From NCBI RefSeq assembly GCF_025231485.1, contig NZ_CP104003.1:2480001-2544000 (forward strand): a stretch of DNA of 64,000 nt, written 5' to 3'. Positions 1 through 64,000 of the stretch are shown piece after piece. Below the pieces are notes generated by a model. The model worked only from the letters and a program-made list of their open reading frames with translations, was not told where the DNA came from and searched no databases. Each line of letters begins with the position of its first letter. Positions within the stretch are counted from its first letter, which is position 1. This DNA is from Salinirubellus salinus. GTDB lineage: Archaea; Halobacteriota; Halobacteria; Halobacteriales; Haloarculaceae. The translations under genes were made by a program, and so were the position numbers.

Positions 1-443
1 ACGGCGGCCGTCCCCACGGTGCGGACGCCGGCGAGGTCACCGCGCTCGACGGGCACCGCGAGCGCGTCCTCGACGGCCTGGACGGCCGTCCGGGAGAGGT
101 CGGGGTGGACGTAGGCGCCGGTGTCGTTGGCGAGGACGACGTTGCCGGCGGCGTTGATGCGGCCGGGGAGTTCGCGGACCGGGAGGTCCGTGGTCTCGGC
201 GATACGCTCGCGTTCGGTGTCCTCGACGCGGCTACTCACGAGCAGGCCGTTCTCGTTGCCGGTGGCGAGGGCACCCACCGTCGCGGAGCCACCGACTGTC
301 GTACGGACGGCGGGGACCTCGAGCTCCGACTCGAAGTCGGAGAGTAGCGACTCCTCGACGTCGGGGCGAACGAGCAGACAGTCGTCCGTCGCGCGGGCGA
401 AGACGCCGACGTAGGACGAACCGTTGAGGGCCGCGCGGAGCAC
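1..443 (-). CDS. eif6: Translation initiation factor aIF6 (partial, C-terminus beyond left edge)
   Basis: Archaeal homologue of eIF6, a ribosome anti-association factor that binds the large subunit and keeps 30S and 50S apart. The visible 147 residues carry the family's repeated pentein pattern, including [35 protein letters not shown] and YVHPDLS. A GTG start at 443 is chosen because it lies 6 bases after the L31e stop and gives the family N-terminus [20 protein letters not shown]. The C-terminal part (about a third of the usual ~220 residues) lies outside the window. It is the third gene of a tight operon L39e-L31e-aIF6, an arrangement common in Halobacteria, so it is probably co-transcribed and co-regulated with ribosomal proteins. 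Confidence 0.95.
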
Positions 444-449
444 GCCGTG

Positions 450-725
450 TCAGGCCGCCTCGGCCTCGACGACCACGTCGCCCTCCTCCTCGAATCGGGC
501 GGCGCGGACGCGGAGCTTCGACGGCGGCTTGCTGCGACCCCGCTCCCAGACCTTCTCGTTGATGGAGGGGTCCAGACGGACGGCCTCCTCGTCGACGGCG
601 AAGTTCTTGGCGAGGTGCTGGCGGACGATGGCCATCGCGCGGTCCGCTCGCTTCTGGGACGCTTCGGCCTTGGCCTTGCGGAGGGGGACCGTGACGACCC
701 GCTCCTCGAAGTCGCTGGCGCTCAT
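450..725 (-). CDS. rpl31e: 50S ribosomal protein L31e
   Basis: A 91-residue protein of the large ribosomal subunit near the polypeptide exit tunnel, found only in archaea and eukaryotes. Recognised by [20 protein letters not shown] at the N-terminus, the basic helix [17 protein letters not shown], and [17 protein letters not shown]. The acidic C-terminal end ([13 protein letters not shown]) is typical of halophilic versions. Its ATG overlaps the L39e stop by 4 bases (ATGA), so the two are translationally coupled; the GTG start of aIF6 follows 6 bases after its stop. Confidence 0.97.
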
Positions 726-874
726 TCGTCCGTGTCGTTACGCCGCCAGTTCCGGCGCTTGGGGTTCTGCATCGTGTCCCGGTCGGTCTTCAGGATGACC
801 CACGCCGGCACCCGCGAGTTCTGTCGTTCGAGTTTGGCCAGCCGCTTCTTCTTGGCCTTCGACTTCTTACCCAT
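722..874 (-). CDS. rpl39e: 50S ribosomal protein L39e
   Basis: A 50-residue, strongly basic protein that lines the ribosome exit tunnel. The sequence begins [20 protein letters not shown] and contains the diagnostic [12 protein letters not shown] and PKRRNWRRN motifs, which is essentially the whole L39e fold. The same frame stays open upstream of 874, but the ATG at 874 gives the exact family N-terminus and length, so the longer frame is rejected. First gene of the L39e-L31e-aIF6 operon; the stop overlaps the L31e start by 4 bases. Confidence 0.97.
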
Positions 875-1062
875 AGTGGGCTCTCCTACCTCCGCGCCGT
901 TTAAATTCTTGTTCCTTTGGGTGGGGAAGGCGGTGCGCCCGTGGCGCACCGAGGCGGAACGGCACGAACTGAGTGAGTGCGGAGCGTGCGCGAGTGTCAG
1001 GTGGGCGAACACTCTTTCGAACTTAGCGTAGACTCAAGAGACCGGACAGTCTCGTAGCCGAT

Positions 1063-1263
1063 GTGAACGACACCCCGATCCCCGCCCTCGTCCTCGCGTC
1101 CGTCGACATCGGCGTCGGGTGGTTCCTCTACGTCCACCTCGGACCGGTGGGCTACCCGCTGCTGGTGGTCGGCCTGCTGGTCCTGTTCGTGGCCGCGCTG
1201 CGGACACTCCGGGACAGTTCCCCCGACGCCGTCGGCCGGCCGAACCGACCCGACCGGAGCTAG
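1063..1263 (+). CDS. Small two-helix membrane protein, function unknown
   Basis: A 66-residue protein read from a GTG at 1063. It has two hydrophobic stretches, about residues 7-26 and 29-47, separated by a Gly-Pro turn, then a charged tail ending in PNRPDRS. This suits a small integral membrane protein with two helices. I recognise no family motif. It is divergent from the ribosomal operon (188 bases between the L39e start and this start) and its stop overlaps the stop of the convergent ZIP transporter by 4 bases. Haloarchaeal composition and the hydrophobic pattern favour a real gene over a chance frame. Confidence 0.6.
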   Translation: MNDTPIPALVLASVDIGVGWFLYVHLGPVGYPLLVVGLLVLFVAALRTLRDSSPDAVGRPNRPDRS

Positions 1264-2105
1264 ACGAGCACCAGCGGCACCATCACGACGACGCCCGCCA
1301 CCACCCCACCGGCGAGTTCACGGTAGCCGTGCCCCGGCAGCCCCGCGCCGATGTCCAGCGCCTCCGGGATGAACTCCGTGAGCACCAGATACACCATCGC
1401 GCCCGCGGCGAACCCGAACCCAACCGGCAGGAACTCACGGGCCACCCGGACGAACGCGAAGGCCAGCACCGCCCCGATGGGTTGTGGCAGCGAGGAGAAC
1501 ACCGCCCACCAGACCATCTTCGCCCGCGAGACCCCCATCGACTGCAACGGGATAGAGATGGCCAGCCCCTCCGGAACGTTGTGGATGGAGATGGCGACGG
1601 TCATGAACACCGCGAGCAGGGGGACCGCGAACCCGAGGATGGGGACGCCGCCCTCGAGGTTCAGTTCGGCGAACGACACCCCCACCGCCACGCCCTCGGG
1701 GAACGAGTGGACCGTCAGCACGCCCAGCACGAGCAGGAGTTTGCGGAAGTCCGCCTCCTCGTACTGTCGAGGGTTCACCTCGTACCCCTCGATGACGTCG
1801 TGGGCGACGACGACCAGCAGCACCCCGGCGAGCAGGCCAACGACGAGCGGCGTCGCCAGCGCCGCCGACCGAGGCAATCCCAGCGCCAGCACCGACCCCC
1901 ACGGGTCGGCCTCGGCCAGTCCCTCCAGCACGAGGCCGAACAGCGACGCCGAGACCATGATGCCCGAGGCGAGGCCCCAGAGGACGACGTTGACCCGGTC
2001 GCTCACGTCGTCGACGAAGAAGAACGGGATGGCCCCCAGACCCGTCGCCAGCGCCGTTATCAGACCGGCGACGAAGACGAAGACGAGGCTCCCCAGCGCG
2101 TCCAT
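1260..2105 (-). CDS. ZIP family metal transporter (ZupT-like)
   Basis: A 281-residue polytopic membrane protein predicted to import divalent metals (zinc, possibly iron or manganese) into the cytoplasm. Family signatures are plain: HSFPEGVAVGVSFAE (about residues 137-151) in TM4 and HNVPEGLAIS (about 175-184) in TM5, the two histidine/glutamate metal-binding motifs. About eight hydrophobic segments are visible, with an acidic loop after TM3 (EGYEVNPRQYEEADF). The ATG at 2105 is preceded by a TATA-like element that sits inside a perfect inverted repeat (2132-2157), suggesting metal-dependent repression. It lies 60 bases downstream of thpR on the same strand but appears to have its own promoter. 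The exact metal cannot be read from the sequence. Confidence 0.9.
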   Translation of the reverse strand: MDALGSLVFVFVAGLITALATGLGAIPFFFVDDVSDRVNVVLWGLASGIMVSASLFGLVLEGLAEADPWGSVLALGLPRSAALATPLVVGLLAGVLLVVVAHDVIEGYEVNPRQYEEADFRKLLLVLGVLTVHSFPEGVAVGVSFAELNLEGGVPILGFAVPLLAVFMTVAISIHNVPEGLAISIPLQSMGVSRAKMVWWAVFSSLPQPIGAVLAFAFVRVAREFLPVGFGFAAGAMVYLVLTEFIPEALDIGAGLPGHGYRELAGGVVAGVVVMVPLVLV

Positions 2106-2131
2106 ACCGGAATCTGGACACGGACGGGGAT

Positions 2132-2157
2132 AAACCTATCACTTTCCAGATAGGTTT
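2132..2157 (-). promoter_or_regulatory. Inverted repeat overlapping the ZIP transporter promoter (putative operator)
   Basis: Perfect 9-base arms AAACCTATC (2132-2140) and GATAGGTTT (2149-2157) separated by 8 bases. On the minus strand the inner edge of one arm contains GGTTTATCC, a plausible TATA box about 27 bases before the transporter ATG at 2105. A dimeric repressor bound here would block TBP/TFB. The regulator is unknown; a DtxR/SirR-type metal regulator is an inference from the transporter's function only. Confidence 0.55.
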
Positions 2158-2165
2158 TGGCGGCC

Positions 2166-2726
2166 CTAAACCCCTGTCGGCAGGCCGAACCGTTCGACCG
2201 TCGAGTAGCGCGGCCCGCCGTCGGTGAGCGTGCTCTCGGTCAACTCCACCGCGTCGACGTGGAACGTGCCCACGTCCGGGTCGTCGGCCTCGACCACCTC
2301 GCGCACCGCGTCCTTCGACCGGGCGTCTCCCATGCGGGCCAGCGTGGCGTGGGGCGTGAACGAGTGGTCCTCCGGCTCGAACCCGAGCGCCACCGTCTCG
2401 CGTTCGATCGCCTCGTGCAGACGGGTCAGCTGTTCGGTCCCCGACCGGAACCCCGTCCAGACGACGCTGATGTAGCCGAGCGACGGGAACACGCCGTAGC
2501 CGCCCACCTCGGCGTCGAACGGCGCCACGTCGGCCGATTCGACCGCTCGCCCGATGGCGTCGGTCAGGTCGTCGAGCGCGGACTCGTCCACCTCCCCGAG
2601 GAACTTCAGGGTGACGTGGGCCTGTGTCGGGTCGGTCAACTTCAGCCCCGGCAGGTCCAGCGGGTCCTGTGCGGCCGCGACCTCCTCGGCGAGGGCGTGG
2701 AGCGGGACGCTCACGAACAGTCGCAT
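2166..2726 (-). CDS. thpR: RNA 2',3'-cyclic phosphodiesterase (2H superfamily)
   Basis: A 186-residue 2H phosphoesterase that opens 2',3'-cyclic phosphate ends of RNA (formerly called 2'-5' RNA ligase). The two catalytic H-x-T motifs are present: HVTLKFLG (His37, Thr39) and HATLARMG (His126, Thr128). The N-terminus MRLFVSVPL is the usual first beta strand. The frame continues upstream of 2726 with Pro/Arg-rich residues lacking any fold, so the ATG at 2726 is preferred. The length fits the family. No partner gene is evident; the ZIP transporter follows on the same strand behind its own promoter. Confidence 0.93.
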   Translation of the reverse strand: MRLFVSVPLHALAEEVAAAQDPLDLPGLKLTDPTQAHVTLKFLGEVDESALDDLTDAIGRAVESADVAPFDAEVGGYGVFPSLGYISVVWTGFRSGTEQLTRLHEAIERETVALGFEPEDHSFTPHATLARMGDARSKDAVREVVEADDPDVGTFHVDAVELTESTLTDGGPRYSTVERFGLPTGV

Positions 2727-2768
2727 ACCACGGGTGGGTGGCGGGTGGGGAAGAGGCTGGCGCCGAGG

Positions 2769-2840
2769 GTTGAAGTCGGATGGCGGGGCCAGACCCTCCG
2801 TGTAACCGAGACGGGGGGCACGCCCGGGGCGGGAGTCCGA
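2769..2840. repeat. Intergenic repeat, copy A
   Basis: A stretch of 72 bases in the gap upstream of thpR that matches a second copy at 13651-13722 in the same orientation. The first 34 bases agree at 28 positions. The conserved core is GTTGAAGT, 12 variable bases, CCAGACCCT, one base, CGTG, and the copies also share GGCGGGAGT near the far end. Both lie upstream of minus-strand genes. Function unknown. Confidence 0.55.
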
Positions 2841-2999
2841 CACAGCGTGTCACCGAGCGGCGCGGGTGTCGGCTGTCCGCCACACCGACGCGGAGCGGTC
2901 GTCGCTCACGGGTCACTTCGTTCCCCGTTCGCACGAGGGCCCTCGTTCGCCACGAGACCACGACGTAGCCCTTAACCGCGCGCCCCGCCAAGCGCGGGT

Positions 3000-3755
3000 A
3001 TGACCGACGAGGAACGCGAACCGCCAGAAGCGGGCTCTCACACGTTCTCGGAGGGCCAGGGGTTCGACGACCCGTACGAGGGGTTCGACCTCGACCCGCC
3101 GGAACTCTCCGTCGACCCCGGCAAGGTCGACCCGGTGGACTCGCGTGTCGTGAGCGACCAGCTCGACCGGCGCCAGCTCGCCACCGAGGACGTGGACGCC
3201 GAAGAGCTGCTGGACGTGGGGCTCTCGTACATGCAGATCAACCGCCACGAGCAGGCCGCCGAGACGTTCGAGCGGGTCGCTCGCTACGCCGAGGACGAAC
3301 GGCTCTCCCAGGAGGCGTGGGTGAACAAGGGGGCCGCCCACGGCCAGCTGGAGGAGTGGGACGCCGCCATCGGTGCCTACCAGGAAGCGCTCCACATCGA
3401 CGACAGCTCCGACCACGCCGCCAGCGCCGAGACGAACCTCGCCTACGCGATGTGGGAGTCCGGCCGCACGGAGCAGGCGCTCGAACACGCCGAGCGCGCC
3501 GTCGAGATCGACCCGCGGTTCCCGCAGGCGTGGTACAACCGCGGGTTCTTCCTGCTCGAACGTGGCCTCGCGGAGGACGCCGTCAACGCGTTCGACAACG
3601 CGATGCGACTCGGCTTCCGCAACGCGGAGATCCTGGAGGAGAAGGCCCGCGCACTGGAGGAACTCGGCGAGGACGAACAGGCCGAGGAGGTCGCCGCGGA
3701 GGCCGAGGAGATGCGCCAGCGGGCCGAAGAGGAGTTCGTCCGCCAGCAGCGGTGA
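3000..3755 (+). CDS. Tetratricopeptide-repeat protein
   Basis: A 251-residue soluble protein with an acidic, low-complexity N-terminal region (residues 1-65) followed by about four TPR units from residue 66 to 210. The units carry typical G/A-Y spacing, for example LLDVGLSYMQINRHEQAAET, WVNKGAAHGQLEEWDAAIGA, TNLAYAMWESGRTEQALEHA and WYNRGFFLLERGLAEDAVNA. A Glu/Arg-rich helix closes the protein. TPRs mediate protein-protein contacts; the partner is unknown. The stop is 5 bases before the ATG of the DUF424 gene, so the two form an operon and may work together. Confidence 0.88.
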   Translation: MTDEEREPPEAGSHTFSEGQGFDDPYEGFDLDPPELSVDPGKVDPVDSRVVSDQLDRRQLATEDVDAEELLDVGLSYMQINRHEQAAETFERVARYAEDERLSQEAWVNKGAAHGQLEEWDAAIGAYQEALHIDDSSDHAASAETNLAYAMWESGRTEQALEHAERAVEIDPRFPQAWYNRGFFLLERGLAEDAVNAFDNAMRLGFRNAEILEEKARALEELGEDEQAEEVAAEAEEMRQRAEEEFVRQQR

Positions 3756-3760
3756 CGCCG

Positions 3761-4057
3761 ATGCTCCTCACCGAACGCGACACCCCCGAGGGCCTGCTCG
3801 TCAGCGTCTGTGACCCCGACGTGGTCGGCGAGACGTTCGAGGACGGGAAGGTGTCGCTCACCGTCGACGCCGGCTTCTACGAGGCGGACGCCACCGAGGC
3901 CGACGCCGACGCCGTCGCCGACAGTCTCGCCCGTGCGACGACGGCGAACATCGTCGGCGAGGAGAGCGTCGCCGTCGCCGTCGAGCGCGGGTTCGTCGAC
4001 GAGACGAACGTGCTGGACCTCGACGGCACCCTCCACGCCCAGTACCTCCGGCTGTAG
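3761..4057 (+). CDS. DUF424 family protein
   Basis: A 98-residue protein matching the archaeal DUF424 family: an N-terminal strand with LLVSVCDPDVVGETFEDG, a central acidic segment (EADATEADADAVADSL), the helix ATTANIVGEESVAVAVERG and the ending TLHAQYLRL. The family is widespread in archaea and structurally characterised but without an assigned biochemical role. It is translated immediately after the TPR gene (5-base gap), which supports a shared transcript. Confidence 0.85.
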   Translation: MLLTERDTPEGLLVSVCDPDVVGETFEDGKVSLTVDAGFYEADATEADADAVADSLARATTANIVGEESVAVAVERGFVDETNVLDLDGTLHAQYLRL

Positions 4058-4136
4058 TGCCTGCCGCGGCGGCGCCACTTGAGCGCCCGTCTCTCGCTGG
4101 CCGAACGTACTTGTACGGGGGCGTCTCGTCCCCACC

Positions 4137-5246
4137 ATGCAGATCACCGGCGTCAACCAGTACCACCTCGACGGACAGGTGGACGGCGCGTTCTACCCGA
4201 CGTGGATCCCGGGCTACCCGCAGGGGACGCACGAACTCGAACTGTTCGAGATCGAGACCGACGAGGGCATCACCGGCTACGCCGCCTCCCCGAGTTTCGC
4301 GGGCGGGCTGGACTACGAGTCGCCGCTCTCGCTGTTCCTGCTGGGCGAGGACCCCCACGATGTCGAGGGGATCCTCCGGAAACTGGAGACCGTCGACCTC
4401 GTCGGCCCGCGGCCGTGGCACGTCGAGATGGCGCTGTGGGACATCATCGGCAAGGACGCGGGAAAACCGGTCCACGAACTGCTCGGCGGGTCGCGGAAGG
4501 CGGTCCCGTGCTACGCCTCCACCGGCGAGTACCAGCTCGCCGACGAGCGCATCCCGTACATCGAGGAGCGCGTCGACGACGGCTTCGAGGCGGTGAAACT
4601 CCGGGTCACCGAGGTCGAACACATCGAGATGGTGAGGGAGGTCCGCGAGGCGTTCCCCGACCTCACGCTGATGGTGGACGCGAACAAGGGGTGGGCCGTC
4701 CGCGTGATGGAGGAGGAGACGACGTGGTCGTTCGCCGACGCGGTCGAGTTCTGCCGCGGGCTGGAGGAGGTGGGGAACGTCGCGTGGCTCGAGGAGCCAC
4801 TCCCCCGCCACGATTACGACGGCTACGCGCGCCTCCGACGGAAGGTCGACGTCCCCATCGCCGGTGGGGAGTTCAACAACGGCGCGTACCACTACCGCGA
4901 GTTCGCCGAACGCGACGCGCTCGACGTCTACCAGCCCGACGCGGCGCTCGCCACCGGCATCAAGCAGGCGACCGAGGTCGCCGCGCTCGCCCGCCAGCAC
5001 GGCGCGGAGTTCGTCCCGCACACGTGGACGAACGCGCTCGGCTTCGCCGCGAACCTCCACGTCGTCACGGCCGTCGACTCCCCGTGGGTCGAGTACCCGA
5101 TGGAGCCGCCGTGGACGCCCGAGGTGTGGGGGTTCATGCTCGAGGACCCGGACGTGTTCGCCCACGAGGACGGGAGGCTGGCGGCGCCGGAGCAGCCGGG
5201 GCTGGGCGTGGAGATAGACGAGTCGGTGTTCGAGGACGCGGAGTAG
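4137..5246 (+). CDS. Enolase-superfamily (mandelate racemase/muconate lactonizing type) enzyme
   Basis: A 369-residue member of the mandelate racemase branch of the enolase superfamily, which abstracts a proton alpha to a carboxylate using a Mg2+-bound enolate. Visible residues: a K-x-R at Lys154/Arg156 in place of the usual K-x-K, metal ligands Asp181 (MVDANKGW), Glu219 (WLEEPLP) and Glu245 (IAGGEFN), and an Asp268...His295 pair (QPDAA, VPHTW) whose spacing equals the mandelate racemase Asp-His dyad. This pattern suits an acid-sugar dehydratase or racemase, but the substrate cannot be fixed from motifs. It stands alone, 79 bases after DUF424, and no sugar-catabolic genes adjoin it. Confidence 0.85.
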   Translation: MQITGVNQYHLDGQVDGAFYPTWIPGYPQGTHELELFEIETDEGITGYAASPSFAGGLDYESPLSLFLLGEDPHDVEGILRKLETVDLVGPRPWHVEMALWDIIGKDAGKPVHELLGGSRKAVPCYASTGEYQLADERIPYIEERVDDGFEAVKLRVTEVEHIEMVREVREAFPDLTLMVDANKGWAVRVMEEETTWSFADAVEFCRGLEEVGNVAWLEEPLPRHDYDGYARLRRKVDVPIAGGEFNNGAYHYREFAERDALDVYQPDAALATGIKQATEVAALARQHGAEFVPHTWTNALGFAANLHVVTAVDSPWVEYPMEPPWTPEVWGFMLEDPDVFAHEDGRLAAPEQPGLGVEIDESVFEDAE

Positions 5247-5312
5247 GCGCGCCCACCAGCAAATAGCGGCCCGACCGACCCACTTTTGCCCGGGCCACGC
5301 CTGCCGCCGACA

Positions 5313-6620
5313 ATGGCAGACCTCTCGCTCCCCGCCAATCCCGAGGCTCCCGACGTGGCCGACGACGGCGTCTGGCTCACCTGCATCGAGTGCGGTCACG
5401 ACCACGCGCCGTTCGACGAGATAATCTACACCTGCACGGAGTGCGGCGGCCTGCTGGAGGCGCGCTACGACTCCTATCCCACCTTCGACCAGTTCGAGGG
5501 GCGGACGAGCGTCTGGCGCTACAGCGCCGCCCTGCCGTTCGAGGAGGGTGTCACGCTCCCCGAGGGCGGCACCCCGCTCCACCGCGTCCCGCGCCTCGAG
5601 GAGGAGGTCGGGGTCCGCAACCTCCGCATCAAGCACGAGGGGATGAACCCCACCGGGTCGTTCAAGGACCGCGGGATGACCGTCGGCGTCCGCGTGGCAC
5701 AGGAACTGGGCGTCGACCGCCTCGCGTGTGCCTCGACCGGGAACACGTCCGCCGCGCTCGCGGCCTACGGCGGGCGTGCCGGACTGGAGACGCTCGTCCT
5801 GCTGCCGGCCGGGAAGGTCGCGGCCGGGAAGATCGCGCAGGCAGCGCTCCACGGCGCCCGTATCCTCGAGGTGGACGGCAACTTCGACGCCTGTCTCGAC
5901 CGCGTGCAGGACCTCGCGGACCGTGGGGAGGCGTACCTCCTGAACTCGCTCAACCCGTTCCGGCTGGAGGGCCAGAAGACCATCGGCCTCGAGATACTGG
6001 AGGAGTTCCGCGACGACGAGGGGCGGTTCCCGGACCGCATCGTCCTCCCGGTCGGCAACGCGGGCAACACCGCCGCGCTCTACAAGTGCTTCCGCGAGCT
6101 GGTCGCCGGCGGTGACCTCGCGCCCGGCGACGTGCCGAAGTTGACGGGCGTGCAGGCGGAGGGCGCCGCACCGATGGTCGAGGCCATCCGCGAGGGCCGC
6201 GAGGAGACCCGCCGCTGGGAGGAGGTCGAGACCATCGCCACCGCCATCCGCATCGGGAACCCCGTCAACGCGCCGAAGGCCCTGCCGGGCATCCGCGAGA
6301 CGGGCGGCACCGCCGTCGCCGTGAGCGACGACGAGATAACCGACGCCCAGCGCTCGCTCGCGGCCGAGGGGGTCGGCGTCGAACCCGCCTCAGCCGCCAG
6401 CGTCGCCGGACTGCGGAAGCTCCGCGAGTCCGGCGAGGTCGACGCCGGCGAGGACGTGGTCTGTCTCACCACCGGCCACCTGCTGAAGGACCCCGACGCG
6501 GCCGCCGCGGCTGGGAGCGACCCACAGCCGGTCCCGAACGACACCGACGCCATCCTCCGGCACCTCGCCGGGCAGTCCGTGGGCGGGGGCCTGCTCGGGA
6601 AGGTCCGGTCGCTGTTCTGA
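5313..6620 (+). CDS. thrC: Threonine synthase
   Basis: A 435-residue PLP-dependent enzyme converting O-phosphohomoserine to threonine. The N-terminus holds a zinc-ribbon-like set of cysteines (Cys24, Cys27, Cys41, Cys44) that is frequent in archaeal ThrC. The PLP lysine is Lys118 in NPTGSFKDRGM, followed by the substrate region ACASTGNTSAALAAYGGRAG and the glycine-rich phosphate loop LPVGNAGNTAAL. The frame is open 27 bases upstream, but the ATG at 5313 gives a natural N-terminus. The extreme C-terminus, GGGLLGKVRSLF, follows an unusual acidic linker and resembles the tail of the next gene's product. Confidence 0.93.
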   Translation: MADLSLPANPEAPDVADDGVWLTCIECGHDHAPFDEIIYTCTECGGLLEARYDSYPTFDQFEGRTSVWRYSAALPFEEGVTLPEGGTPLHRVPRLEEEVGVRNLRIKHEGMNPTGSFKDRGMTVGVRVAQELGVDRLACASTGNTSAALAAYGGRAGLETLVLLPAGKVAAGKIAQAALHGARILEVDGNFDACLDRVQDLADRGEAYLLNSLNPFRLEGQKTIGLEILEEFRDDEGRFPDRIVLPVGNAGNTAALYKCFRELVAGGDLAPGDVPKLTGVQAEGAAPMVEAIREGREETRRWEEVETIATAIRIGNPVNAPKALPGIRETGGTAVAVSDDEITDAQRSLAAEGVGVEPASAASVAGLRKLRESGEVDAGEDVVCLTTGHLLKDPDAAAAAGSDPQPVPNDTDAILRHLAGQSVGGGLLGKVRSLF

Positions 6621-6715
6621 GCCGGACGAGCGCGGTTCCACCCGAAACGGAGGCGTGCGCACGTCACACGGTCGTCTGACGTAGTTATTTGAGCTTTCGT
6701 CTCTCTCACAGGAAC

Positions 6716-7072
6716 ATGTCATCGAGTGACTCGGCCACCCCCTTCGTCCGGACCACCGGGCTGGAGAATGGGACGGTACCCACGCGGCGCGAGGAAGTCC
6801 TCGACAGCGAGGTGCGACGGCTCCGCGGCAAGGTCGCGGCCCTGCAGGACGAACTCGCGGCGCGCGACGAGCGCATCGAGGCGCTGGAAGCCGAACTCGC
6901 CACGAAGCGCGACGAACTCGAGAGCGCCCAGCAGTGGGCCCACTTCCTCGACCGGGAACTGACCGAACACCGCGAGACGGTCGACCGGCTGGAGTCGCGC
7001 GTCGACGCGCTCGAATCGGACGGGAGCGGGGAACCGAGCGGCCTACTCGGCCGTCTCCGCGCGCTGTTCTAG
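6716..7072 (+). CDS. Coiled-coil protein, function unknown
   Basis: A 118-residue protein whose residues ~22-98 form a continuous heptad-rich helix (LDSEVRRLRGKVAALQDELA and following), predicted to be a coiled coil. It ends with a short basic-hydrophobic segment GLLGRLRALF after a Gly/Ser linker. The ATG at 6716 is preceded by an AT-rich stretch (GTAGTTATTTGAG, about 6680-6692) of the right spacing for a TATA element. The last 30 bases overlap the convergent esterase gene. The family is not recognised with certainty; a haloarchaeal coiled-coil DUF is likely. The tail could be an amphipathic membrane anchor. Confidence 0.7.
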   Translation: MSSSDSATPFVRTTGLENGTVPTRREEVLDSEVRRLRGKVAALQDELAARDERIEALEAELATKRDELESAQQWAHFLDRELTEHRETVDRLESRVDALESDGSGEPSGLLGRLRALF

Positions 7073-9352
7073 GTCGACGACCGCCGTCTCACCGTCGGCA
7101 ACTGCGACCTCGCGCTCTCCGAACGACCCCTTCAGCACCAGCGTCGCGTCCCCGTCCGTCTCGGCCCGGAGGTAGAGCGGTTCCGTGGGGTCGACGCCGG
7201 GGCGCTCGACCCACAGCGTCGCCCGGTCGACGCCGGAGAGGCGCACGCCGAGTGCGTTCGCGGGCGGGTGGTGGGCGTCCTCGTCCGGCACCTCCCACCG
7301 TATCCCCCGCTTCGTGTGCGGGAGTGGGGTCGCCCCCGTCGAGGTGTAGGACTTGCGCTCTGGCTCGGCGTACCCCCTCGCGTAGCAGGTGGCGTCGACC
7401 AGCCCGGAGTCACGACCCTCGCGCACCTCGATGTCCCGCACCCAGTAGGCGCCGTCGTGCCGGAGGTTCAGGTCCGGGTGGTCGTGGTCCAACACCCGTC
7501 GGTAGGTCACCCGGGCGGGTGACTCGGGGACCCGCCCCTTCGAGAGGTAGCGGCCGCCGCGCGACCAGTTGTCCCGCAACACGAGCAGGAGGTGGGTGCC
7601 GGTGAACAGCTCGAGCTGGTGGCGGTAGCCGTGCGAGCGCAGCCGCTCGGCGTAGTTCGTCGGCGCGAGCAGCGGCACCAGCGGGTCGACGATGCCGTTC
7701 CAGAGCAGCATCGGGACGTGTCGGAGGTTCTCCGTGATTCGCAGGGCGTTCTCGGGTTCCTCGCTGAAGATACCCAGCAGTTCGCCCCGGTCACCACCGC
7801 CGAACAGTCTGCGGGTGACGAGGCCGGGCGCCCGCAGGAGGTTGTTCGTCGGCCCCTCGACGGGGTCCTCCGTCGGTGGCCCCACGACGGCGAACCCACG
7901 GCCGAACAGGTCCGGGTACTTCGCCGCCAGCACGAGCGTGCCGTACCCGCCCATGGAGTAGCCCGAGAGCGTCACGCGCGAGCGGTCGATGGGGTAGCGT
8001 CGCTCCACGTCGCGCCACGCCTCGAACACGTCGAGTTCGGCCTCGCGCTGGAACCACCCGACCGGCCCGCGGGTCTGTGGGACGAGCACTGCCGCCCCGT
8101 ACTCCTCGCCCAGCTGCGTGACGTAGTTCGGCGTGTAGATACCGTACTGGTTGTACGAGCACCCGAGCGAGTGACAGAGCAGGACCATCGGGAGGTCCGC
8201 CTCGGCGTTCGGGTCGTACGCCGACGGGACGTAGAGCGCGTAGGGCTGGATGCGGCCGCCGAGGAAGTTCTCGTCGGGGTCACGGCCCTCGCCGAACTCG
8301 TAGCGCGACGGGTAGAGACAGTTGAGGTAGCCCGTCCGGGGCACGCCCGAGCGGTCCGTCTCGTCCGACTCGAGGACCGCGAAGTCCACGTCCGCGTGGA
8401 GTTCGGAGACGTTCCGGTTGGTCAGCGCGCGGGCCTGCCTGTGTTCGCGCCACGCCCCGTAGCCGAGGTCGCGGGGGCCGCCCGAGCGCACCACGTCCAG
8501 CAGTTCCCGGCCGAGGTCGAGCGCGTCGTGCAGCGGCGCGCCGAACGGCTCCTCGAACCGGAACCCAACGTTGAACACCGGCGGCGGGGACTGGCGCTCC
8601 AGCCGGCCGCCCGGTGTCTCGTCGTCGGGCTCGACGGCCACCTGTCGGAATCCATCTGCCTCGGCGTCCCACAGCCCGGTGAGACAGTAGTGGCGCCACG
8701 TCTCACCGGCGGGGGCGAGCGGCACCTCCACCTCCAGCTGGTTCCGCTCGAGGTCCACCGAGACCCGGTCGTCGGCGAGTGGCTCACCGTCGAGTTCAGC
8801 GCCCTCGCCCCACGTCACGAGGACGTGGTCGGCCGGCGCGCCCAACTCGCCGAGGCCGTACCCCCAGTCCGTGCGGTGGTCCGGCCCGGGGTCGCCAGCG
8901 GTGGTGTCGATGCCGATGGCCACGGCCGCGGCGTCCGACTCGAGCATCGTGTTCAGCGTGACCCGGTAGGCCACCCCGTCCTCGGTCGGGCGGGCGCGGA
9001 ACTCCAGCAGGTCCGCCGCGTTGTAGCCGTACCGCTCCGGGTCGTTCGGGTAGTAGAGGTCGCCGCTCGGGATGGCGAACAGGCCGCCGAGGCGTTCGCC
9101 GTGGTCCGGGGGCCCGTCGACCATCGTCCGGAGGTCGGCGCCGTGGTCGTCGTAGACGTAGTCCTGGTAGAGGTACTCTCCCTCCACGTAGGCCTCGCCC
9201 CCGCAGACGAGCAGTGGGTCGGCCTCCCACCCCGGCCCGTTCTCCAGTTGCGGTGGCGTGGGGCGCTCGCCGTACAGAGCCTCGGGGCCGGGGCGTGGCG
9301 CGTCCGGCGTCGACCGCTCGCCGTCCGGCCGGCCGTCGCGCTCCGTGGTCAT
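7043..9352 (-). CDS. Large alpha/beta-hydrolase (esterase/prolyl-oligopeptidase-like)
   Basis: A 769-residue protein with three parts. Residues ~40-260 look like a beta-rich accessory domain of the glucodextranase C-terminal/DOMON kind. Residues ~360-610 are an alpha/beta-hydrolase with nucleophile motif GYSMGG (Ser466), acid GIVDPLVP (Asp556) and histidine GTHLLL (His587), and an oxyanion-type segment LLCHSLGCSYNQY. Residues ~620-769 form another beta-rich domain. No signal peptide is visible. The ATG at 9352 is preferred to an upstream extension rich in Pro/Arg. The substrate is unknown; an ester or polysaccharide-linked acyl group is possible. The 3' end overlaps the convergent coiled-coil gene by 30 bases. 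Confidence 0.78.
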   Translation of the reverse strand: MTTERDGRPDGERSTPDAPRPGPEALYGERPTPPQLENGPGWEADPLLVCGGEAYVEGEYLYQDYVYDDHGADLRTMVDGPPDHGERLGGLFAIPSGDLYYPNDPERYGYNAADLLEFRARPTEDGVAYRVTLNTMLESDAAAVAIGIDTTAGDPGPDHRTDWGYGLGELGAPADHVLVTWGEGAELDGEPLADDRVSVDLERNQLEVEVPLAPAGETWRHYCLTGLWDAEADGFRQVAVEPDDETPGGRLERQSPPPVFNVGFRFEEPFGAPLHDALDLGRELLDVVRSGGPRDLGYGAWREHRQARALTNRNVSELHADVDFAVLESDETDRSGVPRTGYLNCLYPSRYEFGEGRDPDENFLGGRIQPYALYVPSAYDPNAEADLPMVLLCHSLGCSYNQYGIYTPNYVTQLGEEYGAAVLVPQTRGPVGWFQREAELDVFEAWRDVERRYPIDRSRVTLSGYSMGGYGTLVLAAKYPDLFGRGFAVVGPPTEDPVEGPTNNLLRAPGLVTRRLFGGGDRGELLGIFSEEPENALRITENLRHVPMLLWNGIVDPLVPLLAPTNYAERLRSHGYRHQLELFTGTHLLLVLRDNWSRGGRYLSKGRVPESPARVTYRRVLDHDHPDLNLRHDGAYWVRDIEVREGRDSGLVDATCYARGYAEPERKSYTSTGATPLPHTKRGIRWEVPDEDAHHPPANALGVRLSGVDRATLWVERPGVDPTEPLYLRAETDGDATLVLKGSFGEREVAVADGETAVVDLEQRAETAE

Positions 9353-9571
9353 GTGCGCGGCGTGGGGTCGAGGGTGCAAAAACGGTTCACATCCGTCCTG
9401 CGGCCGCTCGAGAGGGGCCGGGGATAGCCGGGGAGGGGAGCGTGGCGGAACGGGGCGGTGCGGTACGGTCGGGCTAGCACACCCACTGGCGGAGTGAGCG
9501 AAGCGAACGGAGCCAGCGCGCGAGGAGCGACCAACGGGAGTGGCGAGCGTTTTCCCCACGTTTTTGCCCGA

Positions 9572-9596
9572 GCGCGGCGCTCGCAGAGCGCCGCGC
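9572..9596. other. Perfect 11-bp GC hairpin downstream of serA
   Basis: GCGCGGCGCTC (9572-9582) and GAGCGCCGCGC (9586-9596) are perfect reverse complements around a 3-base loop, 20 bases past the serA stop on the minus strand. It could slow or end serA transcription or protect the mRNA 3' end. There is no T-run after it on the minus strand, so it is not a textbook terminator. Confidence 0.5.
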
Positions 9597-9615
9597 GAAG
9601 TGCAGAAAGTGGTGG

Positions 9616-11196
9616 TTAGTCGGTGAGCGTGATGTACCGCGTCGCGATGACCCGCGGGTCCGCCTCCAGTTTCTCGCGGGCCTCCTCGGGGACCTCCTGG
9701 TCGACGTTGTAGACGGTCATCGCCTCGCCGCCGAACGTCTCACGGGCGTTGTACATCCCCGCGATGTTGATGTCGTACTCGCCCATCACGGTACCGATGA
9801 GGCCGATGACGCCGGGTTCGTCCGTGTTGCGCGAGACGACCATCCGGCCGCCGGGGATGGCGTCGACGCGGAAGCCGTCGATGCGGACGATGCGGGGGTC
9901 CTCGCCGGCGAAGAGGGTGCCACAGACGCTCATCTCGCTGTCGCCGTTGCGCACCGTGACCGTGACGAGGCTCTGGAAGTCCTCGCTGGTCGAGCGCTTC
10001 GTCTCGCTCACGTCGATTCCCCGCTCCTCGGCGATCTGCGGGGCGTTGACGGCGTTGACCTGCCACTCCAGCGGCTTGAACACGCCCTTCAGGGCGCTGG
10101 CCGTGACGAGGTCGACCTCCTCCTCCGCGATGTCGCCGGCGTAGACGATCTCGATCTCGTTGACGTGGCCGTCGAACAGCTGGACGGCGATGCGGCCGGC
10201 CGTCTCCGCGATGTCGATGTACGGCTTGACGCGGGGGAACGCCTTCTGGTCCATCGAGGGGGCGTTCAGCGCGTTGACGACCGGCTCCTCGGCGAACGCC
10301 GCCAGTATCTGGTCGGCGATACTGGTCGCGACGTTCTCCTGTGCGGCCTCCGTGCTGGCGCCGAGGTGTGGCGTGACGACGACGTCCTCGACGTCGAGGA
10401 GCGGCGAGTCGTCGGGGAGCGGTTCCTCGGCGAACACGTCGAGCGCGGCACCGGCGAGGACGCCGTCCTCGACGGCCGCGGCGAGGGCCGGCTCGTCCAC
10501 GACGCCACCACGGGCGCAGTTGATGAGGTAGCCGCCCTCGAGCTGAGCGAGCTCCTCCTCGCCGATGAGCCCCTCCGTCTCCGGCGTGAGCGGCGTGTGG
10601 ACGGTGAGGAAGTCGGCCCGCTCGAGCACCTCGTCGAGGTCGGCGAGTTCGGCACCGAGCTGCTCGGCACGCTCCTCACCGATGTACGGGTCGAACGCGA
10701 CGAGGTCCATCCCGAGGTTGCCGAGACGCTTGGCCACCTCCTGACCGACGCGGCCGAGGCCGACGATGCCGAGCGTCTTGTTGTTCACCTCGGTGCCGAG
10801 GTACTCGCCCTTGGCCCACTCGCCGGCCTTCAGCCGGGCGTGGGCCTGCGGGATGGAGCGGGCGATGGCGAACGTCATCGCGACGGTGTGTTCGGCGGCA
10901 GCGCGGACGTTGCCGTCGGGGGCGTTGGCGACAATGACGCCGTGGTCGGTGGCGGCGTCGATGTCGATGTTGTCGACGCCGATGCCGGCCCGGCCGACGA
11001 TGACCAGTTCGGGGGCGGCCTCGAACAGGTCGCGGTCGACCTGCGTGCCCGAGCGCACGACCAGCGCGCTCGCGTCCGAGACGGCCTCGTGGAGCGCGTC
11101 GCCCTCGACTTCGTACGCCGTTTCGACGTCGTGGCCGGCCTCCCGGAGCCGTTCGATGCCGGCGTCCGCGATGGGGTCCGTGACGAGTACCTTCAT
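9616..11196 (-). CDS. serA: D-3-phosphoglycerate dehydrogenase
   Basis: A 526-residue NAD-dependent enzyme that oxidises 3-phosphoglycerate to 3-phosphohydroxypyruvate, the first step of serine synthesis. Domains in order: N-terminal substrate domain with VVRSGTQVDRDLFEAAPELV, Rossmann NAD domain with GLGRVGQEVAKRLG, catalytic region NCARGGVVDEPAL and VTPHLGASTEAAQ, an intervening regulatory domain (~320-450), and a C-terminal ACT domain with TDEPGVIGLIGTVMGEYDIN, which usually binds serine for feedback inhibition. The ATG at 11196 (MKVLVTDPI) fits the family; an upstream in-frame ATG lacks homology. It is a long-form SerA as in many archaea and actinobacteria. Confidence 0.96.
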   Translation of the reverse strand: MKVLVTDPIADAGIERLREAGHDVETAYEVEGDALHEAVSDASALVVRSGTQVDRDLFEAAPELVIVGRAGIGVDNIDIDAATDHGVIVANAPDGNVRAAAEHTVAMTFAIARSIPQAHARLKAGEWAKGEYLGTEVNNKTLGIVGLGRVGQEVAKRLGNLGMDLVAFDPYIGEERAEQLGAELADLDEVLERADFLTVHTPLTPETEGLIGEEELAQLEGGYLINCARGGVVDEPALAAAVEDGVLAGAALDVFAEEPLPDDSPLLDVEDVVVTPHLGASTEAAQENVATSIADQILAAFAEEPVVNALNAPSMDQKAFPRVKPYIDIAETAGRIAVQLFDGHVNEIEIVYAGDIAEEEVDLVTASALKGVFKPLEWQVNAVNAPQIAEERGIDVSETKRSTSEDFQSLVTVTVRNGDSEMSVCGTLFAGEDPRIVRIDGFRVDAIPGGRMVVSRNTDEPGVIGLIGTVMGEYDINIAGMYNARETFGGEAMTVYNVDQEVPEEAREKLEADPRVIATRYITLTD

Positions 11197-11323
11197 GTCC
11201 AATCGGTCCGGGCCACGGGGGTTAACGCTTCCTTTCTCGGCGGGGCTTGACATCCCGTGAGGGACGTTCACAGGGGTAAACGGGCCGGATTCGAGGTGGC
11301 CGGCCCGACGGGCGGACGCGTGC

Positions 11324-13513
11324 TCAGGGCGCTGGTGGCCCCTCCGGTCCCCAGGCGTCCACGTCGCCGTAGAAGTTCAGCATCGCGAACTTCAGTTTCC
11401 CCGGCCGCACGTCGATGAGCTCCGTGCGCTCCTCCTCCGGGAACGTCCCGTTGACGCTGTACTGGCCGAGGTCCGCCGCCTCGCTCGTCGTGTAGCGCTC
11501 GTCGACGAGGACGCGCGCCCCGAAGTCCTCGGGCGACCGGACCACCCGGCCGAGCGCCTGCCGGGTCTTGCGGACGGTGGGGATCTCGACGGCGTACTCC
11601 CAGCCGGGGTCCTCGTGGCCGTTCCCGCCGTCGCCGAACGCCCCCCGGTACGCGCGCTGGACGGCCTCCATCCGGTCGTCGAGGTGCGGGTACGGCACGC
11701 CCACCACGCAGACGGTACGGGCGTCGTCCCCGTCGTAACTCACCCCCTCGGTGAGGGTCCCCCACAGGGAGGTGAACAGCACCGCGTGGTCGTCTTCGAC
11801 GAACCGCTGGCGGAGTTCCTCGGCACGCACGCCAGGGCGGTCGAGGTAGGGCGTGGCGTCCGTCTCGACCCGGTGGTAGTACCGTTCGGCCTCGGCGTAC
11901 GACGGGAAGAACGCGAGCGTGTTGCCCGGCGTCATCCGTATGGAGTCGGTCAGCACCTGCGTCACTGTCTCCTGGACGCCGGGGTCGTCGCGGTTCCGGG
12001 CGTAGAGCGCCGGCACGTCGACGGCGTAGGTCCGCCGGCGTTCCTTCGGGAACGGGTCGCCGTAGGCCATCGTCACCGGGTCCGGCACCCCGAGGACGTC
12101 CTCGACGACGTCGAACGGTCGGAGCGTCGCCGACATCAGCACCGTCGCGTGCAGCTCGCCGAACAGGGGTGCCGTCACCTCGCGCGGGAGACACGCGTAC
12201 AGTTCCGCGCGCCCGCGGAGGCCGCCCGTCTCGTCGCGCCGGACGCTGACGACGGGGTACTGGCCGGCCTTCTTCCCGTCGCGCATCCACGACTCGACGA
12301 ACGAGGCGGCCTGGAGGACGCGACACTCCTTCCGGGTCGCCGTCTCGCCGTCCTTGTACGCCTGCTCGTAGCGCTTGTCGAGCGTCGCACCGAGTTCGAG
12401 CGCCGTCTCCAGGTCCCGATCGTAGCCGTCGCCCGTGTAGCGCTGGAGGAAGTCGACGGTCAGCGCGTCCCGGCCCTCCTCGCGGTCGACGGTGAGGTCC
12501 TCCCAGTCGTCGCCGACGGACTCGCGTTCGAACTCCGTCATCCCGTCCTCGTAGGTGGCGACGAGCGCGTCGCGGAACGCCCGGACGACGTTCTCGGCCG
12601 CCTCGGCGCGGTAGTCCTCCACGTCCTCGAGTTCCGAGAGCGCGCCGTCGAGCGTCACCTCCGCGAGCGACTTCGAGGCCTTCTCGCGCGCCGTCTCCTC
12701 GACGTTGTGTGCCTCGTCGAACACCGCGATCACGTCCTCGGGGTCCCGACCGAGCCACCGGAAGAACTGCTCGCGGACGAACGGGTCGAGCAGGTGGTGG
12801 TAGTTCGCCACCACGAGGTCCACGCCGTCCATCCCCTCTTTCAGCAGTTCGTAGCCGCAGAACCCCTCGCGCTCGGCCCACTCGTACACGTCGTCGGGCG
12901 TGCGGACGTCCTCGTAGAGCCACTCGTAGAACGCGTCCGTGTCGCCGACGAGGTTCCGGTAGAACCGGTCACAGACGTTCCGGTCCTCTTGGATGGTCTC
13001 CAGCTCCTGCTGGACCGATTCGAGTTCGGACATCACCGCGCCCCGGGCCTCGGCGGCCTCCTCGTTGCCGGACTGCGAGGCGTCGAGCAGTTCGGCCTCC
13101 CTCGCTTCGAGCGAGCGGAGGTCCTCCTCCTTCTCGACCACCTCACGGGTCGTGTCCCGGAGCGCCTGACACTCCTCGTAGCCAACGTCGATGTGGCACA
13201 TCGACGCCTTCCCGCGGAAGACGACGGCCCGGATCGGCTCCGTACGGGTGATGGCCCGCGCGTCGGTGACGAACTGGCGCATCTGCTGGTGGACGTTCGT
13301 GACGATGACCACCGTCTTGTCCGCCTCGCGGGCGTAATCGAGCGCGGGGACGAGCGAGGCGAGCGTCTTGCCCGTCCCGCAGGCCCCCTCGAACAGGACG
13401 TTGCGCTCCTCGTCCAGCGCCTCGCGGATGCGGCCCATCGCCTCGTGCTGGTGCTCGTACGGCTCCTCGTACGGGAAGAAGCGCAGGTACTCGGGCGTGG
13501 TGGACCGCGACAC
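11324..13513 (-). CDS. XPD/Rad3-family ATP-dependent DNA helicase
   Basis: A 729-residue superfamily 2 helicase of the XPD/DinG type, acting 5' to 3' in repair. Walker A is GACGTGKT (residues 43-50) and Walker B is the DEAH box in VFDEAHNVE (266-269). Four cysteines between them (Cys106, Cys115, Cys181, Cys219) are placed to hold the iron-sulfur cluster that defines the family. A coiled-coil-like insertion (~118-180) separates the second and third. Later motifs include VLMSATLRPFDVV, NTLAFFPSYAEAERYY and QALGRVVRSPEDFG. It is a stand-alone minus-strand gene, 127 bases before serA. XPD-like genes are often multiple in Halobacteria, so exact orthology is uncertain. Confidence 0.92.
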   Translation of the reverse strand: MSRSTTPEYLRFFPYEEPYEHQHEAMGRIREALDEERNVLFEGACGTGKTLASLVPALDYAREADKTVVIVTNVHQQMRQFVTDARAITRTEPIRAVVFRGKASMCHIDVGYEECQALRDTTREVVEKEEDLRSLEAREAELLDASQSGNEEAAEARGAVMSELESVQQELETIQEDRNVCDRFYRNLVGDTDAFYEWLYEDVRTPDDVYEWAEREGFCGYELLKEGMDGVDLVVANYHHLLDPFVREQFFRWLGRDPEDVIAVFDEAHNVEETAREKASKSLAEVTLDGALSELEDVEDYRAEAAENVVRAFRDALVATYEDGMTEFERESVGDDWEDLTVDREEGRDALTVDFLQRYTGDGYDRDLETALELGATLDKRYEQAYKDGETATRKECRVLQAASFVESWMRDGKKAGQYPVVSVRRDETGGLRGRAELYACLPREVTAPLFGELHATVLMSATLRPFDVVEDVLGVPDPVTMAYGDPFPKERRRTYAVDVPALYARNRDDPGVQETVTQVLTDSIRMTPGNTLAFFPSYAEAERYYHRVETDATPYLDRPGVRAEELRQRFVEDDHAVLFTSLWGTLTEGVSYDGDDARTVCVVGVPYPHLDDRMEAVQRAYRGAFGDGGNGHEDPGWEYAVEIPTVRKTRQALGRVVRSPEDFGARVLVDERYTTSEAADLGQYSVNGTFPEEERTELIDVRPGKLKFAMLNFYGDVDAWGPEGPPAP

Positions 13514-13650
13514 GGCGACGGATTACTCCCGTTCCGATAAAAGGGTTCGCCGGGCAGGGTGGAACTGGAGCCGCGAGGAACCGAGCGCCAGCGAGGTTCC
13601 TCGGAGTCGCGAGCGGTGACCGCAGGGAACCGCCTGTCGCACGGGCGAGC

Positions 13651-13722
13651 GTTGAAGTACGAGGACGGGACCAGACCCTTCGTGACCTGAACCGGGTGCG
13701 TGCCGGTCTGGGCGGGAGTTCG
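13651..13722. repeat. Intergenic repeat, copy B
   Basis: Second copy of the element at 2769-2840, in the same orientation, within the 254-base gap between the helicase start (13513) and the CDF transporter stop (13768). The shared core is GTTGAAGT, 12 bases, CCAGACCCT, one base, CGTG, then GGCGGGAGT. The rest of this gap holds no gene that I can support. Confidence 0.55.
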
Positions 13723-13767
13723 GTGTGCCGGCACGTACGAGCGCCACGCACCGCCTGCTCGCCCAGC

Positions 13768-14709
13768 CTACAGCTCGGGTTCGATGTAGACCCGCTTCAC
13801 CTGCGGCGCTCGGTCCATCACCGCCTGCTCGATGGCGCTGATGCGGTCGTCGATGCTCTCGGTGTCCATGGCGGAGTCGAAGCTCACGTCGGCGGCCAGC
13901 AACGCCTTCTCGGGGCCGAAGTAGACGGTGCTGAACTGGTCGACGTGGACCACGCCGTCGCTGTTCCGGATGAGCTCACGGAGTGGCCGTTCGTCCTCCT
14001 TCGGGAGCGACTCGCCCATCAGCAGGCGCTTGTTCTCCCACGCGAGCGCCAGCGCGAACCCCATCAGCATCAGCCCGATGAGGAGCGATCCGACCGCGTC
14101 GTACAGCGGGTTCCCGGTGACCCGCGAGAGGTAGACGGCGAACAGCGCGATGCCCGCGCCGGCCATCGCGATGGTGTCCTCGGTGAGCGCCGTCAGCGTC
14201 GTCACGTCGCTGGTCTTGCGGAACGCCTCGCGCAACGTCGTCCAGCCGTGCGTCTCCATCTGCCGGCTCATCTCCTGGTACGCCTTGTAGAGGGCGTACG
14301 CCTCGAACAGGATGGCACCGATCAGGACGACGTAGTTGACCCAGACGCCGGGGAACTCGAAGCCCAGGAGCGTCGCCGTGTTCGTGCTGACGGGGTGCGG
14401 GTCGACGATGGCCTGGTAGCCGTGCTTGGCCGACTCCCAGCCCGCGATGCCGAACAGGAGGACGGCGACGAGGAAGGCGTAGAAGAACTGCGCCTTCCCG
14501 TAGCCGAACGGGTGTCGCCGGTCGGCCTCTCGGCCGCTGTAGCGGATGCCGATGAGGAGGAACACCTGGTTCCCCGTGTCGGAGACGGAGTGGTACGTCT
14601 CGGAGAGCATGGAGGGACTCCCGGTGATGAGCCAGCCGACGAACTTCAGCACCGCGATGGCGCCGTTGGCGAACAGGGCGGCGAGGACGACGGATCTACT
14701 GCCTGCCAT
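13768..14709 (-). CDS. Cation diffusion facilitator transporter (ZnT9-like branch)
   Basis: A 313-residue membrane protein predicted to exchange protons for divalent metals. About six helices are visible. TM2 carries the classic H-x-x-x-D metal site in ETYHSVSDTGNQVFL, and the following loop has the CDF signature RRHPFGYGKAQFF. TM5 reads LTEDTIAMAGAGIAL, where Glu-Asp replaces the usual second H-x-x-x-D; this variation is typical of the SLC30A9/ZnT9 branch. A cytoplasmic C-terminal domain (~residues 225-313) ends in VKRVYIEPEL. The ATG at 14709 follows the natural start MAGSRSVVLAALFANG. The metal is not certain. Confidence 0.9.
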   Translation of the reverse strand: MAGSRSVVLAALFANGAIAVLKFVGWLITGSPSMLSETYHSVSDTGNQVFLLIGIRYSGREADRRHPFGYGKAQFFYAFLVAVLLFGIAGWESAKHGYQAIVDPHPVSTNTATLLGFEFPGVWVNYVVLIGAILFEAYALYKAYQEMSRQMETHGWTTLREAFRKTSDVTTLTALTEDTIAMAGAGIALFAVYLSRVTGNPLYDAVGSLLIGLMLMGFALALAWENKRLLMGESLPKEDERPLRELIRNSDGVVHVDQFSTVYFGPEKALLAADVSFDSAMDTESIDDRISAIEQAVMDRAPQVKRVYIEPEL

Positions 14710-14775
14710 CGTCCGTGGGTCCCACGGCCGGCGCAAAGAACTACCGACTAAGTCGACCCGGGGCCGACGCTCGGT

Positions 14776-15282
14776 ATGCTCGTCGTCCTCTCAGACACCC
14801 ACGGCCGCGACGACCCCCGCCTCGAGGGGCGGACCCGCGAGGCCGTCGACGCGGCCGACATCGTCGTCCACGCCGGCGACTTCTGCACCGAGCCCGTCCT
14901 CGACGCGTTCGAAGCCCGCTGTGACCTGCGGGCCGTCCACGGCAACAACGACACGCCCGGCGTCCGCGAGCGGATACCCGCAGAGCGGGTCGTCGAGTGG
15001 GCAGGACTCGGGGTCGCCGTCGCGCACGGCCACGACCACACGGACGTGGCACTCACGATGTTCGCCCGGCAGTCGGCAGCAGACCTCGTCGTCGTCGGCC
15101 ACTCCCACCGCCCCGGTTTCGAGGCCGGTGGGGCGTCGGGTATCCCGCGCCTGAATCCGGGGAGTCACGCCGACCCGCGGCGCTACCGACCGGCACACGC
15201 CGAACTCCGGCGGGACGGAGAGGGCTACGCGGGGCGTATCGTCCAGCCGGACGGCACGCTCGTGGAGTCGTTTCGGCTGTGA
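14776..15282 (+). CDS. YfcE/MJ0936-type metallophosphoesterase
   Basis: A 168-residue calcineurin-like phosphodiesterase with the complete two-metal signature: SDTHGRDD near the N-terminus, VHAGDFC, GNNDTPG, VAHGHDHTD and VVGHSHRPGF. Family members hydrolyse phosphodiester model substrates and depend on Mn2+ or Ni2+; the physiological substrate is unknown. The length is normal for the family. The ATG at 14776 lies 66 bases from the divergent CDF transporter start, so the two share a promoter region. Confidence 0.92.
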   Translation: MLVVLSDTHGRDDPRLEGRTREAVDAADIVVHAGDFCTEPVLDAFEARCDLRAVHGNNDTPGVRERIPAERVVEWAGLGVAVAHGHDHTDVALTMFARQSAADLVVVGHSHRPGFEAGGASGIPRLNPGSHADPRRYRPAHAELRRDGEGYAGRIVQPDGTLVESFRL

Positions 15283-15452
15283 GTGTCGGGGGGAGAGCCG
15301 TCGCCGCGCTGCGGTCGAGCGTGGGGGAGGGCCGGCGTCAGCGGGGAACCAACCTGCCGGGGGCACTCGAGCGTGGGGGCGGACACATCAAGTACCTGAC
15401 CAACACTCAAACGGCTCTTTTAGTTACCCGCTGAAACCCGATTCGGTCGGTG

Positions 15453-16358
15453 TCACCGGGTCATCGCGAGGCCCAGCGCCAGCACGAACAGGCCCCCGAG
15501 GAAGAACAGGAGGCCCGGCGGGACCGCGGGGGCGAACGGGTCGGAACCGCCGCCCGAGGCGGCCACCGTCTCGGTGACGGTACGGGCCACCTCCGTCGGC
15601 ATCGCCGTCGGTTCGGCCGTCGGGGCGGCCGTCGCCACCTCGGTCGAGGTCTGGACCGCCGTCGGCGTCCCCGCGGGGGTCGGGGTCGCAGAGGCCGCCG
15701 GCGTTGGTTCCGGTGTCGACATGATGCTCACCCCGTCCGTCGAGGTGGCGGTCGACGACGCGCTGGCGGTCGGTTCCGGCGTCACCGTCGTGGTGTCGGC
15801 TATCGCCTCCGCCTCCGTGGTCGGCGTCCCCGTCTCGGTACCTGCGGCGGGGCCGCCCGCACCGCTGCCGGCGTCACCACCGTCGGCCGCCCCGGCACCA
15901 CCCATCGAGGCGAACCGGGGGAGCACCCCCTCGCCGAACGCCTCCTGGACGAGGAGGGCGCCGAACGCCAGCGCGCCGACCCCGCCGACGAACCGCGAGA
16001 GCGCCGCACGCAGGCCCGAGGACTGTTCCTCACGTCCGGCGAAGATGACGAGGGGCTGGTCGGCAGGTGCGTAGAGGTCCATCTCGCGGCCCTTCTCCGA
16101 GTAGGCGGTGCCGACCACCTCGACGGCGCCGGCCTCCTCGAGTCGCTCGAGGTGGTACTGGACGTTCTGGAGGCTCGTGTCGACGCCGTCTGCGACGCGG
16201 GAGGGCGGGGCGGGGTCCTCGTGGAGGCGTGCGAGGATGCGGCGGGCCGTCTCCGAGGAGAGCGCCGAGAGCAACGCGTCGGCGTCGTCGCTGTCGACAC
16301 CGACGACGCGCGGGCCGGCGTCCGTCGAGACGTCCGGTTCGGAGGGCAACAGTCCCAT
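15453..16358 (-). CDS. Winged-helix transcriptional regulator with C-terminal membrane anchor
   Basis: A 301-residue protein. Residues ~25-110 form an ArsR-type winged helix (ADALLSALSSETARRILARL, then DTSLQNVQYHLERLEEAGAV). A first hydrophobic segment (~130-150) is followed by a Thr/Pro/Ala-rich low-complexity stretch of about 110 residues (TATPTPAGTPTAV and similar) and a final helix PGLLFFLGGLFVLALGLAMT. This layout implies a DNA-binding domain on the cytoplasmic side, a glycosylatable extracellular linker and two membrane anchors. An inverted repeat sits between a TATA-like element and the ATG at 16358, suggesting self-regulation. Similar membrane-tethered ArsR-like proteins occur in Halobacteria; targets are unknown. 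Confidence 0.85.
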   Translation of the reverse strand: MGLLPSEPDVSTDAGPRVVGVDSDDADALLSALSSETARRILARLHEDPAPPSRVADGVDTSLQNVQYHLERLEEAGAVEVVGTAYSEKGREMDLYAPADQPLVIFAGREEQSSGLRAALSRFVGGVGALAFGALLVQEAFGEGVLPRFASMGGAGAADGGDAGSGAGGPAAGTETGTPTTEAEAIADTTTVTPEPTASASSTATSTDGVSIMSTPEPTPAASATPTPAGTPTAVQTSTEVATAAPTAEPTAMPTEVARTVTETVAASGGGSDPFAPAVPPGLLFFLGGLFVLALGLAMTR

Positions 16359-16361
16359 CTA

Positions 16362-16379
16362 TCGGGAATAATTACCCGA
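16362..16379 (-). promoter_or_regulatory. Inverted repeat directly upstream of the winged-helix gene
   Basis: TCGGG (16362-16366) and CCCGA (16375-16379) flank the AT-rich AATAATTA, 4 bases upstream of the regulator's ATG. A TATA-like GTATCAGTTT (read on the minus strand as AAACTGATAC) lies at 16383-16392, about 28 bases from a start at 16358. The repeat therefore covers the likely transcription start and could be an autorepression site. Confidence 0.4.
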
Positions 16380-16475
16380 CCGGTATCAGTTTTGTCACGT
16401 GGCGTGAGCCGCTCACGTATCGACGGACCGGCCCGAAACCCCTTTGCGCCCGAGGCGCCAGGTGCAGACCAACAG

Positions 16476-16610
16476 ATGCTCCCGCAAGTCGACCCCGTCC
16501 TCGTCGGGATCGTCGCGATCCTGCTGCTCATCGTCTTCTTCGTCTTCCTCTTCATCCGCCGGACCGTCACCGGGTTCACCGAGGGGATGCGCGAGGGACG
16601 CCAGCGGTAG
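16476..16610 (+). CDS. 44-residue single-helix membrane protein
   Basis: A tiny protein starting at ATG 16476. It begins MLPQVDPVLVG, has one strongly hydrophobic helix (IVAILLLIVFFVFLFI, residues 12-27) and ends in a basic tail RRTVTGFTEGMREGRQR. This is a standard single-pass topology with a positive-inside C-terminus. I believe it belongs to a conserved small haloarchaeal membrane family but cannot name a function. It lies 118 bases from the divergent winged-helix regulator and 8 bases before the convergent DehI-like gene. The same frame is open upstream but only this segment looks protein-like. Confidence 0.65.
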   Translation: MLPQVDPVLVGIVAILLLIVFFVFLFIRRTVTGFTEGMREGRQR

Positions 16611-16618
16611 TCGCACGC

Positions 16619-17506
16619 TCAGAGCGACCGCGCACCAGCCTCGCCGACCGTCGCCGCCCAGACCGGGAGTGCCGGTAGGACCGTCAGCACCGGTCCCGAA
16701 TCGAACGTCCGGAACAGCGACGCCGCCTCCTCGACCGTCCGTTCTGAGAAGGCTGCCGACCGGAGGTCAGCCCGCGTGAGTCGCGGTCGGTAGGGTACGT
16801 CGTCGACGTACAGGTCCACGAGGTCACGCGCGCGAGCGACAGCCTCGTCGAAGGCGCTCGAATCGAAGCGGGGCGACAGTGCCGCCCACGCCGGGTCGAG
16901 GTAGCCCGGCCACTGCGCGAGACAGCGGTAGACGCTCGGGAGCGTGTCGTCGAACCCGTGGAACGCCCGGATGGCGTCGGCCGTCTCGGCCAGCGAGTCG
17001 GGCACCTCGTCGACCATCGTCGGCTCTGCCCCACGGTCACGGTCCAGCCACTCGGGGAAGGGGGCCGTCGCGTCGTACTCGACGGCGGCGTCGGCCGAGT
17101 TGGCAGGGGAGAGCGCGCCCCCACCGAGCGCCCGGTCGACGGCCTCGAACAGTACCGCCAGCCGCGGAGCCACCACGTCGAACGTCGCCAGCTGTCCCCG
17201 GAGTTCGCGGTACTCGGCGGGCTCGAGGCCGGTATCGGGCCGGCGGAACGTCGGTATCGGGTCGTCAGCCTCGAGTGCCGAGAGCACGGCGTCCCGGTAC
17301 TCGACACTCAGGCGGGCGAACGCGCGGGTCTCGAACAGCGGTTTCACCTGCCCCCAGAGGTAGCGGGTGAACGCGGGGGCGTTCGCCGTCAGCGTCCGGA
17401 AGATCCAGTTGACGAAGGGCGCGCGGAACGTCCGGCGCACGTCCTCGTAGAGCCCGCGTTCGGCCCCCGTCGCCTCCAGTTCGTAGCGCTGACGGTCGGT
17501 GTCCAT
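16619..17506 (-). CDS. DehI-family (2-haloacid dehalogenase-like) protein
   Basis: A 295-residue protein of the halocarboxylic acid dehydrogenase DehI type: two pseudo-repeats with FVNWIFRTLTANAPAFTRYL and LWGQVKPLFETRAFARLS in the first and LAQWPGYLDPAWAALSPRF in the second. Bacterial DehI hydrolyses both D- and L-2-haloacids using an Asp/Asn pair; haloarchaeal relatives have not, to my knowledge, been shown to do this. The ATG at 17506 (MDTDRQRYELEATGA) is chosen because the upstream extension is Pro/Gly/Arg-rich. It is divergent from the MFS transporter with 101 bases between starts, which hints at a linked substrate but does not prove it. Confidence 0.8.
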   Translation of the reverse strand: MDTDRQRYELEATGAERGLYEDVRRTFRAPFVNWIFRTLTANAPAFTRYLWGQVKPLFETRAFARLSVEYRDAVLSALEADDPIPTFRRPDTGLEPAEYRELRGQLATFDVVAPRLAVLFEAVDRALGGGALSPANSADAAVEYDATAPFPEWLDRDRGAEPTMVDEVPDSLAETADAIRAFHGFDDTLPSVYRCLAQWPGYLDPAWAALSPRFDSSAFDEAVARARDLVDLYVDDVPYRPRLTRADLRSAAFSERTVEEAASLFRTFDSGPVLTVLPALPVWAATVGEAGARSL

Positions 17507-17607
17507 ACCGGGGACCTCGCGGGGCGCGGGACAAGTACCTCCGGGGCGTGTGCGGGGCCACCCGGCCCACCCGGAGCTATTTGACGGAGCGCCGGGACCG
17601 CTGTGCA

Positions 17608-18918
17608 ATGGCACGACGTGCGACACGCTGGCGCTGGCTCCTCTGGGGGCTCCTCGCGAGCGGGTTCCTCCTGGTCAACTTCCACCGGACCTCGACCGCG
17701 GTCATCTCGGGGCCGCTGGCGAGTACGTTCGACACCACGGGCACGGAACTCGGGTTCCTCCACGCCTCCTTCTTCTACATCTACGCGGCGCTCCAGTTAC
17801 CGGCCGGTCTCCTCGTCGACCGCTACGGCTCCCGGAACGTCGCCGTGGGCGGGCTGATAGTCATGTCCACGGGCGCGCTCGGGTTCGCGTTCTCGCCTAC
17901 GTTCGCCGTCGCGTTCGCGACCCGCGGGCTCGTCGGCCTCGGTGGGGCCGTCCTGTACACCGCCACGCTCCGGTTCCTCGCCAACTGGTACCGCCCGGAC
18001 GAGTTCGCCACGATGACGGGGTGGACCATCGCCGCGGCGGGGCTCGGGGGCGTGCTGGCGACCACCCCGCTCGCCATCGCCATCGACGCCACCGACTGGC
18101 GGGTGTCGCTCGGGGCCGCCGCCCTCGCCGGGTTCGCACTGATGGTCGCCGTCTTCCTGTTCGTGCGCGACCGGCCGAGCGACGGTGGGTTCGACCCCAT
18201 CGAGGGGGTCAACCCGCCAGAGGGGATGCCGGACGCCGCGACGGTCCTCGCCAACACCCGCGCCATCCTCGCCGAACGCGAGACGTGGCTGATGGGTGCC
18301 CTGCTCTTCTTCACCCTCGGCTCGAACTTCACCGTCCTCGGCCTCTGGGGCGTGCCGTACCTCGTCGACCTGTACGGTATCGGCGTGGGGACGGCCTCGG
18401 GCTACGTCCTCCTCGGGAACCTCGGCCTCCTCACCGGGTCGCCGGTCCTCGGCACGCTCTCCGACCACTTCGGCAGTCGGACGCCGTTCATCGTCGCCAG
18501 CACCGTCGTGTTCGTCCTCGCGTACGGGGTCGTCTTCCTCACCGTCCAGCCGCCGCTGGCCGTCTTCGGCGTCGCCCTGTTCGTCGCGCAGTTCGTCGGG
18601 GGCGGCACCCTCCTCTCGTACACGGTGGCGAAGGAGCGCCACGCCGCCAGCGCCAGCGCCACCGTCACCGGTGTAGTCAACGGGATGGGCTGGTTCGGCG
18701 CGGCCATCTTCCCCGCGGCGATGGGGGCCGCCCTCGACGCCTACTGGACCGGCGAACTGGTCGACGGCGCGCGCTCGTACACCGCCGCAGGCTACCGGGT
18801 CGCGTTCGGGCTCGTCGTCGCCGCCGGCCTCGTCGCGCTGGTCTGTGCCGTCTGGTTGCACCTGCGGGTCCACCGGGAGGAGGCGCGGCCGACGGGGGCG
18901 GCGCCGGCGGACGACTGA
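17608..18918 (+). CDS. MFS transporter
   Basis: A 436-residue major facilitator with 12 predicted helices. Signature loops are present: LLVDRYGSRNVAVGG after TM2 (the family's GxxxDRxGRR-like loop), FVRDRPSDGGF in the central loop, and the equivalent LSDHFGSRTPFIVAS in the second half. The N-terminus (RRATRWRWLLWGLLASGFLL) gives the first helix directly after a basic cap. Substrate specificity cannot be inferred; organic anions are common for this type. It shares an intergenic region with the divergent DehI-like gene. Confidence 0.9.
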   Translation: MARRATRWRWLLWGLLASGFLLVNFHRTSTAVISGPLASTFDTTGTELGFLHASFFYIYAALQLPAGLLVDRYGSRNVAVGGLIVMSTGALGFAFSPTFAVAFATRGLVGLGGAVLYTATLRFLANWYRPDEFATMTGWTIAAAGLGGVLATTPLAIAIDATDWRVSLGAAALAGFALMVAVFLFVRDRPSDGGFDPIEGVNPPEGMPDAATVLANTRAILAERETWLMGALLFFTLGSNFTVLGLWGVPYLVDLYGIGVGTASGYVLLGNLGLLTGSPVLGTLSDHFGSRTPFIVASTVVFVLAYGVVFLTVQPPLAVFGVALFVAQFVGGGTLLSYTVAKERHAASASATVTGVVNGMGWFGAAIFPAAMGAALDAYWTGELVDGARSYTAAGYRVAFGLVVAAGLVALVCAVWLHLRVHREEARPTGAAPADD

Positions 18919-18969
18919 CCGGTCCGCGTCGTGACAACCGCGGACGGCTGACCGGTCCGCCGTCCCGTG

Positions 18970-19407
18970 TCACGCCACGCGCTCGCGGAACGCGTCGCGG
19001 TCGACCACCCGGAAGTCGGTCTCCACGGTCCCGACCGTGTCGCCGTCGGCCTCACGCGTCACCCCACCCTCCAACGAGAGGCGCGACCCCTCCACCGCGA
19101 CCACCTCCGTCTCGGCGACGAGGCTGACCCCCTCGGGGACGGCGAGGCGGTGCGAGACGGACGCGTACTCACCGGCACACCCCATCCCCTCGGGGAGCAG
19201 GCCACGGAGCGACCGGCGGCCGGTGAACTCCACCCACGCGAGCAGGGCTGGGGTACCGAACACCCGGACCGACTCCTCGGGGCCGGCGTCCGCGGCGGCC
19301 GACTGGAGCGGCGGGTCGTCCTGCGGGCCGAAGCAGTTGGTCGTGTGTGAGCGCTCGACGACGAACTCGCGGCGTCCGGTGGTCCCGACGAGCGAGGTGT
19401 AGTCCAT
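18970..19407 (-). CDS. Hotdog-fold thioesterase (FlK-like)
   Basis: A 145-residue single hotdog domain. The region TPALLAWVEFTGRRSLRGLL with LPEGMGCAGEYASVSHRLAV matches the fluoroacetyl-CoA thioesterase-like family, in which a helix carries the active-site residues and the conserved Glu or Thr lies near PEG. The terminal strands (SLVAETEVVAVEGSRLSLEG) complete the fold. It would cleave a small acyl-CoA; the natural substrate is unknown. The gene lies 24 bases downstream of the uracil-DNA glycosylase gene on the same strand, so the pair may be co-transcribed. Confidence 0.8.
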   Translation of the reverse strand: MDYTSLVGTTGRREFVVERSHTTNCFGPQDDPPLQSAAADAGPEESVRVFGTPALLAWVEFTGRRSLRGLLPEGMGCAGEYASVSHRLAVPEGVSLVAETEVVAVEGSRLSLEGGVTREADGDTVGTVETDFRVVDRDAFRERVA

Positions 19408-19431
19408 ACCGCCGGGAGTCGGGCGGCGGGC

Positions 19432-20067
19432 TTAAAGTTCGGCGAGCGTCTCGCCGAGCGCCGCGACGTACCCCTCGTACTCGTAGCCGAGTCGCGGAAT
19501 CCAGACCTCCTGATAGGAAGGGTGGACCAGCGGGACGACCGGCGGGACGAGGCCGTCGACGTGGACGGCTTCGAGGACGCTGTCGAGGAACCCGTCGAGC
19601 GAGCGCCCGCCGACCGCGAACAGCGACTGCGTGGCGTGCTTGCCGGTGGCGAGGACGCAGTCGGGAGTGACGGTCTCGACCTCGCCGACGAGGTAGGGCC
19701 GGCAGTTCGCGCGTTCCTCGGCCGTCGGTTCGCGGTTCGAGCCCTCGCCGTCGCAGGGGAAGCACTTCACCGCGTTCGTGTAGTAGGCGTCGCCTTCGTA
19801 CCCCACGTCCCTGACCAGCGACCGGACCTTCCGGCCGGAGTTCGCGGCGGTGTAGGCCATCCCGGAGTGGTTGCCACCCCGCCATCGCTCGCGGTCCGGG
19901 GCGCCGGCACCGGGGGCCTCACCGACGACGACGAGGGCGGCGTCCGTGGGACCGACCCCCCACGAGATGCGGGTCCGACAGTCGACGAGGGCGGGACAGC
20001 GCCGGCAGTCGGTCGCGAGTGGATTCGCCTCGCTCGGGTCGGGAGGGATGGGGTCCGGGGCGGCCAT
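19432..20067 (-). CDS. Uracil-DNA glycosylase, family 4/5
   Basis: A 211-residue iron-sulfur uracil-DNA glycosylase that removes uracil from DNA. The uracil-binding motif A is VVVGEAPGAGAPDRE (~46-60) and the catalytic-site motif B is VHPSYQEVW (His182). Cysteines that can bind the [4Fe-4S] cluster are present: Cys21 and Cys24 in DCRRCPALVDC, then Cys102/Cys105 and Cys122. The family 4 versus 5 choice is not settled by eye; the residue after GEAPG favours family 5 features. The ATG at 20067 gives a compact N-terminus. The thioesterase follows 24 bases after its stop. Confidence 0.88.
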   Translation of the reverse strand: MAAPDPIPPDPSEANPLATDCRRCPALVDCRTRISWGVGPTDAALVVVGEAPGAGAPDRERWRGGNHSGMAYTAANSGRKVRSLVRDVGYEGDAYYTNAVKCFPCDGEGSNREPTAEERANCRPYLVGEVETVTPDCVLATGKHATQSLFAVGGRSLDGFLDSVLEAVHVDGLVPPVVPLVHPSYQEVWIPRLGYEYEGYVAALGETLAEL

Positions 20068-20200
20068 CGACGGGTCGTCTCGGTCGGCACCAATCGGCGT
20101 GTCGATTCTCGTATGCCTATGAGTATAATCACCCCTAGATTGGAGACACCCACATAAGGACAACGTTTAGGTGTGCGAACGACCACCAAACGGACGAGAT

Positions 20201-20365
20201 ATGCGCGAACAGGAACGTGCGCTGGTCGAGTCGGAACCGTCGCTGCCGACCGCCAAGGGCCGATACGGGGGATTCAGTCTGGAGAACGGGGAGTACGTGA
20301 TCTTCGACCGCCGCTCTCCGGAGACGTGGGTGCAGTCGAACCACACTGTCGAGGTCCGACAGTAG
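20201..20365 (+). CDS. Small haloarchaeal protein (DUF7331-like)
   Basis: A 54-residue acidic protein starting at ATG 20201. It has no hydrophobic segment. The central motif KGRYGGFSLENGEYVIFDRR followed by WVQSNHTVEVRQ is one I associate with a short conserved haloarchaeal family of unknown function. It sits alone between the uracil-DNA glycosylase promoter and ileS, with AACGTTTAGGT (20162-20172) placed as a TATA-like box about 30 bases before the start. Divergent from the glycosylase gene. Confidence 0.75.
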   Translation: MREQERALVESEPSLPTAKGRYGGFSLENGEYVIFDRRSPETWVQSNHTVEVRQ

Positions 20366-20443
20366 CGCGGACCCGGAGCCCCACCCGACACGGCCTGCTG
20401 TCCGACCGATTCCCCTTTAGTGGCGGCGGTACACTCCCCTCCC

Positions 20444-23400
20444 ATGAGTGAAGACGCCGGCGAGGACGGCCCCGGATTCGAACGGTTCGGGGAGGTCCCC
20501 GACCAGTACGACCCGGCCGAGGTGGAGGCCCGGGTGTTCGACTACTGGGACGAGACCGACGCCTACGAGAAGGCGAAGGCGCACCGCGCCGACGGCGAGG
20601 ACTACTTCTTCGTCGACGGCCCGCCGTACACCTCCGGGGCGGCCCACATGGGCACGACGTGGAACAAGTCGCTGAAGGACGCCTACATCCGCTACCTCCG
20701 CCAGCGCGGCTACGACGTGACCGACCGGCCGGGCTACGACATGCACGGCCTCCCCATCGAGACGAAGGTGGAGGAGCGCCTCGACTTCGAGAACAAGAAG
20801 GACATCGAGGCGTTCGGGATGGAGAACTTCATCGAGGAGTGCAAGACCTTCGCCGAGGACCAGCTGGAGGGCCTGCAGGACGACTTCAGGTCCTTCGGCG
20901 TCTGGATGGACTGGGAGAACCCCTACAAGACCATCTCGCCGGAGTACATGGAGGCGGCGTGGTGGGGGTTCCAGCGCGCCCACGAGCGCGGGCTCGTCAC
21001 GCAGGGCAAACGCTCCATCACCCAGTGTCCCCGGTGTGAGACCGCCATCGCCAAGAACGAGGTCGAGTACCACACCGCCGAGGCACCCTCCATCTACGTG
21101 AAGTTCCCCCTCCGAGAGCGCGAGGGGAGCCTCGTCATCTGGACCACCACCCCGTGGACCATCCCCGCCAACACGTTCGTCGCCGTCGACGAGGACGTGA
21201 CCTACGCCGCCGTCCGCGTGGAGGACGACGCCACCGAGGGCGACGCCGAGGCGGGCGAACTGCTCTACCTCGCGCTGGACGTCGTGGACGACGTGATGGA
21301 GCGGGCCGGCGTCGAGCACTTCCAGGTCGTCGACGAGTTCAAGGGCTCGGACCTCGTCGGCTGGGCGTACGACCACCCGCTGGCCGAGGAGGTCCCGGAC
21401 CACGCGCAGGCCGAGGGCTCCGGCGAGGTCTACCACGCAGACTACGTCGAGGTCGACCGGACCGGGATGGTCCACTCCGCGCCGGGCCACGGTGAGGAGG
21501 ACTTCGCCCGCGGGCAGGAACTCGGACTCGAGGTGTTCTGTCCGGTCGGGTCGGACGGCGTCTACGGCGAGGAGGCCGGGACGTACGCGGGCCAGTTCGT
21601 CCGCGACGCCAACGACGACATCGTCGCGGACCTCACGGAGAAGGGCCTGATGCTCCGCTCGGAGGACGGCCACGTCATCGACGAGGGGCAGTGCTGGCGC
21701 TGTGACACGGACATCGTCCGCATCGTCACCGACCAGTGGTTCATCACCGTCTCGGACATCAAGGACGAACTGCTCGCCAACATCGAGGACAGCGAGTGGT
21801 ACCCGCAGGAGGCACGGGACAACCGCTTCCGGAAGTTCGTCGAGAACTCGCCGGACTGGAACGTCTCGCGCCAGCGCTACTGGGGCATCCCGCTCCCCAT
21901 CTGGACCCCGGAGGACTGGGCGGGCGACATGGACGAGGTGCTCGTGTTCGGCACCCGTGAGGAACTCGCCGACGCCGTCGACCAGGACGTCGACCCCGCC
22001 GAGCTGGACCTCCACCGCCCGACCGTCGACGACCTGACCGTCACGCGCGATGGGACCACCTACGAGCGCGTGCCGGACGTGTTCGACGTCTGGCTGGACT
22101 CCTCGGTCGCCTCGTGGGGGACGCTCGACTACCCGGAGGACGACTCGCGATTCGACGACCTCTGGCCCGCCGACCTCATCATGGAGGCCCACGACCAGAC
22201 CCGCGGCTGGTTCTGGTCGCAGCTCGGGATGGGCACCGCCGCGCTCGGCGAGGTGCCGTACGAGCAGGTCCTGATGCACGGCTGGGCGCTGGCCGAGGAC
22301 GGCCGCAAGATGTCGAAGTCGCTGGGCAACATCGTCGCCCCGCAGGAGGCCATCGACCGCCACGGCGCCGACCCGATGCGCCTGTTCCTCCTCAGCCAGA
22401 ACCCACAGGGCGACGACATGCGCTTCTCGTGGGACGAGATGTCGAACATGCAGCGGGACCTGAACATCCTCTGGAACGTGTTCCGGTTCCCGCTGCCGTA
22501 CATGCGCATCGACGGATTCTCTCCAGAGGAGACGACCGTCGAGGACGCCGCCCTCGAAGTCGTCGACGAGTGGGTGCTCTCCCGGCTCCAGACCGTCGAG
22601 ACCGAGATGGCCGAGCACTGGGAGGCGTTCCGGCAGGACCGGGCGCTCGAGGTGCTCCTCGAGTTCGTCGTCGAGGACGTCTCGCGGTTCTACATCCAGG
22701 TCGTCCGCGAGCGGATGTGGGAGGAGGAGGACTCGCCCTCGAAGAACGCGGCGTACGCCACGTTCTACCGCGTGCTGACGGAGGTGACGGCGCTGCTCGC
22801 GCCGTACGCCCCGTTCGTCGCCGAGACGGTGTACGGCACCCTGACCGGGGAGGCCGGCCACGACACCGTCCACATGTGCGACTGGCCCGAACCCGACGCC
22901 GACCTCCGGAACGAGGAGCTGGAGGGCGACATCGAGGTGCTCCGTGGCGTCGAGGAGGCGGGGGCGAACGCCCGCCAGCAGGCCGAGCGCAAGCTCCGGT
23001 GGCCCGTCCAGCGGGTCGTCGTCGCCGCGGACGACGACGAGGCCGCCGCCGCCGTGGACCGCCAGCGGGCGCTCCTGCGTGACCGGCTGAACGCCCGCGA
23101 GATCGAACTGGTCGAGCCGGGCGAGGAGTGGGGCGAACTCGCCTACTCGGCCCGCGCCGACATGTCGGTGCTCGGCCCCGCCTTCGGCGGCGAGGCCGGC
23201 GAGGTGATGAACGCGCTCAACGAGGCGAGCGTCACCGAGCAGTCGCTGGCGGCGCTCGAGGCCGCCGTCGCGGACGCGCTCGGCCGCGAGGTCGAGTTGA
23301 CCGAGGAGATGGTCTCGTTCGTCACCGAGACGCCGGCGGGCGTCGAGGGGACCACCTTCCGGGTCGACGGCGACGACCGGGGCGTCGTCTACGTCGACAC

Positions 23401-23698
23401 CGCGCTGACCGAGGACATCGAGGCCGAGGGGTACGCCCGCGAGGTCATCCGCCGCGTGCAGGAGATGCGCAAGGACCTCGACCTCGACCTCGAAGCCGAG
23501 GTGCGCGTCGAACTCGACGTGGCCGACGACCGCGTGGCCGACCTCGTCGCTCGACACGAGGACCTCGTCGCGAGCGAGGTCAGGGCGCGCGAGTTCGGCC
23601 CAGTCGGCGACGGCGCGCTCACCGAGACGTGGGACGTCGAGGGCGTGGAGATGACCATCGGCGTCGAGCCGCTGGCGGCAGAGCCGGCGTCGGACTGA
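20444..23698 (+). CDS. ileS: Isoleucyl-tRNA synthetase
   Basis: A 1084-residue class I aminoacyl-tRNA synthetase charging tRNA-Ile. The HIGH-equivalent is HMGT (residues 68-71) in PYTSGAAHMGTTWNK and the KMSKS loop is exact (622-626, DGRKMSKSLGN). The editing (CP1) domain contains WTTTPWTIPANT, and zinc-binding cysteines appear in TQCPRCETA and the later QCWRCDTD. The C-terminal anticodon-binding region includes RRVQEMRKDLDLDLEAEVRV, as in archaeal IleRS. The ATG at 20444 (MSEDAGEDGPGF) is preferred to one 24 bases upstream because the promoter spacing suits it and the added residues lack homology. Confidence 0.97.
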   Translation: MSEDAGEDGPGFERFGEVPDQYDPAEVEARVFDYWDETDAYEKAKAHRADGEDYFFVDGPPYTSGAAHMGTTWNKSLKDAYIRYLRQRGYDVTDRPGYDMHGLPIETKVEERLDFENKKDIEAFGMENFIEECKTFAEDQLEGLQDDFRSFGVWMDWENPYKTISPEYMEAAWWGFQRAHERGLVTQGKRSITQCPRCETAIAKNEVEYHTAEAPSIYVKFPLREREGSLVIWTTTPWTIPANTFVAVDEDVTYAAVRVEDDATEGDAEAGELLYLALDVVDDVMERAGVEHFQVVDEFKGSDLVGWAYDHPLAEEVPDHAQAEGSGEVYHADYVEVDRTGMVHSAPGHGEEDFARGQELGLEVFCPVGSDGVYGEEAGTYAGQFVRDANDDIVADLTEKGLMLRSEDGHVIDEGQCWRCDTDIVRIVTDQWFITVSDIKDELLANIEDSEWYPQEARDNRFRKFVENSPDWNVSRQRYWGIPLPIWTPEDWAGDMDEVLVFGTREELADAVDQDVDPAELDLHRPTVDDLTVTRDGTTYERVPDVFDVWLDSSVASWGTLDYPEDDSRFDDLWPADLIMEAHDQTRGWFWSQLGMGTAALGEVPYEQVLMHGWALAEDGRKMSKSLGNIVAPQEAIDRHGADPMRLFLLSQNPQGDDMRFSWDEMSNMQRDLNILWNVFRFPLPYMRIDGFSPEETTVEDAALEVVDEWVLSRLQTVETEMAEHWEAFRQDRALEVLLEFVVEDVSRFYIQVVRERMWEEEDSPSKNAAYATFYRVLTEVTALLAPYAPFVAETVYGTLTGEAGHDTVHMCDWPEPDADLRNEELEGDIEVLRGVEEAGANARQQAERKLRWPVQRVVVAADDDEAAAAVDRQRALLRDRLNAREIELVEPGEEWGELAYSARADMSVLGPAFGGEAGEVMNALNEASVTEQSLAALEAAVADALGREVELTEEMVSFVTETPAGVEGTTFRVDGDDRGVVYVDTALTEDIEAEGYAREVIRRVQEMRKDLDLDLEAEVRVELDVADDRVADLVARHEDLVASEVRAREFGPVGDGALTETWDVEGVEMTIGVEPLAAEPASD

Positions 23699-23748
23699 CG
23701 GGGCTCGCCGTCGTGGCAACCGGCGAGGACTGACGAAACCCCCCTCGT

Positions 23749-24837
23749 TCAGGCCGCCGGAAGCCGAATCTCGAACACCGCACCGCGCTCCTCGTTGTCC
23801 TCAACGTGGATCGACCCGCCGTAGCCGGAGACCAGCGTGTCGACGAGGTAGAGCCCGAGGCCGTGGTTGCCCGGACCCGTCGGTTCGAACACCGACGCCT
23901 TACGGGCGTCGGAGATGCCCGGTCCGTCGTCGGCGACGCGGACGACCACCCACTCGCCGTCGCCTTCGGCCGTCACCGCGACCTGCGGGACGTCTCGGTC
24001 GCTGTGCTCGACGGCGTTCGTGAGCACGTTCTCGAAGACGTACCGGACCAGTGGGTCGGCCCGCACGACGAGCCCCTCGGGGACCTCGACCCAGACCGCG
24101 ACGGGGGCGTTCGCGTACTCGAGTGAATCCACCTCGTCGAGCAACACCGGCCGGAGGTCGACCGGCCGGCGGTCGGTCTCGCCGGCGGTGGACTGGACCA
24201 GCACCCGGACGTTCTCGACGAGGGCGACCACGGCCTCGTGCTGGGTTTCGATGGTGTCGAGTTCGGCGTCGGCGTCGGTCTTCTCACGGACGATGGAGGC
24301 GTAGCCCTGCGCGATGTGGACGCTGTTGAGCACGTTGTGCCGGAGGAGGTTGTTCAGGAACTGGAGGCGCTCGCGTTCGCGTTCGGCGAGTTCGGCCTCC
24401 ACCTGCGCGCGCTCGGCCTCGCGGGCGGCCTCCACGCTCCGGAACTCGTTGACGCCGGCGACCAGCCCACCCGTCGAGCCGACACCGCCGAGGAACTGGA
24501 CCAGCGGGAGCGCCTCGGTGAGCGACCCGCTCTGTCCGAGCAGCGCGAAGGCGACGATGGCGACGAGTCCACCCGTCCCGGCGAGCGTCCAGACGAACAG
24601 TCGAGGGTAGAAGGAGGCGCTGTAGTCGAGGCGGCGCACTCCCGCCCAGAGCACGAGGGTGGCGAGCGCCGGGAGCGTCGCGAGGACGAACTCGAGCGGC
24701 GTGCGGCCGTTCGTGAGGAAGTCGAAGACACCGAGCCCGACGAAGAGGACCCCGAGGCCGACGATGCCGACCTCGGCCGCAGCACCCGTCAGTCTCGGGA
24801 CGCGGCCGGTCGACGCTCTCACCCCCGACGGTTGCAC
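23749..24837 (-). CDS. Membrane sensor histidine kinase
   Basis: A protein of about 362 residues with four N-terminal helices (roughly 18-40, 46-66, 77-100 and 105-128), a charged linker helix (SVEAAREAERAQVEAELAER), an H-box RHNVLNSVHIAQGYASIV with the phosphorylated His167, and an ATPase domain with N-box ENVLTNAVEHS, G1 VADDGPGIS and G2 GNHGLGLYLVD. The start is uncertain: a GTG at 24837 is used because CTTAGGTACC at about 24860-24869 would be its TATA box, but a GTG at 24822 is possible. No response regulator is adjacent, so its partner must be elsewhere. The external signal is unknown. Confidence 0.85.
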   Translation of the reverse strand: MQPSGVRASTGRVPRLTGAAAEVGIVGLGVLFVGLGVFDFLTNGRTPLEFVLATLPALATLVLWAGVRRLDYSASFYPRLFVWTLAGTGGLVAIVAFALLGQSGSLTEALPLVQFLGGVGSTGGLVAGVNEFRSVEAAREAERAQVEAELAERERERLQFLNNLLRHNVLNSVHIAQGYASIVREKTDADAELDTIETQHEAVVALVENVRVLVQSTAGETDRRPVDLRPVLLDEVDSLEYANAPVAVWVEVPEGLVVRADPLVRYVFENVLTNAVEHSDRDVPQVAVTAEGDGEWVVVRVADDGPGISDARKASVFEPTGPGNHGLGLYLVDTLVSGYGGSIHVEDNEERGAVFEIRLPAA

Positions 24838-25030
24838 GGGGTAGTACGGTGTCGCTGGGGTACCTAAGCGTTTCGTCGGCGTGAGAAGGTCGCTGAAGAC
24901 CCCCCGTTCATTCCACGGGCACGCGAAGCGAGAGGTAGATGCGGCCCACCACGTTCCTCGGCGCCTGTCTCGTGCTCGTGGCCGGGGCCCCACCGGTGTC
25001 GCCACGCCGGGCGCCGACTGGTGTCGTGAG

Positions 25031-25870
25031 TCAGAGGAACTCGGCAAGCGTCGGCGCGACGCTCACCGCGCTCACCTCGCGCTCGACGGTGTCCGTCCCC
25101 CAGACGCCGTCGACGCCCGCCCGTGCCAGTCGGGTCCGTGCGCTCCCGGCGAGGACGGGGTGGACGCAGGTGACGAACGTGTGTGCCGGGTCGTCCAGTT
25201 GCGCGATGGCCTCGCTCATCGTCCCACCGGTGGCGACGATGTCGTCGACGAGGACCACGTCACGGCCGGCGACGTCCGTCTCCGCTGGGGCCATCGACAC
25301 CTCGCCGGTGTCGCGGTCGCGGTGCTTCTCGAAGTGGTCGGTCGTGCCGGTGCCGTAGGCCTCGCGGACGCTCTCGGCGAGGTCCGTGGCGGAGGCGTCG
25401 GGCGCGAGGAACAGCGGGTCGGCGAGGTCGGCGGGGAGCGGCTCGGCGAGGCGGGGGGCCGCGTCGACGACGGTGCACTCGACGTCGAAGAAGTCGGCGA
25501 CGGCCGCCTCGTGTGGGTTGACGAGGACGACGCGGTCGGTGCCCGTCGAGACGGCCCGGGCGACCGCCCGTGCGGAGACCGGTTCCCCCTCGCGGAAGGC
25601 CTCGTCCTGCCGGCCGTAGCCCATGTACGGGAGGACGGTGACCACCTCGTCAGCCTGCTCGCCGGCGACGTCCTGCAACTGGAGGAGTTCGACGTGTGCC
25701 TCGTCGCTCGTGGTGGCGGCCACGACGACGACCCGGTCGGCCTCGAACGGCGCCCGGGCCATCCCCTCGCCGTCCGCGAACCGCTGGTACTCGACCGGCG
25801 CGAGGGGTTCGTCCAGTTCGCGGGCGAGCGCGGCCGCGAGCGACTGGGAGGCGGACCCCGGGAGTATCAT
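25031..25870 (-). CDS. prs: Ribose-phosphate diphosphokinase (PRPP synthetase)
   Basis: A 279-residue enzyme making PRPP from ribose 5-phosphate and ATP. Motifs: FADGEGMARAP near residue 31, the ATP/flexible loop region VLPYMGYGRQDEAFREGEPV, VLVNPHEAAVADFF, and the PRPP-binding loop RDVVLVDDIVATGGTMSEA. The length matches archaeal class III-like PRPP synthetases, which are shorter than bacterial ones. Its product feeds HisG (32.4 kb) and Upp (56.0 kb) in this window. The frame starts cleanly at ATG 25870 (MILPGSASQSLA). Confidence 0.95.
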   Translation of the reverse strand: MILPGSASQSLAAALARELDEPLAPVEYQRFADGEGMARAPFEADRVVVVAATTSDEAHVELLQLQDVAGEQADEVVTVLPYMGYGRQDEAFREGEPVSARAVARAVSTGTDRVVLVNPHEAAVADFFDVECTVVDAAPRLAEPLPADLADPLFLAPDASATDLAESVREAYGTGTTDHFEKHRDRDTGEVSMAPAETDVAGRDVVLVDDIVATGGTMSEAIAQLDDPAHTFVTCVHPVLAGSARTRLARAGVDGVWGTDTVEREVSAVSVAPTLAEFL

Positions 25871-26104
25871 GTTCCGGCGTGGGCGTCGCCGGGTTACAAA
25901 GCTTCGCCTTTGGCCCGCGTGGCCGAGCGAAGCGGGGCCACGGAGACGCGAGCGGGAGCGAGTGCGTGGTCGACCGACGGGGGACCACGCGGCGAACGAC
26001 GACCAGCGGGAGTCATGAGCGTACCGAGCGACACGCGAGCCGTGCGACCGACGCCGAGAGTGCCGCCGCTCGGGGGGGCGAGCGGAACGTGAGAACGAGC
26101 GACC

Positions 26105-26365
26105 TTACGCCGAGGCTCCCGCGCCGTACGTCTCCTCCAGGTACGCGACGATGTCGTCGGACTCGGGCATCCCCTCGACGTCGTGCTCGGGGTCGACGAG
26201 GACGGGCACGCCGGTCTGGCCGCTGACCTCCTTCACCTCCGTCCGCTCGGCGTGCGAGCGAGGGACCATGATGGAGTCGTACTCGAGGCCGAGTTCGTCG
26301 AGTTTCGCGGTGACCTTCGCGCAGTACGGGCAGCCCTCCAGTTCGTAGAGTGTGAGGTTCGCCAT
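26105..26365 (-). CDS. Glutaredoxin-like protein
   Basis: An 86-residue thioredoxin-fold protein with redox motif CPYC in YELEGCPYCAKVTAKLDELG and a cis-proline loop TGVPVLVDPE followed by ESDDIVAYLEETYG, which is the glutaredoxin/GST N-terminal pattern. Such proteins reduce disulfides or bind Fe-S clusters; halobacteria often use gamma-glutamylcysteine instead of glutathione, so the electron donor is uncertain. The ATG at 26365 gives the complete first strand (MANLTLYELEGCPYC). No operon partner; 234 bases of gene-free sequence separate it from prs. Confidence 0.88.
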   Translation of the reverse strand: MANLTLYELEGCPYCAKVTAKLDELGLEYDSIMVPRSHAERTEVKEVSGQTGVPVLVDPEHDVEGMPESDDIVAYLEETYGAGASA

Positions 26366-26521
26366 TCGAGCCGGTGTAGGGCGGGGTGGCTCAAGAGACC
26401 AGCGGTGTCTGTAGAGCGGCCGCACAGACGAGTCGGCGGCGGAGCGGGCTACGCTCGGACGGGTCGTGGCGAGCGGAGGAGTGCTCGTGCTGGCGCGACT
26501 GAACCCGCCCAGCACCGCCGT

Positions 26522-27901
26522 TCAGGTCCCGCCGCCCGCGCCCCGCACCCGCTCCACGGCTGCGACGAACCCGCGGGCGATACGCCGGCGGTTGTAGACG
26601 AGTTCACCCGCGCCCCACCCGAGCGTGACGAGGACGGCGAGGAACACACCCGCGAGCGCCCACGAGGACATCCAGACCGGGCGCAGGAACGGCGTGACGT
26701 GCTTGTAGCGCGCGGAGAACTCGCTGGCCGGCCCCTCGAACGCCGTGTTCGCGGCGCTGGCGTTCAGCCAGTCCGAGAACGTCTCCTGACTGGCCGGGCC
26801 GACGCCGGCACCGCCCGAGACGCGGTAGGTGCCGGTGGCGTTCAGGTCGGCCATCGTCGGGCCGTTCGAGCCGGACGGGCCGCGCTCGGCGTCGTAGGGA
26901 CCCCACGAGGCGTAGAACTCCCAGACGACGGTGCCGTCGGGGGCGACCTCGACGACACGGTGGTTCAGCGAGTCCGTGACCAGCGTGTTGCCGTTCTGCA
27001 GGCGGTCGGCGTCACGCGGCCAGTTGAACCCCGTGACGGCCCACGTCTCCGTCCAGTTGCCGTCGCGGCGCTCGTACTCCACGACCCGGTCGTTCTCCGA
27101 GTCAGCGACGAGGATGGTGGGGTCGCCGTCCTCGCTCCGGAGCCAGTCGGGGTTGTGCTGTTCGTACAGCGTGTCGTGGTCGTCGTCGGTGCCGAGGCGG
27201 TAGTCGATGGAGTCCGTCGACCGGTTGAGCAGTATCACCTGGTCGAAGTTCCGGGGCGAGACGAGGTACTCGCCGTCGCCGACCTTGTCCACGTCGTTGA
27301 CGTGCGTCCAGTCGGCCGAGAAGCCGCCGTCCGTCGTGTTGGGGTAGTGCTGGTTGAACACCCACTCCCAGACGACGGTGTCGTTCGACCGGTCGTACAC
27401 CAGCACGCGGTCGTTCGAGACCCCGTCCTCGTTGTTCCGCATGTTGGCGATGAGCAGCTGGTCGCCGTTGATCAGGTCCGCGTCGTGCGTGTCGTGGAGG
27501 TCGGGGAACCGCTCGGTCCAGACGGCCTCGTCGGTCTCGGGGTCGAGTTCGAAGACGACGGTCCCGTCCGGGTTCGTGGAGGTGACCAGCAGGTTCCCGT
27601 TCTCCAGCGGGTCGACGTCGTAGAACCAGTTGGCGTCGTGTTCCTCGCCGCCGGTTATCACGCGACCGTTCGCGTCACCGTCGGCCGCGACGAGGCGAGC
27701 GGGCTTCTTCGGGTTGCCGACGCCCTTGAAGTGGAAGCCCTGGACGCCGACGTAGGTGGTGTCGTTCGCGGGCGACTCGACCGTGCCGGGGCCGAGTCCG
27801 GTCTTCTCGTGGGTGACGGCTGAGACGCCGGTGGGGACGAGGAGAGCGACGACGACGAGCGCGAGGACCCCGCGAGCGAGCCACGGGCGGGACCATTCCA
27901 T
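26522..27901 (-). CDS. Secreted arylsulfotransferase-like beta-propeller protein with membrane anchor
   Basis: A 459-residue protein with an N-terminal signal peptide (WLARGVLALVVVALLVPTGVSA), a repetitive beta-propeller of the arylsulfotransferase (ASST) type, and one C-terminal helix (about 407-427, WALAGVFLAVLVTLGWGAGE) before a basic tail. Repeated blades show N-G-N-x-L-V-T/S and HDAD motifs, e.g. NGNLLVTSTNPDGTVVFELD, DTHDADLINGDQLLIANMRN and NWPRDADRLQNGNTLVTDSL. Bacterial ASSTs transfer sulfate between phenols, but the haloarchaeal relatives' activity is untested. Topology implies an extracellular propeller. The ATG at 27901 directly precedes the signal peptide; a far longer open frame upstream is Arg/Gly-rich and antisense to rfcC. 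Confidence 0.8.
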   Translation of the reverse strand: MEWSRPWLARGVLALVVVALLVPTGVSAVTHEKTGLGPGTVESPANDTTYVGVQGFHFKGVGNPKKPARLVAADGDANGRVITGGEEHDANWFYDVDPLENGNLLVTSTNPDGTVVFELDPETDEAVWTERFPDLHDTHDADLINGDQLLIANMRNNEDGVSNDRVLVYDRSNDTVVWEWVFNQHYPNTTDGGFSADWTHVNDVDKVGDGEYLVSPRNFDQVILLNRSTDSIDYRLGTDDDHDTLYEQHNPDWLRSEDGDPTILVADSENDRVVEYERRDGNWTETWAVTGFNWPRDADRLQNGNTLVTDSLNHRVVEVAPDGTVVWEFYASWGPYDAERGPSGSNGPTMADLNATGTYRVSGGAGVGPASQETFSDWLNASAANTAFEGPASEFSARYKHVTPFLRPVWMSSWALAGVFLAVLVTLGWGAGELVYNRRRIARGFVAAVERVRGAGGGT

Positions 27902-28045
27902 GCCGTGACACGCGGTTTCGGGGTAGGAACGTCTTGTGGTTCCCAGCGAGACCGTCCGCACGTCCGGCAGGTCCGCCACGGGTCGCCCCGCGCCCCTCGC
28001 AAACGGGTGGATTGATACCCGCCCGCGGACTAGCCTCGGTAACGA

Positions 28046-29050
28046 ATGGACGCACCGCTCTGGACCGAGCGACACGCCCCCGCCCTCTCGGACCTCCCCC
28101 AGCCGAAGGTGCGCGAGACGCTCGACCGGGCCACCGACGAACCCGTCAACCTCGTCCTCCACGGGCCACGCGGGAGCGGCAAGACGGCCGCCGTGAAGGC
28201 GCTCGCCCGCGAGGTCCACACCGACCCGGAGAACGACCTCACGGTCATCAACGTCGCGGACTTCTTCGGCCGGACGAAGACGGAGATCAAGAACGACCCG
28301 CGGTTCGAGCACTTCCTCGTCGGCCGCTCCCGGATGAGCAAGCGCGACATGATCAACTACGTCCTGAAGGAGTCGGCGTCCTACGCGCCCGTCTCGGGGA
28401 CGTACAAGACGGTCCTGCTCGACAACGCCGAGTCCATCCGCGAGGACTTCCAGCAGGCGCTCCGCCGCGTGATGGAGCAGTACGCGCGGAACACACAGTT
28501 CGTCATCACGACGCGCCAGCCCTCCAAACTGATACCGCCCATCGAGTCGCGGTGTCTCCCGGTGCCGGTCCGCGCGCCCACCGAGGCCGAGATCGTCGAG
28601 GTACTCGAACACATCGTCGAGGCCGAGGGCGTCGCGTACGAGGCCGGTGGGCTGGAGTACGTCGCGGCGGCCGCCGACGGCGACCTGCGCTCGGCCATCC
28701 TGAGCGCCCAGACCACGGCCGAGCAGGCCGGCGAGGTGACGATGGACGCGGCGTTCGAGACGCTCGGCGAGGTCGGCTACGAGGAGACAGTCGACGGGAT
28801 GCTCGAAGCGGCCGAACGGGGCGACTTCAAAGAGGCCCGCAAGACGCTCGACTCCCTCCTGAACGACGAGGGGCTCGACGGCGAGGAGGTGCTCGCGGAG
28901 TTGCTCGTCGCCGGCCGCGACCGCCACGAGGGCGACGAGGCCGCGCTCGCCCACCTCCACCGGCAGGCCGCGGACGTCGACATGCGGTTGCAGGAGGGGG
29001 TCTCCGCGCGCACCCAGATAGCACGGTTGCTGGCGGAACTGGGTGTCTGA
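28046..29050 (+). CDS. rfcC: Replication factor C small-subunit paralogue (RfcC type)
   Basis: A 334-residue AAA+ clamp-loader subunit that helps load PCNA. Walker A is GPRGSGKT (40-47) and the Arg-finger region IESRC is present, but Walker B reads LLDNAES instead of the usual LDEAD. This altered box is a known trait of the haloarchaeal RfcC paralogue, which sits beside a canonical small subunit encoded elsewhere. The lid and collar helices (from ~residue 180) match, including GDLRSAILSAQTTAEQ. It starts 144 bases from the divergent ASST-like gene. With an altered Walker B it may bind but hydrolyse ATP poorly. Confidence 0.88.
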   Translation: MDAPLWTERHAPALSDLPQPKVRETLDRATDEPVNLVLHGPRGSGKTAAVKALAREVHTDPENDLTVINVADFFGRTKTEIKNDPRFEHFLVGRSRMSKRDMINYVLKESASYAPVSGTYKTVLLDNAESIREDFQQALRRVMEQYARNTQFVITTRQPSKLIPPIESRCLPVPVRAPTEAEIVEVLEHIVEAEGVAYEAGGLEYVAAAADGDLRSAILSAQTTAEQAGEVTMDAAFETLGEVGYEETVDGMLEAAERGDFKEARKTLDSLLNDEGLDGEEVLAELLVAGRDRHEGDEAALAHLHRQAADVDMRLQEGVSARTQIARLLAELGV

Positions 29051-29055
29051 GTCGG

Positions 29056-29748
29056 TCAGTCCGGGAGCAGGTCGGGGACCTCGGCGAGCGTCGCGGTCCG
29101 GTCCCACTCGCCGGTCGTGCCACCGGGAGCGTCGGTAATCTGTACGACGGGGACCCCGGCGTCCCACGCCGCCTCGCACTCCCGGTCGGCGTCGGCGCAG
29201 GCGGCCCAGAACCGCCCGTCGCCGGCCCAGTCGTACACGGTCTCCCACGCGCGTGGGTGCGGGAGTTCGTACCCAGTCGTCGCCGAGACGAACGTCTGCG
29301 AGAACGGGAGCCCGAGGTCGCCGAGCACCTCGGGGAGGTCCGGTGGGCCGTTGCCGAGCAGGAGCGGTGTCCACCCCCGCTCCCGAACCGCCGTCAGGGT
29401 CGCCGCGGCGTCCGGGTGGACCCGCCACCGGTCGGTGTCGCGGTAGGCCCCGCGGACCCGTTCGGCGAGCGCGTCGGCCCGCCGGCGGGGGACGCCGGCG
29501 CCGGCGAACGCGGCGGCAAAGACCGGTTCGTGCTGGCCCCACCAGCGGTCGCCCGGCCAGTCGGCGTGCATCTCGCCGGGACGCTCCCACGGGAATCCGG
29601 AGAGGTGGGGCTCGAGGTCGGCGGCGTCGGCGGGCACGTCCGCCGCGTGGCGCGAGAGGGTGTCGGCGAGGACGCCGGGCCACCCACCCTCGCGAGCGGC
29701 GAGGACGTCCGGAGAGAGTACGAGGTAGCGGTTCCGACTCCGTGTCAC
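29056..29748 (-). CDS. HAD-like protein with degenerate active site
   Basis: A 230-residue protein with the alpha/beta architecture and cap of haloacid dehalogenase-like hydrolases. The canonical motifs are eroded: motif I reads YLVLSPDVLAA rather than DxDGT, motif II LLLGNGPPD lacks the Ser/Thr, motif III YELPHPRAWE lacks the Lys, and motif IV retains only ACADADRECEAAWDAGV. Either it is a pseudoenzyme or uses altered residues. It is convergent with rfcC (5 bases between stops). The start at 29748 is the only convincing ATG. Confidence 0.65.
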   Translation of the reverse strand: MTRSRNRYLVLSPDVLAAREGGWPGVLADTLSRHAADVPADAADLEPHLSGFPWERPGEMHADWPGDRWWGQHEPVFAAAFAGAGVPRRRADALAERVRGAYRDTDRWRVHPDAAATLTAVRERGWTPLLLGNGPPDLPEVLGDLGLPFSQTFVSATTGYELPHPRAWETVYDWAGDGRFWAACADADRECEAAWDAGVPVVQITDAPGGTTGEWDRTATLAEVPDLLPD

Positions 29749-29779
29749 GGCCGGGGCGAGGCGGGCCGCCGAGAAAGGG

Positions 29780-29932
29780 TCACCGGTCGCGTGGCTTCGA
29801 GATGTTCACCATCTCGACGCCACACGTCGAGCAACAGCACGCGCCGCGGGCCTCGACGCGCTCGGCACACCGTGGGCACTCGTAGGTCCACACCTCCCGG
29901 TCGATGTCGGTCGCCGGGTCGGGAACTCGCAT
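29780..29932 (-). CDS. Small zinc-ribbon (rubrerythrin-like domain) protein
   Basis: A 50-residue protein with two cysteine pairs, YECPRCAERVE and CCSTCGVEM, forming a rubredoxin/rubrerythrin-type metal knuckle. The ATG at 29932 is favoured because a TATA-like CGTATTCTTG (minus strand, about 29947-29956) lies the usual distance upstream; a 60-residue form starting at 29962 would overlap that element. Proteins of this kind are common in Halobacteria, often annotated as rubrerythrin-like domain proteins of unknown role. It ends 31 bases before the HAD-like gene start on the same strand. Confidence 0.75.
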   Translation of the reverse strand: MRVPDPATDIDREVWTYECPRCAERVEARGACCCSTCGVEMVNISKPRDR

Positions 29933-30031
29933 GCGTACGTGTAACACAAGAATACGTTTCAACCTGATGTCCGTTCCCAGACCACTGGAACGGGCGGCCG
30001 CCGGCAGCCACGACGCCGGCCACGACGACGG

Positions 30032-31087
30032 TCAGTACGGCGCGCCGTCGTGGAGCAGGTGGAGGTAGCGCACGAGCGATCCGTGGACCCGGCGCTCGAT
30101 GACCGTCTCGACGGTCCAGCCGGCCTCGCGAGCCAGCGCGGCCCACGACCGGTCGGCGACCACGACGGCACGAGGCGCCACGTCGCGGGCGGCCGCGAGC
30201 GCCCCGCCGACGAGCGGTTCGAGGTCGCCGACCACCTTCGACTGGCGGCCGTAGGGGGCGTCGAACACGACGCCGTCGGCCACGTCGTCTCTCACGGGAG
30301 GGCGGGTGGCGTCGCCGCGGACCGTCTCGTACTCGCCGGTCCCCTCGCCGTCGAGGTAGGCCGCGAGGTTCTGCTTCGCGCCGCGGACCATCTTCCACTG
30401 TGCGTCGAGGCCGAGGACGTCCGCGCCGACGAGGCCCGCCTCGAGGAGGAGGCCACCCGTGCCACACATCGGGTCGACGATGCGGGCCCCCTCGCGGGCG
30501 CCGGCGCAGTTCACGAGCGCCCGAGCGAGCATCGGGTCCATGCTCCCCGGCTGGAAGAACGGCCGGTCGGTCGGCTTGCGCTCGGTGAAGTCCCGTGCCG
30601 AGCGGCGTTCGACCCAGCCGAGCGCGCAGACGTCGTCGGAGAACAGCGCCCGGAGTTCGTGGTCGGGGGCGTCGAGGTCGACCTCGTAGCCGCGGTCCGA
30701 GAGGACGCCGCCGAGCGCGCGTTCGGCGTCGCGAGTCGAGACGCCCGCGAGCGCCTGTACGTCACGGGCGCGGACCCGGACGGTGCCCTCGCGGTCTCGC
30801 GGGGCACCACCGGCCCCGCTCGGACGTTCCGAGGGCACACCTCGTTCGCCCTCGCGGTCGAACTTGGGGGCCGACTCGAGCAACGTCACCGCGGCCTCGA
30901 CGGTGGGGTCGCAGGTGCCGACGAGCGCCGAGGCCGTGCGGGTGAACGCGAGTCGCTCCACCCGGTCGGTCAGGGCGCCCGCCGTCGCCAGTCCGGGCGC
31001 GAGCGCCTCGACGCCGGTGCAGGCGCTGGCGGCCTCGTAGCGCGCGAGTTCGTCGTCACCCTGTCCGGCGAGTTCGAGGACGTACAC
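30032..31087 (-). CDS. trmG10: tRNA (guanine10-N2)-dimethyltransferase
   Basis: A 351-residue SAM-dependent enzyme methylating N2 of G10 in archaeal tRNAs. A THUMP domain occupies the N-terminal ~150 residues, and the Rossmann methyltransferase follows: TDRPFFQPGSMDPMLARALV, motif I VDPMCGTGGLLLEAGLVGAD, motif IV VVFDAPYGRQSKV (Asp-Ala-Pro-Tyr, a DPPY variant). The THUMP portion contains an insertion (KFDREGERGVPSERPSGAGG) longer than usual. The length and domain order fit archaeal TrmG10/Trm11. The gene starts at 31087, 280 bases upstream of divergently oriented tbp. Confidence 0.92.
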   Translation of the reverse strand: MYVLELAGQGDDELARYEAASACTGVEALAPGLATAGALTDRVERLAFTRTASALVGTCDPTVEAAVTLLESAPKFDREGERGVPSERPSGAGGAPRDREGTVRVRARDVQALAGVSTRDAERALGGVLSDRGYEVDLDAPDHELRALFSDDVCALGWVERRSARDFTERKPTDRPFFQPGSMDPMLARALVNCAGAREGARIVDPMCGTGGLLLEAGLVGADVLGLDAQWKMVRGAKQNLAAYLDGEGTGEYETVRGDATRPPVRDDVADGVVFDAPYGRQSKVVGDLEPLVGGALAAARDVAPRAVVVADRSWAALAREAGWTVETVIERRVHGSLVRYLHLLHDGAPY

Positions 31088-31133
31088 GGCCGGTGTCGTG
31101 GGGGGAGGGGAATCAGGGTGTCGGTAGCGTGGT

Positions 31134-31233
31134 CGAACGGAGTGAGAGCACGGGGAGCGGGGAGCGAAGCGACCCGCGAACAGCGAAGGCGCGAACGGAG
31201 TGAGACCACGGAAATCGGAGAGCGAAACGACCC
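31134..31233. repeat. Two 42-base imperfect direct repeats between trmG10 and tbp
   Basis: Units 31134-31175 and 31192-31233 agree at 36 of 42 positions and begin CGAACGGAGTGAGA. The GAGCGAAGCGA-type words they contain recur in other gaps of this window (around 9485-9510 and 25925-25960), as is common in haloarchaeal intergenic DNA. No function can be assigned. Confidence 0.5.
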
Positions 31234-31330
31234 ACAGAGTCCCCGCACGAGGCGTCTACCCCCATTTGAACGGACGAACGGCGTTCGCGTGGACCCTTCG
31301 CAGAATCGACCTGTCAGCGGCCACCCCTCA

Positions 31331-31350
31331 CCTTTATAAAGGTTAAATAC
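31331..31350 (+). promoter_or_regulatory. tbp promoter with palindromic TATA region
   Basis: CCTTTATAAAGG (31331-31342) is a perfect 12-base palindrome containing a strong TATA box, immediately followed by TTAAATAC (31343-31350). The tbp ATG is at 31368, so the two AT-rich boxes sit about 28-35 and 18-25 bases upstream. The gene encodes TBP itself, so direct autoregulation is plausible. Confidence 0.7.
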
Positions 31351-31367
31351 GTGATTTAAGTCGAAGC

Positions 31368-31931
31368 ATGAGCGACCCCAAGGAAACCATCAACATCGAG
31401 AACGTCGTCGCCTCGACAGGTATCGGGCAGGAGCTCGACCTGCAGAGCGTGGCGATGGACCTCGAAGGCGCGGACTACGACCCCGAGCAGTTCCCCGGCC
31501 TCGTCTACCGCACGCAGAACCCCAAGAGCGCGGCGCTGATCTTCCGCTCCGGTAAGATTGTCTGTACGGGCGCGAAGTCAACGGACGACGTCCACGAGAG
31601 CCTCCGCATCGTCTTCGACAAGCTCCGTGACCTCCAGATCGAGGTCGACGAGGACCCCGAGATCGTCGTCCAGAACATCGTCACCTCGGCCGACCTCGGC
31701 CGCAATCTCAACCTCAACGCCATCGCCATCGGGCTGGGCCTGGAGAACATCGAGTACGAGCCCGAGCAGTTCCCCGGGCTGGTCTACCGCCTCGACGACC
31801 CGGACGTGGTCGCCCTGCTGTTCGGCTCGGGCAAGCTCGTCATCACCGGCGGCAAACAGCCCGTCGACGCGGAACACGCGGTCGACAAGATCGTCTCGCG
31901 ACTCGAGGAGCTCGGCCTGCTCGACGGCTGA
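31368..31931 (+). CDS. tbp: TATA-box-binding protein
   Basis: A 187-residue general transcription factor that binds TATA boxes and recruits TFB and RNA polymerase. The saddle's two direct repeats are clear: INIENVVASTGIGQELDLQS ... FPGLVYRTQNPKSAALIFRS and VQNIVTSADLGRNLNLNAIA ... FPGLVYRLDDPDVVALLFGS. The length and acidic C-terminal end (EELGLLDG) are normal for halophiles. Halobacteria often carry several TBPs; this one has the neighbours (membrane protein, hisG) I would expect of the main chromosomal copy, which is an inference. The promoter contains an unusual palindromic TATA box. Confidence 0.97.
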   Translation: MSDPKETINIENVVASTGIGQELDLQSVAMDLEGADYDPEQFPGLVYRTQNPKSAALIFRSGKIVCTGAKSTDDVHESLRIVFDKLRDLQIEVDEDPEIVVQNIVTSADLGRNLNLNAIAIGLGLENIEYEPEQFPGLVYRLDDPDVVALLFGSGKLVITGGKQPVDAEHAVDKIVSRLEELGLLDG

Positions 31932-32001
31932 GCCGGCGGAACCCCTCGGAATCTCCCGAATCGGCACGTACAAACCCGGTCCCCGAGTAGTTCGGGGCGT
32001 G

Positions 32002-32418
32002 ATGCTCCAGTCGGCGTCCGCCTTCGTGGTCCCGCTCCAGACGGACGTGACGGGCGGTGGACTGCTCGCGCTCGTCGTCACCTTCCTGCTGACGACGCTG
32101 TTCTACGCCGTCACGCTCCACCTCGCGGCCACGTTCTTCATCGGCGACGTACCCTCCCAGCGAGCCGTCTACGCTGCCGTCCCCCCGGCCATCGTCTCCA
32201 TCCTCCTCCAGCAGTACGGGCAGACCGACGCCGGAATCGGGCTCGACCCCTCGTTGCTCGTGGGGCTGGTCGTCGTCGCCACGTTGCTCGCGGACCTCAT
32301 CGCCATCAGTTTCGTCTACCGGCTGAAGTTCCGCTCGGCCGCGCCGCTGGTGCTGTTGCACTTCGGCATCGCGGCGGTACTGGGTATCGCCATCGGGAAC
32401 ATCCTCGGGGTGCTGTGA
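32002..32418 (+). CDS. Four-helix membrane protein, function unknown
   Basis: A 138-residue integral membrane protein with about four helices: roughly 20-45, 52-70, 85-108 and 116-137. There is no recognisable catalytic or transport motif. A haloarchaeal DUF7473-like family often lies between tbp and hisG, and this position and topology agree. Start: ATG 32002; a GTG directly before it (31999) is also possible. A short stem CCCCGA/TCGGGG (31981-31997) ends 4 bases before the ATG and could modulate translation. Confidence 0.75.
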   Translation: MLQSASAFVVPLQTDVTGGGLLALVVTFLLTTLFYAVTLHLAATFFIGDVPSQRAVYAAVPPAIVSILLQQYGQTDAGIGLDPSLLVGLVVVATLLADLIAISFVYRLKFRSAAPLVLLHFGIAAVLGIAIGNILGVL

Positions 32419-32445
32419 GGCGAGCGCCCGACGGACGGCCCTCGC

Positions 32446-33291
32446 TCACTCCACCAGCCGCTCGATCTCCGTCACGAGGATGTCCTCCGCCCCGACCCGC
32501 TTCAGCTCCGAGATGACCTCGAACACCTCGCGTTCGTCGACGACGACGTGGACCGCCTGGGCGTCCTGCCCGTCGATGTCCATCACCGTCGGGCCGCCCA
32601 TCCCCGGGATGACCTCCTCCACGTCCGCGAGGCGCCCGTCGGGAACGTTCATCATCAGGTAGCGCTTGCCGTCCGCGGCGACGACGCTGCCGAGCGCGGT
32701 GGCGACCTGCTGGACCTTCGGGTCGCCGGCCGTCTCCTCGCGGGCGAACAGGTGGACCGAGGACTGGAGCACCTCGGCCACGATCTCGAGCCGGTTCATC
32801 CGCAGCGTGGTGCCGGTCGAGGTGATGTCGACGATGGCGTCGGCGATGTCGACGTGCGGGGTGAGTTCGGTCGCGCCGGAGACCTCGGCGATGTCGGCCT
32901 CCACGCCCTCGTCCGCGAGGAACTGGCGCGTGATGCGCGGGAACTCGGTGGCGACGGTGCCGCCGTCGAGGTCCGCGACCGTCTCGATGTCGCTCTCCTC
33001 CGGCGCGGCGAGGACGAGTCGGCACTGGCCGAAGCCGAGGTCCAGCATCGACTCGAGGTCCGTCCCGCTCTCGCGTACCTGGTCGAGCCCGGTGATGCCG
33101 CAGGCCGCGGCACCGTCGGCCACGTACTCCGGGATGTCCGCGGCGCGGGCGAACAGCACCGTCACGTCCGGGTCGACGGTGTCGGCGTAGAGCTTCCGGT
33201 CGGCCCCGTCGACGACGTGCAGGCCGGCGCGTTCGAGCAACCGCATCGCTGGGTCGTGCAGGCGGCCCTTGTTGGGGACGGCGATTCGCAT
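32446..33291 (-). CDS. hisG: ATP phosphoribosyltransferase (long form)
   Basis: A 281-residue HisG, which joins ATP and PRPP in the first step of histidine synthesis. The start [20 protein letters not shown], the catalytic region [20 protein letters not shown] (the PRPP loop) and a C-terminal ACT-like regulatory domain (~210-281, [20 protein letters not shown]) show the long, histidine-regulated type that needs no HisZ. The ATG at 33291 fits the family; a longer frame upstream is unsupported. Other his genes are not adjacent. It is convergent with the membrane protein gene (27 bases between stops). Confidence 0.96.
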
Positions 33292-33409
33292 GCTTGTCTG
33301 GTGGTGTTCGGCCGTGGGGATGGCTCTTTCGTCCCGAGGGGGGCGTGGCGTCGTGTGTGGTCGTCGGGGAGCTGTCCGAGTCCTGTCGGGTAGAGAGCGA
33401 CGGACGTGC

Positions 33410-33487
33410 GAGTCGCGGCACAGGTGAACCGCACCGCCGTCAGCCGGGCACCGCTGTCGCAGCGTCACGGCACGCCACCCCTCCCCC
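33410..33487 (+). repeat. Dispersed intergenic repeat, divergent copy 1 (within the 33292-33622 gap)
   Basis: The 331-base gap between divergent hisG and the deaminase gene contains no supported gene. Within it, GAGTCGCGGCACAGGTGAACCGCAC and the downstream GTCACGGCACGCCACCCCTCCCCC follow the same pattern as copies at 40.5 and 48.2-48.4 kb: a small GCGG/CCGC hairpin head, then a CACGGCA and CCCTCCCC-rich tail. Confidence 0.4.
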
Positions 33488-33622
33488 GCGTCGGACACGC
33501 TCGCTGTCGCGAGCGGTCCGCCGTGGCCGTCTCGCTCGCCCGGTTGCCACCGAACGTCCCCTCGTCAGTCGGACCGACCCGGAACCACGACACCTAACAG
33601 CCGACCCCCCGACTCCCCGGCC

Positions 33623-34915
33623 ATGACCACGCTCGAACTCAGCGGCGGGCACGTCCTCCGCCCCGACCTCACGGTCGAGCGGGCGGACGTGCTCGTCGAC
33701 CAGTCGGCCGGCGAGGTGCTCGAAGTGGGTGCCCTCGCGGGGACCGGCGACGAGATGCTCGACTGTTCCGGGTCGCTCGTGATGCCCGGCCTCGTCAACG
33801 CCCACGGACACGGCGCGATGACGCTCCTGCGTGGCTACGCGGACGACAAGCCACTCGAGGCGTGGCTGGAGGAGGACATCTGGCCCGCCGAGGCCGAGCT
33901 CGAGGCCGGCGACGTGGGCGCAGGGACCCGGCTCGCCGCCGTCGAGATGCTGCGAAGCGGGACGACCGCCTTCGTCGACATGTACTTCCAGGTCGACGAG
34001 GTGGTGGACGCGGTGACCGAGGCCGGCCTCCGCGCTCGGGTCGGTCACGGCGTCGTCACGGTCGGGAAGGACGACGAGGCGGCCCGCGCGGACTTCGAGG
34101 AGTCGCTCGCCGTGGCGGAGCGACACGACGGGGCGGCCGACGGCCGCGTCCGGACCGCGGTGATGCCCCACGCCCCGCACACGGTCGGGACGGAGTTCTT
34201 CGAGGCGTTCGTCCCCCGCGTCCACGAGGCGGGCATCCCCCTGCACTTCCACCTGAACGAGACGCCGGCGTACCTCGACCCCATCGAGGCCGAGTACGGC
34301 GAACGGCCGACCGTCTACGCCGACGACCTCGGACTGCTCGGCGAGGACAGCTGGGTCGCCCACGGCGTCCACGTCGACGACTCGGAGATCGAACTGCTCG
34401 CCGAGACGGGCACGAGCGTCGTCCACTGCCCCGCCTCGAACATGAAGCTCGCCAGCGGGATGGCTCCGGTACAGGAGCTGCTCGACGCCGGCGTCATGGT
34501 GGGGCTGGGCACCGACGGCGCCGCCTCGAACAACGACCTCGACCTGTTCGACGAGATGCGCGACGCCGCGATGGTTGGGAAACTCGCCGCCGAGGACGCG
34601 AGTGCGGTCGCCGCGCCGGACGTCGTGCGGATGGCGACCGAGGGCTCGGCCGCGGCCGCGGGCCTCCCCGTCGGCCGCGTCGAGGCGGGTGGCGTCGCCG
34701 ACTTCGCCGTCGTCGACTTCGAGCAGCCACACCTCACCCCGACCCACGACTTCGTGAGCCACCTCGTGTACGCCGCCCGCGGCAGCGACGTGCGCCACAC
34801 GATATGCGACGGCGCGGTGCTGGTCCGTGACGGGACGGTGACGACGCTGGACGAGGACGCGGTCCGGGAGTCGGCGAGCGAGCACGCGACCGCGCTGGTC
34901 GACCGCGCTAACTGA
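33623..34915 (+). CDS. MTA/SAH-deaminase-like amidohydrolase
   Basis: A 430-residue metal-dependent amidohydrolase of the ATZ/TRZ group that includes 5'-methylthioadenosine/S-adenosylhomocysteine deaminase. Zinc ligands: H-x-H at His61/His63 (LVNAHGHGAM), His in PLHFHLNET, and the Asp in GLGTDGAASNNDLDLFDEM; WLEEDIWPAE is the family signature for adenosine-type substrates. The reaction would release ammonia from MTA, SAH or 5'-deoxyadenosine. AhcY, which also uses SAH, lies 3.2 kb away, and only a divergent pair of surface-protein genes separates them. Its last 8 bases overlap the convergent pilin-like gene. Confidence 0.88.
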   Translation: MTTLELSGGHVLRPDLTVERADVLVDQSAGEVLEVGALAGTGDEMLDCSGSLVMPGLVNAHGHGAMTLLRGYADDKPLEAWLEEDIWPAEAELEAGDVGAGTRLAAVEMLRSGTTAFVDMYFQVDEVVDAVTEAGLRARVGHGVVTVGKDDEAARADFEESLAVAERHDGAADGRVRTAVMPHAPHTVGTEFFEAFVPRVHEAGIPLHFHLNETPAYLDPIEAEYGERPTVYADDLGLLGEDSWVAHGVHVDDSEIELLAETGTSVVHCPASNMKLASGMAPVQELLDAGVMVGLGTDGAASNNDLDLFDEMRDAAMVGKLAAEDASAVAAPDVVRMATEGSAAAAGLPVGRVEAGGVADFAVVDFEQPHLTPTHDFVSHLVYAARGSDVRHTICDGAVLVRDGTVTTLDEDAVRESASEHATALVDRAN

Positions 34916-36032
34916 CGGTGTAGGTGGCAGTCGTGGTCTGTCCGGCGGCGTCGAGGACGGTGAGTCGAACCACGTCACCGTTGTCGAGCGAGGGCGAGGA
35001 GAACGTCGGTTCGTTCGAGACCAAGGTGAAGTCGCTGCCGTCGTCGACTTCCCAGCGGTACTGGTAGTCCTCGCCGTCCTCGTAGAGTCTGACGTTCCGT
35101 ATCTGCGTGTCCGCGTTCGCGTCGGCATCGTCGTCGTTGACGAAGACGATTCGGTCGATCCGATCACTACTCCCGGCCGAGAACGCACCGAGCTGCGAGG
35201 CCTGAACCCGATACGTCCGCCAGCCGTCACCCGGCGAATACGACTGTCCGTTCACGTCCTGGACCGCCGTCCCCCAGTTCTGGGAGCCCCAGGCTCGGAG
35301 GCTCCGAGCCGGACTCACGCTGTTATCCTTCTCGAGCGAGAGCCCCTGTATCTCGCCCTCGGCGGCGTCGGAGCGGAACTCGAAGGCAACGACGGTGTCG
35401 CCGGTGACGTAGTAGTCGTACGCACGGTCCTGCCACCGGTTTCCATCCAGGCGAATGCCGTCGCCGCCGTCGGTGAACGCCACGGATCCGGTCTTGTCCT
35501 GCGATCCGGCGAAGCCGTCGACCGTGGCGTCCGAGAGTGCCACCGTCGGCGCTCCCTTCGTACCTCCGGTCACGGTCGGGTCGAACGTGTACGTGCCCCC
35601 GCTCTCGCTCACCGAGAGCGAGACGCCGAACGCGTCCTCGATGACCCGCTCGGCGTTGACGATGACGCCGTTCGTCGGCTCGTGGATCAGTCTGATGGAG
35701 AGGTCTCCATCGCCAAAACCGTGATTCACCGTCAGGCTGTCGCCCGCCCCGAACATGCCGCTCGTCACCGACGACAGCGGGACACGGTTCGTCTCCTCGC
35801 CCTGCCCGAACACGAGGGTCAGCTCCTCGGTGTCGATGACTTCACCGCTCTCGTGGGTGAGCGTGACCGTACTGCCGGACGCCTCCACGTCGATCCGCGC
35901 ACCGGGTGGTGTGTCCGTGAGCGACCCACCCAGTGACCCGAAGTTCAGGAACACCGTCGCCGAGAGCACGAGTGTGATGCCCACGGCGAACAACACCCCC
36001 AGCGACTCCGACTGTCCCCGTGACCCTCGCAT
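34908..36032 (-). CDS. Type IV pilin-like surface protein
   Basis: A 374-residue protein with a class III signal peptide: MRGSRGQSESLG followed by the hydrophobic helix VLFAVGITLVLSATVFLNFG. The prepilin peptidase would cut after the arginine-glycine before QSESLG-type sequence, as in haloarchaeal pilins. The ectodomain is beta-rich; residues ~190-320 look like a carbohydrate-binding-like jelly roll (DRAYDYYVTGDTVVAFEFRS), and the last ~60 residues resemble an Ig-like or PKD module (WEVDDGSDFTLVS ... DNGDVVRLTVLD). Start choice: ATG 36032 leaves a 10-base leader to the TATA-like GTATATT (36065-36071); ATG 36056 is too close to it. It is larger than most pilins, so may be a minor or adhesive pilin. 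Confidence 0.8.
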   Translation of the reverse strand: MRGSRGQSESLGVLFAVGITLVLSATVFLNFGSLGGSLTDTPPGARIDVEASGSTVTLTHESGEVIDTEELTLVFGQGEETNRVPLSSVTSGMFGAGDSLTVNHGFGDGDLSIRLIHEPTNGVIVNAERVIEDAFGVSLSVSESGGTYTFDPTVTGGTKGAPTVALSDATVDGFAGSQDKTGSVAFTDGGDGIRLDGNRWQDRAYDYYVTGDTVVAFEFRSDAAEGEIQGLSLEKDNSVSPARSLRAWGSQNWGTAVQDVNGQSYSPGDGWRTYRVQASQLGAFSAGSSDRIDRIVFVNDDDADANADTQIRNVRLYEDGEDYQYRWEVDDGSDFTLVSNEPTFSSPSLDNGDVVRLTVLDAAGQTTTATYTVS

Positions 36033-36277
36033 GGGTGTCGTTCCGAAGAAGCTCATAAGTACCTGTATATTCACACGAGCGTCGATAGGAGCGGCGGTGG
36101 TGGGCCGCAATCGGCGACGCCAGGCAGTCGGGGGACCGGTCTGGCGTTAAACCACGAGACCGGAGTGTGAACAATTTACGCCGTTCTAAGCCCGTAATAT
36201 CCAGACACGGACGGCGTGTGAACGGACTGAACGAGAGACCCCGTTTATTCTCGACGACGAGAGTGTCTCGGATACAG
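36033..36277. promoter_or_regulatory. Divergent promoter region for two surface-protein genes
   Basis: On the minus strand AATATAC (36065-36071) is a TATA-like element for the pilin-like gene. On the plus strand TTTATT (36244-36249) is placed about 31 bases before the repeat-protein ATG. No obvious operator palindrome spans both; the shared region could still allow co-regulation. Confidence 0.5.
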
Positions 36278-38023
36278 ATGGCACGGAACAGCAAACTGTT
36301 CGCGGTCACGATGGCGTCGCTGCTGGTGTTCGTGGCGTTCACGCCGGGGGCACTGGCGGCGTCGGCCGCAAACGCGGCCGCGAACACGTCGGTCGACGTC
36401 TCGACGGAGGCGGCGACGGACGTGACGGTGGACAGCGCGACCCTGAACGGTAACGTGACGGAACTGAACGGCTCCGAGAACGCCAGCCTGGCGTTCCAGT
36501 ACTGGGCGGCCGACGACTCGGTGAACAAGACGACCGTCGAGGCCGGCAACCTCTCCAGCGAGGGTGCGTTCTCCGCCGACGTGGGCGACCTCTCGCCGGA
36601 CACGACGTACGTGTACGTGGCGACGGCCGGCGCCGGCAACGCAGCGGCCGTCGGCGCCGAGCAGGAGTTCACGACGCTCGAGACGCTCGACGTGAGCGTC
36701 GAGACCGACGGTGCGGTGAACGTCACCGCGACGAACGCCACGTTCGAGGGTGACCTCACCGACGTCCAGGGCGCCGAGAACGCCAGCGTCTCGTTCCGGA
36801 TGTACGAGGAGGGTCAGCGCAACACGACGAACGTCCTGACCCTCGGCGAGCAGTCCGAGGGGAACTTCTCCGCGGACGTGAGCGAGCTCTCACCGAACAC
36901 GGCCTACGTGGTCGTCGCGCAGGCCGAGGCCGAGCGTGGGAACGAGTCGGAGGACGCGACCGGCGAGTCGGTGAACTTCACCACCGACGACGCGACCCAG
37001 CCGCTGGGCGTCGAGACGGCGAACGCGAGCGACGTGACGAACACGTCGGCGTCGCTGAACGGCGACCTCACGGGGCTGAACGGCTCGGACAACGCGAGCG
37101 TCTCGTTCACCTACTGGGTGTCCGGTGACGCGGCGAACACGACGACGACCACCGCGGTCGAACTCGATGCGCCCGGGAGCTTCAGCGCGGCCGTCGACGG
37201 CCTCGCGGGCAACACGACGTACGTCTACGCCGCCACGGCCGAGACCGGCGACGAGAGCGTCGCCGGCGAGAACGTGACGTTCACCACCGAGGCCGACGTG
37301 CTGCCGCTGGGCGTCGAGACGGACGACGCGACCGAGGTGGCGAACGCCTCGGCGACGCTGAACGGCGACCTCACGGGCCTCAACGGCTCTGACAGCGCCG
37401 CCGTCGCCTTCGAGTACTGGGCCGTGAACGGCAGCGAGAGCGCGACCACCGTCGACGCCGGCAACCTGAGCGACGCCGGCACGTTCGACGCGGGCGTCTC
37501 CGGCCTCCAGAACAACACGACGTACGTCTACGTCGCCACGGCCGAGGTCGGCAACGCCGCCGTCACTGGCGAGGAGGAGACGTTCACCACCGGTGCCGCC
37601 GAGGAGGAGGGCTTCGTCCCGCCGAACGGACCGTTCGGCCAGCAGGTCGTCGCGTTCGTCGACTACCTGCGCAACTCCGAGGACGCCGAGGAGCGTAACC
37701 TCGGCCAGTCCATCTCGGACTGGGTCACCGCGAACAACCCCGGTGCCGACAACCGTCCGGACCACGCCGGCCCGCCGGCGGACAAGGGCCCCAGCGCGGA
37801 CAAGGAACGTGGCCCGCCGGAGGACAAGGAGCGCGGCCCGCCGGAGGACAAGGAACGTGGCCCGCCGGCGGACAGGGGTCCGGACGAGGACGACGATGAC
37901 GCGGCGCCCGAGGACGACGAGGAAGAGGCCGACGACAGCGACGACGACGAGGAAGACGACGACAGCGACGACGACGAGGAAGACGACAAGGGCGGCCCGC
38001 CGGAGCACGCGGGTCCGAAGTAG
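36278..38023 (+). CDS. Secreted repeat protein with four FnIII-like domains and an Asp-rich tail
   Basis: A 581-residue exported protein. A signal peptide (residues 1-29, LFAVTMASLLVFVAFTPGAL) precedes four ~97-residue repeats at about 38-134, 138-237, 243-338 and 344-439. Each has TLNGDLTGLNGS-like, WAADDSVNKTT-like and NTTYVYVATAE-like segments, as in FnIII/Ig beta sandwiches, with many N-x-S/T sequons for N-glycosylation. A conserved haloarchaeal module follows (~452-500: GPFGQQVVAFVDYL, VTANNPG). The tail (500-581) has three DKERGPPE octapeptides and long Asp/Glu runs. There is no C-terminal helix or PGF-type anchor, so it is probably released or held non-covalently. Function is unknown; adhesion or matrix is an inference. 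Confidence 0.82.
   Translation: MARNSKLFAVTMASLLVFVAFTPGALAASAANAAANTSVDVSTEAATDVTVDSATLNGNVTELNGSENASLAFQYWAADDSVNKTTVEAGNLSSEGAFSADVGDLSPDTTYVYVATAGAGNAAAVGAEQEFTTLETLDVSVETDGAVNVTATNATFEGDLTDVQGAENASVSFRMYEEGQRNTTNVLTLGEQSEGNFSADVSELSPNTAYVVVAQAEAERGNESEDATGESVNFTTDDATQPLGVETANASDVTNTSASLNGDLTGLNGSDNASVSFTYWVSGDAANTTTTTAVELDAPGSFSAAVDGLAGNTTYVYAATAETGDESVAGENVTFTTEADVLPLGVETDDATEVANASATLNGDLTGLNGSDSAAVAFEYWAVNGSESATTVDAGNLSDAGTFDAGVSGLQNNTTYVYVATAEVGNAAVTGEEETFTTGAAEEEGFVPPNGPFGQQVVAFVDYLRNSEDAEERNLGQSISDWVTANNPGADNRPDHAGPPADKGPSADKERGPPEDKERGPPEDKERGPPADRGPDEDDDDAAPEDDEEEADDSDDDEEDDDSDDDEEDDKGGPPEHAGPK
37799..37870 (+). repeat. Three 24-base tandem repeats in the surface-protein gene
   Basis: Three consecutive units (37799-37822, 37823-37846, 37847-37870) encode DKERGPPE, DKERGPPE and DKERGPPA. 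They differ at only a few bases, mostly third positions, so the array could change length by slippage or unequal recombination. Confidence 0.85.
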
Positions 38024-38165
38024 GCCTCCTGTCGCCACACGACCCCCGTTCCCCTCTCGCACCACCCACGAACCACTCCCATTCACACACGCTCTCTACC
38101 CGCCCAGCGGCGGCGCTCTCGGCGCGTCCCGGTAGGTTCTTCCGCCCCCTGTCCTACCTGCCGGT

Positions 38166-39446
38166 ATGAGCTACGCACCCATCTCCGAACAGCTGGACGA
38201 CCCGGAGACGGCCCGCGAGTCGGGCCGGAAGAAGATGGACTGGGCGAAAGAGCACATGCCCATCCTCGAGTCCCTGCGCGAGGGGTTCGTCGCGGACCAG
38301 CCGTTCGCCGGCGAGGTCGTCGGGATGGCGATGCACGTGGAGGCGAAGACGGCCATCCTCGCCGAGACGCTCGCGGAGGGTGGCGCGGAGGTCGCCATCA
38401 CCGGCTGTAACCCACTGTCGACCCACGACGACGTGAGCGCCGCGCTCGACGCCCACGAGAACGTCACCTCCTACGCCCGCCGCGGGGTCGACGACGAGGA
38501 GTACTACGAGGCCATCGAGGCCGTCATCGCGCACGAACCGACCATCACCGTCGACGACGGGATGGACATGGTCGCGGCCATCCACGAGGACTACCCCGAA
38601 CTGATCGACACCATCGTCGGCGGCTGCGAGGAGACGACCACTGGCGTCCACCGCCTCCGCGCGATGGACGACGACGGCGAACTCCGCTACCCCGTCTTCG
38701 CGGTGAACGACACCCCGATGAAGCGCCTGTTCGACAACGTCCACGGCACCGGCGAGTCGGTGCTCGCCAACCTCGCCATGACGACGAACCTCTCGTTCGC
38801 GGGCAAGACCATCGTCGTCGCCGGCTACGGCGACTGCGGCCGCGGCCTCGCGAAGAAGGCCGCCGGGCAGAACGCCCACGTCGTCGTGACCGAGGTCGAA
38901 CCCCGCCGCGCGCTCGAGGCCCACATGGAGGGTTACGAGGTCCTCCCGATGCGCGAGGCCGCCGCCGAGGCCGACGTGATCGTCACGACGACCGGGAACC
39001 GCGACGTGGTCACGGAGGAGCACTTCGAGGTCATGAAGGACGGCGTCCTGCTGGCGAACGCGGGGCACTTCGACGTCGAGGTCAACCTCGACCAGCTGTC
39101 GGACCTCGCCACCAGCGTCACCGACGTGCGCGACGGCGTCCGGGAGTACCAGATGGCCGACGGCCGCCGCCTGAACGTGCTCGCGGAGGGCCGACTCGTC
39201 AATCTCGCCGGCCCCATCTCCCTCGGTCATCCGGTCGAGGTGATGGACCAGAGCTTCGGCGTGCAGGCCGTCTGTGTGCGCGAACTCGTGGAGGCGGGCG
39301 ACGAGTACGAGGCCGGCGTCCACGACGTGCCCGACCGCCTCGACATCGAGGTCGCGGAAGTCAAACTCGAAGCCGAGGGCGTCGAGATCGACGACCTCAG
39401 CGACGCGCAGGCCGAGTACATGGGCTCGTGGGAGCACGGGACCTGA
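38166..39446 (+). CDS. ahcY: Adenosylhomocysteinase
   Basis: A 426-residue NAD-dependent enzyme splitting S-adenosylhomocysteine into adenosine and homocysteine, and so relieving product inhibition of methyltransferases. Motifs: substrate region GCNPLSTHDDVSAAL, EETTTGVHRLRAM with catalytic residues, PVFAVNDTPMKRLFDN (catalytic Lys and Asp), NAD-binding VVAGYGDCGRGLAKKAAG, and VLLANAGHFDVEV. The length fits the archaeal form, shorter than bacterial enzymes. It follows the secreted repeat-protein gene by 142 bases and precedes a small membrane protein gene. Confidence 0.96.
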   Translation: MSYAPISEQLDDPETARESGRKKMDWAKEHMPILESLREGFVADQPFAGEVVGMAMHVEAKTAILAETLAEGGAEVAITGCNPLSTHDDVSAALDAHENVTSYARRGVDDEEYYEAIEAVIAHEPTITVDDGMDMVAAIHEDYPELIDTIVGGCEETTTGVHRLRAMDDDGELRYPVFAVNDTPMKRLFDNVHGTGESVLANLAMTTNLSFAGKTIVVAGYGDCGRGLAKKAAGQNAHVVVTEVEPRRALEAHMEGYEVLPMREAAAEADVIVTTTGNRDVVTEEHFEVMKDGVLLANAGHFDVEVNLDQLSDLATSVTDVRDGVREYQMADGRRLNVLAEGRLVNLAGPISLGHPVEVMDQSFGVQAVCVRELVEAGDEYEAGVHDVPDRLDIEVAEVKLEAEGVEIDDLSDAQAEYMGSWEHGT

Positions 39447-39488
39447 GCGGCCGGTAGTTTTTCTCCGACGGCGGCCCGATTCCCGGCT

Positions 39489-39974
39489 ATGTCCACGCCC
39501 TCCACCGCCCGTCAGGGCCACGTCGCCGCTCTCCAGTGGGGTCTCGTGCAGGCCGCGCTGGTCGCCGTCGGCGGCGGCCTGCTCTCGGGGTACTACGACC
39601 TGACGACCGAGTCCATCTTCGTGCCCGGATGGGTCCTCTCGGCACAGGCCGCCCCGCTCGTCGCCTTCGTCGTCGGCGCGTACGGCGGCTACACGTGGGT
39701 GAGCGGCGGGTACGCGAGTACGACCCGTGAGGCCCACCGCACCCGTGTTCGGTTCGTCGCCGCGCTCGTCGGGCTGTGGGCCGCCCACCTCCCCGTCGAA
39801 CTGGGCCTGCTGGTGGCCGTGGATTCGGCGCTCCTGCGGGCGTTCGGCCCGCCTGCGTTCACGCTCCTCTTGTTCGTCGCCGCGTATCTGCTGGCCTATC
39901 GTGTCGACCCGGCGGTGTTCAGACGGGTGCAAGAGCGACTCGCGCCGACGGGCCGGCGAGCAGAATCACAGTAG
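39489..39974 (+). CDS. Four-helix membrane protein, function unknown
   Basis: A 161-residue integral membrane protein with predicted helices near residues 15-35, 46-70, 88-110 and 115-138 and a basic C-terminal tail (RVQERLAPTGRRAESQ). I recognise no motif. It starts 42 bases after ahcY on the same strand, so may be co-transcribed with it, and its stop overlaps the next, convergent gene by 9 bases. Confidence 0.7.
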   Translation: MSTPSTARQGHVAALQWGLVQAALVAVGGGLLSGYYDLTTESIFVPGWVLSAQAAPLVAFVVGAYGGYTWVSGGYASTTREAHRTRVRFVAALVGLWAAHLPVELGLLVAVDSALLRAFGPPAFTLLLFVAAYLLAYRVDPAVFRRVQERLAPTGRRAESQ

Positions 39975-40496
39975 TGCGAGCAGTCGGTCGACCGTCTCGT
40001 CCGCGACCGCTCGCCAGTCTCCGGGGCGCTCCCCGCCACGCTTCGGCGGCACGAGGTCGAACTCGACCGGGTGGTAGGTGAGATACTCGAACGAGTCGGC
40101 GGCGACACGCCCCACGAACTCGGCGTTCTCGCGCTTCGAGGAGACGCCGCCGGAAGCGAGGTCGTAGTAGCCCGTGAACACCTGGAACGCCGAGACCCGT
40201 TCGAAGTCGAGTCGACCCTCCGAGAGGTGACGGAACAGTTTCGCGGTGTTGTCCGCGGGGTCGGCCCGCCGCCACTCTAGTTCCAGGAGGACGAGTTGGT
40301 CCGGTGACTCGCCGCCCACGTCGACGGGCGTGCCGGCGACCCGGTACTCCGTCTCCCAGTCGAACTCGGGGCGTCGCTCGGCGAGGCGCGAGCGGAGATG
40401 TGTGTTCACGTCGTCGGCGAACTCGCCCACGAGCTCGTCACGCGTGGCGTGTCCTCTTGGGTGTGGCGGTGGTTTTGGGGAGAGAGTGCTGACCAA
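39966..40496 (-). CDS. Uncharacterised protein, possible PD-(D/E)xK nuclease fold
   Basis: A 176-residue acidic soluble protein. The segment EYRVAGTPVDVGGESPDQLV followed by LLELEWRRADPADNTAKLF resembles the core of restriction-endonuclease-like folds (Asp on one strand, then Glu-x-Glu on the next), though the terminal Lys is replaced. The C-terminal part (DSFEYLTYHPVEFDLVPPKR) is conserved-looking but unfamiliar. The call is an inference from spacing only. The GTG- or ATG-type start at 40496 is tentative; an internal start in the N-terminal Pro-rich stretch is possible. Confidence 0.55.
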   Translation of the reverse strand: MVSTLSPKPPPHPRGHATRDELVGEFADDVNTHLRSRLAERRPEFDWETEYRVAGTPVDVGGESPDQLVLLELEWRRADPADNTAKLFRHLSEGRLDFERVSAFQVFTGYYDLASGGVSSKRENAEFVGRVAADSFEYLTYHPVEFDLVPPKRGGERPGDWRAVADETVDRLLALL

Positions 40497-40546
40497 CAGC
40501 CGCGAACCGCGTGAGAGACGATAGCCAGAACGGCCAGCAACCGCGC

Positions 40547-40603
40547 GAATCGCGGTACATGGTAAACCGCACAGCCCAGCAACAACCCTCGTGCCTCCCC
40601 AAC
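40547..40603 (+). repeat. Dispersed intergenic repeat, copy 2 (within the 40497-40880 gap)
   Basis: The 384-base gap before leuS holds no supported gene. It contains GAATCGCGGTACATGGTAAACCGCACAGCCCAGC-type sequence (GCGGT ... ACCGC hairpin head) followed by CCTCGTGCCTCCCC. The core ACCGCACAGCCCAGCA is shared exactly with the copy at 48.19 kb. The rest of the gap is composed of haloarchaeal low-complexity words. Confidence 0.6.
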
Positions 40604-40880
40604 CGATTCCTTCGCTCCCGTTGGCCGCTCAGTCATCCCTCGCGTGGGGTCGTTCGCGAACCTCGCTGTCGCTCGGCACCGCTCACCGCACGCGCCGAGG
40701 ACTTCGCCCGACCGAGCGAACGACACGGCCTGCCCGGGCGCGCTCGTACCAGCGAGCGTGGGCGCGCTCGGCGCAGCACCCACTACACGCTCGACTCCAC
40801 AGACACCACACCGACCCACGCCAACGACCCACACGGCCGAGTAAGGCACTTCTTATGGGACGCCCCCGTCAGCACGCAGT

Positions 40881-43739
40881 ATGAGCGAGTACGACCCCCA
40901 CGCGGTCGAGGAACGCTGGCGTGACCGCTGGCAGGAGGAGGGCACCTACGAGGCCGACCCGGACGAGGCGGGCGAACCCACGTTCGTCACCGTCCCGTAC
41001 CCGTACCCGAGCGGCGGGATGCACATCGGCCACGCCCGCACGTACACCGTGCCGGACGTGTACGCGCGCTACCGGCGGCTGCAGGGCGACAACGTCCTCT
41101 TTCCCATCGCGTGGCACGTCACGGGCACCCCCATCATCGGGGCCGTCGAACGCCTGAAGAAGGGCGAGGAGAAACAGCTCTCCGTGCTGCGGGACACGTA
41201 CAACGTCCCCGAGGACACCCTGCAGGACCTGGAGACGCCGATGGGGTTCGCCCGCTACTTCATCGAGGAACACTACAAGAAGGGGATGCGCTCGCTGGGC
41301 CTCTCCATCGACTGGCGACGCGAGTTCACCACCAACGACGAGCGCTACCAGCGGTTCATCACGTGGCAGTACGAGACCCTGCGCGACCGCGGCCTGCTGG
41401 AGAAGGGGCTCCACCCGGTGAAGTACTGCACCAACGAGCAACAGCCGGTCACCACCCACGACATCCTCGAGGGCGAGGAGGCCGAGTTCCAGGAGTACAC
41501 GCTGGTCAAGTTCACCGTCACGCTGCCCGACGGCGACACCGCCGTCGCGCCGATGGCGACGCTGCGCCCGGAGACGGTCCGCGGCGTGACGAACGCCTTC
41601 GTCAAGCCGAGCGGGTCGTACGTCAAGGCGAGTGTCGACGGCGAGACGTGGGTCGTCAGCGAGACGGCCGCTGAGAAACTGCGCCTGCAGGAGCGGACCG
41701 TTGAGGTCCTCGACACCTTCGAGGGCGAGGAACTGGTCGGCGTCGAGGCGACGAACCCCATCACCGAGGACGAGGTCGTCGTCCTCCCGGCCTCCTTCGT
41801 CGACCCGGAGAACGCCACGGGTGTCGTGATGTCCGTGCCGGCGCACTCCCCGGACGACTACGTCGCGCTGCAGGAGGTCAAGGACGACGCCGACTCGCTG
41901 GCCGAGTACGGCATCGACCCCGACGCGGTCCGGGCCCTCGAGCCCATCCCCATCCTGACCATCGAGGGGTACGGCGAGATCCCCGCGAAGGACGCGGTCG
42001 AGCAGGCCGGCGTCACCTCGCAGGACGACCCGGCGCTGGAGGCGGCCACGCAGGAACTCTACAACCGCGAGTTCCACCAAGGTGAGCTGATAGACGCGTA
42101 CGGCGAGTACGCCGGCCGCGTCGTCGAGGACGTCCGCGAGGCGTTCCGCGACCACTACCGCCGCACGGGGCAGTTCGGTCAGTTCTACGAGTTCACCGAG
42201 GAGGTCGTCTGCCGGTGTGGCGGGGCCGTCGAGGTGGCCAAGCAGGACACCTGGTTCCTGCGGTACAACGACGAGGACTGGAAGGCCGAGACCAAACGCG
42301 CCATCGACCGGCTGACGGCCATCCCGGAGAACACGCGCGAGCAGTACACCCACACCGTCGACTGGCTGAACGAGTGGCCCTGCATCCGCAACTACGGGCT
42401 GGGCACCCGGCTGCCGTGGGACCAGGACTTCGTCATCGAGCCGCTGTCGGACTCGACCATCTACATGGCGTACTACACCATCGCCCACCGGCTGGACGAC
42501 GTCCCGCCCGAGGGGATGACCCGTGAGTTCTTCGACACGCTGTTCTACGGTGCGGACGCGGTCGACGACCCGGACGAACACGCCCTGGACCTGCGCGAGG
42601 AGTGGGACCACTGGTACCCCGTCGACGTCCGGGTGAGCGCGAACGACCTCATCTCGAACCACCTGACGTTCTTCCTGTACCACCACGCGGAGCTGTTCGA
42701 CGAGGACAACTGGCCCGAGGGCATCACCATCATGGGGATGGGCCTGCTGGAGGGGCAGAAGATGTCCTCCTCGAAAGGGCACGTGGTCCTGCCGGGCGAG
42801 GCCGTCTCGGAGTACGGCGCCGACACCGCCCGGTTCTTCCTGCTGAACTCCGCCGAGCCGTGGCAGGACTTCGACTGGCGGGCCGACCAGGTCGAGACGG
42901 TCCACGACCAGTTGCGGCGGTTCTGGGACCGGGCGGCGCGCATCATCGAGAGCGAGGCCCCCGAGGACCCCGACCTCCGGCCCATCGACGAGTGGCTGCT
43001 CTCCAGACTGCAGACGACCGTCCGCGAGGCGACCGAGGCGCTCGACGGCTTCGAGACGCGAACCGCCTCGCAGGCCGCGTTCTACGCCTTCGAGGAGTCG
43101 CTGCGCTGGTACCGCCGACGCACCGACCTCGACCGGCCGGGCGCGCGCTACACCCAGCGCGAGGTACTGCGGACGCGCCTCGAACTGCTGGCCCCGTTCG
43201 TCCCGTTCATGGCGAACGAACTCCACGAGCGGCTGACCGGCGAGCCCGCCGAGGAGTGGCCCGAGGTCGACGAGTCGCTGGAGTCCGCCGCAGTGGAGGC
43301 CCGCGAGACGCTCGTCCGGGACCTGACCGACGACGTGAACGACATCGTGGACGTGGTCGGGAGCGACCCGGAGGTCATCCGCGTCTACGCCGCCGCCGAC
43401 TGGAAGCGCGACGTGCTGGAACAGGTCGTCGAGACCGGCCCCGACGTGGGTGCGGTGATGGGCGAGGTGATGTCCGACCCCGACCTGCGCGAGAAGGGGA
43501 ACGCCGTGAACCAGCTGGTGCAGGACCTCGTCGAGGTGGTCCGCGAGCGCGACGCCGACACGCTGGCGGACCTGCGCGCGCTGGACGAGGTCGAGGTGTA
43601 CGAGGACGCCGCCGCGTTCCTCGAACGCGAGTTCGGTGCGGACGTAGAGGTCTACGCCGAGGACGACCCGGATGCGGTGGACCCGGAGGGGAAGGCGGGC
43701 AACGCCCAGCCGCTGCGGCCGGCCATCCACCTCGAGTAG
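40881..43739 (+). CDS. leuS: Leucyl-tRNA synthetase
   Basis: A 952-residue class I synthetase charging tRNA-Leu. The HIGH motif is exact (residues 48-51, PYPSGGMHIGHARTYTVPD), KMSSS is at 627-631 (EGQKMSSSKGHVVLPGE), and the editing domain has TLRPETVRGVTNAFV. The archaeal/eukaryotic type is shown by the C-terminal extension (FGADVEVYAEDDPDAVDPEG) and by insertions in the CP1 region. It begins after a 384-base gene-free stretch that contains a dispersed repeat; TTCTTATGG (~40851-40859) is a possible TATA region. Confidence 0.97.
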   Translation: MSEYDPHAVEERWRDRWQEEGTYEADPDEAGEPTFVTVPYPYPSGGMHIGHARTYTVPDVYARYRRLQGDNVLFPIAWHVTGTPIIGAVERLKKGEEKQLSVLRDTYNVPEDTLQDLETPMGFARYFIEEHYKKGMRSLGLSIDWRREFTTNDERYQRFITWQYETLRDRGLLEKGLHPVKYCTNEQQPVTTHDILEGEEAEFQEYTLVKFTVTLPDGDTAVAPMATLRPETVRGVTNAFVKPSGSYVKASVDGETWVVSETAAEKLRLQERTVEVLDTFEGEELVGVEATNPITEDEVVVLPASFVDPENATGVVMSVPAHSPDDYVALQEVKDDADSLAEYGIDPDAVRALEPIPILTIEGYGEIPAKDAVEQAGVTSQDDPALEAATQELYNREFHQGELIDAYGEYAGRVVEDVREAFRDHYRRTGQFGQFYEFTEEVVCRCGGAVEVAKQDTWFLRYNDEDWKAETKRAIDRLTAIPENTREQYTHTVDWLNEWPCIRNYGLGTRLPWDQDFVIEPLSDSTIYMAYYTIAHRLDDVPPEGMTREFFDTLFYGADAVDDPDEHALDLREEWDHWYPVDVRVSANDLISNHLTFFLYHHAELFDEDNWPEGITIMGMGLLEGQKMSSSKGHVVLPGEAVSEYGADTARFFLLNSAEPWQDFDWRADQVETVHDQLRRFWDRAARIIESEAPEDPDLRPIDEWLLSRLQTTVREATEALDGFETRTASQAAFYAFEESLRWYRRRTDLDRPGARYTQREVLRTRLELLAPFVPFMANELHERLTGEPAEEWPEVDESLESAAVEARETLVRDLTDDVNDIVDVVGSDPEVIRVYAAADWKRDVLEQVVETGPDVGAVMGEVMSDPDLREKGNAVNQLVQDLVEVVRERDADTLADLRALDEVEVYEDAAAFLEREFGADVEVYAEDDPDAVDPEGKAGNAQPLRPAIHLE

Positions 43740-43755
43740 TCGCGTCGCGCCCCGT

Positions 43756-45591
43756 TCAGCCGACGAAGCCGTCCGCTTCTATCGCCTCGGCCAGCGCGTC
43801 GGGCAGGAAGTCGTCGTCGGGCCCGACGGTGGGTTCGAGGAAGCCACGGTCCGTGTGGAGGGGGTCGTCTGCCAGTCGGCTCTCCTCGGGGAGCCGACCC
43901 AGCACGTTGTGCAACAGTTCGTGGGTGAACAGGACGGTGTCGACCGAGCCCGGTTCGTACACCACGAGTTCGCCGGGCGCCTCGGCGCGCGCTTCGTACT
44001 CGCCGTCCCGGAACTCCGAGGTGAGTACGACGAGGTGGTACTCACCCGGCCGACTCCCCATGTACGCCTCGGTGTAGAACTGGCCGACGGCGTTCGAGAG
44101 GTACTCGTCGCGGTCGTAGTCCCAGACGACCCGCTTGTCGACCGACTGGCGCCGGAGGTGGATGTCGATACCCGTCGAGCCGTCCGGGTTCTCGACGGGC
44201 ATCCCGGCCCACTGCTCCCGGACGGTGTCGGCCTTCGCGTCGTCGAGACGCGCCCCGCCCGCGGCCCGTATCACCTCGACGTAGAGGTCCATCCGGAGCG
44301 GGTCGGCGCCCGGCAGCGGCGCACCGTCGGCCGACTCGCCGGCCACCTCCCACCCGTCGAGCAGTCGGTCGCCGTCCGTGTCCGGGTCGGCCGGGTCGGT
44401 GCCGAGTTCGGCCTCCCGGGCGTCGTCCAGCCCGTCGTCGTCCGTGTCCGCCAGCGTCGGGTCGCTCGGCCCGTCGGCCTCCTGCCCGTCGGAAAGCCCG
44501 TCGCCGTCCGTGTCGGACTCGGCCGGGTTACTCCCGAGGTCCGCCTCCCGGGCGTCGTCCAGCCCGTCGCCGTCCGTGTCCGCCTGCGTCGGGTCGCTCG
44601 GTCCGTCGGCCTCCTGGCCGTCGGGGAGCCCGTCGCCGTCCGTGTCGGCCTCGGTCGGGTCCGTCGGCCCCCCCACCTCGTCGCGGTCGTCCAGCCCGTC
44701 GCCGTCCGTGTCGGCCTCGGTCGGGTCCGTCGGCAGGTCGAGCACCTCTGCCCGGTCGTCCAGCCCGTCACCGTCCGAGTCCGCCTCGGCCGGGTCGGTC
44801 CCGTACACCTGGACCTCCGTTCCGTCCTCGAAGCCATCGTCGTCCGTGTCGACCGCGAGTGGGTCCGAGCCGAGGTCGACCTCCCGGCCGTCTGCCAGCC
44901 CGTCGTCGTCCGTGTCGACCACGAGCGGGTCGGTGCCGCGTTCGGCCTCCTCGCCGTCCGACAGCCCGTCGTCGTCCGTGTCGACCACGAGCGGGTCGGT
45001 GCCGCGTTCGGCCTCCTCGCCGTCCGACAGCCCGTCGTCGTCCGTGTCGGCCACCGTCGAATCCGTCGGCCCATCGGCCTCCTCGGCGTCGTCGAGCCCG
45101 TCACCGTCTGTGTCCGAGTCGGTCGGGTCGGTACCGAGGTCGACCTCTCGGCTGTCCGACAGTCCGTCACCGTCCGTGTCGGCCACTGTCGGGTCGGACG
45201 AACCCTCGGCCTCCGCGCCGTCCGACAGTCCGTCACCGTCCGTGTCCGGGTCGGTCGGGTCGGTGCCGAGCTCGGCCTCCCGGCCGTCAGAGAGTCCGTC
45301 ACCGTCCGAGTTCTCCGCGGCCGGGTCGGCCCCCGCGTCGAGTTCCGCACCGTCACGGAGGCCGTCGCCGTCCGTGTCGGCCACGAGCGGCGAGCTCGCC
45401 CCTGCGAGTTCCGTCCCGTCGGTCAGACCGTCCCCGTCGCTGTCGGGCGAGAGCGGGTCCGTCCCGAGTCGCAGCTCGTCGGCCGCGGTGACCGAGTCGC
45501 CGTCGACGGAGTAGACGTCCGTCGTCGCCACCGCGCCGACCCCGACACCGCTCGTGAGGAGGAGTGCAACCACCCCGACCACCAGTCGCAT
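43756..45591 (-). CDS. Secreted TSP3-repeat protein with HExxH metallopeptidase-like domain (copy 1)
   Basis: A 611-residue exported protein. A signal peptide (RLVVGVVALLLTSGVGVGAV) is followed by about 18 tandem calcium-binding thrombospondin-type-3/dockerin-like units with the pattern D-T/S-D-x-D-G-L-x-D-x-x-E (residues ~30-400). The final ~200 residues form a globular domain with the zinc-protease motif HELLH in VLFTHELLHNVLGRL, a conserved DDPLHTDRGFLEP region that could supply a third ligand, and upstream strands GSTGIDIHLRRQSVD. The ATG at 45591 is chosen over a GTG at 45600 by promoter spacing. It ends 16 bases from the convergent leuS stop. The paralogue at 45690 has the same architecture. 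Protease activity is inferred, not known. Confidence 0.82.
   Translation of the reverse strand: MRLVVGVVALLLTSGVGVGAVATTDVYSVDGDSVTAADELRLGTDPLSPDSDGDGLTDGTELAGASSPLVADTDGDGLRDGAELDAGADPAAENSDGDGLSDGREAELGTDPTDPDTDGDGLSDGAEAEGSSDPTVADTDGDGLSDSREVDLGTDPTDSDTDGDGLDDAEEADGPTDSTVADTDDDGLSDGEEAERGTDPLVVDTDDDGLSDGEEAERGTDPLVVDTDDDGLADGREVDLGSDPLAVDTDDDGFEDGTEVQVYGTDPAEADSDGDGLDDRAEVLDLPTDPTEADTDGDGLDDRDEVGGPTDPTEADTDGDGLPDGQEADGPSDPTQADTDGDGLDDAREADLGSNPAESDTDGDGLSDGQEADGPSDPTLADTDDDGLDDAREAELGTDPADPDTDGDRLLDGWEVAGESADGAPLPGADPLRMDLYVEVIRAAGGARLDDAKADTVREQWAGMPVENPDGSTGIDIHLRRQSVDKRVVWDYDRDEYLSNAVGQFYTEAYMGSRPGEYHLVVLTSEFRDGEYEARAEAPGELVVYEPGSVDTVLFTHELLHNVLGRLPEESRLADDPLHTDRGFLEPTVGPDDDFLPDALAEAIEADGFVG
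44896..45027. repeat. Exact 66-base tandem duplication in the TSP3 region
   Basis: Two adjacent 66-base units (44896-44961 and 44962-45027) appear identical, and a third partial unit continues to about 45048. On the coding strand each encodes a 22-residue repeat with DDDGLSDGEEAERGTDPLVV. Perfect identity in a region where other repeats differ indicates recent duplication. Confidence 0.8.
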
Positions 45592-45689
45592 AGCCGTCAC
45601 GAACGGTCACGCGAGGCTAACAGTTTCGGTCGGGGAAACGTCCGTGTCGAGGCGGACTGGAGGCGGGCGCGGGGGGAGACAGGAGTGCC

Positions 45690-46955
45690 TCAGCCCGCGA
45701 AGCCGTCCTCCTCGAGTTGCTCGGCGATCGAGTCGGGCAGGTGGGGGTCGGCGCCGGTCGGCGTGAGGAACCCCTCGCTGGCGTGGTACGGGTCGTCCTC
45801 GAGTGCCAGCGGGGAGTCCAGTCGGCCCAGCACGTTGTGGAGGAGTTCGTGGGTGAGGACGTCCGGGCGGAGCCCGGGCCACGGCGCGTAGACGGTCACC
45901 CGGCCGGGCGCCTGGCCGAAGGCCGCCGAGCTGCCGAACTCGTACTCCGTCGTGGCCACGGCGAGGTGGTACTCGCCCGTCCGGTTGCCGAGGTACCGCT
46001 CGTCGTAGTAGTCTCGTGCGTCCCGGTCGGCGTCGCCGTCGACGTGGACCACCTCGCCGTCGACGGTCTGTCGACTGACGTGGATGTCGATCCCCGTGGA
46101 CCCGTCGGGGTTCTGGACCGGCATCTCCGCCCAGTAGCGGACGAGCGTCTCCTCCTCGCGCTCGGTGAGCCGGTCACCCTCCACCGGCCGCAGGAGTTCG
46201 ACGTAGAGGTCCATCCGGAGCGGGTCGGCGTCCGGTAGCGGCGCACCGTCGGCCGACTCGCCGGCCACCTCCCACCCGTCGAGCAGTCGGTCGCCGTCCG
46301 TGTCCGGGTCGGTCGGGTCGGTGCCGAGCGCCACCTCCTCGCCGTCGGCCAGCCCGTCGTCGTCGGTGTCGGCCAGCAGCGGGTCCGTCCCCCCGTCACT
46401 CTCGTCCGGGTCCGAGAGGCCGTCGTCGTCGGTGTCGGCCAGCAGGGGGGCCATCCCGACCGCGAGTTCCGTGTCGTCGTCGAGCGAGTCGCCGTCCGAG
46501 TCGACCGCGAGCGGGTCCGTCCCGAAGGCGGCCTCCCGCGAGTCGAGGAGGGTATCACCGTCGGTGTCGTCGGCGAGGGGGTCCGTGCCGTCGGTGGCCT
46601 CCTGCCCGTCGGTGAGGCCGTCGCCGTCCGTGTCCGCCACGGTCGGGTCGGTGCCGGCGTCCAGTTCGGCCGGGTCGTCGAGCCCGTCGTCGTCGGTGTC
46701 GACGAGCGTCGGGTCCGTCGGCCCGTCGAGTTCGACCGGGTCGGCGAGACCGTCGCCGTCCGTGTCTGCCCGTGTCGGGTCGGTGTCGAAGGTCCGCTCG
46801 TGTCGGTCGAGGAGACCGTCGCCGTCCGAGTCCTGCCCGAGCGGGTCGAGTTCGAGCGGTGAGGGGGCGGCGAGCCCGCCACCTGCACCGACCGCACCGG
46901 CACTCACACCACTGACGAGGACGAGAACGACAGCCAGCACCGCCGGCCAGTTCAT
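45690..46955 (-). CDS. Secreted TSP3-repeat protein with HExxH metallopeptidase-like domain (copy 2)
   Basis: A 421-residue paralogue of the preceding protein, also on the minus strand and 98 bases upstream of it. Signal peptide (PAVLAVVLVLVSGVSAGAV), about 9 TSP3-type units (~35-225), then the same C-terminal domain: GSTGIDIHVSRQTVDG, VLTHELLHNVLGRLDSP and EDDPYHASEGFLTP. Both copies keep the His after DDP and the HELLHNVLGRL core, so these positions are under constraint. The linker PDTDGDRLLDGWEVAGESAD is almost identical between the two, indicating a tandem duplication followed by repeat expansion in copy 1. Confidence 0.82.
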   Translation of the reverse strand: MNWPAVLAVVLVLVSGVSAGAVGAGGGLAAPSPLELDPLGQDSDGDGLLDRHERTFDTDPTRADTDGDGLADPVELDGPTDPTLVDTDDDGLDDPAELDAGTDPTVADTDGDGLTDGQEATDGTDPLADDTDGDTLLDSREAAFGTDPLAVDSDGDSLDDDTELAVGMAPLLADTDDDGLSDPDESDGGTDPLLADTDDDGLADGEEVALGTDPTDPDTDGDRLLDGWEVAGESADGAPLPDADPLRMDLYVELLRPVEGDRLTEREEETLVRYWAEMPVQNPDGSTGIDIHVSRQTVDGEVVHVDGDADRDARDYYDERYLGNRTGEYHLAVATTEYEFGSSAAFGQAPGRVTVYAPWPGLRPDVLTHELLHNVLGRLDSPLALEDDPYHASEGFLTPTGADPHLPDSIAEQLEEDGFAG

Positions 46956-47102
46956 GTGCCTCCTACCCCCGACGACTTAGAAACCGTACGCTCGATATCG
47001 TGTGGCGAGTGGTCGGCGAACGAGACACACCCGACGCCGTGAACGACGCCGCGAGGGGCCAGACGAAACCCTCAAGCGCGCGACGGGGGAACCGGGGACC
47101 GA

Positions 47103-48107
47103 ATGCGCGTCATCGGCACCGTCGGCCTGCCCGGCAGCGGGAAGGGTGAGTTCGCCAACGTCGCCCGCGAGATGGGGCTCCCGGTCGTCACGATGGGCGA
47201 CGTGGTCCGGGCGGAGACCCGTGCCCGTGGGCTGGACCCCGCCGACCACCACGGCGAGGTGGCACAGGCGATGCGCGAGGAGGACGGGCCGCTCGCCATC
47301 GCCGAGCGCTCGCTCCCGATGATACGCGAGCGACTCGAGGACCACGACACCGTCGTCGTCGACGGCCTCCGCTCGGGCGACGAGGCCCGCCGCTTCGAGG
47401 AGGCGTTCGGCGACGACTTCCTCCTCGTGGCCATCACCGCGCCCGACGAGGTGCGCGCCGAGCGACTGGACCTCCGGGCGCGGGACAACACCGAGGCCGA
47501 GAGCATCGCCGACCGCGACGAGCGCGAACTCGGCTTCGGCATGGGCGAGGCCATCGACCGGGCCGCGCTCTCCATCCCGAACGGCGACTCGCTGGCGGCG
47601 TTCCAGGCACGAGCGCGGGCGGTCATCGCCGACGGCGTCGAGGCGGCCGACCGCATCGAGGAGATCGTGCGGAACGAGGTGCAGACGGACGGGGGGAGCA
47701 TCCTCTACAGCGTCGACGTCGAGATCGTCGTCCCCATCAAGGACACCGAGGTGAAGGCCCGCGTCCGCGACGCCGTCGAGGCCCTCTTCCCCGAGGCCGA
47801 GTTCGAGGAGGGCCACGGCGAGTTGCGGGGCGAGGCCCACTCGCTCGAACACTTCTCCGAGTTGCTCCACGACCAGCAGATCCTCGACACGGCGCGGGGG
47901 CAGTTCTTCGCCGACCAGTCCGGCGATACCTTCTCGTTCGACCTGAAGAAGCAGGCCGCGTTCCGCGGCGTGGTGAACTTCGCCGTCGGGAGTCCGGGCG
48001 AACTCGGCGAGATACACGTGCGCGTGAAGGTGCGCGACCCGAGCGTGGAGGCGTACGTCGACCACGTGGCTCCGCCCACGGAGGATGGCAGGCCGGTCAC
48101 GGAGTAG
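47103..48107 (+). CDS. UPF0200 kinase-like / UPF0201 fusion protein
   Basis: A 334-residue two-domain protein. Residues 1-185 are a P-loop NMP/dephospho-CoA-kinase-like domain (UPF0200) with Walker A GLPGSGKG (8-15), VTMGDVVRAETR, VVDGLRSGDEARRFEE and a lid-like RARDNTEAESIADRDERE. Residues ~200-330 are a UPF0201 (DUF54) domain, which resembles ribosomal L5-like RNA-binding folds: VDVEIVVPIKDTEVKARVRD and QILDTARGQFFADQSGDTFS. The two are separate genes in many archaea; a fusion is characteristic of Halobacteria. It suggests that phosphoryl transfer and RNA binding act together, but the substrate is unknown. Confidence 0.88.
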   Translation: MRVIGTVGLPGSGKGEFANVAREMGLPVVTMGDVVRAETRARGLDPADHHGEVAQAMREEDGPLAIAERSLPMIRERLEDHDTVVVDGLRSGDEARRFEEAFGDDFLLVAITAPDEVRAERLDLRARDNTEAESIADRDERELGFGMGEAIDRAALSIPNGDSLAAFQARARAVIADGVEAADRIEEIVRNEVQTDGGSILYSVDVEIVVPIKDTEVKARVRDAVEALFPEAEFEEGHGELRGEAHSLEHFSELLHDQQILDTARGQFFADQSGDTFSFDLKKQAAFRGVVNFAVGSPGELGEIHVRVKVRDPSVEAYVDHVAPPTEDGRPVTE

Positions 48108-48173
48108 TGGAGGGACCGTGTTCTGTGGAGGGCGCCGGGGGCGGGAGTGTTCGGTCACTCGAGCGGGGGGCCA

Positions 48174-48253
48174 GCGCGGTACAATTGGACCGCACAGCCC
48201 AGCAGTAGCGCCGGTCGCGCTGTCGCGCGACACGGCAGCCCGGCCCTCCCCCG
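48174..48253 (+). repeat. Dispersed intergenic repeat, copy 3
   Basis: GCGCGGTACAATTGGACCGC forms a small hairpin head, followed by ACAGCCCAGCA and a tail with GACACGGCAGCCCGGCCCTC. It matches the 40.5-kb copy in the core and an inverted copy at 48353-48432. The gap 48108-48482 between convergent genes is otherwise empty. Confidence 0.65.
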
Positions 48254-48254
48254 T

Positions 48255-48278
48255 TGCGGCGCGATGAAACGCGCCGCA
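48255..48278. other. Perfect 9-bp hairpin between inverted repeat copies
   Basis: TGCGGCGCG (48255-48263) and CGCGCCGCA (48270-48278) pair perfectly around a 6-base loop ATGAAA. It lies between the two oppositely oriented repeat copies, where transcripts of the two convergent genes meet, and may act as a bidirectional transcription-end structure. Confidence 0.5.
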
Positions 48279-48352
48279 GGCCACGTGGTTCACTCGGTCG
48301 AGCGAGAGACACGGCCGGTGAGGACTGCGAGCAGAGCGAGCGGGTCTGAACA

Positions 48353-48432
48353 CGGGGAAGGGCAGGGCTGTCGTGCCGACCCGAACGGGTCGGCCGGCCG
48401 CTCGGCTGTGCGTTCCAGTTGAACCGCGATTC
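48353..48432 (-). repeat. Dispersed intergenic repeat, copy 4 (inverted)
   Basis: Read on the minus strand it begins GAATCGCGGTTCAACTGGAA, continues CGCACAGCCGAGCG and ends ACGACAGCCCTGCCCTTCCC. It is the same element as copy 3 in opposite orientation, so the pair forms a 260-base interrupted inverted repeat. Confidence 0.6.
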
Positions 48433-48482
48433 GCACTCACGCTGGTCGCCACAGAACCGGAAACACGCACTCCCCGACCACC

Positions 48483-49586
48483 TCACTCGTCCAGTCCGCT
48501 GACGAACACGGCCACCCACTCCGAGCGGTCACGCCGCCGCGTCACCCGCATCCCCTCCACCCACTTCACCCACTGGAACCCCCGGCGCTCCGGCGCGACC
48601 AGCCGGAGCGGGAAGCCGTGGCCGTGGCTGAGTCGCTCGTCGTCGACGTGCGTCGCGAGCGTCGCGTCCCGCGCTTCCTCGATGGGGAGCGACCAGCGGT
48701 AGCCCGTCACCGAGCGGAACTGGACCCACGCCGCGTCGTCACTCGCACCCGCCTCGTCCAGCAGGTCGCCCACCGAGAGGCCCTGCCAGTCGTGCTCGGA
48801 GAACCACCCGGAGGTGCAGTCGAGCAGGACGCGGTCCTCGTGGGCCGGGTCCACGTCGGCGTAGGAGAGCGAGCGCGGCGTCTCGACGGCCCCGCCAACG
48901 TCGAGCGTCCACTCGTCCGCGTCGACCGGGTCGGGGTCGTCGGCCACCCACGACGTGATGGGGAAGGCGTTGCCCGCGTCCGACCCGTCCTCGCGCGACC
49001 CGGTGAAGCGCCGCTCGGCGCCCGCGGTGTCGAGGACGCGGTTGGCGGACTGCTGGAGGCGCCACGCGGCCGCCGCGCCGACGAGGACGGTGCCGTACTG
49101 GAGCGCCGTCCGCCGGCCCTCGAGGTCCGAACGGGCGGGTGGGCGGTAGCGCCGCGAGAGGTGGTACAGCAGCAGGGGGACGACCACGAGGCCGAGGCCG
49201 ATGTGGAGGTTGAGGAGGCCCCACGGCCCGAGGTCCAGCGACCCACCGAACACCCACCAGACGCCGGTGCCGAGCGCGCCGAGCGTGGCCGTGGCGAGGA
49301 GGACCGAGAGCGCGGTGGTGGCGGTCCACGCCCGGCCGGTGACGCGGTAGCGGACCCGCCGGAGCTTGTAGAACAGGAACGCCGTGATGGCGAGGCCGGC
49401 GAGGCCGTGGACGACGAACAGCCAGCCGCGGTCGGCCGACCCGGAGACGAGGCTCACGAGGCCCGTCACCAGCACGAGGACGACGAGCGCGAACAGCGAC
49501 CAGTCGACGAGTCGCGGCCGTGGCTCCAATCGGCGAACCAGCGCCGCGACCCGTCGCCCGAGCGACGCCCCGGAACCGTCGGTCAC
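48483..49586 (-). CDS. Fusion of heme-b-type membrane domain and sulfite-oxidase-like molybdopterin domain
   Basis: A 367-residue protein. Residues ~27-145 contain four helices with candidate heme ligands His60 (FVVHGLAG), His128 (LNLHIGLG) and His142 (LLYHLSRRY). A further helix lies at ~162-178. Residues ~200-367 match the oxidoreductase molybdopterin domain of the sulfite oxidase/MsrP fold, with molybdenum-ligand Cys257 in RVLLDCTSGWFSEHDW and HGFPLRLVAPERRGFQWVKW. The arrangement combines in one chain what MsrP and MsrQ provide as two proteins, so electron transfer from the membrane to a Moco reductase is plausible. The substrate is unknown. Confidence 0.83.
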   Translation of the reverse strand: MTDGSGASLGRRVAALVRRLEPRPRLVDWSLFALVVLVLVTGLVSLVSGSADRGWLFVVHGLAGLAITAFLFYKLRRVRYRVTGRAWTATTALSVLLATATLGALGTGVWWVFGGSLDLGPWGLLNLHIGLGLVVVPLLLYHLSRRYRPPARSDLEGRRTALQYGTVLVGAAAAWRLQQSANRVLDTAGAERRFTGSREDGSDAGNAFPITSWVADDPDPVDADEWTLDVGGAVETPRSLSYADVDPAHEDRVLLDCTSGWFSEHDWQGLSVGDLLDEAGASDDAAWVQFRSVTGYRWSLPIEEARDATLATHVDDERLSHGHGFPLRLVAPERRGFQWVKWVEGMRVTRRRDRSEWVAVFVSGLDE

Positions 49587-49690
49587 GGTCGAACTACGGG
49601 CGCGGGCGGCATATCTCTCCGGGTCGAGGGTGTCCCGGGGCGCGGGCGAGTGGGGTGGAGTTACGGCGCTGCGCGTCGTGCCCTCCGACG

Positions 49691-50662
49691 ATGCTCGTCT
49701 CCCTCTCCGTCCGGGACGTGATGACCCGCGACGTGCTGACGGTCACGCCAGACACGGCCGTTGTGAACGTGGCCGAGCGACTCGCCGCCACCGACGCCGG
49801 GTCGCTCGTGGTCTGTGCCGAGTCCGAACCCATCGGCATCGTCACCCGGTCCGACCTCGTCGAGGTGCTCGCGGCCCGCGAGGACCCCGGCCGCACCCTC
49901 GTCGTCGACGTGATGAGCGTCGACCTCGTCACGGTCGGCCCGGACGAACCCATCGAGAACGCGGCCGAGCTGCTCGACGAACACGGTATCGGCCACCTCC
50001 CGGTCGTCGAGACGGACGACGAAGACGACGAGGGGAACGGCCACATCGTCGGCGTCGTCTCGACGACGGACCTCTCGCACTACCTCCCGTACCTCGGTCG
50101 CACCCGGCACGCGCTGGAGCGGCTCCGACGGACCCCCGGCGGCCCGGATACCGCCTACGGCGACCGGGACTGGCACTTCGAACACGAGGGAGTGGAGGAC
50201 GGACTCACCGTCGACGACCGCATCCACTTCAGGAAACGGCTCTCCGAGGGGGACGTCGCGGCGTTCGCCGACGCAACCGGCGACACCAACCGCGTCCACC
50301 TGGACGAGGCGTTCGCCGAGCAGACTCGCTTCGCCGGCCGCATCGCCCACGGCATCCTCACCGCGGGGCTCGTCTCGGCGGCGCTCGCGCGACTGCCCGG
50401 CCTGACCATCTACCTCTCGCAGGAACTCTCCTTCCTCGGGCCGGTCCGCATCGGCGAGACGGTCACCGCTGTCTGCCAGGTGCTCGAGGACCTCGGCGGC
50501 GGGAAGTTCCGCCTCTCGACGACCGTCTACGACGAGGACGGGGACGCGGTCATCGACGGGGAGGCGGTGGTGCTGGTGGACGAACTGCCAGCGGACGTGG
50601 ATGCGGAGGCGGACGTGGAGGTGGAGGTGGAGGCGGCCGACGAGCGCGAGGACGAGAACTGA
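49691..50662 (+). CDS. CBS-domain pair fused to MaoC-like hydratase
   Basis: A 323-residue fusion. Residues ~5-130 are two CBS motifs (VRDVMTRDVLTVTPDTAVVN and VVDVMSVDLVTVGPDEPIEN), which usually bind adenosine nucleotides. Residues ~175-300 are a MaoC/(R)-enoyl-CoA hydratase hotdog with catalytic Asp198 and His203 in FADATGDTNRVHLDEAFAEQ and FAGRIAHGILTAGLVSAALA. The combination implies an acyl-CoA hydratase whose activity or assembly responds to AMP, ATP or SAM. The C-terminus is an acidic tail (EADVEVEVEAADEREDEN). ATG 49691 gives the natural start; the upstream open frame is Arg-rich and antisense to the neighbour. Confidence 0.87.
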   Translation: MLVSLSVRDVMTRDVLTVTPDTAVVNVAERLAATDAGSLVVCAESEPIGIVTRSDLVEVLAAREDPGRTLVVDVMSVDLVTVGPDEPIENAAELLDEHGIGHLPVVETDDEDDEGNGHIVGVVSTTDLSHYLPYLGRTRHALERLRRTPGGPDTAYGDRDWHFEHEGVEDGLTVDDRIHFRKRLSEGDVAAFADATGDTNRVHLDEAFAEQTRFAGRIAHGILTAGLVSAALARLPGLTIYLSQELSFLGPVRIGETVTAVCQVLEDLGGGKFRLSTTVYDEDGDAVIDGEAVVLVDELPADVDAEADVEVEVEAADEREDEN

Positions 50663-50666
50663 GTCG

Positions 50667-50894
50667 TCACTCGGTGTCCGTCTCGGGCGACGGCATCGCG
50701 GCGTTCTCCGCGTCGGTACAGTTGCGCAGGCGCGCCAGCGAGGTCGGGTCGAACGTGTAGGGCGCCGCCATCGGGGCGATGCGCTGTTCCGCCGTGTCGG
50801 CCGGGGTCGCGGCCCAGCGGTCCTCACCGCCGCGGGCGGTGATGTCTGTGGTGGTCGGTGTACGGTCGGTCTGGGGTTGCGGATTGGTGCTCAT
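50667..50894 (-). CDS. Small acidic hypothetical protein
   Basis: A 75-residue Thr/Pro/Ala-rich protein with no hydrophobic helix, starting MSTNPQPQTDRTPTTTDI. A middle segment PYTFDPTSLARLRNC is the only one that looks structured. The amino-acid composition and ATG start suit a haloarchaeal gene, but I recognise no family. It is convergent with the CBS-MaoC gene (4 bases between stops). A TATA-like CGTTTATGATAG (minus strand, ~51006-51017) lies about 115 bases upstream of the start, so it may have a long leader that contains a palindrome at 50959-50970. Confidence 0.5.
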   Translation of the reverse strand: MSTNPQPQTDRTPTTTDITARGGEDRWAATPADTAEQRIAPMAAPYTFDPTSLARLRNCTDAENAAMPSPETDTE

Positions 50895-50958
50895 TGGGTT
50901 CGTGTTGGGGGGCGGTCGTCGCGCGAGTCGTCGCTGGTGGGTCGAGAAGAGGGGTCAG

Positions 50959-50970
50959 TGTACGCGTACA
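50959..50970. promoter_or_regulatory. 12-base palindrome in the leader of the 75-aa gene
   Basis: TGTACGCGTACA is a perfect palindrome between a TATA-like element (~51006-51017) and the start at 50894. It is a plausible operator half-site pair for a dimeric HTH regulator. No second copy was found in the window. Confidence 0.35.
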
Positions 50971-51061
50971 GCGACGGGCATGTACCTCTCACTACAGACC
51001 CATCTATCATAAACGTTCATGTTCCACACCACTGTTGCCGCCGGGAGCGTGGGCGGCCGTC

Positions 51062-52084
51062 TCAGACCGGCAGCGGCGCGTGCAGCACGATGGCGACCGC
51101 GAGCGCGATCCAGAGCACCTTCGCCGCCGTGTTCACGAGGATGACCTTGCTGCCGAACTCCGCGCCCCAGATGCCGTACTGGAACGGGATGGAGCGCTTG
51201 AACGTCGAGACGGCGAACGAGACGATGCCGCCGAGGAGCATCGTCGCCACCGCGGTCCGGGCGGTGAACACCCCGTCCTCCACCAGCGGTGCGATGACCA
51301 GCGCCCCGTTCGTCGTGTCGAGCGCGAAGACGGCGATGACCGGCACGGCCGCCGACGGCAGGCCCGTCAGGTCGGCCAGCGGGTCGCCGGCCGCGGTGAT
51401 TGCCGTCAGGTCGTAGTAGGTCGTCAGCACGGAGACGAGGGCGTAGACCACGAGCAGGCGCGGGACGATGTCGCGGGTCTTCGAGAACCCCGTGCGCGCC
51501 GCGGCCTCGAGTTTCCCGCGCGTGGTGGGCGGCGTGTCCGCGCCGGGGACGGGGTGGTCGCCCGCTCCCGAGCCGTCCGTCACGGCCTCGCCGGAGACAC
51601 TCTCACGGTCCGCGCGCGAGAGCAGGAGTGCCCCCGCCGCGATACCGGTCAGCGTGATGGCGAGGGCCACGAACGCGCGTGACCCGACGTAGAGCAGGCC
51701 GACCTGCAGGCCGAGGATCGGGATCAGCACCGGCGCGTAGAAGGTGAAGATGTGCTGGACGAAGCCGAAGAACGTGTTCACCGTCACGGCGACGAGCGTG
51801 GCTCGGTCCGAGAGCGCGCCGGACTCGCGGAACTCCGCGAGCATCCCGTAGCCGGCCGTGGTGGACGCGGTGGTGGTGAGGATGGCGGTCCCCACCTCGT
51901 CCGGCAGATTGGCGGGCCGGGTCAGGTACTTCGAGAGGCCGGCGACGTAGCGCACGAGACCGAACTGGACCAGCAGGTCCGCGAGGGACACCCCGACGGC
52001 GATGAGGACCGTGATGCGCGCCACCCGTGGGAGGACGGTCCCGACGAGGAGGTCGAACACGCCCGCGAGCGTCGGGTCGGCCAT
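51062..52084 (-). CDS. Nucleoside-recognition (GATE) domain membrane protein
   Basis: A 340-residue polytopic membrane protein of the SpoIIM/YjiH-like gate-domain family. About nine helices are visible in two homologous halves, with family motifs TTTASTTAGYGMLAEFRESG in the first half and VFALDTTNGALVIAPLVEDG in the second. A hydrophilic loop (~160-195) separates them. Family members include nucleoside or ferrous iron permease-like gates; the transported solute here is unknown. The divergent DUF4260 gene starts 133 bases away. Confidence 0.82.
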   Translation of the reverse strand: MADPTLAGVFDLLVGTVLPRVARITVLIAVGVSLADLLVQFGLVRYVAGLSKYLTRPANLPDEVGTAILTTTASTTAGYGMLAEFRESGALSDRATLVAVTVNTFFGFVQHIFTFYAPVLIPILGLQVGLLYVGSRAFVALAITLTGIAAGALLLSRADRESVSGEAVTDGSGAGDHPVPGADTPPTTRGKLEAAARTGFSKTRDIVPRLLVVYALVSVLTTYYDLTAITAAGDPLADLTGLPSAAVPVIAVFALDTTNGALVIAPLVEDGVFTARTAVATMLLGGIVSFAVSTFKRSIPFQYGIWGAEFGSKVILVNTAAKVLWIALAVAIVLHAPLPV

Positions 52085-52217
52085 CTGGCCGTGTTTGGCG
52101 CCCGTCCGACAAGTGGGTGTCTGTTCCGGCGCGTCCCCGACCCGGCGTGGCGCGTGCTACCTCGGACTGAAGGCGGGTTCTGCGAGCAGTTATCCCGGCT
52201 AGCGGCCACCAGCCCCC

Positions 52218-52640
52218 ATGGACGCGACACACGGGACCACCGACGCCGCGGCGTTCGAGGGAGACACGGGCGCCGAGCCACGCACGCCGACCGGCCCGGC
52301 CACCCTCCTGCGACTGGAGGGGGTCGCCGCGTTCGCGGCCGCGACGGCCGCCTACTACCTGCTCGGCGGGCCACTCTGGCTCTACCTCCTGCTCGCGCTC
52401 GCGCCCGACCTCTCGATGCTCGGCTACGTCGCCGGCCCGCGGGTCGGGAGCGCGGCGTACAACGCCGCACACACCTACGTCGCGCCGCTGGCGCTCGGCG
52501 CACTCGCGCTCTGGGTGGGGACCGACCTCCTCGTCCTCGCCGCCCTCGTCTGGGCCGCCCACGTCGGTGTCGACCGGGCGGTCGGTTACGGCCTGAAGTA
52601 CCCGACCGGCTTCGGCGACACCCACCTCGGGCGGGTCTGA
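52218..52640 (+). CDS. DUF4260 family membrane protein
   Basis: A 140-residue membrane protein. After an acidic N-terminal stretch (1-30) it has the DUF4260 pattern: LLRLEGVAAFAAATAAYYLL, LALAPDLSMLGYVAGPRVGS, AYNAAHTYVAPLALGALAL and the conserved C-terminus GYGLKYPTGFGDTHLGRV. Four helices are predicted. The family is found in diverse bacteria and archaea and lacks a known function. It is followed after 52 bases by a methyltransferase gene on the same strand. Confidence 0.9.
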   Translation: MDATHGTTDAAAFEGDTGAEPRTPTGPATLLRLEGVAAFAAATAAYYLLGGPLWLYLLLALAPDLSMLGYVAGPRVGSAAYNAAHTYVAPLALGALALWVGTDLLVLAALVWAAHVGVDRAVGYGLKYPTGFGDTHLGRV

Positions 52641-52692
52641 CCCCCGTCACCGCCACCCGAACGCCCATCCCCGTCGCACGCCTACCGGGGGC

Positions 52693-53292
52693 ATGGACCG
52701 GAACGCGGTGCGGGCGGCCTGGGACCGGGTGAGCGAGACGTACGCGGCCAACCGGAACCCCGACGGGAACGACGCGGCCCTGATCGACGAACTGCTGGCT
52801 GACCTGCCTGCCGACGCCCGCGTCCTCGACGTGGGCTGTGGCGACGGGATGCGGACGCTGGCGAACCTCCCGCCCGACGCCGTCGGCCTCGACCTCTCGC
52901 GTCGCGGGCTGGAACTCGCGAGCGGGAACGTCCCCAACCCGCTCGTGCAGGGCGACATGGTGCAGTTGCCGTTCGCGGACGACTCGTTCGACGGCATCAC
53001 GGCCTACCACGCCGTCTTCCACGTCGAGCGCGCCACGCACCCCGCCGTCTACCGGGAGTTCGCCCGCGTCCTGAAGCCGGGCGGGCGGGTGCTCACGACG
53101 GTCGGACAGGGTGCCTACCAGAGCACCCGGAAGGACTGGCTCCGCTCGGGTGAGTCGATGTTCTTCTCGACGCCCGGCCGGGACCGGACCGCCGCACAGC
53201 TCGAGGAGGCGGGGTTCGACGTGGTCGAAGCGCGCTCCGTCGACGACCCACTCGGCAGTAGCGCGCTGTTCTTCGTCGCGGAGAAGCGCTGA
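52693..53292 (+). CDS. Class I SAM-dependent methyltransferase
   Basis: A 199-residue methyltransferase with SAM motif I VLDVGCGDGMRTLANLPPDA (residues ~46-65), motif II region VGLDLSRRGLELA, and LPFADDSFDGITAYHAVFHV for motif IV. This pattern resembles methyltransferase type-11 proteins that methylate small molecules or quinones. Downstream motif KPGGRVLTTVGQGAYQSTRK is typical. The substrate is not evident. It may be co-transcribed with the DUF4260 gene 52 bases upstream. Confidence 0.9.
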   Translation: MDRNAVRAAWDRVSETYAANRNPDGNDAALIDELLADLPADARVLDVGCGDGMRTLANLPPDAVGLDLSRRGLELASGNVPNPLVQGDMVQLPFADDSFDGITAYHAVFHVERATHPAVYREFARVLKPGGRVLTTVGQGAYQSTRKDWLRSGESMFFSTPGRDRTAAQLEEAGFDVVEARSVDDPLGSSALFFVAEKR

Positions 53293-53306
53293 CGGCAGGG
53301 TGCGGC

Positions 53307-53501
53307 TCAGCCGTTCACGTCCGTCTCGCTGAACGCCTCGTCGACGGCCCCGTCCAGACCGTCCGCGACGGCGACCTCGTCGAGTGCCGGTTCCTCCACC
53401 ACGTCGTGTGACGGCGACTCTGCCTGCTCCTCGGTCACCGACTCCTCGCCGGTCACCTCGACGAACAGGTCCGAGAGCCGTCGCTCGCTGTCGGTGGACA
53501 T
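53307..53501 (-). CDS. 64-residue acidic protein, function unknown
   Basis: A highly acidic protein (about one third Asp/Glu) beginning MSTDSERRLSDLFVEVTGEE. A short amphipathic helix RRLSDLFVEV is predicted at the N-terminus, and the rest looks disordered. It lies 42 bases downstream of the beta-grasp gene on the same strand, so it is likely in the same operon, and 14 bases from the convergent methyltransferase stop. It could act as a partner of the beta-grasp protein, but that is speculation from position. Confidence 0.55.
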   Translation of the reverse strand: MSTDSERRLSDLFVEVTGEESVTEEQAESPSHDVVEEPALDEVAVADGLDGAVDEAFSETDVNG

Positions 53502-53543
53502 CGCGCCTGGACTTGGGCCCGGACGGCAAAAAGTGATACGCTC

Positions 53544-53945
53544 CTAACAGCAGTACATGAACGGGTAGACCAGCGCCACCCGGTCGCCCTCGGACAGTTC
53601 CGTGTCGAAGCCACCGAGGTGCTCGTTGAACTTCCCATTGACCAGCACCCGCGCGTAGGGGCGCGTCTGCTCGCCCTCGGGGTTCTTCCGCCACGTGCCG
53701 GGGAGGCTCTCGGGGCGTCGCACCCACCCGCGGGGGGTGGCATCGGCCTCCGTCTCGGCGACGAGCATCTCGGCGAGGCCGGGATGTTCCTCGAAGAACG
53801 CCTCGAGGAACTCGCGGAGCGTCGTCCCCTCGAAGGTGAACTCGAAGCGGTGCTCGCCCTCCAGTGCCCGGCGGACGTGGCCCGTCGCCTTCACGTCCAC
53901 CGTCGTGTTCGTCCGCGTCTCGGGGTCCGTCGCCTGCGTGCTCAT
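53544..53945 (-). CDS. MoaD/ThiS-like beta-grasp protein with Cys-Cys C-terminus
   Basis: A 133-residue protein with the ubiquitin-like beta-grasp pattern of sulfur carriers. The middle TTLREFLEAFFEEHPGLAEM is the alpha helix after the first hairpin, RVLVNGKFNEHLGGFDTELS the central strands, and EGDRVALVYPFMYCC the last strand. In MoaD, ThiS and archaeal SAMPs the chain ends in Gly-Gly, which is adenylated and thiocarboxylated; here the last two residues are Cys-Cys. It is also longer than usual because of an insertion with TRPY and Trp-rich loop (~75-100). This may be a metal-binding or redox version, not a conjugation tag. Start ATG 53945. Confidence 0.75.
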   Translation of the reverse strand: MSTQATDPETRTNTTVDVKATGHVRRALEGEHRFEFTFEGTTLREFLEAFFEEHPGLAEMLVAETEADATPRGWVRRPESLPGTWRKNPEGEQTRPYARVLVNGKFNEHLGGFDTELSEGDRVALVYPFMYCC

Positions 53946-54041
53946 GCGTGGACCGAGGGCGGCCGGACGGTTGGGCCTACCCCCGAACGTGTTCGGGTGG
54001 TCGGCGCCGGAGTTACGTGCCTCGGCGTCTCACGTCACCTC

Positions 54042-54668
54042 GTGCCACGCGCCCGTCTCACCGTCACGCTGCCGGACGTCGTCTGGGTCGGCCGCCTCTC
54101 GCGGGCCTACCCCGAGACGACGTTCCGCGTGCTCTCGGCGTTCACCACCGGCGAGGGCGGCGTCGGCGTCCTCGAGGTCGAGGGGGACGAGGCCGACCCG
54201 CGGGTCGTCGTCGAGGCCATCGAGGAGCAGGCCGACGTGACGGAGGTGACCCTGCTCCACGCCGAGGCCGGCCGGGCGCTCGTCCAGTTCGGTACCACCC
54301 AGCCGCAGCTGTTGCAGGCCGTGCAGGCCGCCGGCGCCCCCGTCGACCTCCCGGTCTGCATCGTCGACGGGGCCGCCGAACTGACCGTGACGGCGGCTCA
54401 CGACCGGCTGGCGGCGCTGGGCGAGCGACTCGACGCCTTCGGCCTCGCGTACCAGCTGGAGTCGCTGGACGGCGACCTGCACCGGACGGACCCGCTGACC
54501 GACGGCCAGCGCGACCTCCTCGCGACGGCGCTGGCGGCCGGCTACTACGACACGCCACGGAGCACGACGCTGACGGAGGTGGCCGGGGAGGTCGAGCGGG
54601 CGAAATCGACGGTCAGCGAGACGCTCCACCGCGCGGAGTCGGCGCTGGTGCGGTCGTACTTCGACTGA
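54042..54668 (+). CDS. Bat-type (HTH-10) transcriptional regulator
   Basis: A 208-residue haloarchaeal regulator. Residues ~5-145 form a Bat/GAF-like sensory domain with TFRVLSAFTTGEGGVGVLEV and EAGRALVQFGTTQPQLLQAV. Residues ~150-208 are the C-terminal HTH-10 domain: LTDGQRDLLATALAAGYYDT and LTEVAGEVERAKSTVSETLH. This class includes the bacterio-opsin activator and is abundant in Halobacteria. A GTG at 54042 is used as start because it gives a short N-terminus directly before the first strand (ARLTVTLPDVVW); earlier starts add low-complexity residues. Targets are unknown. Confidence 0.82.
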   Translation: MPRARLTVTLPDVVWVGRLSRAYPETTFRVLSAFTTGEGGVGVLEVEGDEADPRVVVEAIEEQADVTEVTLLHAEAGRALVQFGTTQPQLLQAVQAAGAPVDLPVCIVDGAAELTVTAAHDRLAALGERLDAFGLAYQLESLDGDLHRTDPLTDGQRDLLATALAAGYYDTPRSTTLTEVAGEVERAKSTVSETLHRAESALVRSYFD

Positions 54669-54675
54669 GCCACGC

Positions 54676-55758
54676 TCAGCGCTCGAACTTCAGCGCCGCG
54701 GCCTCCAGCCGCCCGAGTCGCACCGGTAGGCGCTCGTCCGGCGTCCACGGGACGAGGTCCTCGCGCGTCGTGAGCACGACGACCGACCGCCACGAGCCAC
54801 GGTCGAGCGAGCGGAAGGTGCCCTCGTAGAGCCGTCGGAGGCCACCCCCGTCCATCCGGTGGCCGTACGGCGGGTCGAACACGACGCGGTCGGCGTCGAC
54901 GGGGGTCTCGGTGGCGTCGGCCACGCGGGCGTCCACGCCGAGGCCGGCGGCCCGTGCGTTCGTCCGGGTCGCCGCCGCGCACTCGGGGTCGGTGTCGAGG
55001 GCGCACGTCCGCCCCACGATGGCGCGCTCGCGGTGGTCGGCCCGGACGCGGTCGAGGAGACCGTCGGGGAGGAACGTGAGGTCGGCGAGCGCGTACGCAC
55101 GGGTCGGGTCGACCGGTCGGCCGCGAGCGGCGAGCGCCGCCTCGACCGGGATCGTACCGGAGCCAGCCATCGGGTCGCAGAGCGTCTCGTGCGGGCGGTG
55201 GCCGGCGAACCGGACCAGCGCGGCGGCCGTCGTCGGCCTGACGGTCGCTCCGTGGTCGGCGGTCCGCCACGGCCGGTCGTGGAGGCTCGGCCCCGTGGCG
55301 TCGACGGCGAGCGTGAAGCGGTCCTCGCGGACCCACGCCCGCAGGGTCACGTCCGGGTCGTCGAGGTCCACCGGGAGCCGGTGGCCCGTCGCGTCGCGGT
55401 AGCCGTCGACGACGGCCTGCCCGACGGCGCTCGCCACGTCCGGACTGCCGAACGGGTGCTCGCCGTGCCGACTCGACCGGACGGCGAACGCCTGTCCGTC
55501 CCGGAGGTACCGGGTCCACTCGACGCCCGTGGCCGCCCGCTCGACGTCGGCGAGCGTGTCCACCGTCCCGTCGTGGAGCACCACGTTCGTCCGGTTGAGC
55601 GTCCGCGCGTACAGGTTCAGGCGGGCCAGTCCCGCCGGGTCCGTCTCGAAGCGGAGACGACCCCGGGCGGACCGCTCGCCGTCGCTCCCGACGAGGGCGG
55701 CCACCTCGTCGGCGGCGACGGGTTCGAGCCCGGGCGTGGTGGTGGCGAGGACGCGCAC
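54676..55758 (-). CDS. THUMP-domain RNA methyltransferase (Trm14/RlmL-like)
   Basis: A 360-residue SAM-dependent methyltransferase. An N-terminal ferredoxin-like/THUMP region (~1-150, TTTPGLEPVAADEVAALV) precedes a Rossmann domain with motif I ETLCDPMAGSGTIPVEAALA and motif IV RVVFDPPYGHRMDGG. DPPY fits N2-guanine methylation, as in archaeal Trm14 (m2G6 of tRNA) or RlmL (rRNA). It differs from TrmG10 in this window by the DPPYG motif and the domain spacing. The GTG at 55758 is used; an upstream extension to 55911 is Pro/Arg-rich. It is convergent with the Bat-type regulator (7 bases between stops). Confidence 0.87.
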   Translation of the reverse strand: MRVLATTTPGLEPVAADEVAALVGSDGERSARGRLRFETDPAGLARLNLYARTLNRTNVVLHDGTVDTLADVERAATGVEWTRYLRDGQAFAVRSSRHGEHPFGSPDVASAVGQAVVDGYRDATGHRLPVDLDDPDVTLRAWVREDRFTLAVDATGPSLHDRPWRTADHGATVRPTTAAALVRFAGHRPHETLCDPMAGSGTIPVEAALAARGRPVDPTRAYALADLTFLPDGLLDRVRADHRERAIVGRTCALDTDPECAAATRTNARAAGLGVDARVADATETPVDADRVVFDPPYGHRMDGGGLRRLYEGTFRSLDRGSWRSVVVLTTREDLVPWTPDERLPVRLGRLEAAALKFER

Positions 55759-56024
55759 AGCACCCGTCGGTTGCGCCCGGGCAAGTAGGTGGCGTGTGGG
55801 ACCGCCGACGCCCCGTTCCCGGTCGTGCCGTCTCCGGAGCGCTCGGTAGCGACCCGTACGCACCCGGAACGGCACGTCCCTCGGTCCCGGACGTTCCGGT
55901 GGAGGTAGCACGCAGGCGCCGTGCGCGGTATCTCCACCCGAAGAGAGGGGGAGAGACCGAGAACCGGCGGTAGCGGGCGTTAGGAACCGACTAAGCCGTC
56001 GACGGAGTGGCGCGAGATTCCTCG

Positions 56025-56699
56025 CTACTTCGTCCGGAACGCCCGGTCGCCCGCGTCACCCAGCCCGGGGACGATGTAGCCGTCGTCGTCGAGTCGCTCG
56101 TCGATGGCGACGGTCAACAGGTCGGCCTCGGGCACCTCCTCGTGCACGTGGACGAGGCCCGGTGGGGCGCTCACCGCGGAGAGACAGAGCAGTCGCTCGG
56201 GCGTGCCGTTCGAGAGCACCTCCTGCAGCACCGACACCATCGTCGACCCGGTGGCGAGCATCGGGTCCGCGACGATGACCGTCTCCTCGGGGCCGATGTC
56301 CGGTAGTTTCACGTAGTCGATGGAGATGGGGAACTCGCCGTCCTCGTCCATCCCGGCGCTCTCGTCGCGCGAGGCGGAGATGACCCCCTGTTTCGCGCGG
56401 GGGAACGCCTTGACCAGTCCCTCGACGAACGGCGTCGCCGCGCGGAGGACGTTGACGACGACGACGCGGTCGATGCCCTTCACCCGCTCGCCGGTCGTAT
56501 CGGCGAGCGGGGTCGTGATGGAGACGAACTCCGTGTCCATCATACCGTCGATGATCTCGTAGCCGCAGATGCGCCCCAGTTTCACCAGTCCCTTGCGGAA
56601 CTCCACCTGTTCGGTGTCGACCGAGCGCAGGTCCGAGAGCGTGTGTTTCGCGAGCGCGTGGGTGATGACGTGCGCGTCACCACGGTCCTCGATGGGCAT
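56025..56699 (-). CDS. upp: Uracil phosphoribosyltransferase
   Basis: A 224-residue salvage enzyme that makes UMP from uracil and PRPP. The PRPP-binding loop is [20 protein letters not shown]; the uracil-binding C-terminus contains [20 protein letters not shown], and [20 protein letters not shown] is the conserved central helix. The ATG at 56699 is preceded by TTTTATA (minus strand, 56723-56729) at a canonical distance, so the transcript is probably leaderless. The divergent AN1-CAP gene starts 208 bases away. A longer upstream frame is rejected. Confidence 0.96.
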
Positions 56700-56722
56700 A
56701 CAGGGAGTGGTTCGGCTACCGG

Positions 56723-56729
56723 TATAAAA
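56723..56729 (-). promoter_or_regulatory. TATA box of upp
   Basis: TATAAAA on the plus strand, TTTTATA on the coding strand, 24-30 bases before the upp ATG at 56699. This is a textbook archaeal TATA position for a leaderless mRNA. Confidence 0.75.
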
Positions 56730-56907
56730 CGGGGCGCTAGACGGTGACATCGGTGCCGTGTCCGGAGGTGTGGACGGGGTCGTCGAGCGGACGGAGGCGT
56801 CTCTCGAAGCGAGCGAACCGGCGAGTCGCGCGTCCGCGTCCCGACGCCACACCGGACGACACCGGCGGCGGTCACCTTTTGTTCCCGAGAACCGTACTGT
56901 CTCGCGG

Positions 56908-57651
56908 ATGTCGTCCTGCGTCGTCTGCGGCGCCGAGACCACCGTCACGGCCGCCTGCCCCCACTGCGCCGAGCCCGTCTGTGCCGAGCATCGGCCACCC
57001 GTGGCCCACGACTGCGCGGGCGTCGACGCCGAACGCACGGGCGGGTGGGTCGTGGACCTCGACGGCCCCCAACCCGACCGGTCGACGCCGGCCGACGACT
57101 CGTGGCGCGACCTGCTCCGGCCCTCCCGCGGCGGGCTGTGGCTCGCCGCGGGGACGCTGTTCGTCGTCGCGGCGGCCGTCCTCCTCGTGGGTGTCGGGGT
57201 CCCCGGCCTCGGCGGGGAGATCGTCGCGAGCGCGGGCGCCTCGAACGCGACGGCCGTCGAGCAGGCCATCGTCGCCGAGGTGAACGACGCGCGGGCGAGT
57301 CGTGACCTGCGGGAACTCGAGGCGAACGCCACGCTCGCGACGGTGGCCGAGGCGCACTCGCTCGACATGCGCGAGCGTGACTTCGTCGGCCACGAGAACC
57401 CCGACGGCGAGGGACTCGGGGCGCGGTACGCCGCCGCCGGCCTCTCGTGTCCCGGTGGGGAGAACATCTACTACGCGCCGAACGGGGCGCTCGCGGTGTC
57501 GCCGGGCGCGCTCGCCGACCACGTCGTCCGGTCGTGGCTGAACAGCGAGGGCCACCGCGAGACGCTGTTGCGCGAGCGGTTCGACCGGCAGGGCATCGCC
57601 GTCGTCTTCGGCGACGACGGGGCGGTCTGGGTGACACAGACGTTCTGCTGA
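56908..57651 (+). CDS. AN1-type zinc finger, transmembrane and CAP-domain protein
   Basis: A 247-residue protein of three parts. Residues 1-37 form an AN1-type zinc finger with Cys4, Cys7, Cys17, Cys20, Cys25, His28, His34 and Cys36 in order. One transmembrane helix spans ~84-106 ([20 protein letters not shown]). Residues ~120-247 are a CAP/SCP domain with [40 protein letters not shown] and [20 protein letters not shown]. The finger should be cytoplasmic and the CAP domain outside. CAP domains bind lipids or act in the envelope; the zinc finger may bind ubiquitin-like or other partners. ATG 56908 starts directly at the first finger. Confidence 0.87.
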
Positions 57652-57712
57652 GTCGGACCGTACGGCGCGACGACGGGGCGGGTTTTTCACTCGGCCGCCC
57701 GAACTGGGAGGT

Positions 57713-58837
57713 GTGAACGGAGACGGCACGCGGACCGACGGCGACGCTGGCCACACTCGCCGGGCGGTGCTGGCGGCGCTCGGGGGCGCGAGCGTCGCCC
57801 TCGCCGGCTGTGCGACCACCGCCGACCCCGCCGAGGACGGCGAGACCGGGGGCGCCGGCGACCCCGCGGGCGACGTCCAGCAGTCGGCAGTGTCGCCTTT
57901 CACCGGCGTCTACCGCGACATCGTCGACAGCGTCGTCGTCGTCCGCGGGTACGACGAGAACGGTCGGGTGGGACAGGGGTCGGGGTTCCTCGCGTTCGAC
58001 GGCGTCGTCGTGACGAACCAGCACGTCGTCGCCGGGACCGAGGAACTCGTCGTCGGATTCACCGACGGGACGACGACCGACGGCGAACTGCTCGGGGCGG
58101 ACGTCTACTCCGACCTCGCGGCCATCGAGCTGGCCGACCGCCCCGACGCCGGCGGCGGCCCGCTCCCGTTCGTCGAGGCCGAACCCCCGGTCGGGACCGA
58201 GGTACTCGCGGTGGGCGCTCCGTTCGGACTCGGGGAGTCCGCGTCCGCCGGTATCGTCTCGGGCGTCGACCGGCCGCTCCCCTCACAGACCGGGTTCTCC
58301 GTGGCCGACACGGTCCAGACGGACGCGGCGGTCAACCCCGGCAACTCCGGGGGTCCGCTCGTCACCACGGACGGCGAGGTGGTGGGCGTCATCTCGGCGG
58401 GCGGCGGCGAGAACATCGCGTTCGGCATCAGTGCCGCGCTCGTCCAGCGCGTGGTGCCGGCGCTCGTCGAGGACGGCGAGTACGACCACTCCTACATGGG
58501 CATCGGTCTGACCGAGGTGACCCCGCCGCTGGTGCGGGCCAACGGCTTCGACCGCTCGACCGGCGTCTACGTCGACGCGGTGCTGGAGGGTGGGCCCTCC
58601 GACGGCACCCTCCGGGGGAGCACCGGTCGGGGCGAGGCGCTCGGGGTCCGGGTGCCGACCGGCGGTGACCTGATAATCGGGCTGGACGGCCGGACGGTCC
58701 GGTCGCTGGGCGACCTCTCGACGCACCTCGCGTTGCGCACCTCGCCGGGCGACGTCCTCTCCGTCAGCCTCGTCCGCGACGGGGAGCGCCGCGACCTCTC
58801 GATGACGCTCGGCGAGCGGCCGCCGCCGACCGGGTGA
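57713..58837 (+). CDS. HtrA/DegP-type serine protease, Tat lipoprotein
   Basis: A 374-residue exported protease. The N-terminus has a twin-arginine signal (Arg16-Arg17, TRRAVLAALGGASVALAGC) ending in a lipobox with Cys33, so the protein is anchored to the membrane on its outer side. Trypsin-like residues are His104 (TNQHVV), Asp134 (SDLAAIEL) and Ser212 (NPGNSGGPLV). A C-terminal PDZ domain follows (~255-365, YMGIGLTEVTPPLVRANGF ... VLSVSLVRDGERRDLSM). The role is envelope protein quality control. The GTG at 57713 is the only start near the signal. The small zinc-ribbon gene follows after 4 bases. Confidence 0.92.
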   Translation: MNGDGTRTDGDAGHTRRAVLAALGGASVALAGCATTADPAEDGETGGAGDPAGDVQQSAVSPFTGVYRDIVDSVVVVRGYDENGRVGQGSGFLAFDGVVVTNQHVVAGTEELVVGFTDGTTTDGELLGADVYSDLAAIELADRPDAGGGPLPFVEAEPPVGTEVLAVGAPFGLGESASAGIVSGVDRPLPSQTGFSVADTVQTDAAVNPGNSGGPLVTTDGEVVGVISAGGGENIAFGISAALVQRVVPALVEDGEYDHSYMGIGLTEVTPPLVRANGFDRSTGVYVDAVLEGGPSDGTLRGSTGRGEALGVRVPTGGDLIIGLDGRTVRSLGDLSTHLALRTSPGDVLSVSLVRDGERRDLSMTLGERPPPTG

Positions 58838-58841
58838 GCCG

Positions 58842-59021
58842 ATGCCCGGGGCACCCGAACGGGCCGGACCGTTCGACTGCGAGTGTGGCGCCTGCGTGTC
58901 CCGTGAGGCCGCCAGTCGGACCGAGACGTACGGTGGGCTGGACCCGACGAAGTGGCAGACGCTCTGCTGTCCCGAGTGTGGCCGGCGGCTGAAGACCGTC
59001 TTCGTCGGCGGCGAGGGCTGA
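58842..59021 (+). CDS. 59-residue zinc-ribbon protein
   Basis: Translated from ATG 58842, 4 bases after the HtrA stop: MPGAPERAGPFDCECGACVS, then ...LCCPECGRRLKTVFVGGEG. Five or six cysteines (Cys13, Cys15, Cys18, Cys42, Cys43, Cys46) can form a zinc ribbon of the CxC-xx-C / C-xx-C type. The close spacing indicates co-transcription with the protease. It is too short for standard gene thresholds and might be missed. No function recognised. Confidence 0.68.
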   Translation: MPGAPERAGPFDCECGACVSREAASRTETYGGLDPTKWQTLCCPECGRRLKTVFVGGEG

Positions 59022-59104
59022 GTCGCTCCCGTGACGGACGGTCTCGAGTTCGGGAGTCGTGAGATTCACCTAGTCTGAGCGACAAGTTCAAATACTCCCG
59101 CGTC

Positions 59105-59540
59105 CTCTGTTCGTGTTGCCCTGCGAGGACGCAGGGGGACATCGGACGCCGAGCGAGCGACTCACGTCACTCGCGAGGGAGAGGTCACAACCGAAGACCC
59201 GGTAACACGGGCACGAGGTCACGGCCTCGAAGGAGAACCGAACCGTCCCAGCGCCCGACCACCGCGGCGGTCGGGGACGAAGGCCGAGTACCGGACCACC
59301 CGTGAGGGGAGTTCGCGAAAGGGAGCCGAACGGACATGTGGGTGCAAACCCCACTGGAATCGGCGGGGCTGACGCGTATACGCGTCGAACCGTCGAACAG
59401 GGCCGTGCAAGTCGGCCGGAAGTCCCAGTACGCACCCGGGCCGTGCGGGACGGGGAAAACGTCACCCGTCCGACCCCAAACTGCCGTCCTCGTGGGATTC
59501 TGCAGTCGATTCCACCCCGAGCGGCGACGCCGCCGGGGGT
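59105..59540 (+). ncRNA. Candidate structured RNA of about 430 nt, unassigned
   Basis: The 551-base gap 59022-59572 has no convincing gene but several perfect or near-perfect stems: GCGTCCTC/GAGGACGC (59100-59107/59125-59132) that excludes CCCTGC/GCAGGG (59119-59124/59131-59136); CCCGACC/GGTCGGG (59254-59260/59269-59275); the palindrome GACGCGTATACGCGTC (59371-59386); GGACGGG/CCCGTCC (59448-59454/59465-59471); and a terminal hairpin ACCCC..GCGGC/GCCGC..GGGGT (59514-59540). TTCAAATA (59087-59094) is a TATA-like element. The frame across it is poor in haloarchaeal acid residues. I found no RNase P (GAGGAAAGTC) or SRP (GGTCAGG...GGAAGG) hallmark. Ends are estimates. Confidence 0.42.
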
Positions 59541-59572
59541 GCCTTCTTGTGACCACCGAACGACGTGTCGGT

Positions 59573-60403
59573 ATGGACCCGACGTTCGACATCGGCGGCG
59601 ACACTGTGAACCGACTGGGGTTCGGCGCGATGCGGCTCTGCGGCCCGAACATCCTCGGTTCACCCGAGGACGAGGCCGAGGCCAGGCGCGTCCTCCGCCG
59701 GGCGGTTGAACTCGGCGTCGACTTCGTCGACACCGCGGACTCCTACGGACCGGGAGTCTCCGAGCGGCTCATCGGCGAGGAACTGGACCTCACCGGCGAC
59801 GACTCGGACGTGTTCGTGGCCACGAAGGCCGGCCTCCTGCGGAACGCGAGCGGCGAGTGGCTCCGACACGGCGACCCGGACTACGTCCGGAACCAGGTGC
59901 TCGTGAGCCGCGACCGTCTCGGCGTCGACACCATCGACCTCTACCAGTACCACGCGCCCGACGAGGACGTCCCGTTCGAGGACGCGGTGACGACGTTCGC
60001 CGAGCTCAAGGACGAGGGGTTCGTCCGGCACGTCGGGCTCTCGAACGTCACCGTCGAGCAACTGGAGACGGCCCGGGAGATCGTCGACGTCGCCACCGTC
60101 CAGAACCAGTACAACGTCGGCAACCGGGCCGACGAGGCCGTCCTCGAGGCCTGCGAGGAGCACGACGTGGGGTTCGTCCCGTACTTCCCCGTCGGCGCGG
60201 GGAACCTCGACGACGTGGCCGGCGTGCGCGAGGTGGCCGAGCGCCACGACACCACCGTCTACCAGGTGGCGCTGGCGTGGTTGCTCCACCACTCGCCCGT
60301 GACGCTCCCCATCCCGGGCACCTCCTCCGTCGCCCACCTGGAGGAGAACGTGGCCGCCGCCGACCTCGAACTGACCGACGAGGACCTCGCGCTGCTGGAC
60401 TGA
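59573..60403 (+). CDS. Aldo/keto reductase
   Basis: A 276-residue NADP-dependent oxidoreductase with a TIM barrel. Catalytic residues appear in FVDTADSYGPGVSERLIGEE (Asp and Tyr), ATKAGLLR (Lys) and YQYHAPDEDVPFE (His). The cofactor-binding end has LPIPGTSSVAHLEENVAAAD. The ATG at 59573 gives the usual start (MDPTFDIGGDTVNRLGFGAM); the open frame upstream crosses the candidate RNA and is rejected. Substrate is unknown; a role in small aldehyde reduction is typical. Confidence 0.9.
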   Translation: MDPTFDIGGDTVNRLGFGAMRLCGPNILGSPEDEAEARRVLRRAVELGVDFVDTADSYGPGVSERLIGEELDLTGDDSDVFVATKAGLLRNASGEWLRHGDPDYVRNQVLVSRDRLGVDTIDLYQYHAPDEDVPFEDAVTTFAELKDEGFVRHVGLSNVTVEQLETAREIVDVATVQNQYNVGNRADEAVLEACEEHDVGFVPYFPVGAGNLDDVAGVREVAERHDTTVYQVALAWLLHHSPVTLPIPGTSSVAHLEENVAAADLELTDEDLALLD

Positions 60404-60466
60404 ACGGTCGGCGGTCGGCGGGTGCCCGAGAAACGGTTATCCCGGCCGGCGTCCTCCGACCGTCCG

Positions 60467-61309
60467 ATGCGAGAGACGTTCCGGGAGGGCCGACTCACGA
60501 CTCGCGCGCTCCGGCGCGGGGTCCGGACACACCCCGGTGAGACGTACGCCGGCGGTGGCGACCCGGCGTTGCTCGACCTCGTCACCGAGCCGTTCGACGG
60601 CGTCGCCGACACGCGCGAGCGACTGCTGGCGCTGGAGCGGGCGCTCCGCGAGCGCGAGGACGGCCGGGCGGCGTTCCTGACCGTCTACGCCCGCGTGACG
60701 AGTGCCGTCGAGGCGGGCGTCGACGACGGTCGGTTCGCCGACCCCCACTGGGTCGCCCGCTACCTCGTCGCGTTCGCCGACCACTACCGGCGGGCGTTCG
60801 ACGCGTTCGAGCGCGGTGACCTGCGGCGGGTGCCCGACCCGTGGCAACTGGCGTTCGACCGGGCGTGCTCGCCCGACACGCTCGTCCTGCAGGACGTCCT
60901 CCTCGGTGTCAACGCGCACGTCAACTACGACCTCGCGCTGGCGCTGCACGACGTCGGTATCGACCCGGAGCGGCCGCGAAAGCGGGCCGACCACCGGGCC
61001 ATCAACGAGACGCTGGCGTCGCTCGTCGACGAGGAGCAGGAGCTGCTCGCGGCCCGCTACGCCCCCGGTATCGCCGACATCGACGCCTCGCTCGGACGGC
61101 TGGACGAGGCGCTCTCGATGTTCACGCTGCGACAGGGCCGGCGCCACGCGTGGCGTGGGGCGGTGGCGCTCTCGCTCGGGCGGCGGGTCGAACGGCCGGT
61201 GAAGTGGACGCTGAACGCCGTCTCGCTCGGGACGGCGAGCGCCGTCCTCGCGCCGACGTGGGACGAGCGGGTCGCCGCCCGACTCCGGGCGGCCGAACGC
61301 GGTGCCTGA
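60467..61309 (+). CDS. DUF5995 family protein
   Basis: A 280-residue soluble, mostly helical protein matching DUF5995: FLTVYARVTSAVEAG, WVARYLVAFADHYRRAFDAF, the conserved LVLQDVLLGVNAHVNYDLAL (metal or ligand helix) and a C-terminal hydrophobic stretch near 235-265. The family is known from bacteria and archaea but its role is unknown. Start: ATG 60467; a GTG at 60422 would add residues overlapping the TATA-like GGTTATCCC (60435-60443). Confidence 0.82.
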   Translation: MRETFREGRLTTRALRRGVRTHPGETYAGGGDPALLDLVTEPFDGVADTRERLLALERALREREDGRAAFLTVYARVTSAVEAGVDDGRFADPHWVARYLVAFADHYRRAFDAFERGDLRRVPDPWQLAFDRACSPDTLVLQDVLLGVNAHVNYDLALALHDVGIDPERPRKRADHRAINETLASLVDEEQELLAARYAPGIADIDASLGRLDEALSMFTLRQGRRHAWRGAVALSLGRRVERPVKWTLNAVSLGTASAVLAPTWDERVAARLRAAERGA

Positions 61310-61313
61310 CGAG

Positions 61314-61571
61314 TCAGGCCGGCACCAGCAGCCGCCACTTGCCCGATTCCTTCCAGACGAACCGGTCGGGGAGCGCGTCGAACAGCTCCTCGACGCCCGC
61401 GTACTCCACGGAGGCGAACGTCGCCAGCACGTTCAGGTTCCCCCCGTGTGGGTTCGCGAGGAACGCCTCCACCGCGTCGCGTTCGTGTCGTTCGAGGCCA
61501 GCCAGCAGCCCCACCGTGGCGGCCGTCCCCATCCGCGTCATCTCCAACCCCTTCGTCACTAGCTGGAACAT
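61314..61571 (-). CDS. 85-residue hypothetical protein
   Basis: A small soluble protein with helices around LLAGLERHERDAVEAFLANP and VEYAGVEELFDALPDRFVW and a final strand GKWRLLVPA. I do not recognise the family; the spacing resembles a winged-helix or small alpha/beta fold, but this is weak. ATG 61571 is preceded by ACTATTTAGT (minus strand, ~61594-61603), well placed as a TATA box, which supports the gene. It is convergent with DUF5995 (4 bases between stops). Confidence 0.62.
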   Translation of the reverse strand: MFQLVTKGLEMTRMGTAATVGLLAGLERHERDAVEAFLANPHGGNLNVLATFASVEYAGVEELFDALPDRFVWKESGKWRLLVPA

Positions 61572-61687
61572 ACCACACCAGACGGCTATCCCCGACTAAA
61601 TAGTTGTGTCGCGTTCGCGCACGAGACGCCACCAGCTCCGGGACGTCGACCGTGAGTTTTCCCGACTGCGAGCCCTATCCCGGCGCG

Positions 61688-62020
61688 ATGACGGACGACA
61701 GCACACCCGAAGACGCGGAGACGAAGACGAGCGAGCCAGCCGACGAGTCGCCGGAGCGGACGCTCATCCGCTCCGGTCGCGACTTCGAACAGGAGTACCG
61801 GGTGAGCGCCGCCGAGGCCGGCGAGTTCCTCGTGAAACTCGGCGAGCAGCTGCAGGCGGGCGACGAACTCACCCTCCGGACCGACGAGTGGGAACTGCCG
61901 TTCCGGTTCGGCGAACCCGTGGAACTGGAGGTGGACTACGAGGGCGTCGGCGAACCGGAGCTGGAGATCGAGGTGGAGATTCCCGGTCGGAGCGACGAAG
62001 AGGCGCCCGACGTGGTCTGA
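61688..62020 (+). CDS. amphi-Trp domain protein
   Basis: A 110-residue acidic protein. After an acidic disordered N-terminus (residues 1-30) it has the amphi-Trp pattern: ERTLIRSGRDFEQEYRVSAA, EAGEFLVKLGEQLQAGDELT and LRTDEWELPFRFGEPVELEV, with alternating hydrophobic strands. The family is common in Halobacteria and unassigned. ATG 61688 is the natural start, since the upstream frame adds only random residues. It is convergent with the DoxX gene (6 bases between stops). Confidence 0.85.
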   Translation: MTDDSTPEDAETKTSEPADESPERTLIRSGRDFEQEYRVSAAEAGEFLVKLGEQLQAGDELTLRTDEWELPFRFGEPVELEVDYEGVGEPELEIEVEIPGRSDEEAPDVV

Positions 62021-62026
62021 GCGCGG

Positions 62027-62443
62027 TCAGTCCTCGTCCTCGCCGGTGTACCACCACGCCCACGCGATCAGAACGGCCTGTAGCGGTAGCCGCGCCCAGA
62101 GCGCCGCGTCGGGGGCCTCGCGCAGGAACTCGGGCGCCCCCGAGAGGTCCGGGTCGCCGACGGCCATGTAGACGTTCGCGGGGAAGACGGCCAGCAGGGT
62201 CACCACCAGCCCCCACGCCGAGACCCGACGGGTCCGCTCGAACAGCACACCGAGCCCGAAGCCCGCCTCCATCACGCCCGTGAGGTAGACGAGCGTGCGC
62301 TTCGCCGGGAGCTGTGGTGGGACGACGCGTTCGTAGGCGTCCGGCACGACGAAGTGGAGGACGCCGGCGACGACGTAGGTGAGTCCCATCGCGTACCGGA
62401 GCGGGGAACGGAGGCGTGCGAGCGGACCGGGGGAGTCTCCCAT
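62027..62443 (-). CDS. DoxX-like membrane protein
   Basis: A 138-residue four-helix membrane protein: SPLRYAMGLTYVVAGVLHF, VYLTGVMEAGFGLGVLFERT, WGLVVTLLAVFPANVYMAVG and PLQAVLIAWAWWYTGEDED. This matches the DoxX/DoxD-like family, which is linked to thiol or quinone oxidation in some organisms. Function here is not known. The ATG at 62443 is preferred over a frame running upstream. Divergent from the ABC solute-binding gene with 271 bases between starts. Confidence 0.85.
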   Translation of the reverse strand: MGDSPGPLARLRSPLRYAMGLTYVVAGVLHFVVPDAYERVVPPQLPAKRTLVYLTGVMEAGFGLGVLFERTRRVSAWGLVVTLLAVFPANVYMAVGDPDLSGAPEFLREAPDAALWARLPLQAVLIAWAWWYTGEDED

Positions 62444-62648
62444 CGAGCGGGGAGTCGCCCGGTGGCGCAAAGAGCGTTGTCCCGGCCATCGCCGGCGGCT
62501 CGTCGGGAGCCCGGACGAGCCGCGTGCGGGACCGGCCGAGACCGGCGCGACGCGACGTGAGCACGGACACTTCCGGTCGTACGGTGTCGAACGACACTGG
62601 CGAAACAACGGTAGCCGGGGCCGCAGAACCGCTTTACGGTGGTAAGCA

Positions 62649-62701
62649 GACTATCGCGTTATTAAAACACTATGGCATACATTTATGACGCTCCGATAGT
62701 C
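62649..62701 (+). promoter_or_regulatory. Promoter of the ABC solute-binding gene flanked by an inverted repeat
   Basis: GACTATCG (62649-62656) and CGATAGTC (62694-62701) are perfect reverse complements 37 bases apart. Between them lies an AT-rich core with TTTATG (62682-62687), about 30 bases before the ATG at 62715. The right arm sits near the expected transcription start, so the repeat is a candidate operator for a sugar-responsive regulator. Confidence 0.45.
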
Positions 62702-62714
62702 AGTACGGGTGACA

Positions 62715-64000
62715 ATGGTTGACAACCAGCAAGACGTGGTGCCGGACGACATCGACGACGAGTGGTCGCTGAGCAGACGGCGGGCACTGGCTACGGCAGC
62801 GGCACTCGGTGTGTCCGGGCTCGCGGGCTGTACTGGCGGCAACGACGACGGTGGTGGCGGCGGCGATAACGACGGTGACGGTGGCGGTGACGACGGTGGC
62901 GGTGGCGGTGACGACGGTGACGGCGACGGCGGTGACACGGAGGCGCCCGGTGGTGAGTTCCTCTTCCTCACGGACTACAACAACGAGGCGTGGCAGGCGA
63001 AGTGGGAGGACAACCTCGTCCCCGCGTTCGAGGACCAGTCGAACTACGAGGTACGGATGGAGTACTCGGGGTTCTCCGGCAGTCAGGAGAACCGGCTGGC
63101 GAACCTCGTCCAGTCGGGTGACCCGCCCGCACTCCAGTCCTCGACGTTCGAGCAGGTCGGTGACCTGTGGGCCTCGGGCCAGCTCTCGAACGTCGGCGAC
63201 GTGGTGGCGGCCGCCGAGGAGACCAGCGGCGAACTCATCGGCCGGCCGTACCACGAGGGCGAGGACTACTGGGAGTTCCCCCACGGCGCGTACGTCGGGA
63301 CGTTCATGTACCGGACCGACGTGTACGACGAACTCGGGCTAGAGGTCCCCACCTCGTTCCAGGGGGTCCTCGAGAACGCCCGCATCATCGACGAGTCCGA
63401 CCTCGACATCCGGGGGTACGGGCTGGCCGGCTCGAAGGTGGGGAAGGCCCACGACGAGTTCCAGACCTACCTCGCGAACATGGGGGTGAGCGAACTCCGG
63501 TTCGTGAACCCGGACGCGGAGAACCTCGCCGAGGCGGAGGTCGAGGTCTGGTTCCCGGAGGAGGAGATCGTCACGTTGCTGGAGTTCCAGAAGGAGCTCT
63601 CGCAGTACTCCCCGGACCCGACCGGCATCGGCTGGGGGAGCTCCATCCGGAACTACATCGGCGGGCAGTTCGCCCAGCAGTACCACCTGAACTCCTGGCC
63701 GGCGGGCGCCGCGGCCGGCGCCGGCGTCGACGCCATCGCGGAGAACACCGCCGTCGCGCCGATGCCGCTCTGGGAGGAGGGTGGCATCACCAAGGAGGAC
63801 TCGATGCTGTCGAACCCGACGATGGACGGCCACCACCTGTTCGAGGAGGCCACCGCCCGCGAGGGCGGCCGCAGGTTCCTCGAGTTCCTCTACGCCGACG
63901 ACCAGGAGCGTGGCGCCCGGATGTACGAGACCGAGCCGACCCGGTTCCTGCCCGCCTACGGCGACATCATCACCTCGGAGACGTTCGAGAGCTACCAGCT
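62715..64000 (+). CDS. ABC transporter solute-binding lipoprotein (family 1), partial
   Basis: Runs off the right edge after 428 codons. The N-terminus has a Tat signal (Arg21-Arg23, SRRRALATAAALGVSGLAGC) with lipobox Cys39, then a Gly/Asp linker (42-75, repeated GGGDDG). The following EFLFLTDYNNEAWQAKWEDN starts a carbohydrate-type periplasmic-binding fold; MEYSGFSGSQENRLANLVQS, DPPALQSSTFEQVGDLWASG and WEFPHGAYVGTFMYRTDVYD are family 1 signatures. The permease and ATPase genes are presumably downstream, outside the window. Substrate likely a sugar or oligosaccharide. ATG 62715 is the only start ahead of the signal. Confidence 0.9.
   Translation, partial: MVDNQQDVVPDDIDDEWSLSRRRALATAAALGVSGLAGCTGGNDDGGGGGDNDGDGGGDDGGGGGDDGDGDGGDTEAPGGEFLFLTDYNNEAWQAKWEDNLVPAFEDQSNYEVRMEYSGFSGSQENRLANLVQSGDPPALQSSTFEQVGDLWASGQLSNVGDVVAAAEETSGELIGRPYHEGEDYWEFPHGAYVGTFMYRTDVYDELGLEVPTSFQGVLENARIIDESDLDIRGYGLAGSKVGKAHDEFQTYLANMGVSELRFVNPDAENLAEAEVEVWFPEEEIVTLLEFQKELSQYSPDPTGIGWGSSIRNYIGGQFAQQYHLNSWPAGAAAGAGVDAIAENTAVAPMPLWEEGGITKEDSMLSNPTMDGHHLFEEATAREGGRRFLEFLYADDQERGARMYETEPTRFLPAYGDIITSETFESYQ

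Follow-up and report, generated by a model that had tools for sequence, protein, structure and literature searches.

Tandem TSP3-repeat proteins of Salinirubellus salinus carry a metzincin-like domain of an unnamed haloarchaeal family

The window analysed here, a stretch of 64,000 nucleotides from the 4.38 Mb genome of Salinirubellus salinus, contains two neighbouring genes whose products, P1 and P2, are in our judgement fairly probably extracellular zinc endopeptidases, displayed on a stalk and belonging to an unnamed haloarchaeal clade of metzincin-like proteins. This reading is based on their repeats, on homology to metzincins, on the joint retention or loss of three histidines and on selection acting on the domain, and from these we infer zinc binding, proteolysis, calcium dependence, anchoring and the substrate. 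It is weakened by the missing Met-turn methionine, by the non-canonical spacing of the third histidine and by two subclades in which catalysis is dispensable.

A tandem gene pair on the minus strand

Both genes encode proteins with the same order of parts (family A is defined below).

43756-45600, minus strand: P1, 614 amino acids; N-terminal hydrophobic segment, 17 TSP3 repeats and family A metzincin-like domain
45690-46955, minus strand: P2, 421 amino acids, paralogue of P1; N-terminal hydrophobic segment, 9 TSP3 repeats and family A domain

The start codon of P1 is GTG, or alternatively an in-frame ATG three codons further on, and that of P2 is ATG. GC contents by codon position are 0.81/0.47/0.90 for P1 and 0.81/0.46/0.91 for P2. 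An overlapping open reading frame on the plus strand (43672-45891) was ruled out as the coding frame, because homologues of P1 and P2 elsewhere place the coding sequence on the minus strand. The pair is convergent with a leucyl-tRNA synthetase gene (40881-43739, plus strand) and divergent from the gene of an AAA/RNA-binding protein (47103-48107, plus strand). A comparison with the neighbourhoods of relatives revealed no gene that is conserved next to the pair as an operon partner.

The earlier note on this DNA had described both proteins as secreted, and export is indeed likely. P1 begins with the hydrophobic stretch VTAMRLVVGVVALLLTSGVGVGAVA and P2 with MNWPAVLAVVLVLVSGVSAGAVGAG, and the highest hydrophobicity over 18 residues is reached from residue 7 in P1 and from residue 5 in P2. 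Neither protein contains a single Cys, hence a lipobox Cys is absent as well. Judged by its sequence, the N-terminal segment likely directs export, and it may stay in place as a membrane anchor.

In the domain tree described below P1 and P2 are sister sequences (SH-aLRT support 96), which shows that a duplication gave rise to the pair. Around the last TSP3 repeat and the start of the C-terminal domain, a tract of about 113 bases is near-identical between the two genes (44276-44388 and 46198-46310, minus strand), which suggests a later gene conversion; outside this tract the remainder of the domain has diverged to about 56% protein identity.

The TSP3 repeat array

The repeats of both proteins are of the DxDxDG type and are arranged as follows.

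44317-45444, minus strand: TSP3 array of P1, 17 repeats with a 22-residue period and two 23-residue steps
46239-46832, minus strand: TSP3 array of P2, 9 repeats with a 22-residue period

The Pfam model TSP3_bac (PF18884) matches P1 with E=1.9e-71 and P2 with E=3.9e-25, far beyond chance, and the scores of 235.8 and 87.8 bits, respectively, exceed the Pfam gathering cut-off of 25, which places both proteins in this family. The 22-residue DxDxDGLxD array is the same as in other TSP3_bac proteins such as CglD and MtsD, but P1 does not belong to the NCBIfam equivalogs of these names, as it reaches 125 bits against a cut-off of 400 for CglD and 53 against 800 for MtsD. Known TSP3 repeats bind calcium, and the DxDxDG motif implies that the arrays of P1 and P2 would do the same. 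Two successive repeats of P1 are near-identical in DNA, which indicates that repeats were duplicated recently. Among the relatives the number of repeats ranges from none to 26. Other relatives carry N-terminal membrane segments or lipobox-like sequences, and surface display seems to be a common theme among them.

The C-terminal domain and its family

The repeats are followed in both proteins by the same kind of domain, as the earlier note had recognised, and the two copies are 56-57% identical. They share the motifs HELLHNVLG...DDPxHxxxGFL.

43759-44292, minus strand: C-terminal metzincin-like domain of P1, residues 437-614 (MDLYV to the end)
43909-43923, minus strand: HELLH of P1, residues 560-564; H560, E561 and H564 are the predicted zinc ligands and general base
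43837-43857, minus strand: HTDRGFL of P1, from H582, the predicted third zinc ligand, through L588; Leu apparently replaces the Met-turn Met
45693-46214, minus strand: C-terminal metzincin-like domain of P2, residues 248-421
45837-45851, minus strand: HELLH of P2, residues 369-373, with H369, E370 and H373
45765-45785, minus strand: HASEGFL of P2, from the third His, H391, through L397

None of the Pfam and NCBIfam models matches the C-terminal domain of P1 or P2, and only the repeats receive a name. Pfam peptidase models, including M12/M12B, gave no match at E<=1 when compared with 19 members of family A. A genome search found matches in 76 of the 391 genomes of the class. The alignment splits them by their active site into two groups, family A, the type present in the window, and family B. 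Family A is recognised by HE[LI][LM]H-N-x-x-G and, further on, a His that stands 3-4 residues ahead of G-[WYF]-L, and family B by HExGHxLG...YPSVMNYN. A tree was built from 111 distinct domains, of which 75 belong to family A and 35 to family B, the remaining one being L166 (see below); here the two families lie on opposite sides of a branch with an SH-aLRT support of 98. Family A was found in 40 of 146 genomes from the taxonomic family that the window belongs to, apparently the Haloarculaceae, and in other haloarchaeal families as well. The majority of genomes with the domain hold one copy, and an adjacent pair was seen at the window locus only. All six matches on haloarchaeal plasmids, families A and B taken together, are annotated as 'hypothetical protein'. 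A match on a Haematobacter plasmid sits in a DUF11-domain protein and was set aside. No relatives were found in viral contigs and phage records.

The earlier note knew of no named family with this combination of repeats and domain and thought that it may be new. This holds for the domain insofar as it lacks a Pfam or NCBIfam model. However, the repeats are already a family of Pfam, the domain belongs to the known metzincin clan (see below), and the combination is not unique, as TSP3 repeats are joined to a family A domain in many haloarchaea.

Ten relatives (L072, L079, L081-L084, L087, L090, L093 and L095), which span several haloarchaeal families, are preceded by a gene for HMG-CoA synthase and followed by one for an HTH regulator. 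Several of them carry membrane-spanning segments in place of a long repeat stalk. The window pair is without such neighbours.

Kinship to metzincins

Aligned with hhalign, the profiles of families A and B match with 99.7% probability (E=2.9e-25), and the alignment runs through HExxH. The two families also have the upstream half in common (ADPLxxD[LIV]YVEVD...NPDGSTGIDLH). Unlike family A, family B has a different active-site tail, in which HExGH is retained together with a Met-turn-like motif (MNY, in the form VMNY), and weak matches to reprolysins and matrixins: 7 of 9 members match Reprolysin_3, Reprolysin_5 and Matrixin (best 3.8e-5, mostly under the Pfam cut-off). Compared with the PDB, the family B profile finds snake venom metalloproteinases (best 4e-4). 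In most haloarchaeal family B domains YPSVMNYN is also preceded by a conserved G[IV]D (e.g., L036, L045 and L048).

A further link is provided by L166, a protein from another archaeal class of the same phylum. Its segment HELLHNLGISHNDKQNSLM comprises a canonical HExxHxxGxxH and then a Met, and TSP3-like repeats lie upstream of the domain. L166 matches family A with E=7.5e-15 (A1) and 7e-13 over 170 columns (A4), and it matches Reprolysin_3 and Matrixin weakly. The register of its Met against the Leu of family A is ambiguous in the alignment.

For the fold we used an AlphaFold model of a relative, L094, which is 37-38% identical to the window domain. The model was built on 27 family A sequences and reached a pLDDT of 82.8 and a pTM of 0.79. 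HELLH forms part of a helix of residues 142-158, with G159 directly after its end, and the model was assigned to the catalytic fold of metzincins (a beta sheet with helix A, the HExxH helix B and helix C). When it was compared with the PDB, at least 49 of the 50 matches listed were of metzincin fold (ADAM17/TACE, adamalysins, ADAM8/22/33, ADAMTS5 and fragilysin), with a best E of 2.4e-5 and a TMq of 0.41-0.52, the superposition being loose (rmsd 6-14 A). With the P1 domain itself as the target the pLDDT was 67.1, the active-site region stayed below 50 and the fold search gave weak fragilysin matches only. Therefore, the fold of the window domain was transferred from L094. A phmmer search against the PDB returned one astacin-like match at chance level, which was discarded.

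Thus the zincin-like domain proposed in the earlier note was recovered as a metzincin fold, by profile homology and on the model of the relative. The results support that the family A domain lies within the known metzincin clan and is not a new class, and the model suggests that its head would fold like an adamalysin-type metzincin.

The active-site motif across family A

Textbook metzincins have the motif HExxHxxGxxH and a Met-turn. To follow these residues across family A, 73 domains were parsed by script and a 74th (L160) was read by eye, while in the 75th (L164) the frame is broken upstream of the motif. The third His accompanies HExxH in 63 of the 73 parsed domains, HAxxH in 6 and HVxxH in 2, whereas it is absent from the remaining 2, which have RGxxQ. 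L160 has HExxH and the third His as well, so that the complete set is intact in 64 of 74 members, P1 and P2 among these.

The third His is retained in every member with HxxxH (72/72; 71 parsed plus L160) and is absent in both members without HxxxH. The earlier note had suggested that a distal His could complete a zinc site, and across the family this His is indeed kept or lost together with HxxxH. The joint loss would fit a shared metal site, although it represents one evolutionary event in two sequences.

In all 71 parsed HxxxH members the third His sits 3-4 residues before [GS][WYF]L. It follows the second His after a gap of 6-23 residues, most commonly 10 or 17 (17 in both P1 and P2), instead of the 5 of canonical metzincins, and the Gly comes one residue later than in the canonical motif; the canonical HExxHxxGxxH spacing does not occur in family A. 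Among the parsed members with the third His, the residue after [GS]-[WYF] is always Leu (71 of 71). The family thus has Leu, and not Met, at the presumed Met-turn position, and this Leu is presumably the structural equivalent of the Met-turn Met.

Five relatives (L018 and L021, also L019, L022 and L157) have HELMH and a second HExxH segment (HEFAHTLQEQHG) in the upstream half, before a single TSP3-like motif. These proteins possibly contain two zincin-like domains each.

Branches without catalytic residues

Eight members (L007, L009, L043, L128, L158, L169, L170 and L171) lack the catalytic Glu and have HALLH or HVLLH with all three His kept. One change on the tree is sufficient for this loss. 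The dN/dS values of Glu-less pairs (0.16-0.45) are like those of HExxH pairs (0.13-0.47), and therefore these are proteins maintained under purifying selection and not decaying copies; by this measure they are likely selected pseudoproteases. A second and complete loss of the active site is found in L033 and L034, which have lipobox-like N-termini, TSP3 repeats and RGLLQN or RGLVQN, without the third His. For this pair the dN/dS is 0.13, a rough value as dS (3.3) is near saturation. Errors were considered as the source of RGLLQN/RGLVQN, but as the changes are common to two species with 52% identity and the frame is open, they are treated as real. As the catalytic Glu or the whole HExxH is lost in these relatives, not every copy of the domain is a protease.

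The head could also be a surface-binding or adhesion module with a metzincin fold, perhaps holding a structural zinc, on TSP3 repeats that serve as an adhesive stalk, with proteolysis minor or absent in P1 and P2 too. We regard this as unlikely. The two separate branches without catalytic residues (eight with HALLH/HVLLH and two with RGLLQN/RGLVQN) speak for it, as their dN/dS of 0.13-0.45 implies a domain that is useful without catalysis, the RGLLQN pair being near synonymous saturation. In addition, the nearest NCBIfam repeat names, CglD and MtsD, are those of gliding and cohesion proteins, though far under the cut-off, and the non-catalytic ADAM22 is among the structural matches. However, the intact HExxH and third His in 64 of 74 members are hard to explain without catalysis, and P1 and P2 belong to this intact group.

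Comparison with known metalloproteases

The nearest known proteins are the adamalysins/ADAMs (reprolysins, MEROPS M12B), which gave the best structural matches of the L094 model. Like family A they are extracellular multidomain proteins whose HExxH helix is ended by Gly and followed by the third His. In contrast, family A has the third His 6-23 residues after HExxH and not 5, Leu apparently at the Met-turn, and TSP3 repeats. An insert between the Gly of HExxHxxG and the third His is also known from leishmanolysin/GP63 (MEROPS M8; PMC11957388). In these kinetoplastid proteins it comprises at least 62 residues, compared with fewer than 20 in family A, and no sequence similarity was detected. In group G1 of GP63 a Leu stands in the place of the Met-turn Met (PMC11957388). 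Archaemetzincins (M54) are likewise archaeal with three His, but their motif is HExxHxxGxxHCx4CxMx17CxxC with four Cys (PMC3427221); P1 and P2, with a different motif and no Cys, are not members.

The Met of the Met-turn has been described as invariant, yet its replacement by Leu or Ser in gelatinase A had minor effects only, whereas its replacement in protease C of Erwinia compromised activity (PMC1266349). A mini-zincin family is without a Met-turn (PMC3890501). Each departure of family A from the textbook metzincins has therefore a precedent. The literature searched describes no large archaeal branch that combines these departures with TSP3 stalks, and it yielded nothing on haloarchaeal metzincins or archaeal TSP3 proteases.

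It is very improbable that the head is a zincin of another branch (gluzincin or WLM/SprT-like) with a different third ligand. HExxHNxxG resembles WLM proteases, the Met-turn Met is absent, and profile A1 alone gives weak PDB matches, led by a WLM-domain protease (E=0.11), which carries HELTHNVHG, and then an M48 peptidase (E=0.33). Against this stand the profile kinship to family B and L166, both with Met-turn-like motifs, the Foldseek list, which consists mostly of metzincins with no gluzincin recognised among the best 50, and the third His, which tracks HxxxH across family A.

Proposed function

A stalk-displayed zinc endopeptidase would work as follows. P1 and P2, which arose by tandem duplication, would each be exported by the N-terminal hydrophobic segment, which perhaps stays as an anchor. 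Outside the cell the TSP3 repeats would bind calcium and form a stiffened stalk, whose length may change through gain or loss of repeats. The head (P1 numbering) would hold one zinc on H560, H564 and H582, with E561 as the general base, and hydrolyse the peptide bonds of proteins that are secreted or located at the cell surface. That it mainly cuts its own stalk or the tandem partner for maturation and release from the cell is scarcely credible: the tandem sister pair, the position of the head behind an export segment and a stalk, and the lack of a recognisable separate prodomain would suit such self-processing, but most genomes are single-copy and adjacent pairing occurs only at the window locus.

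A more specific version of the endopeptidase reading is tentative, and we doubt it slightly more than we believe it. Here family A would be an active haloarchaeal metzincin branch in which the Met-turn Met became Leu and the third His moved down a variable loop, with some selected pseudoproteases and with the window pair as active, calcium-stalked members.

Family A is widespread in haloarchaea and still without a Pfam or NCBIfam model. If active, it would allow one to examine in naturally occurring proteins, with matched active and inactive relatives, why a Met under the zinc is kept in metzincins, a question for which mutants have been the main approach so far (PMC1266349). A further implication is the display of enzymes at the surface on a stalk that binds calcium and would be tunable in length by repeat number.

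Another repeat protein is encoded in the window at 36167-38023 on the plus strand. It has 618 amino acids, fibronectin-III-like repeats (Pfam Pur_ac_phosph_N, fn3) and a long charged tail rich in Asp, Glu and Pro.
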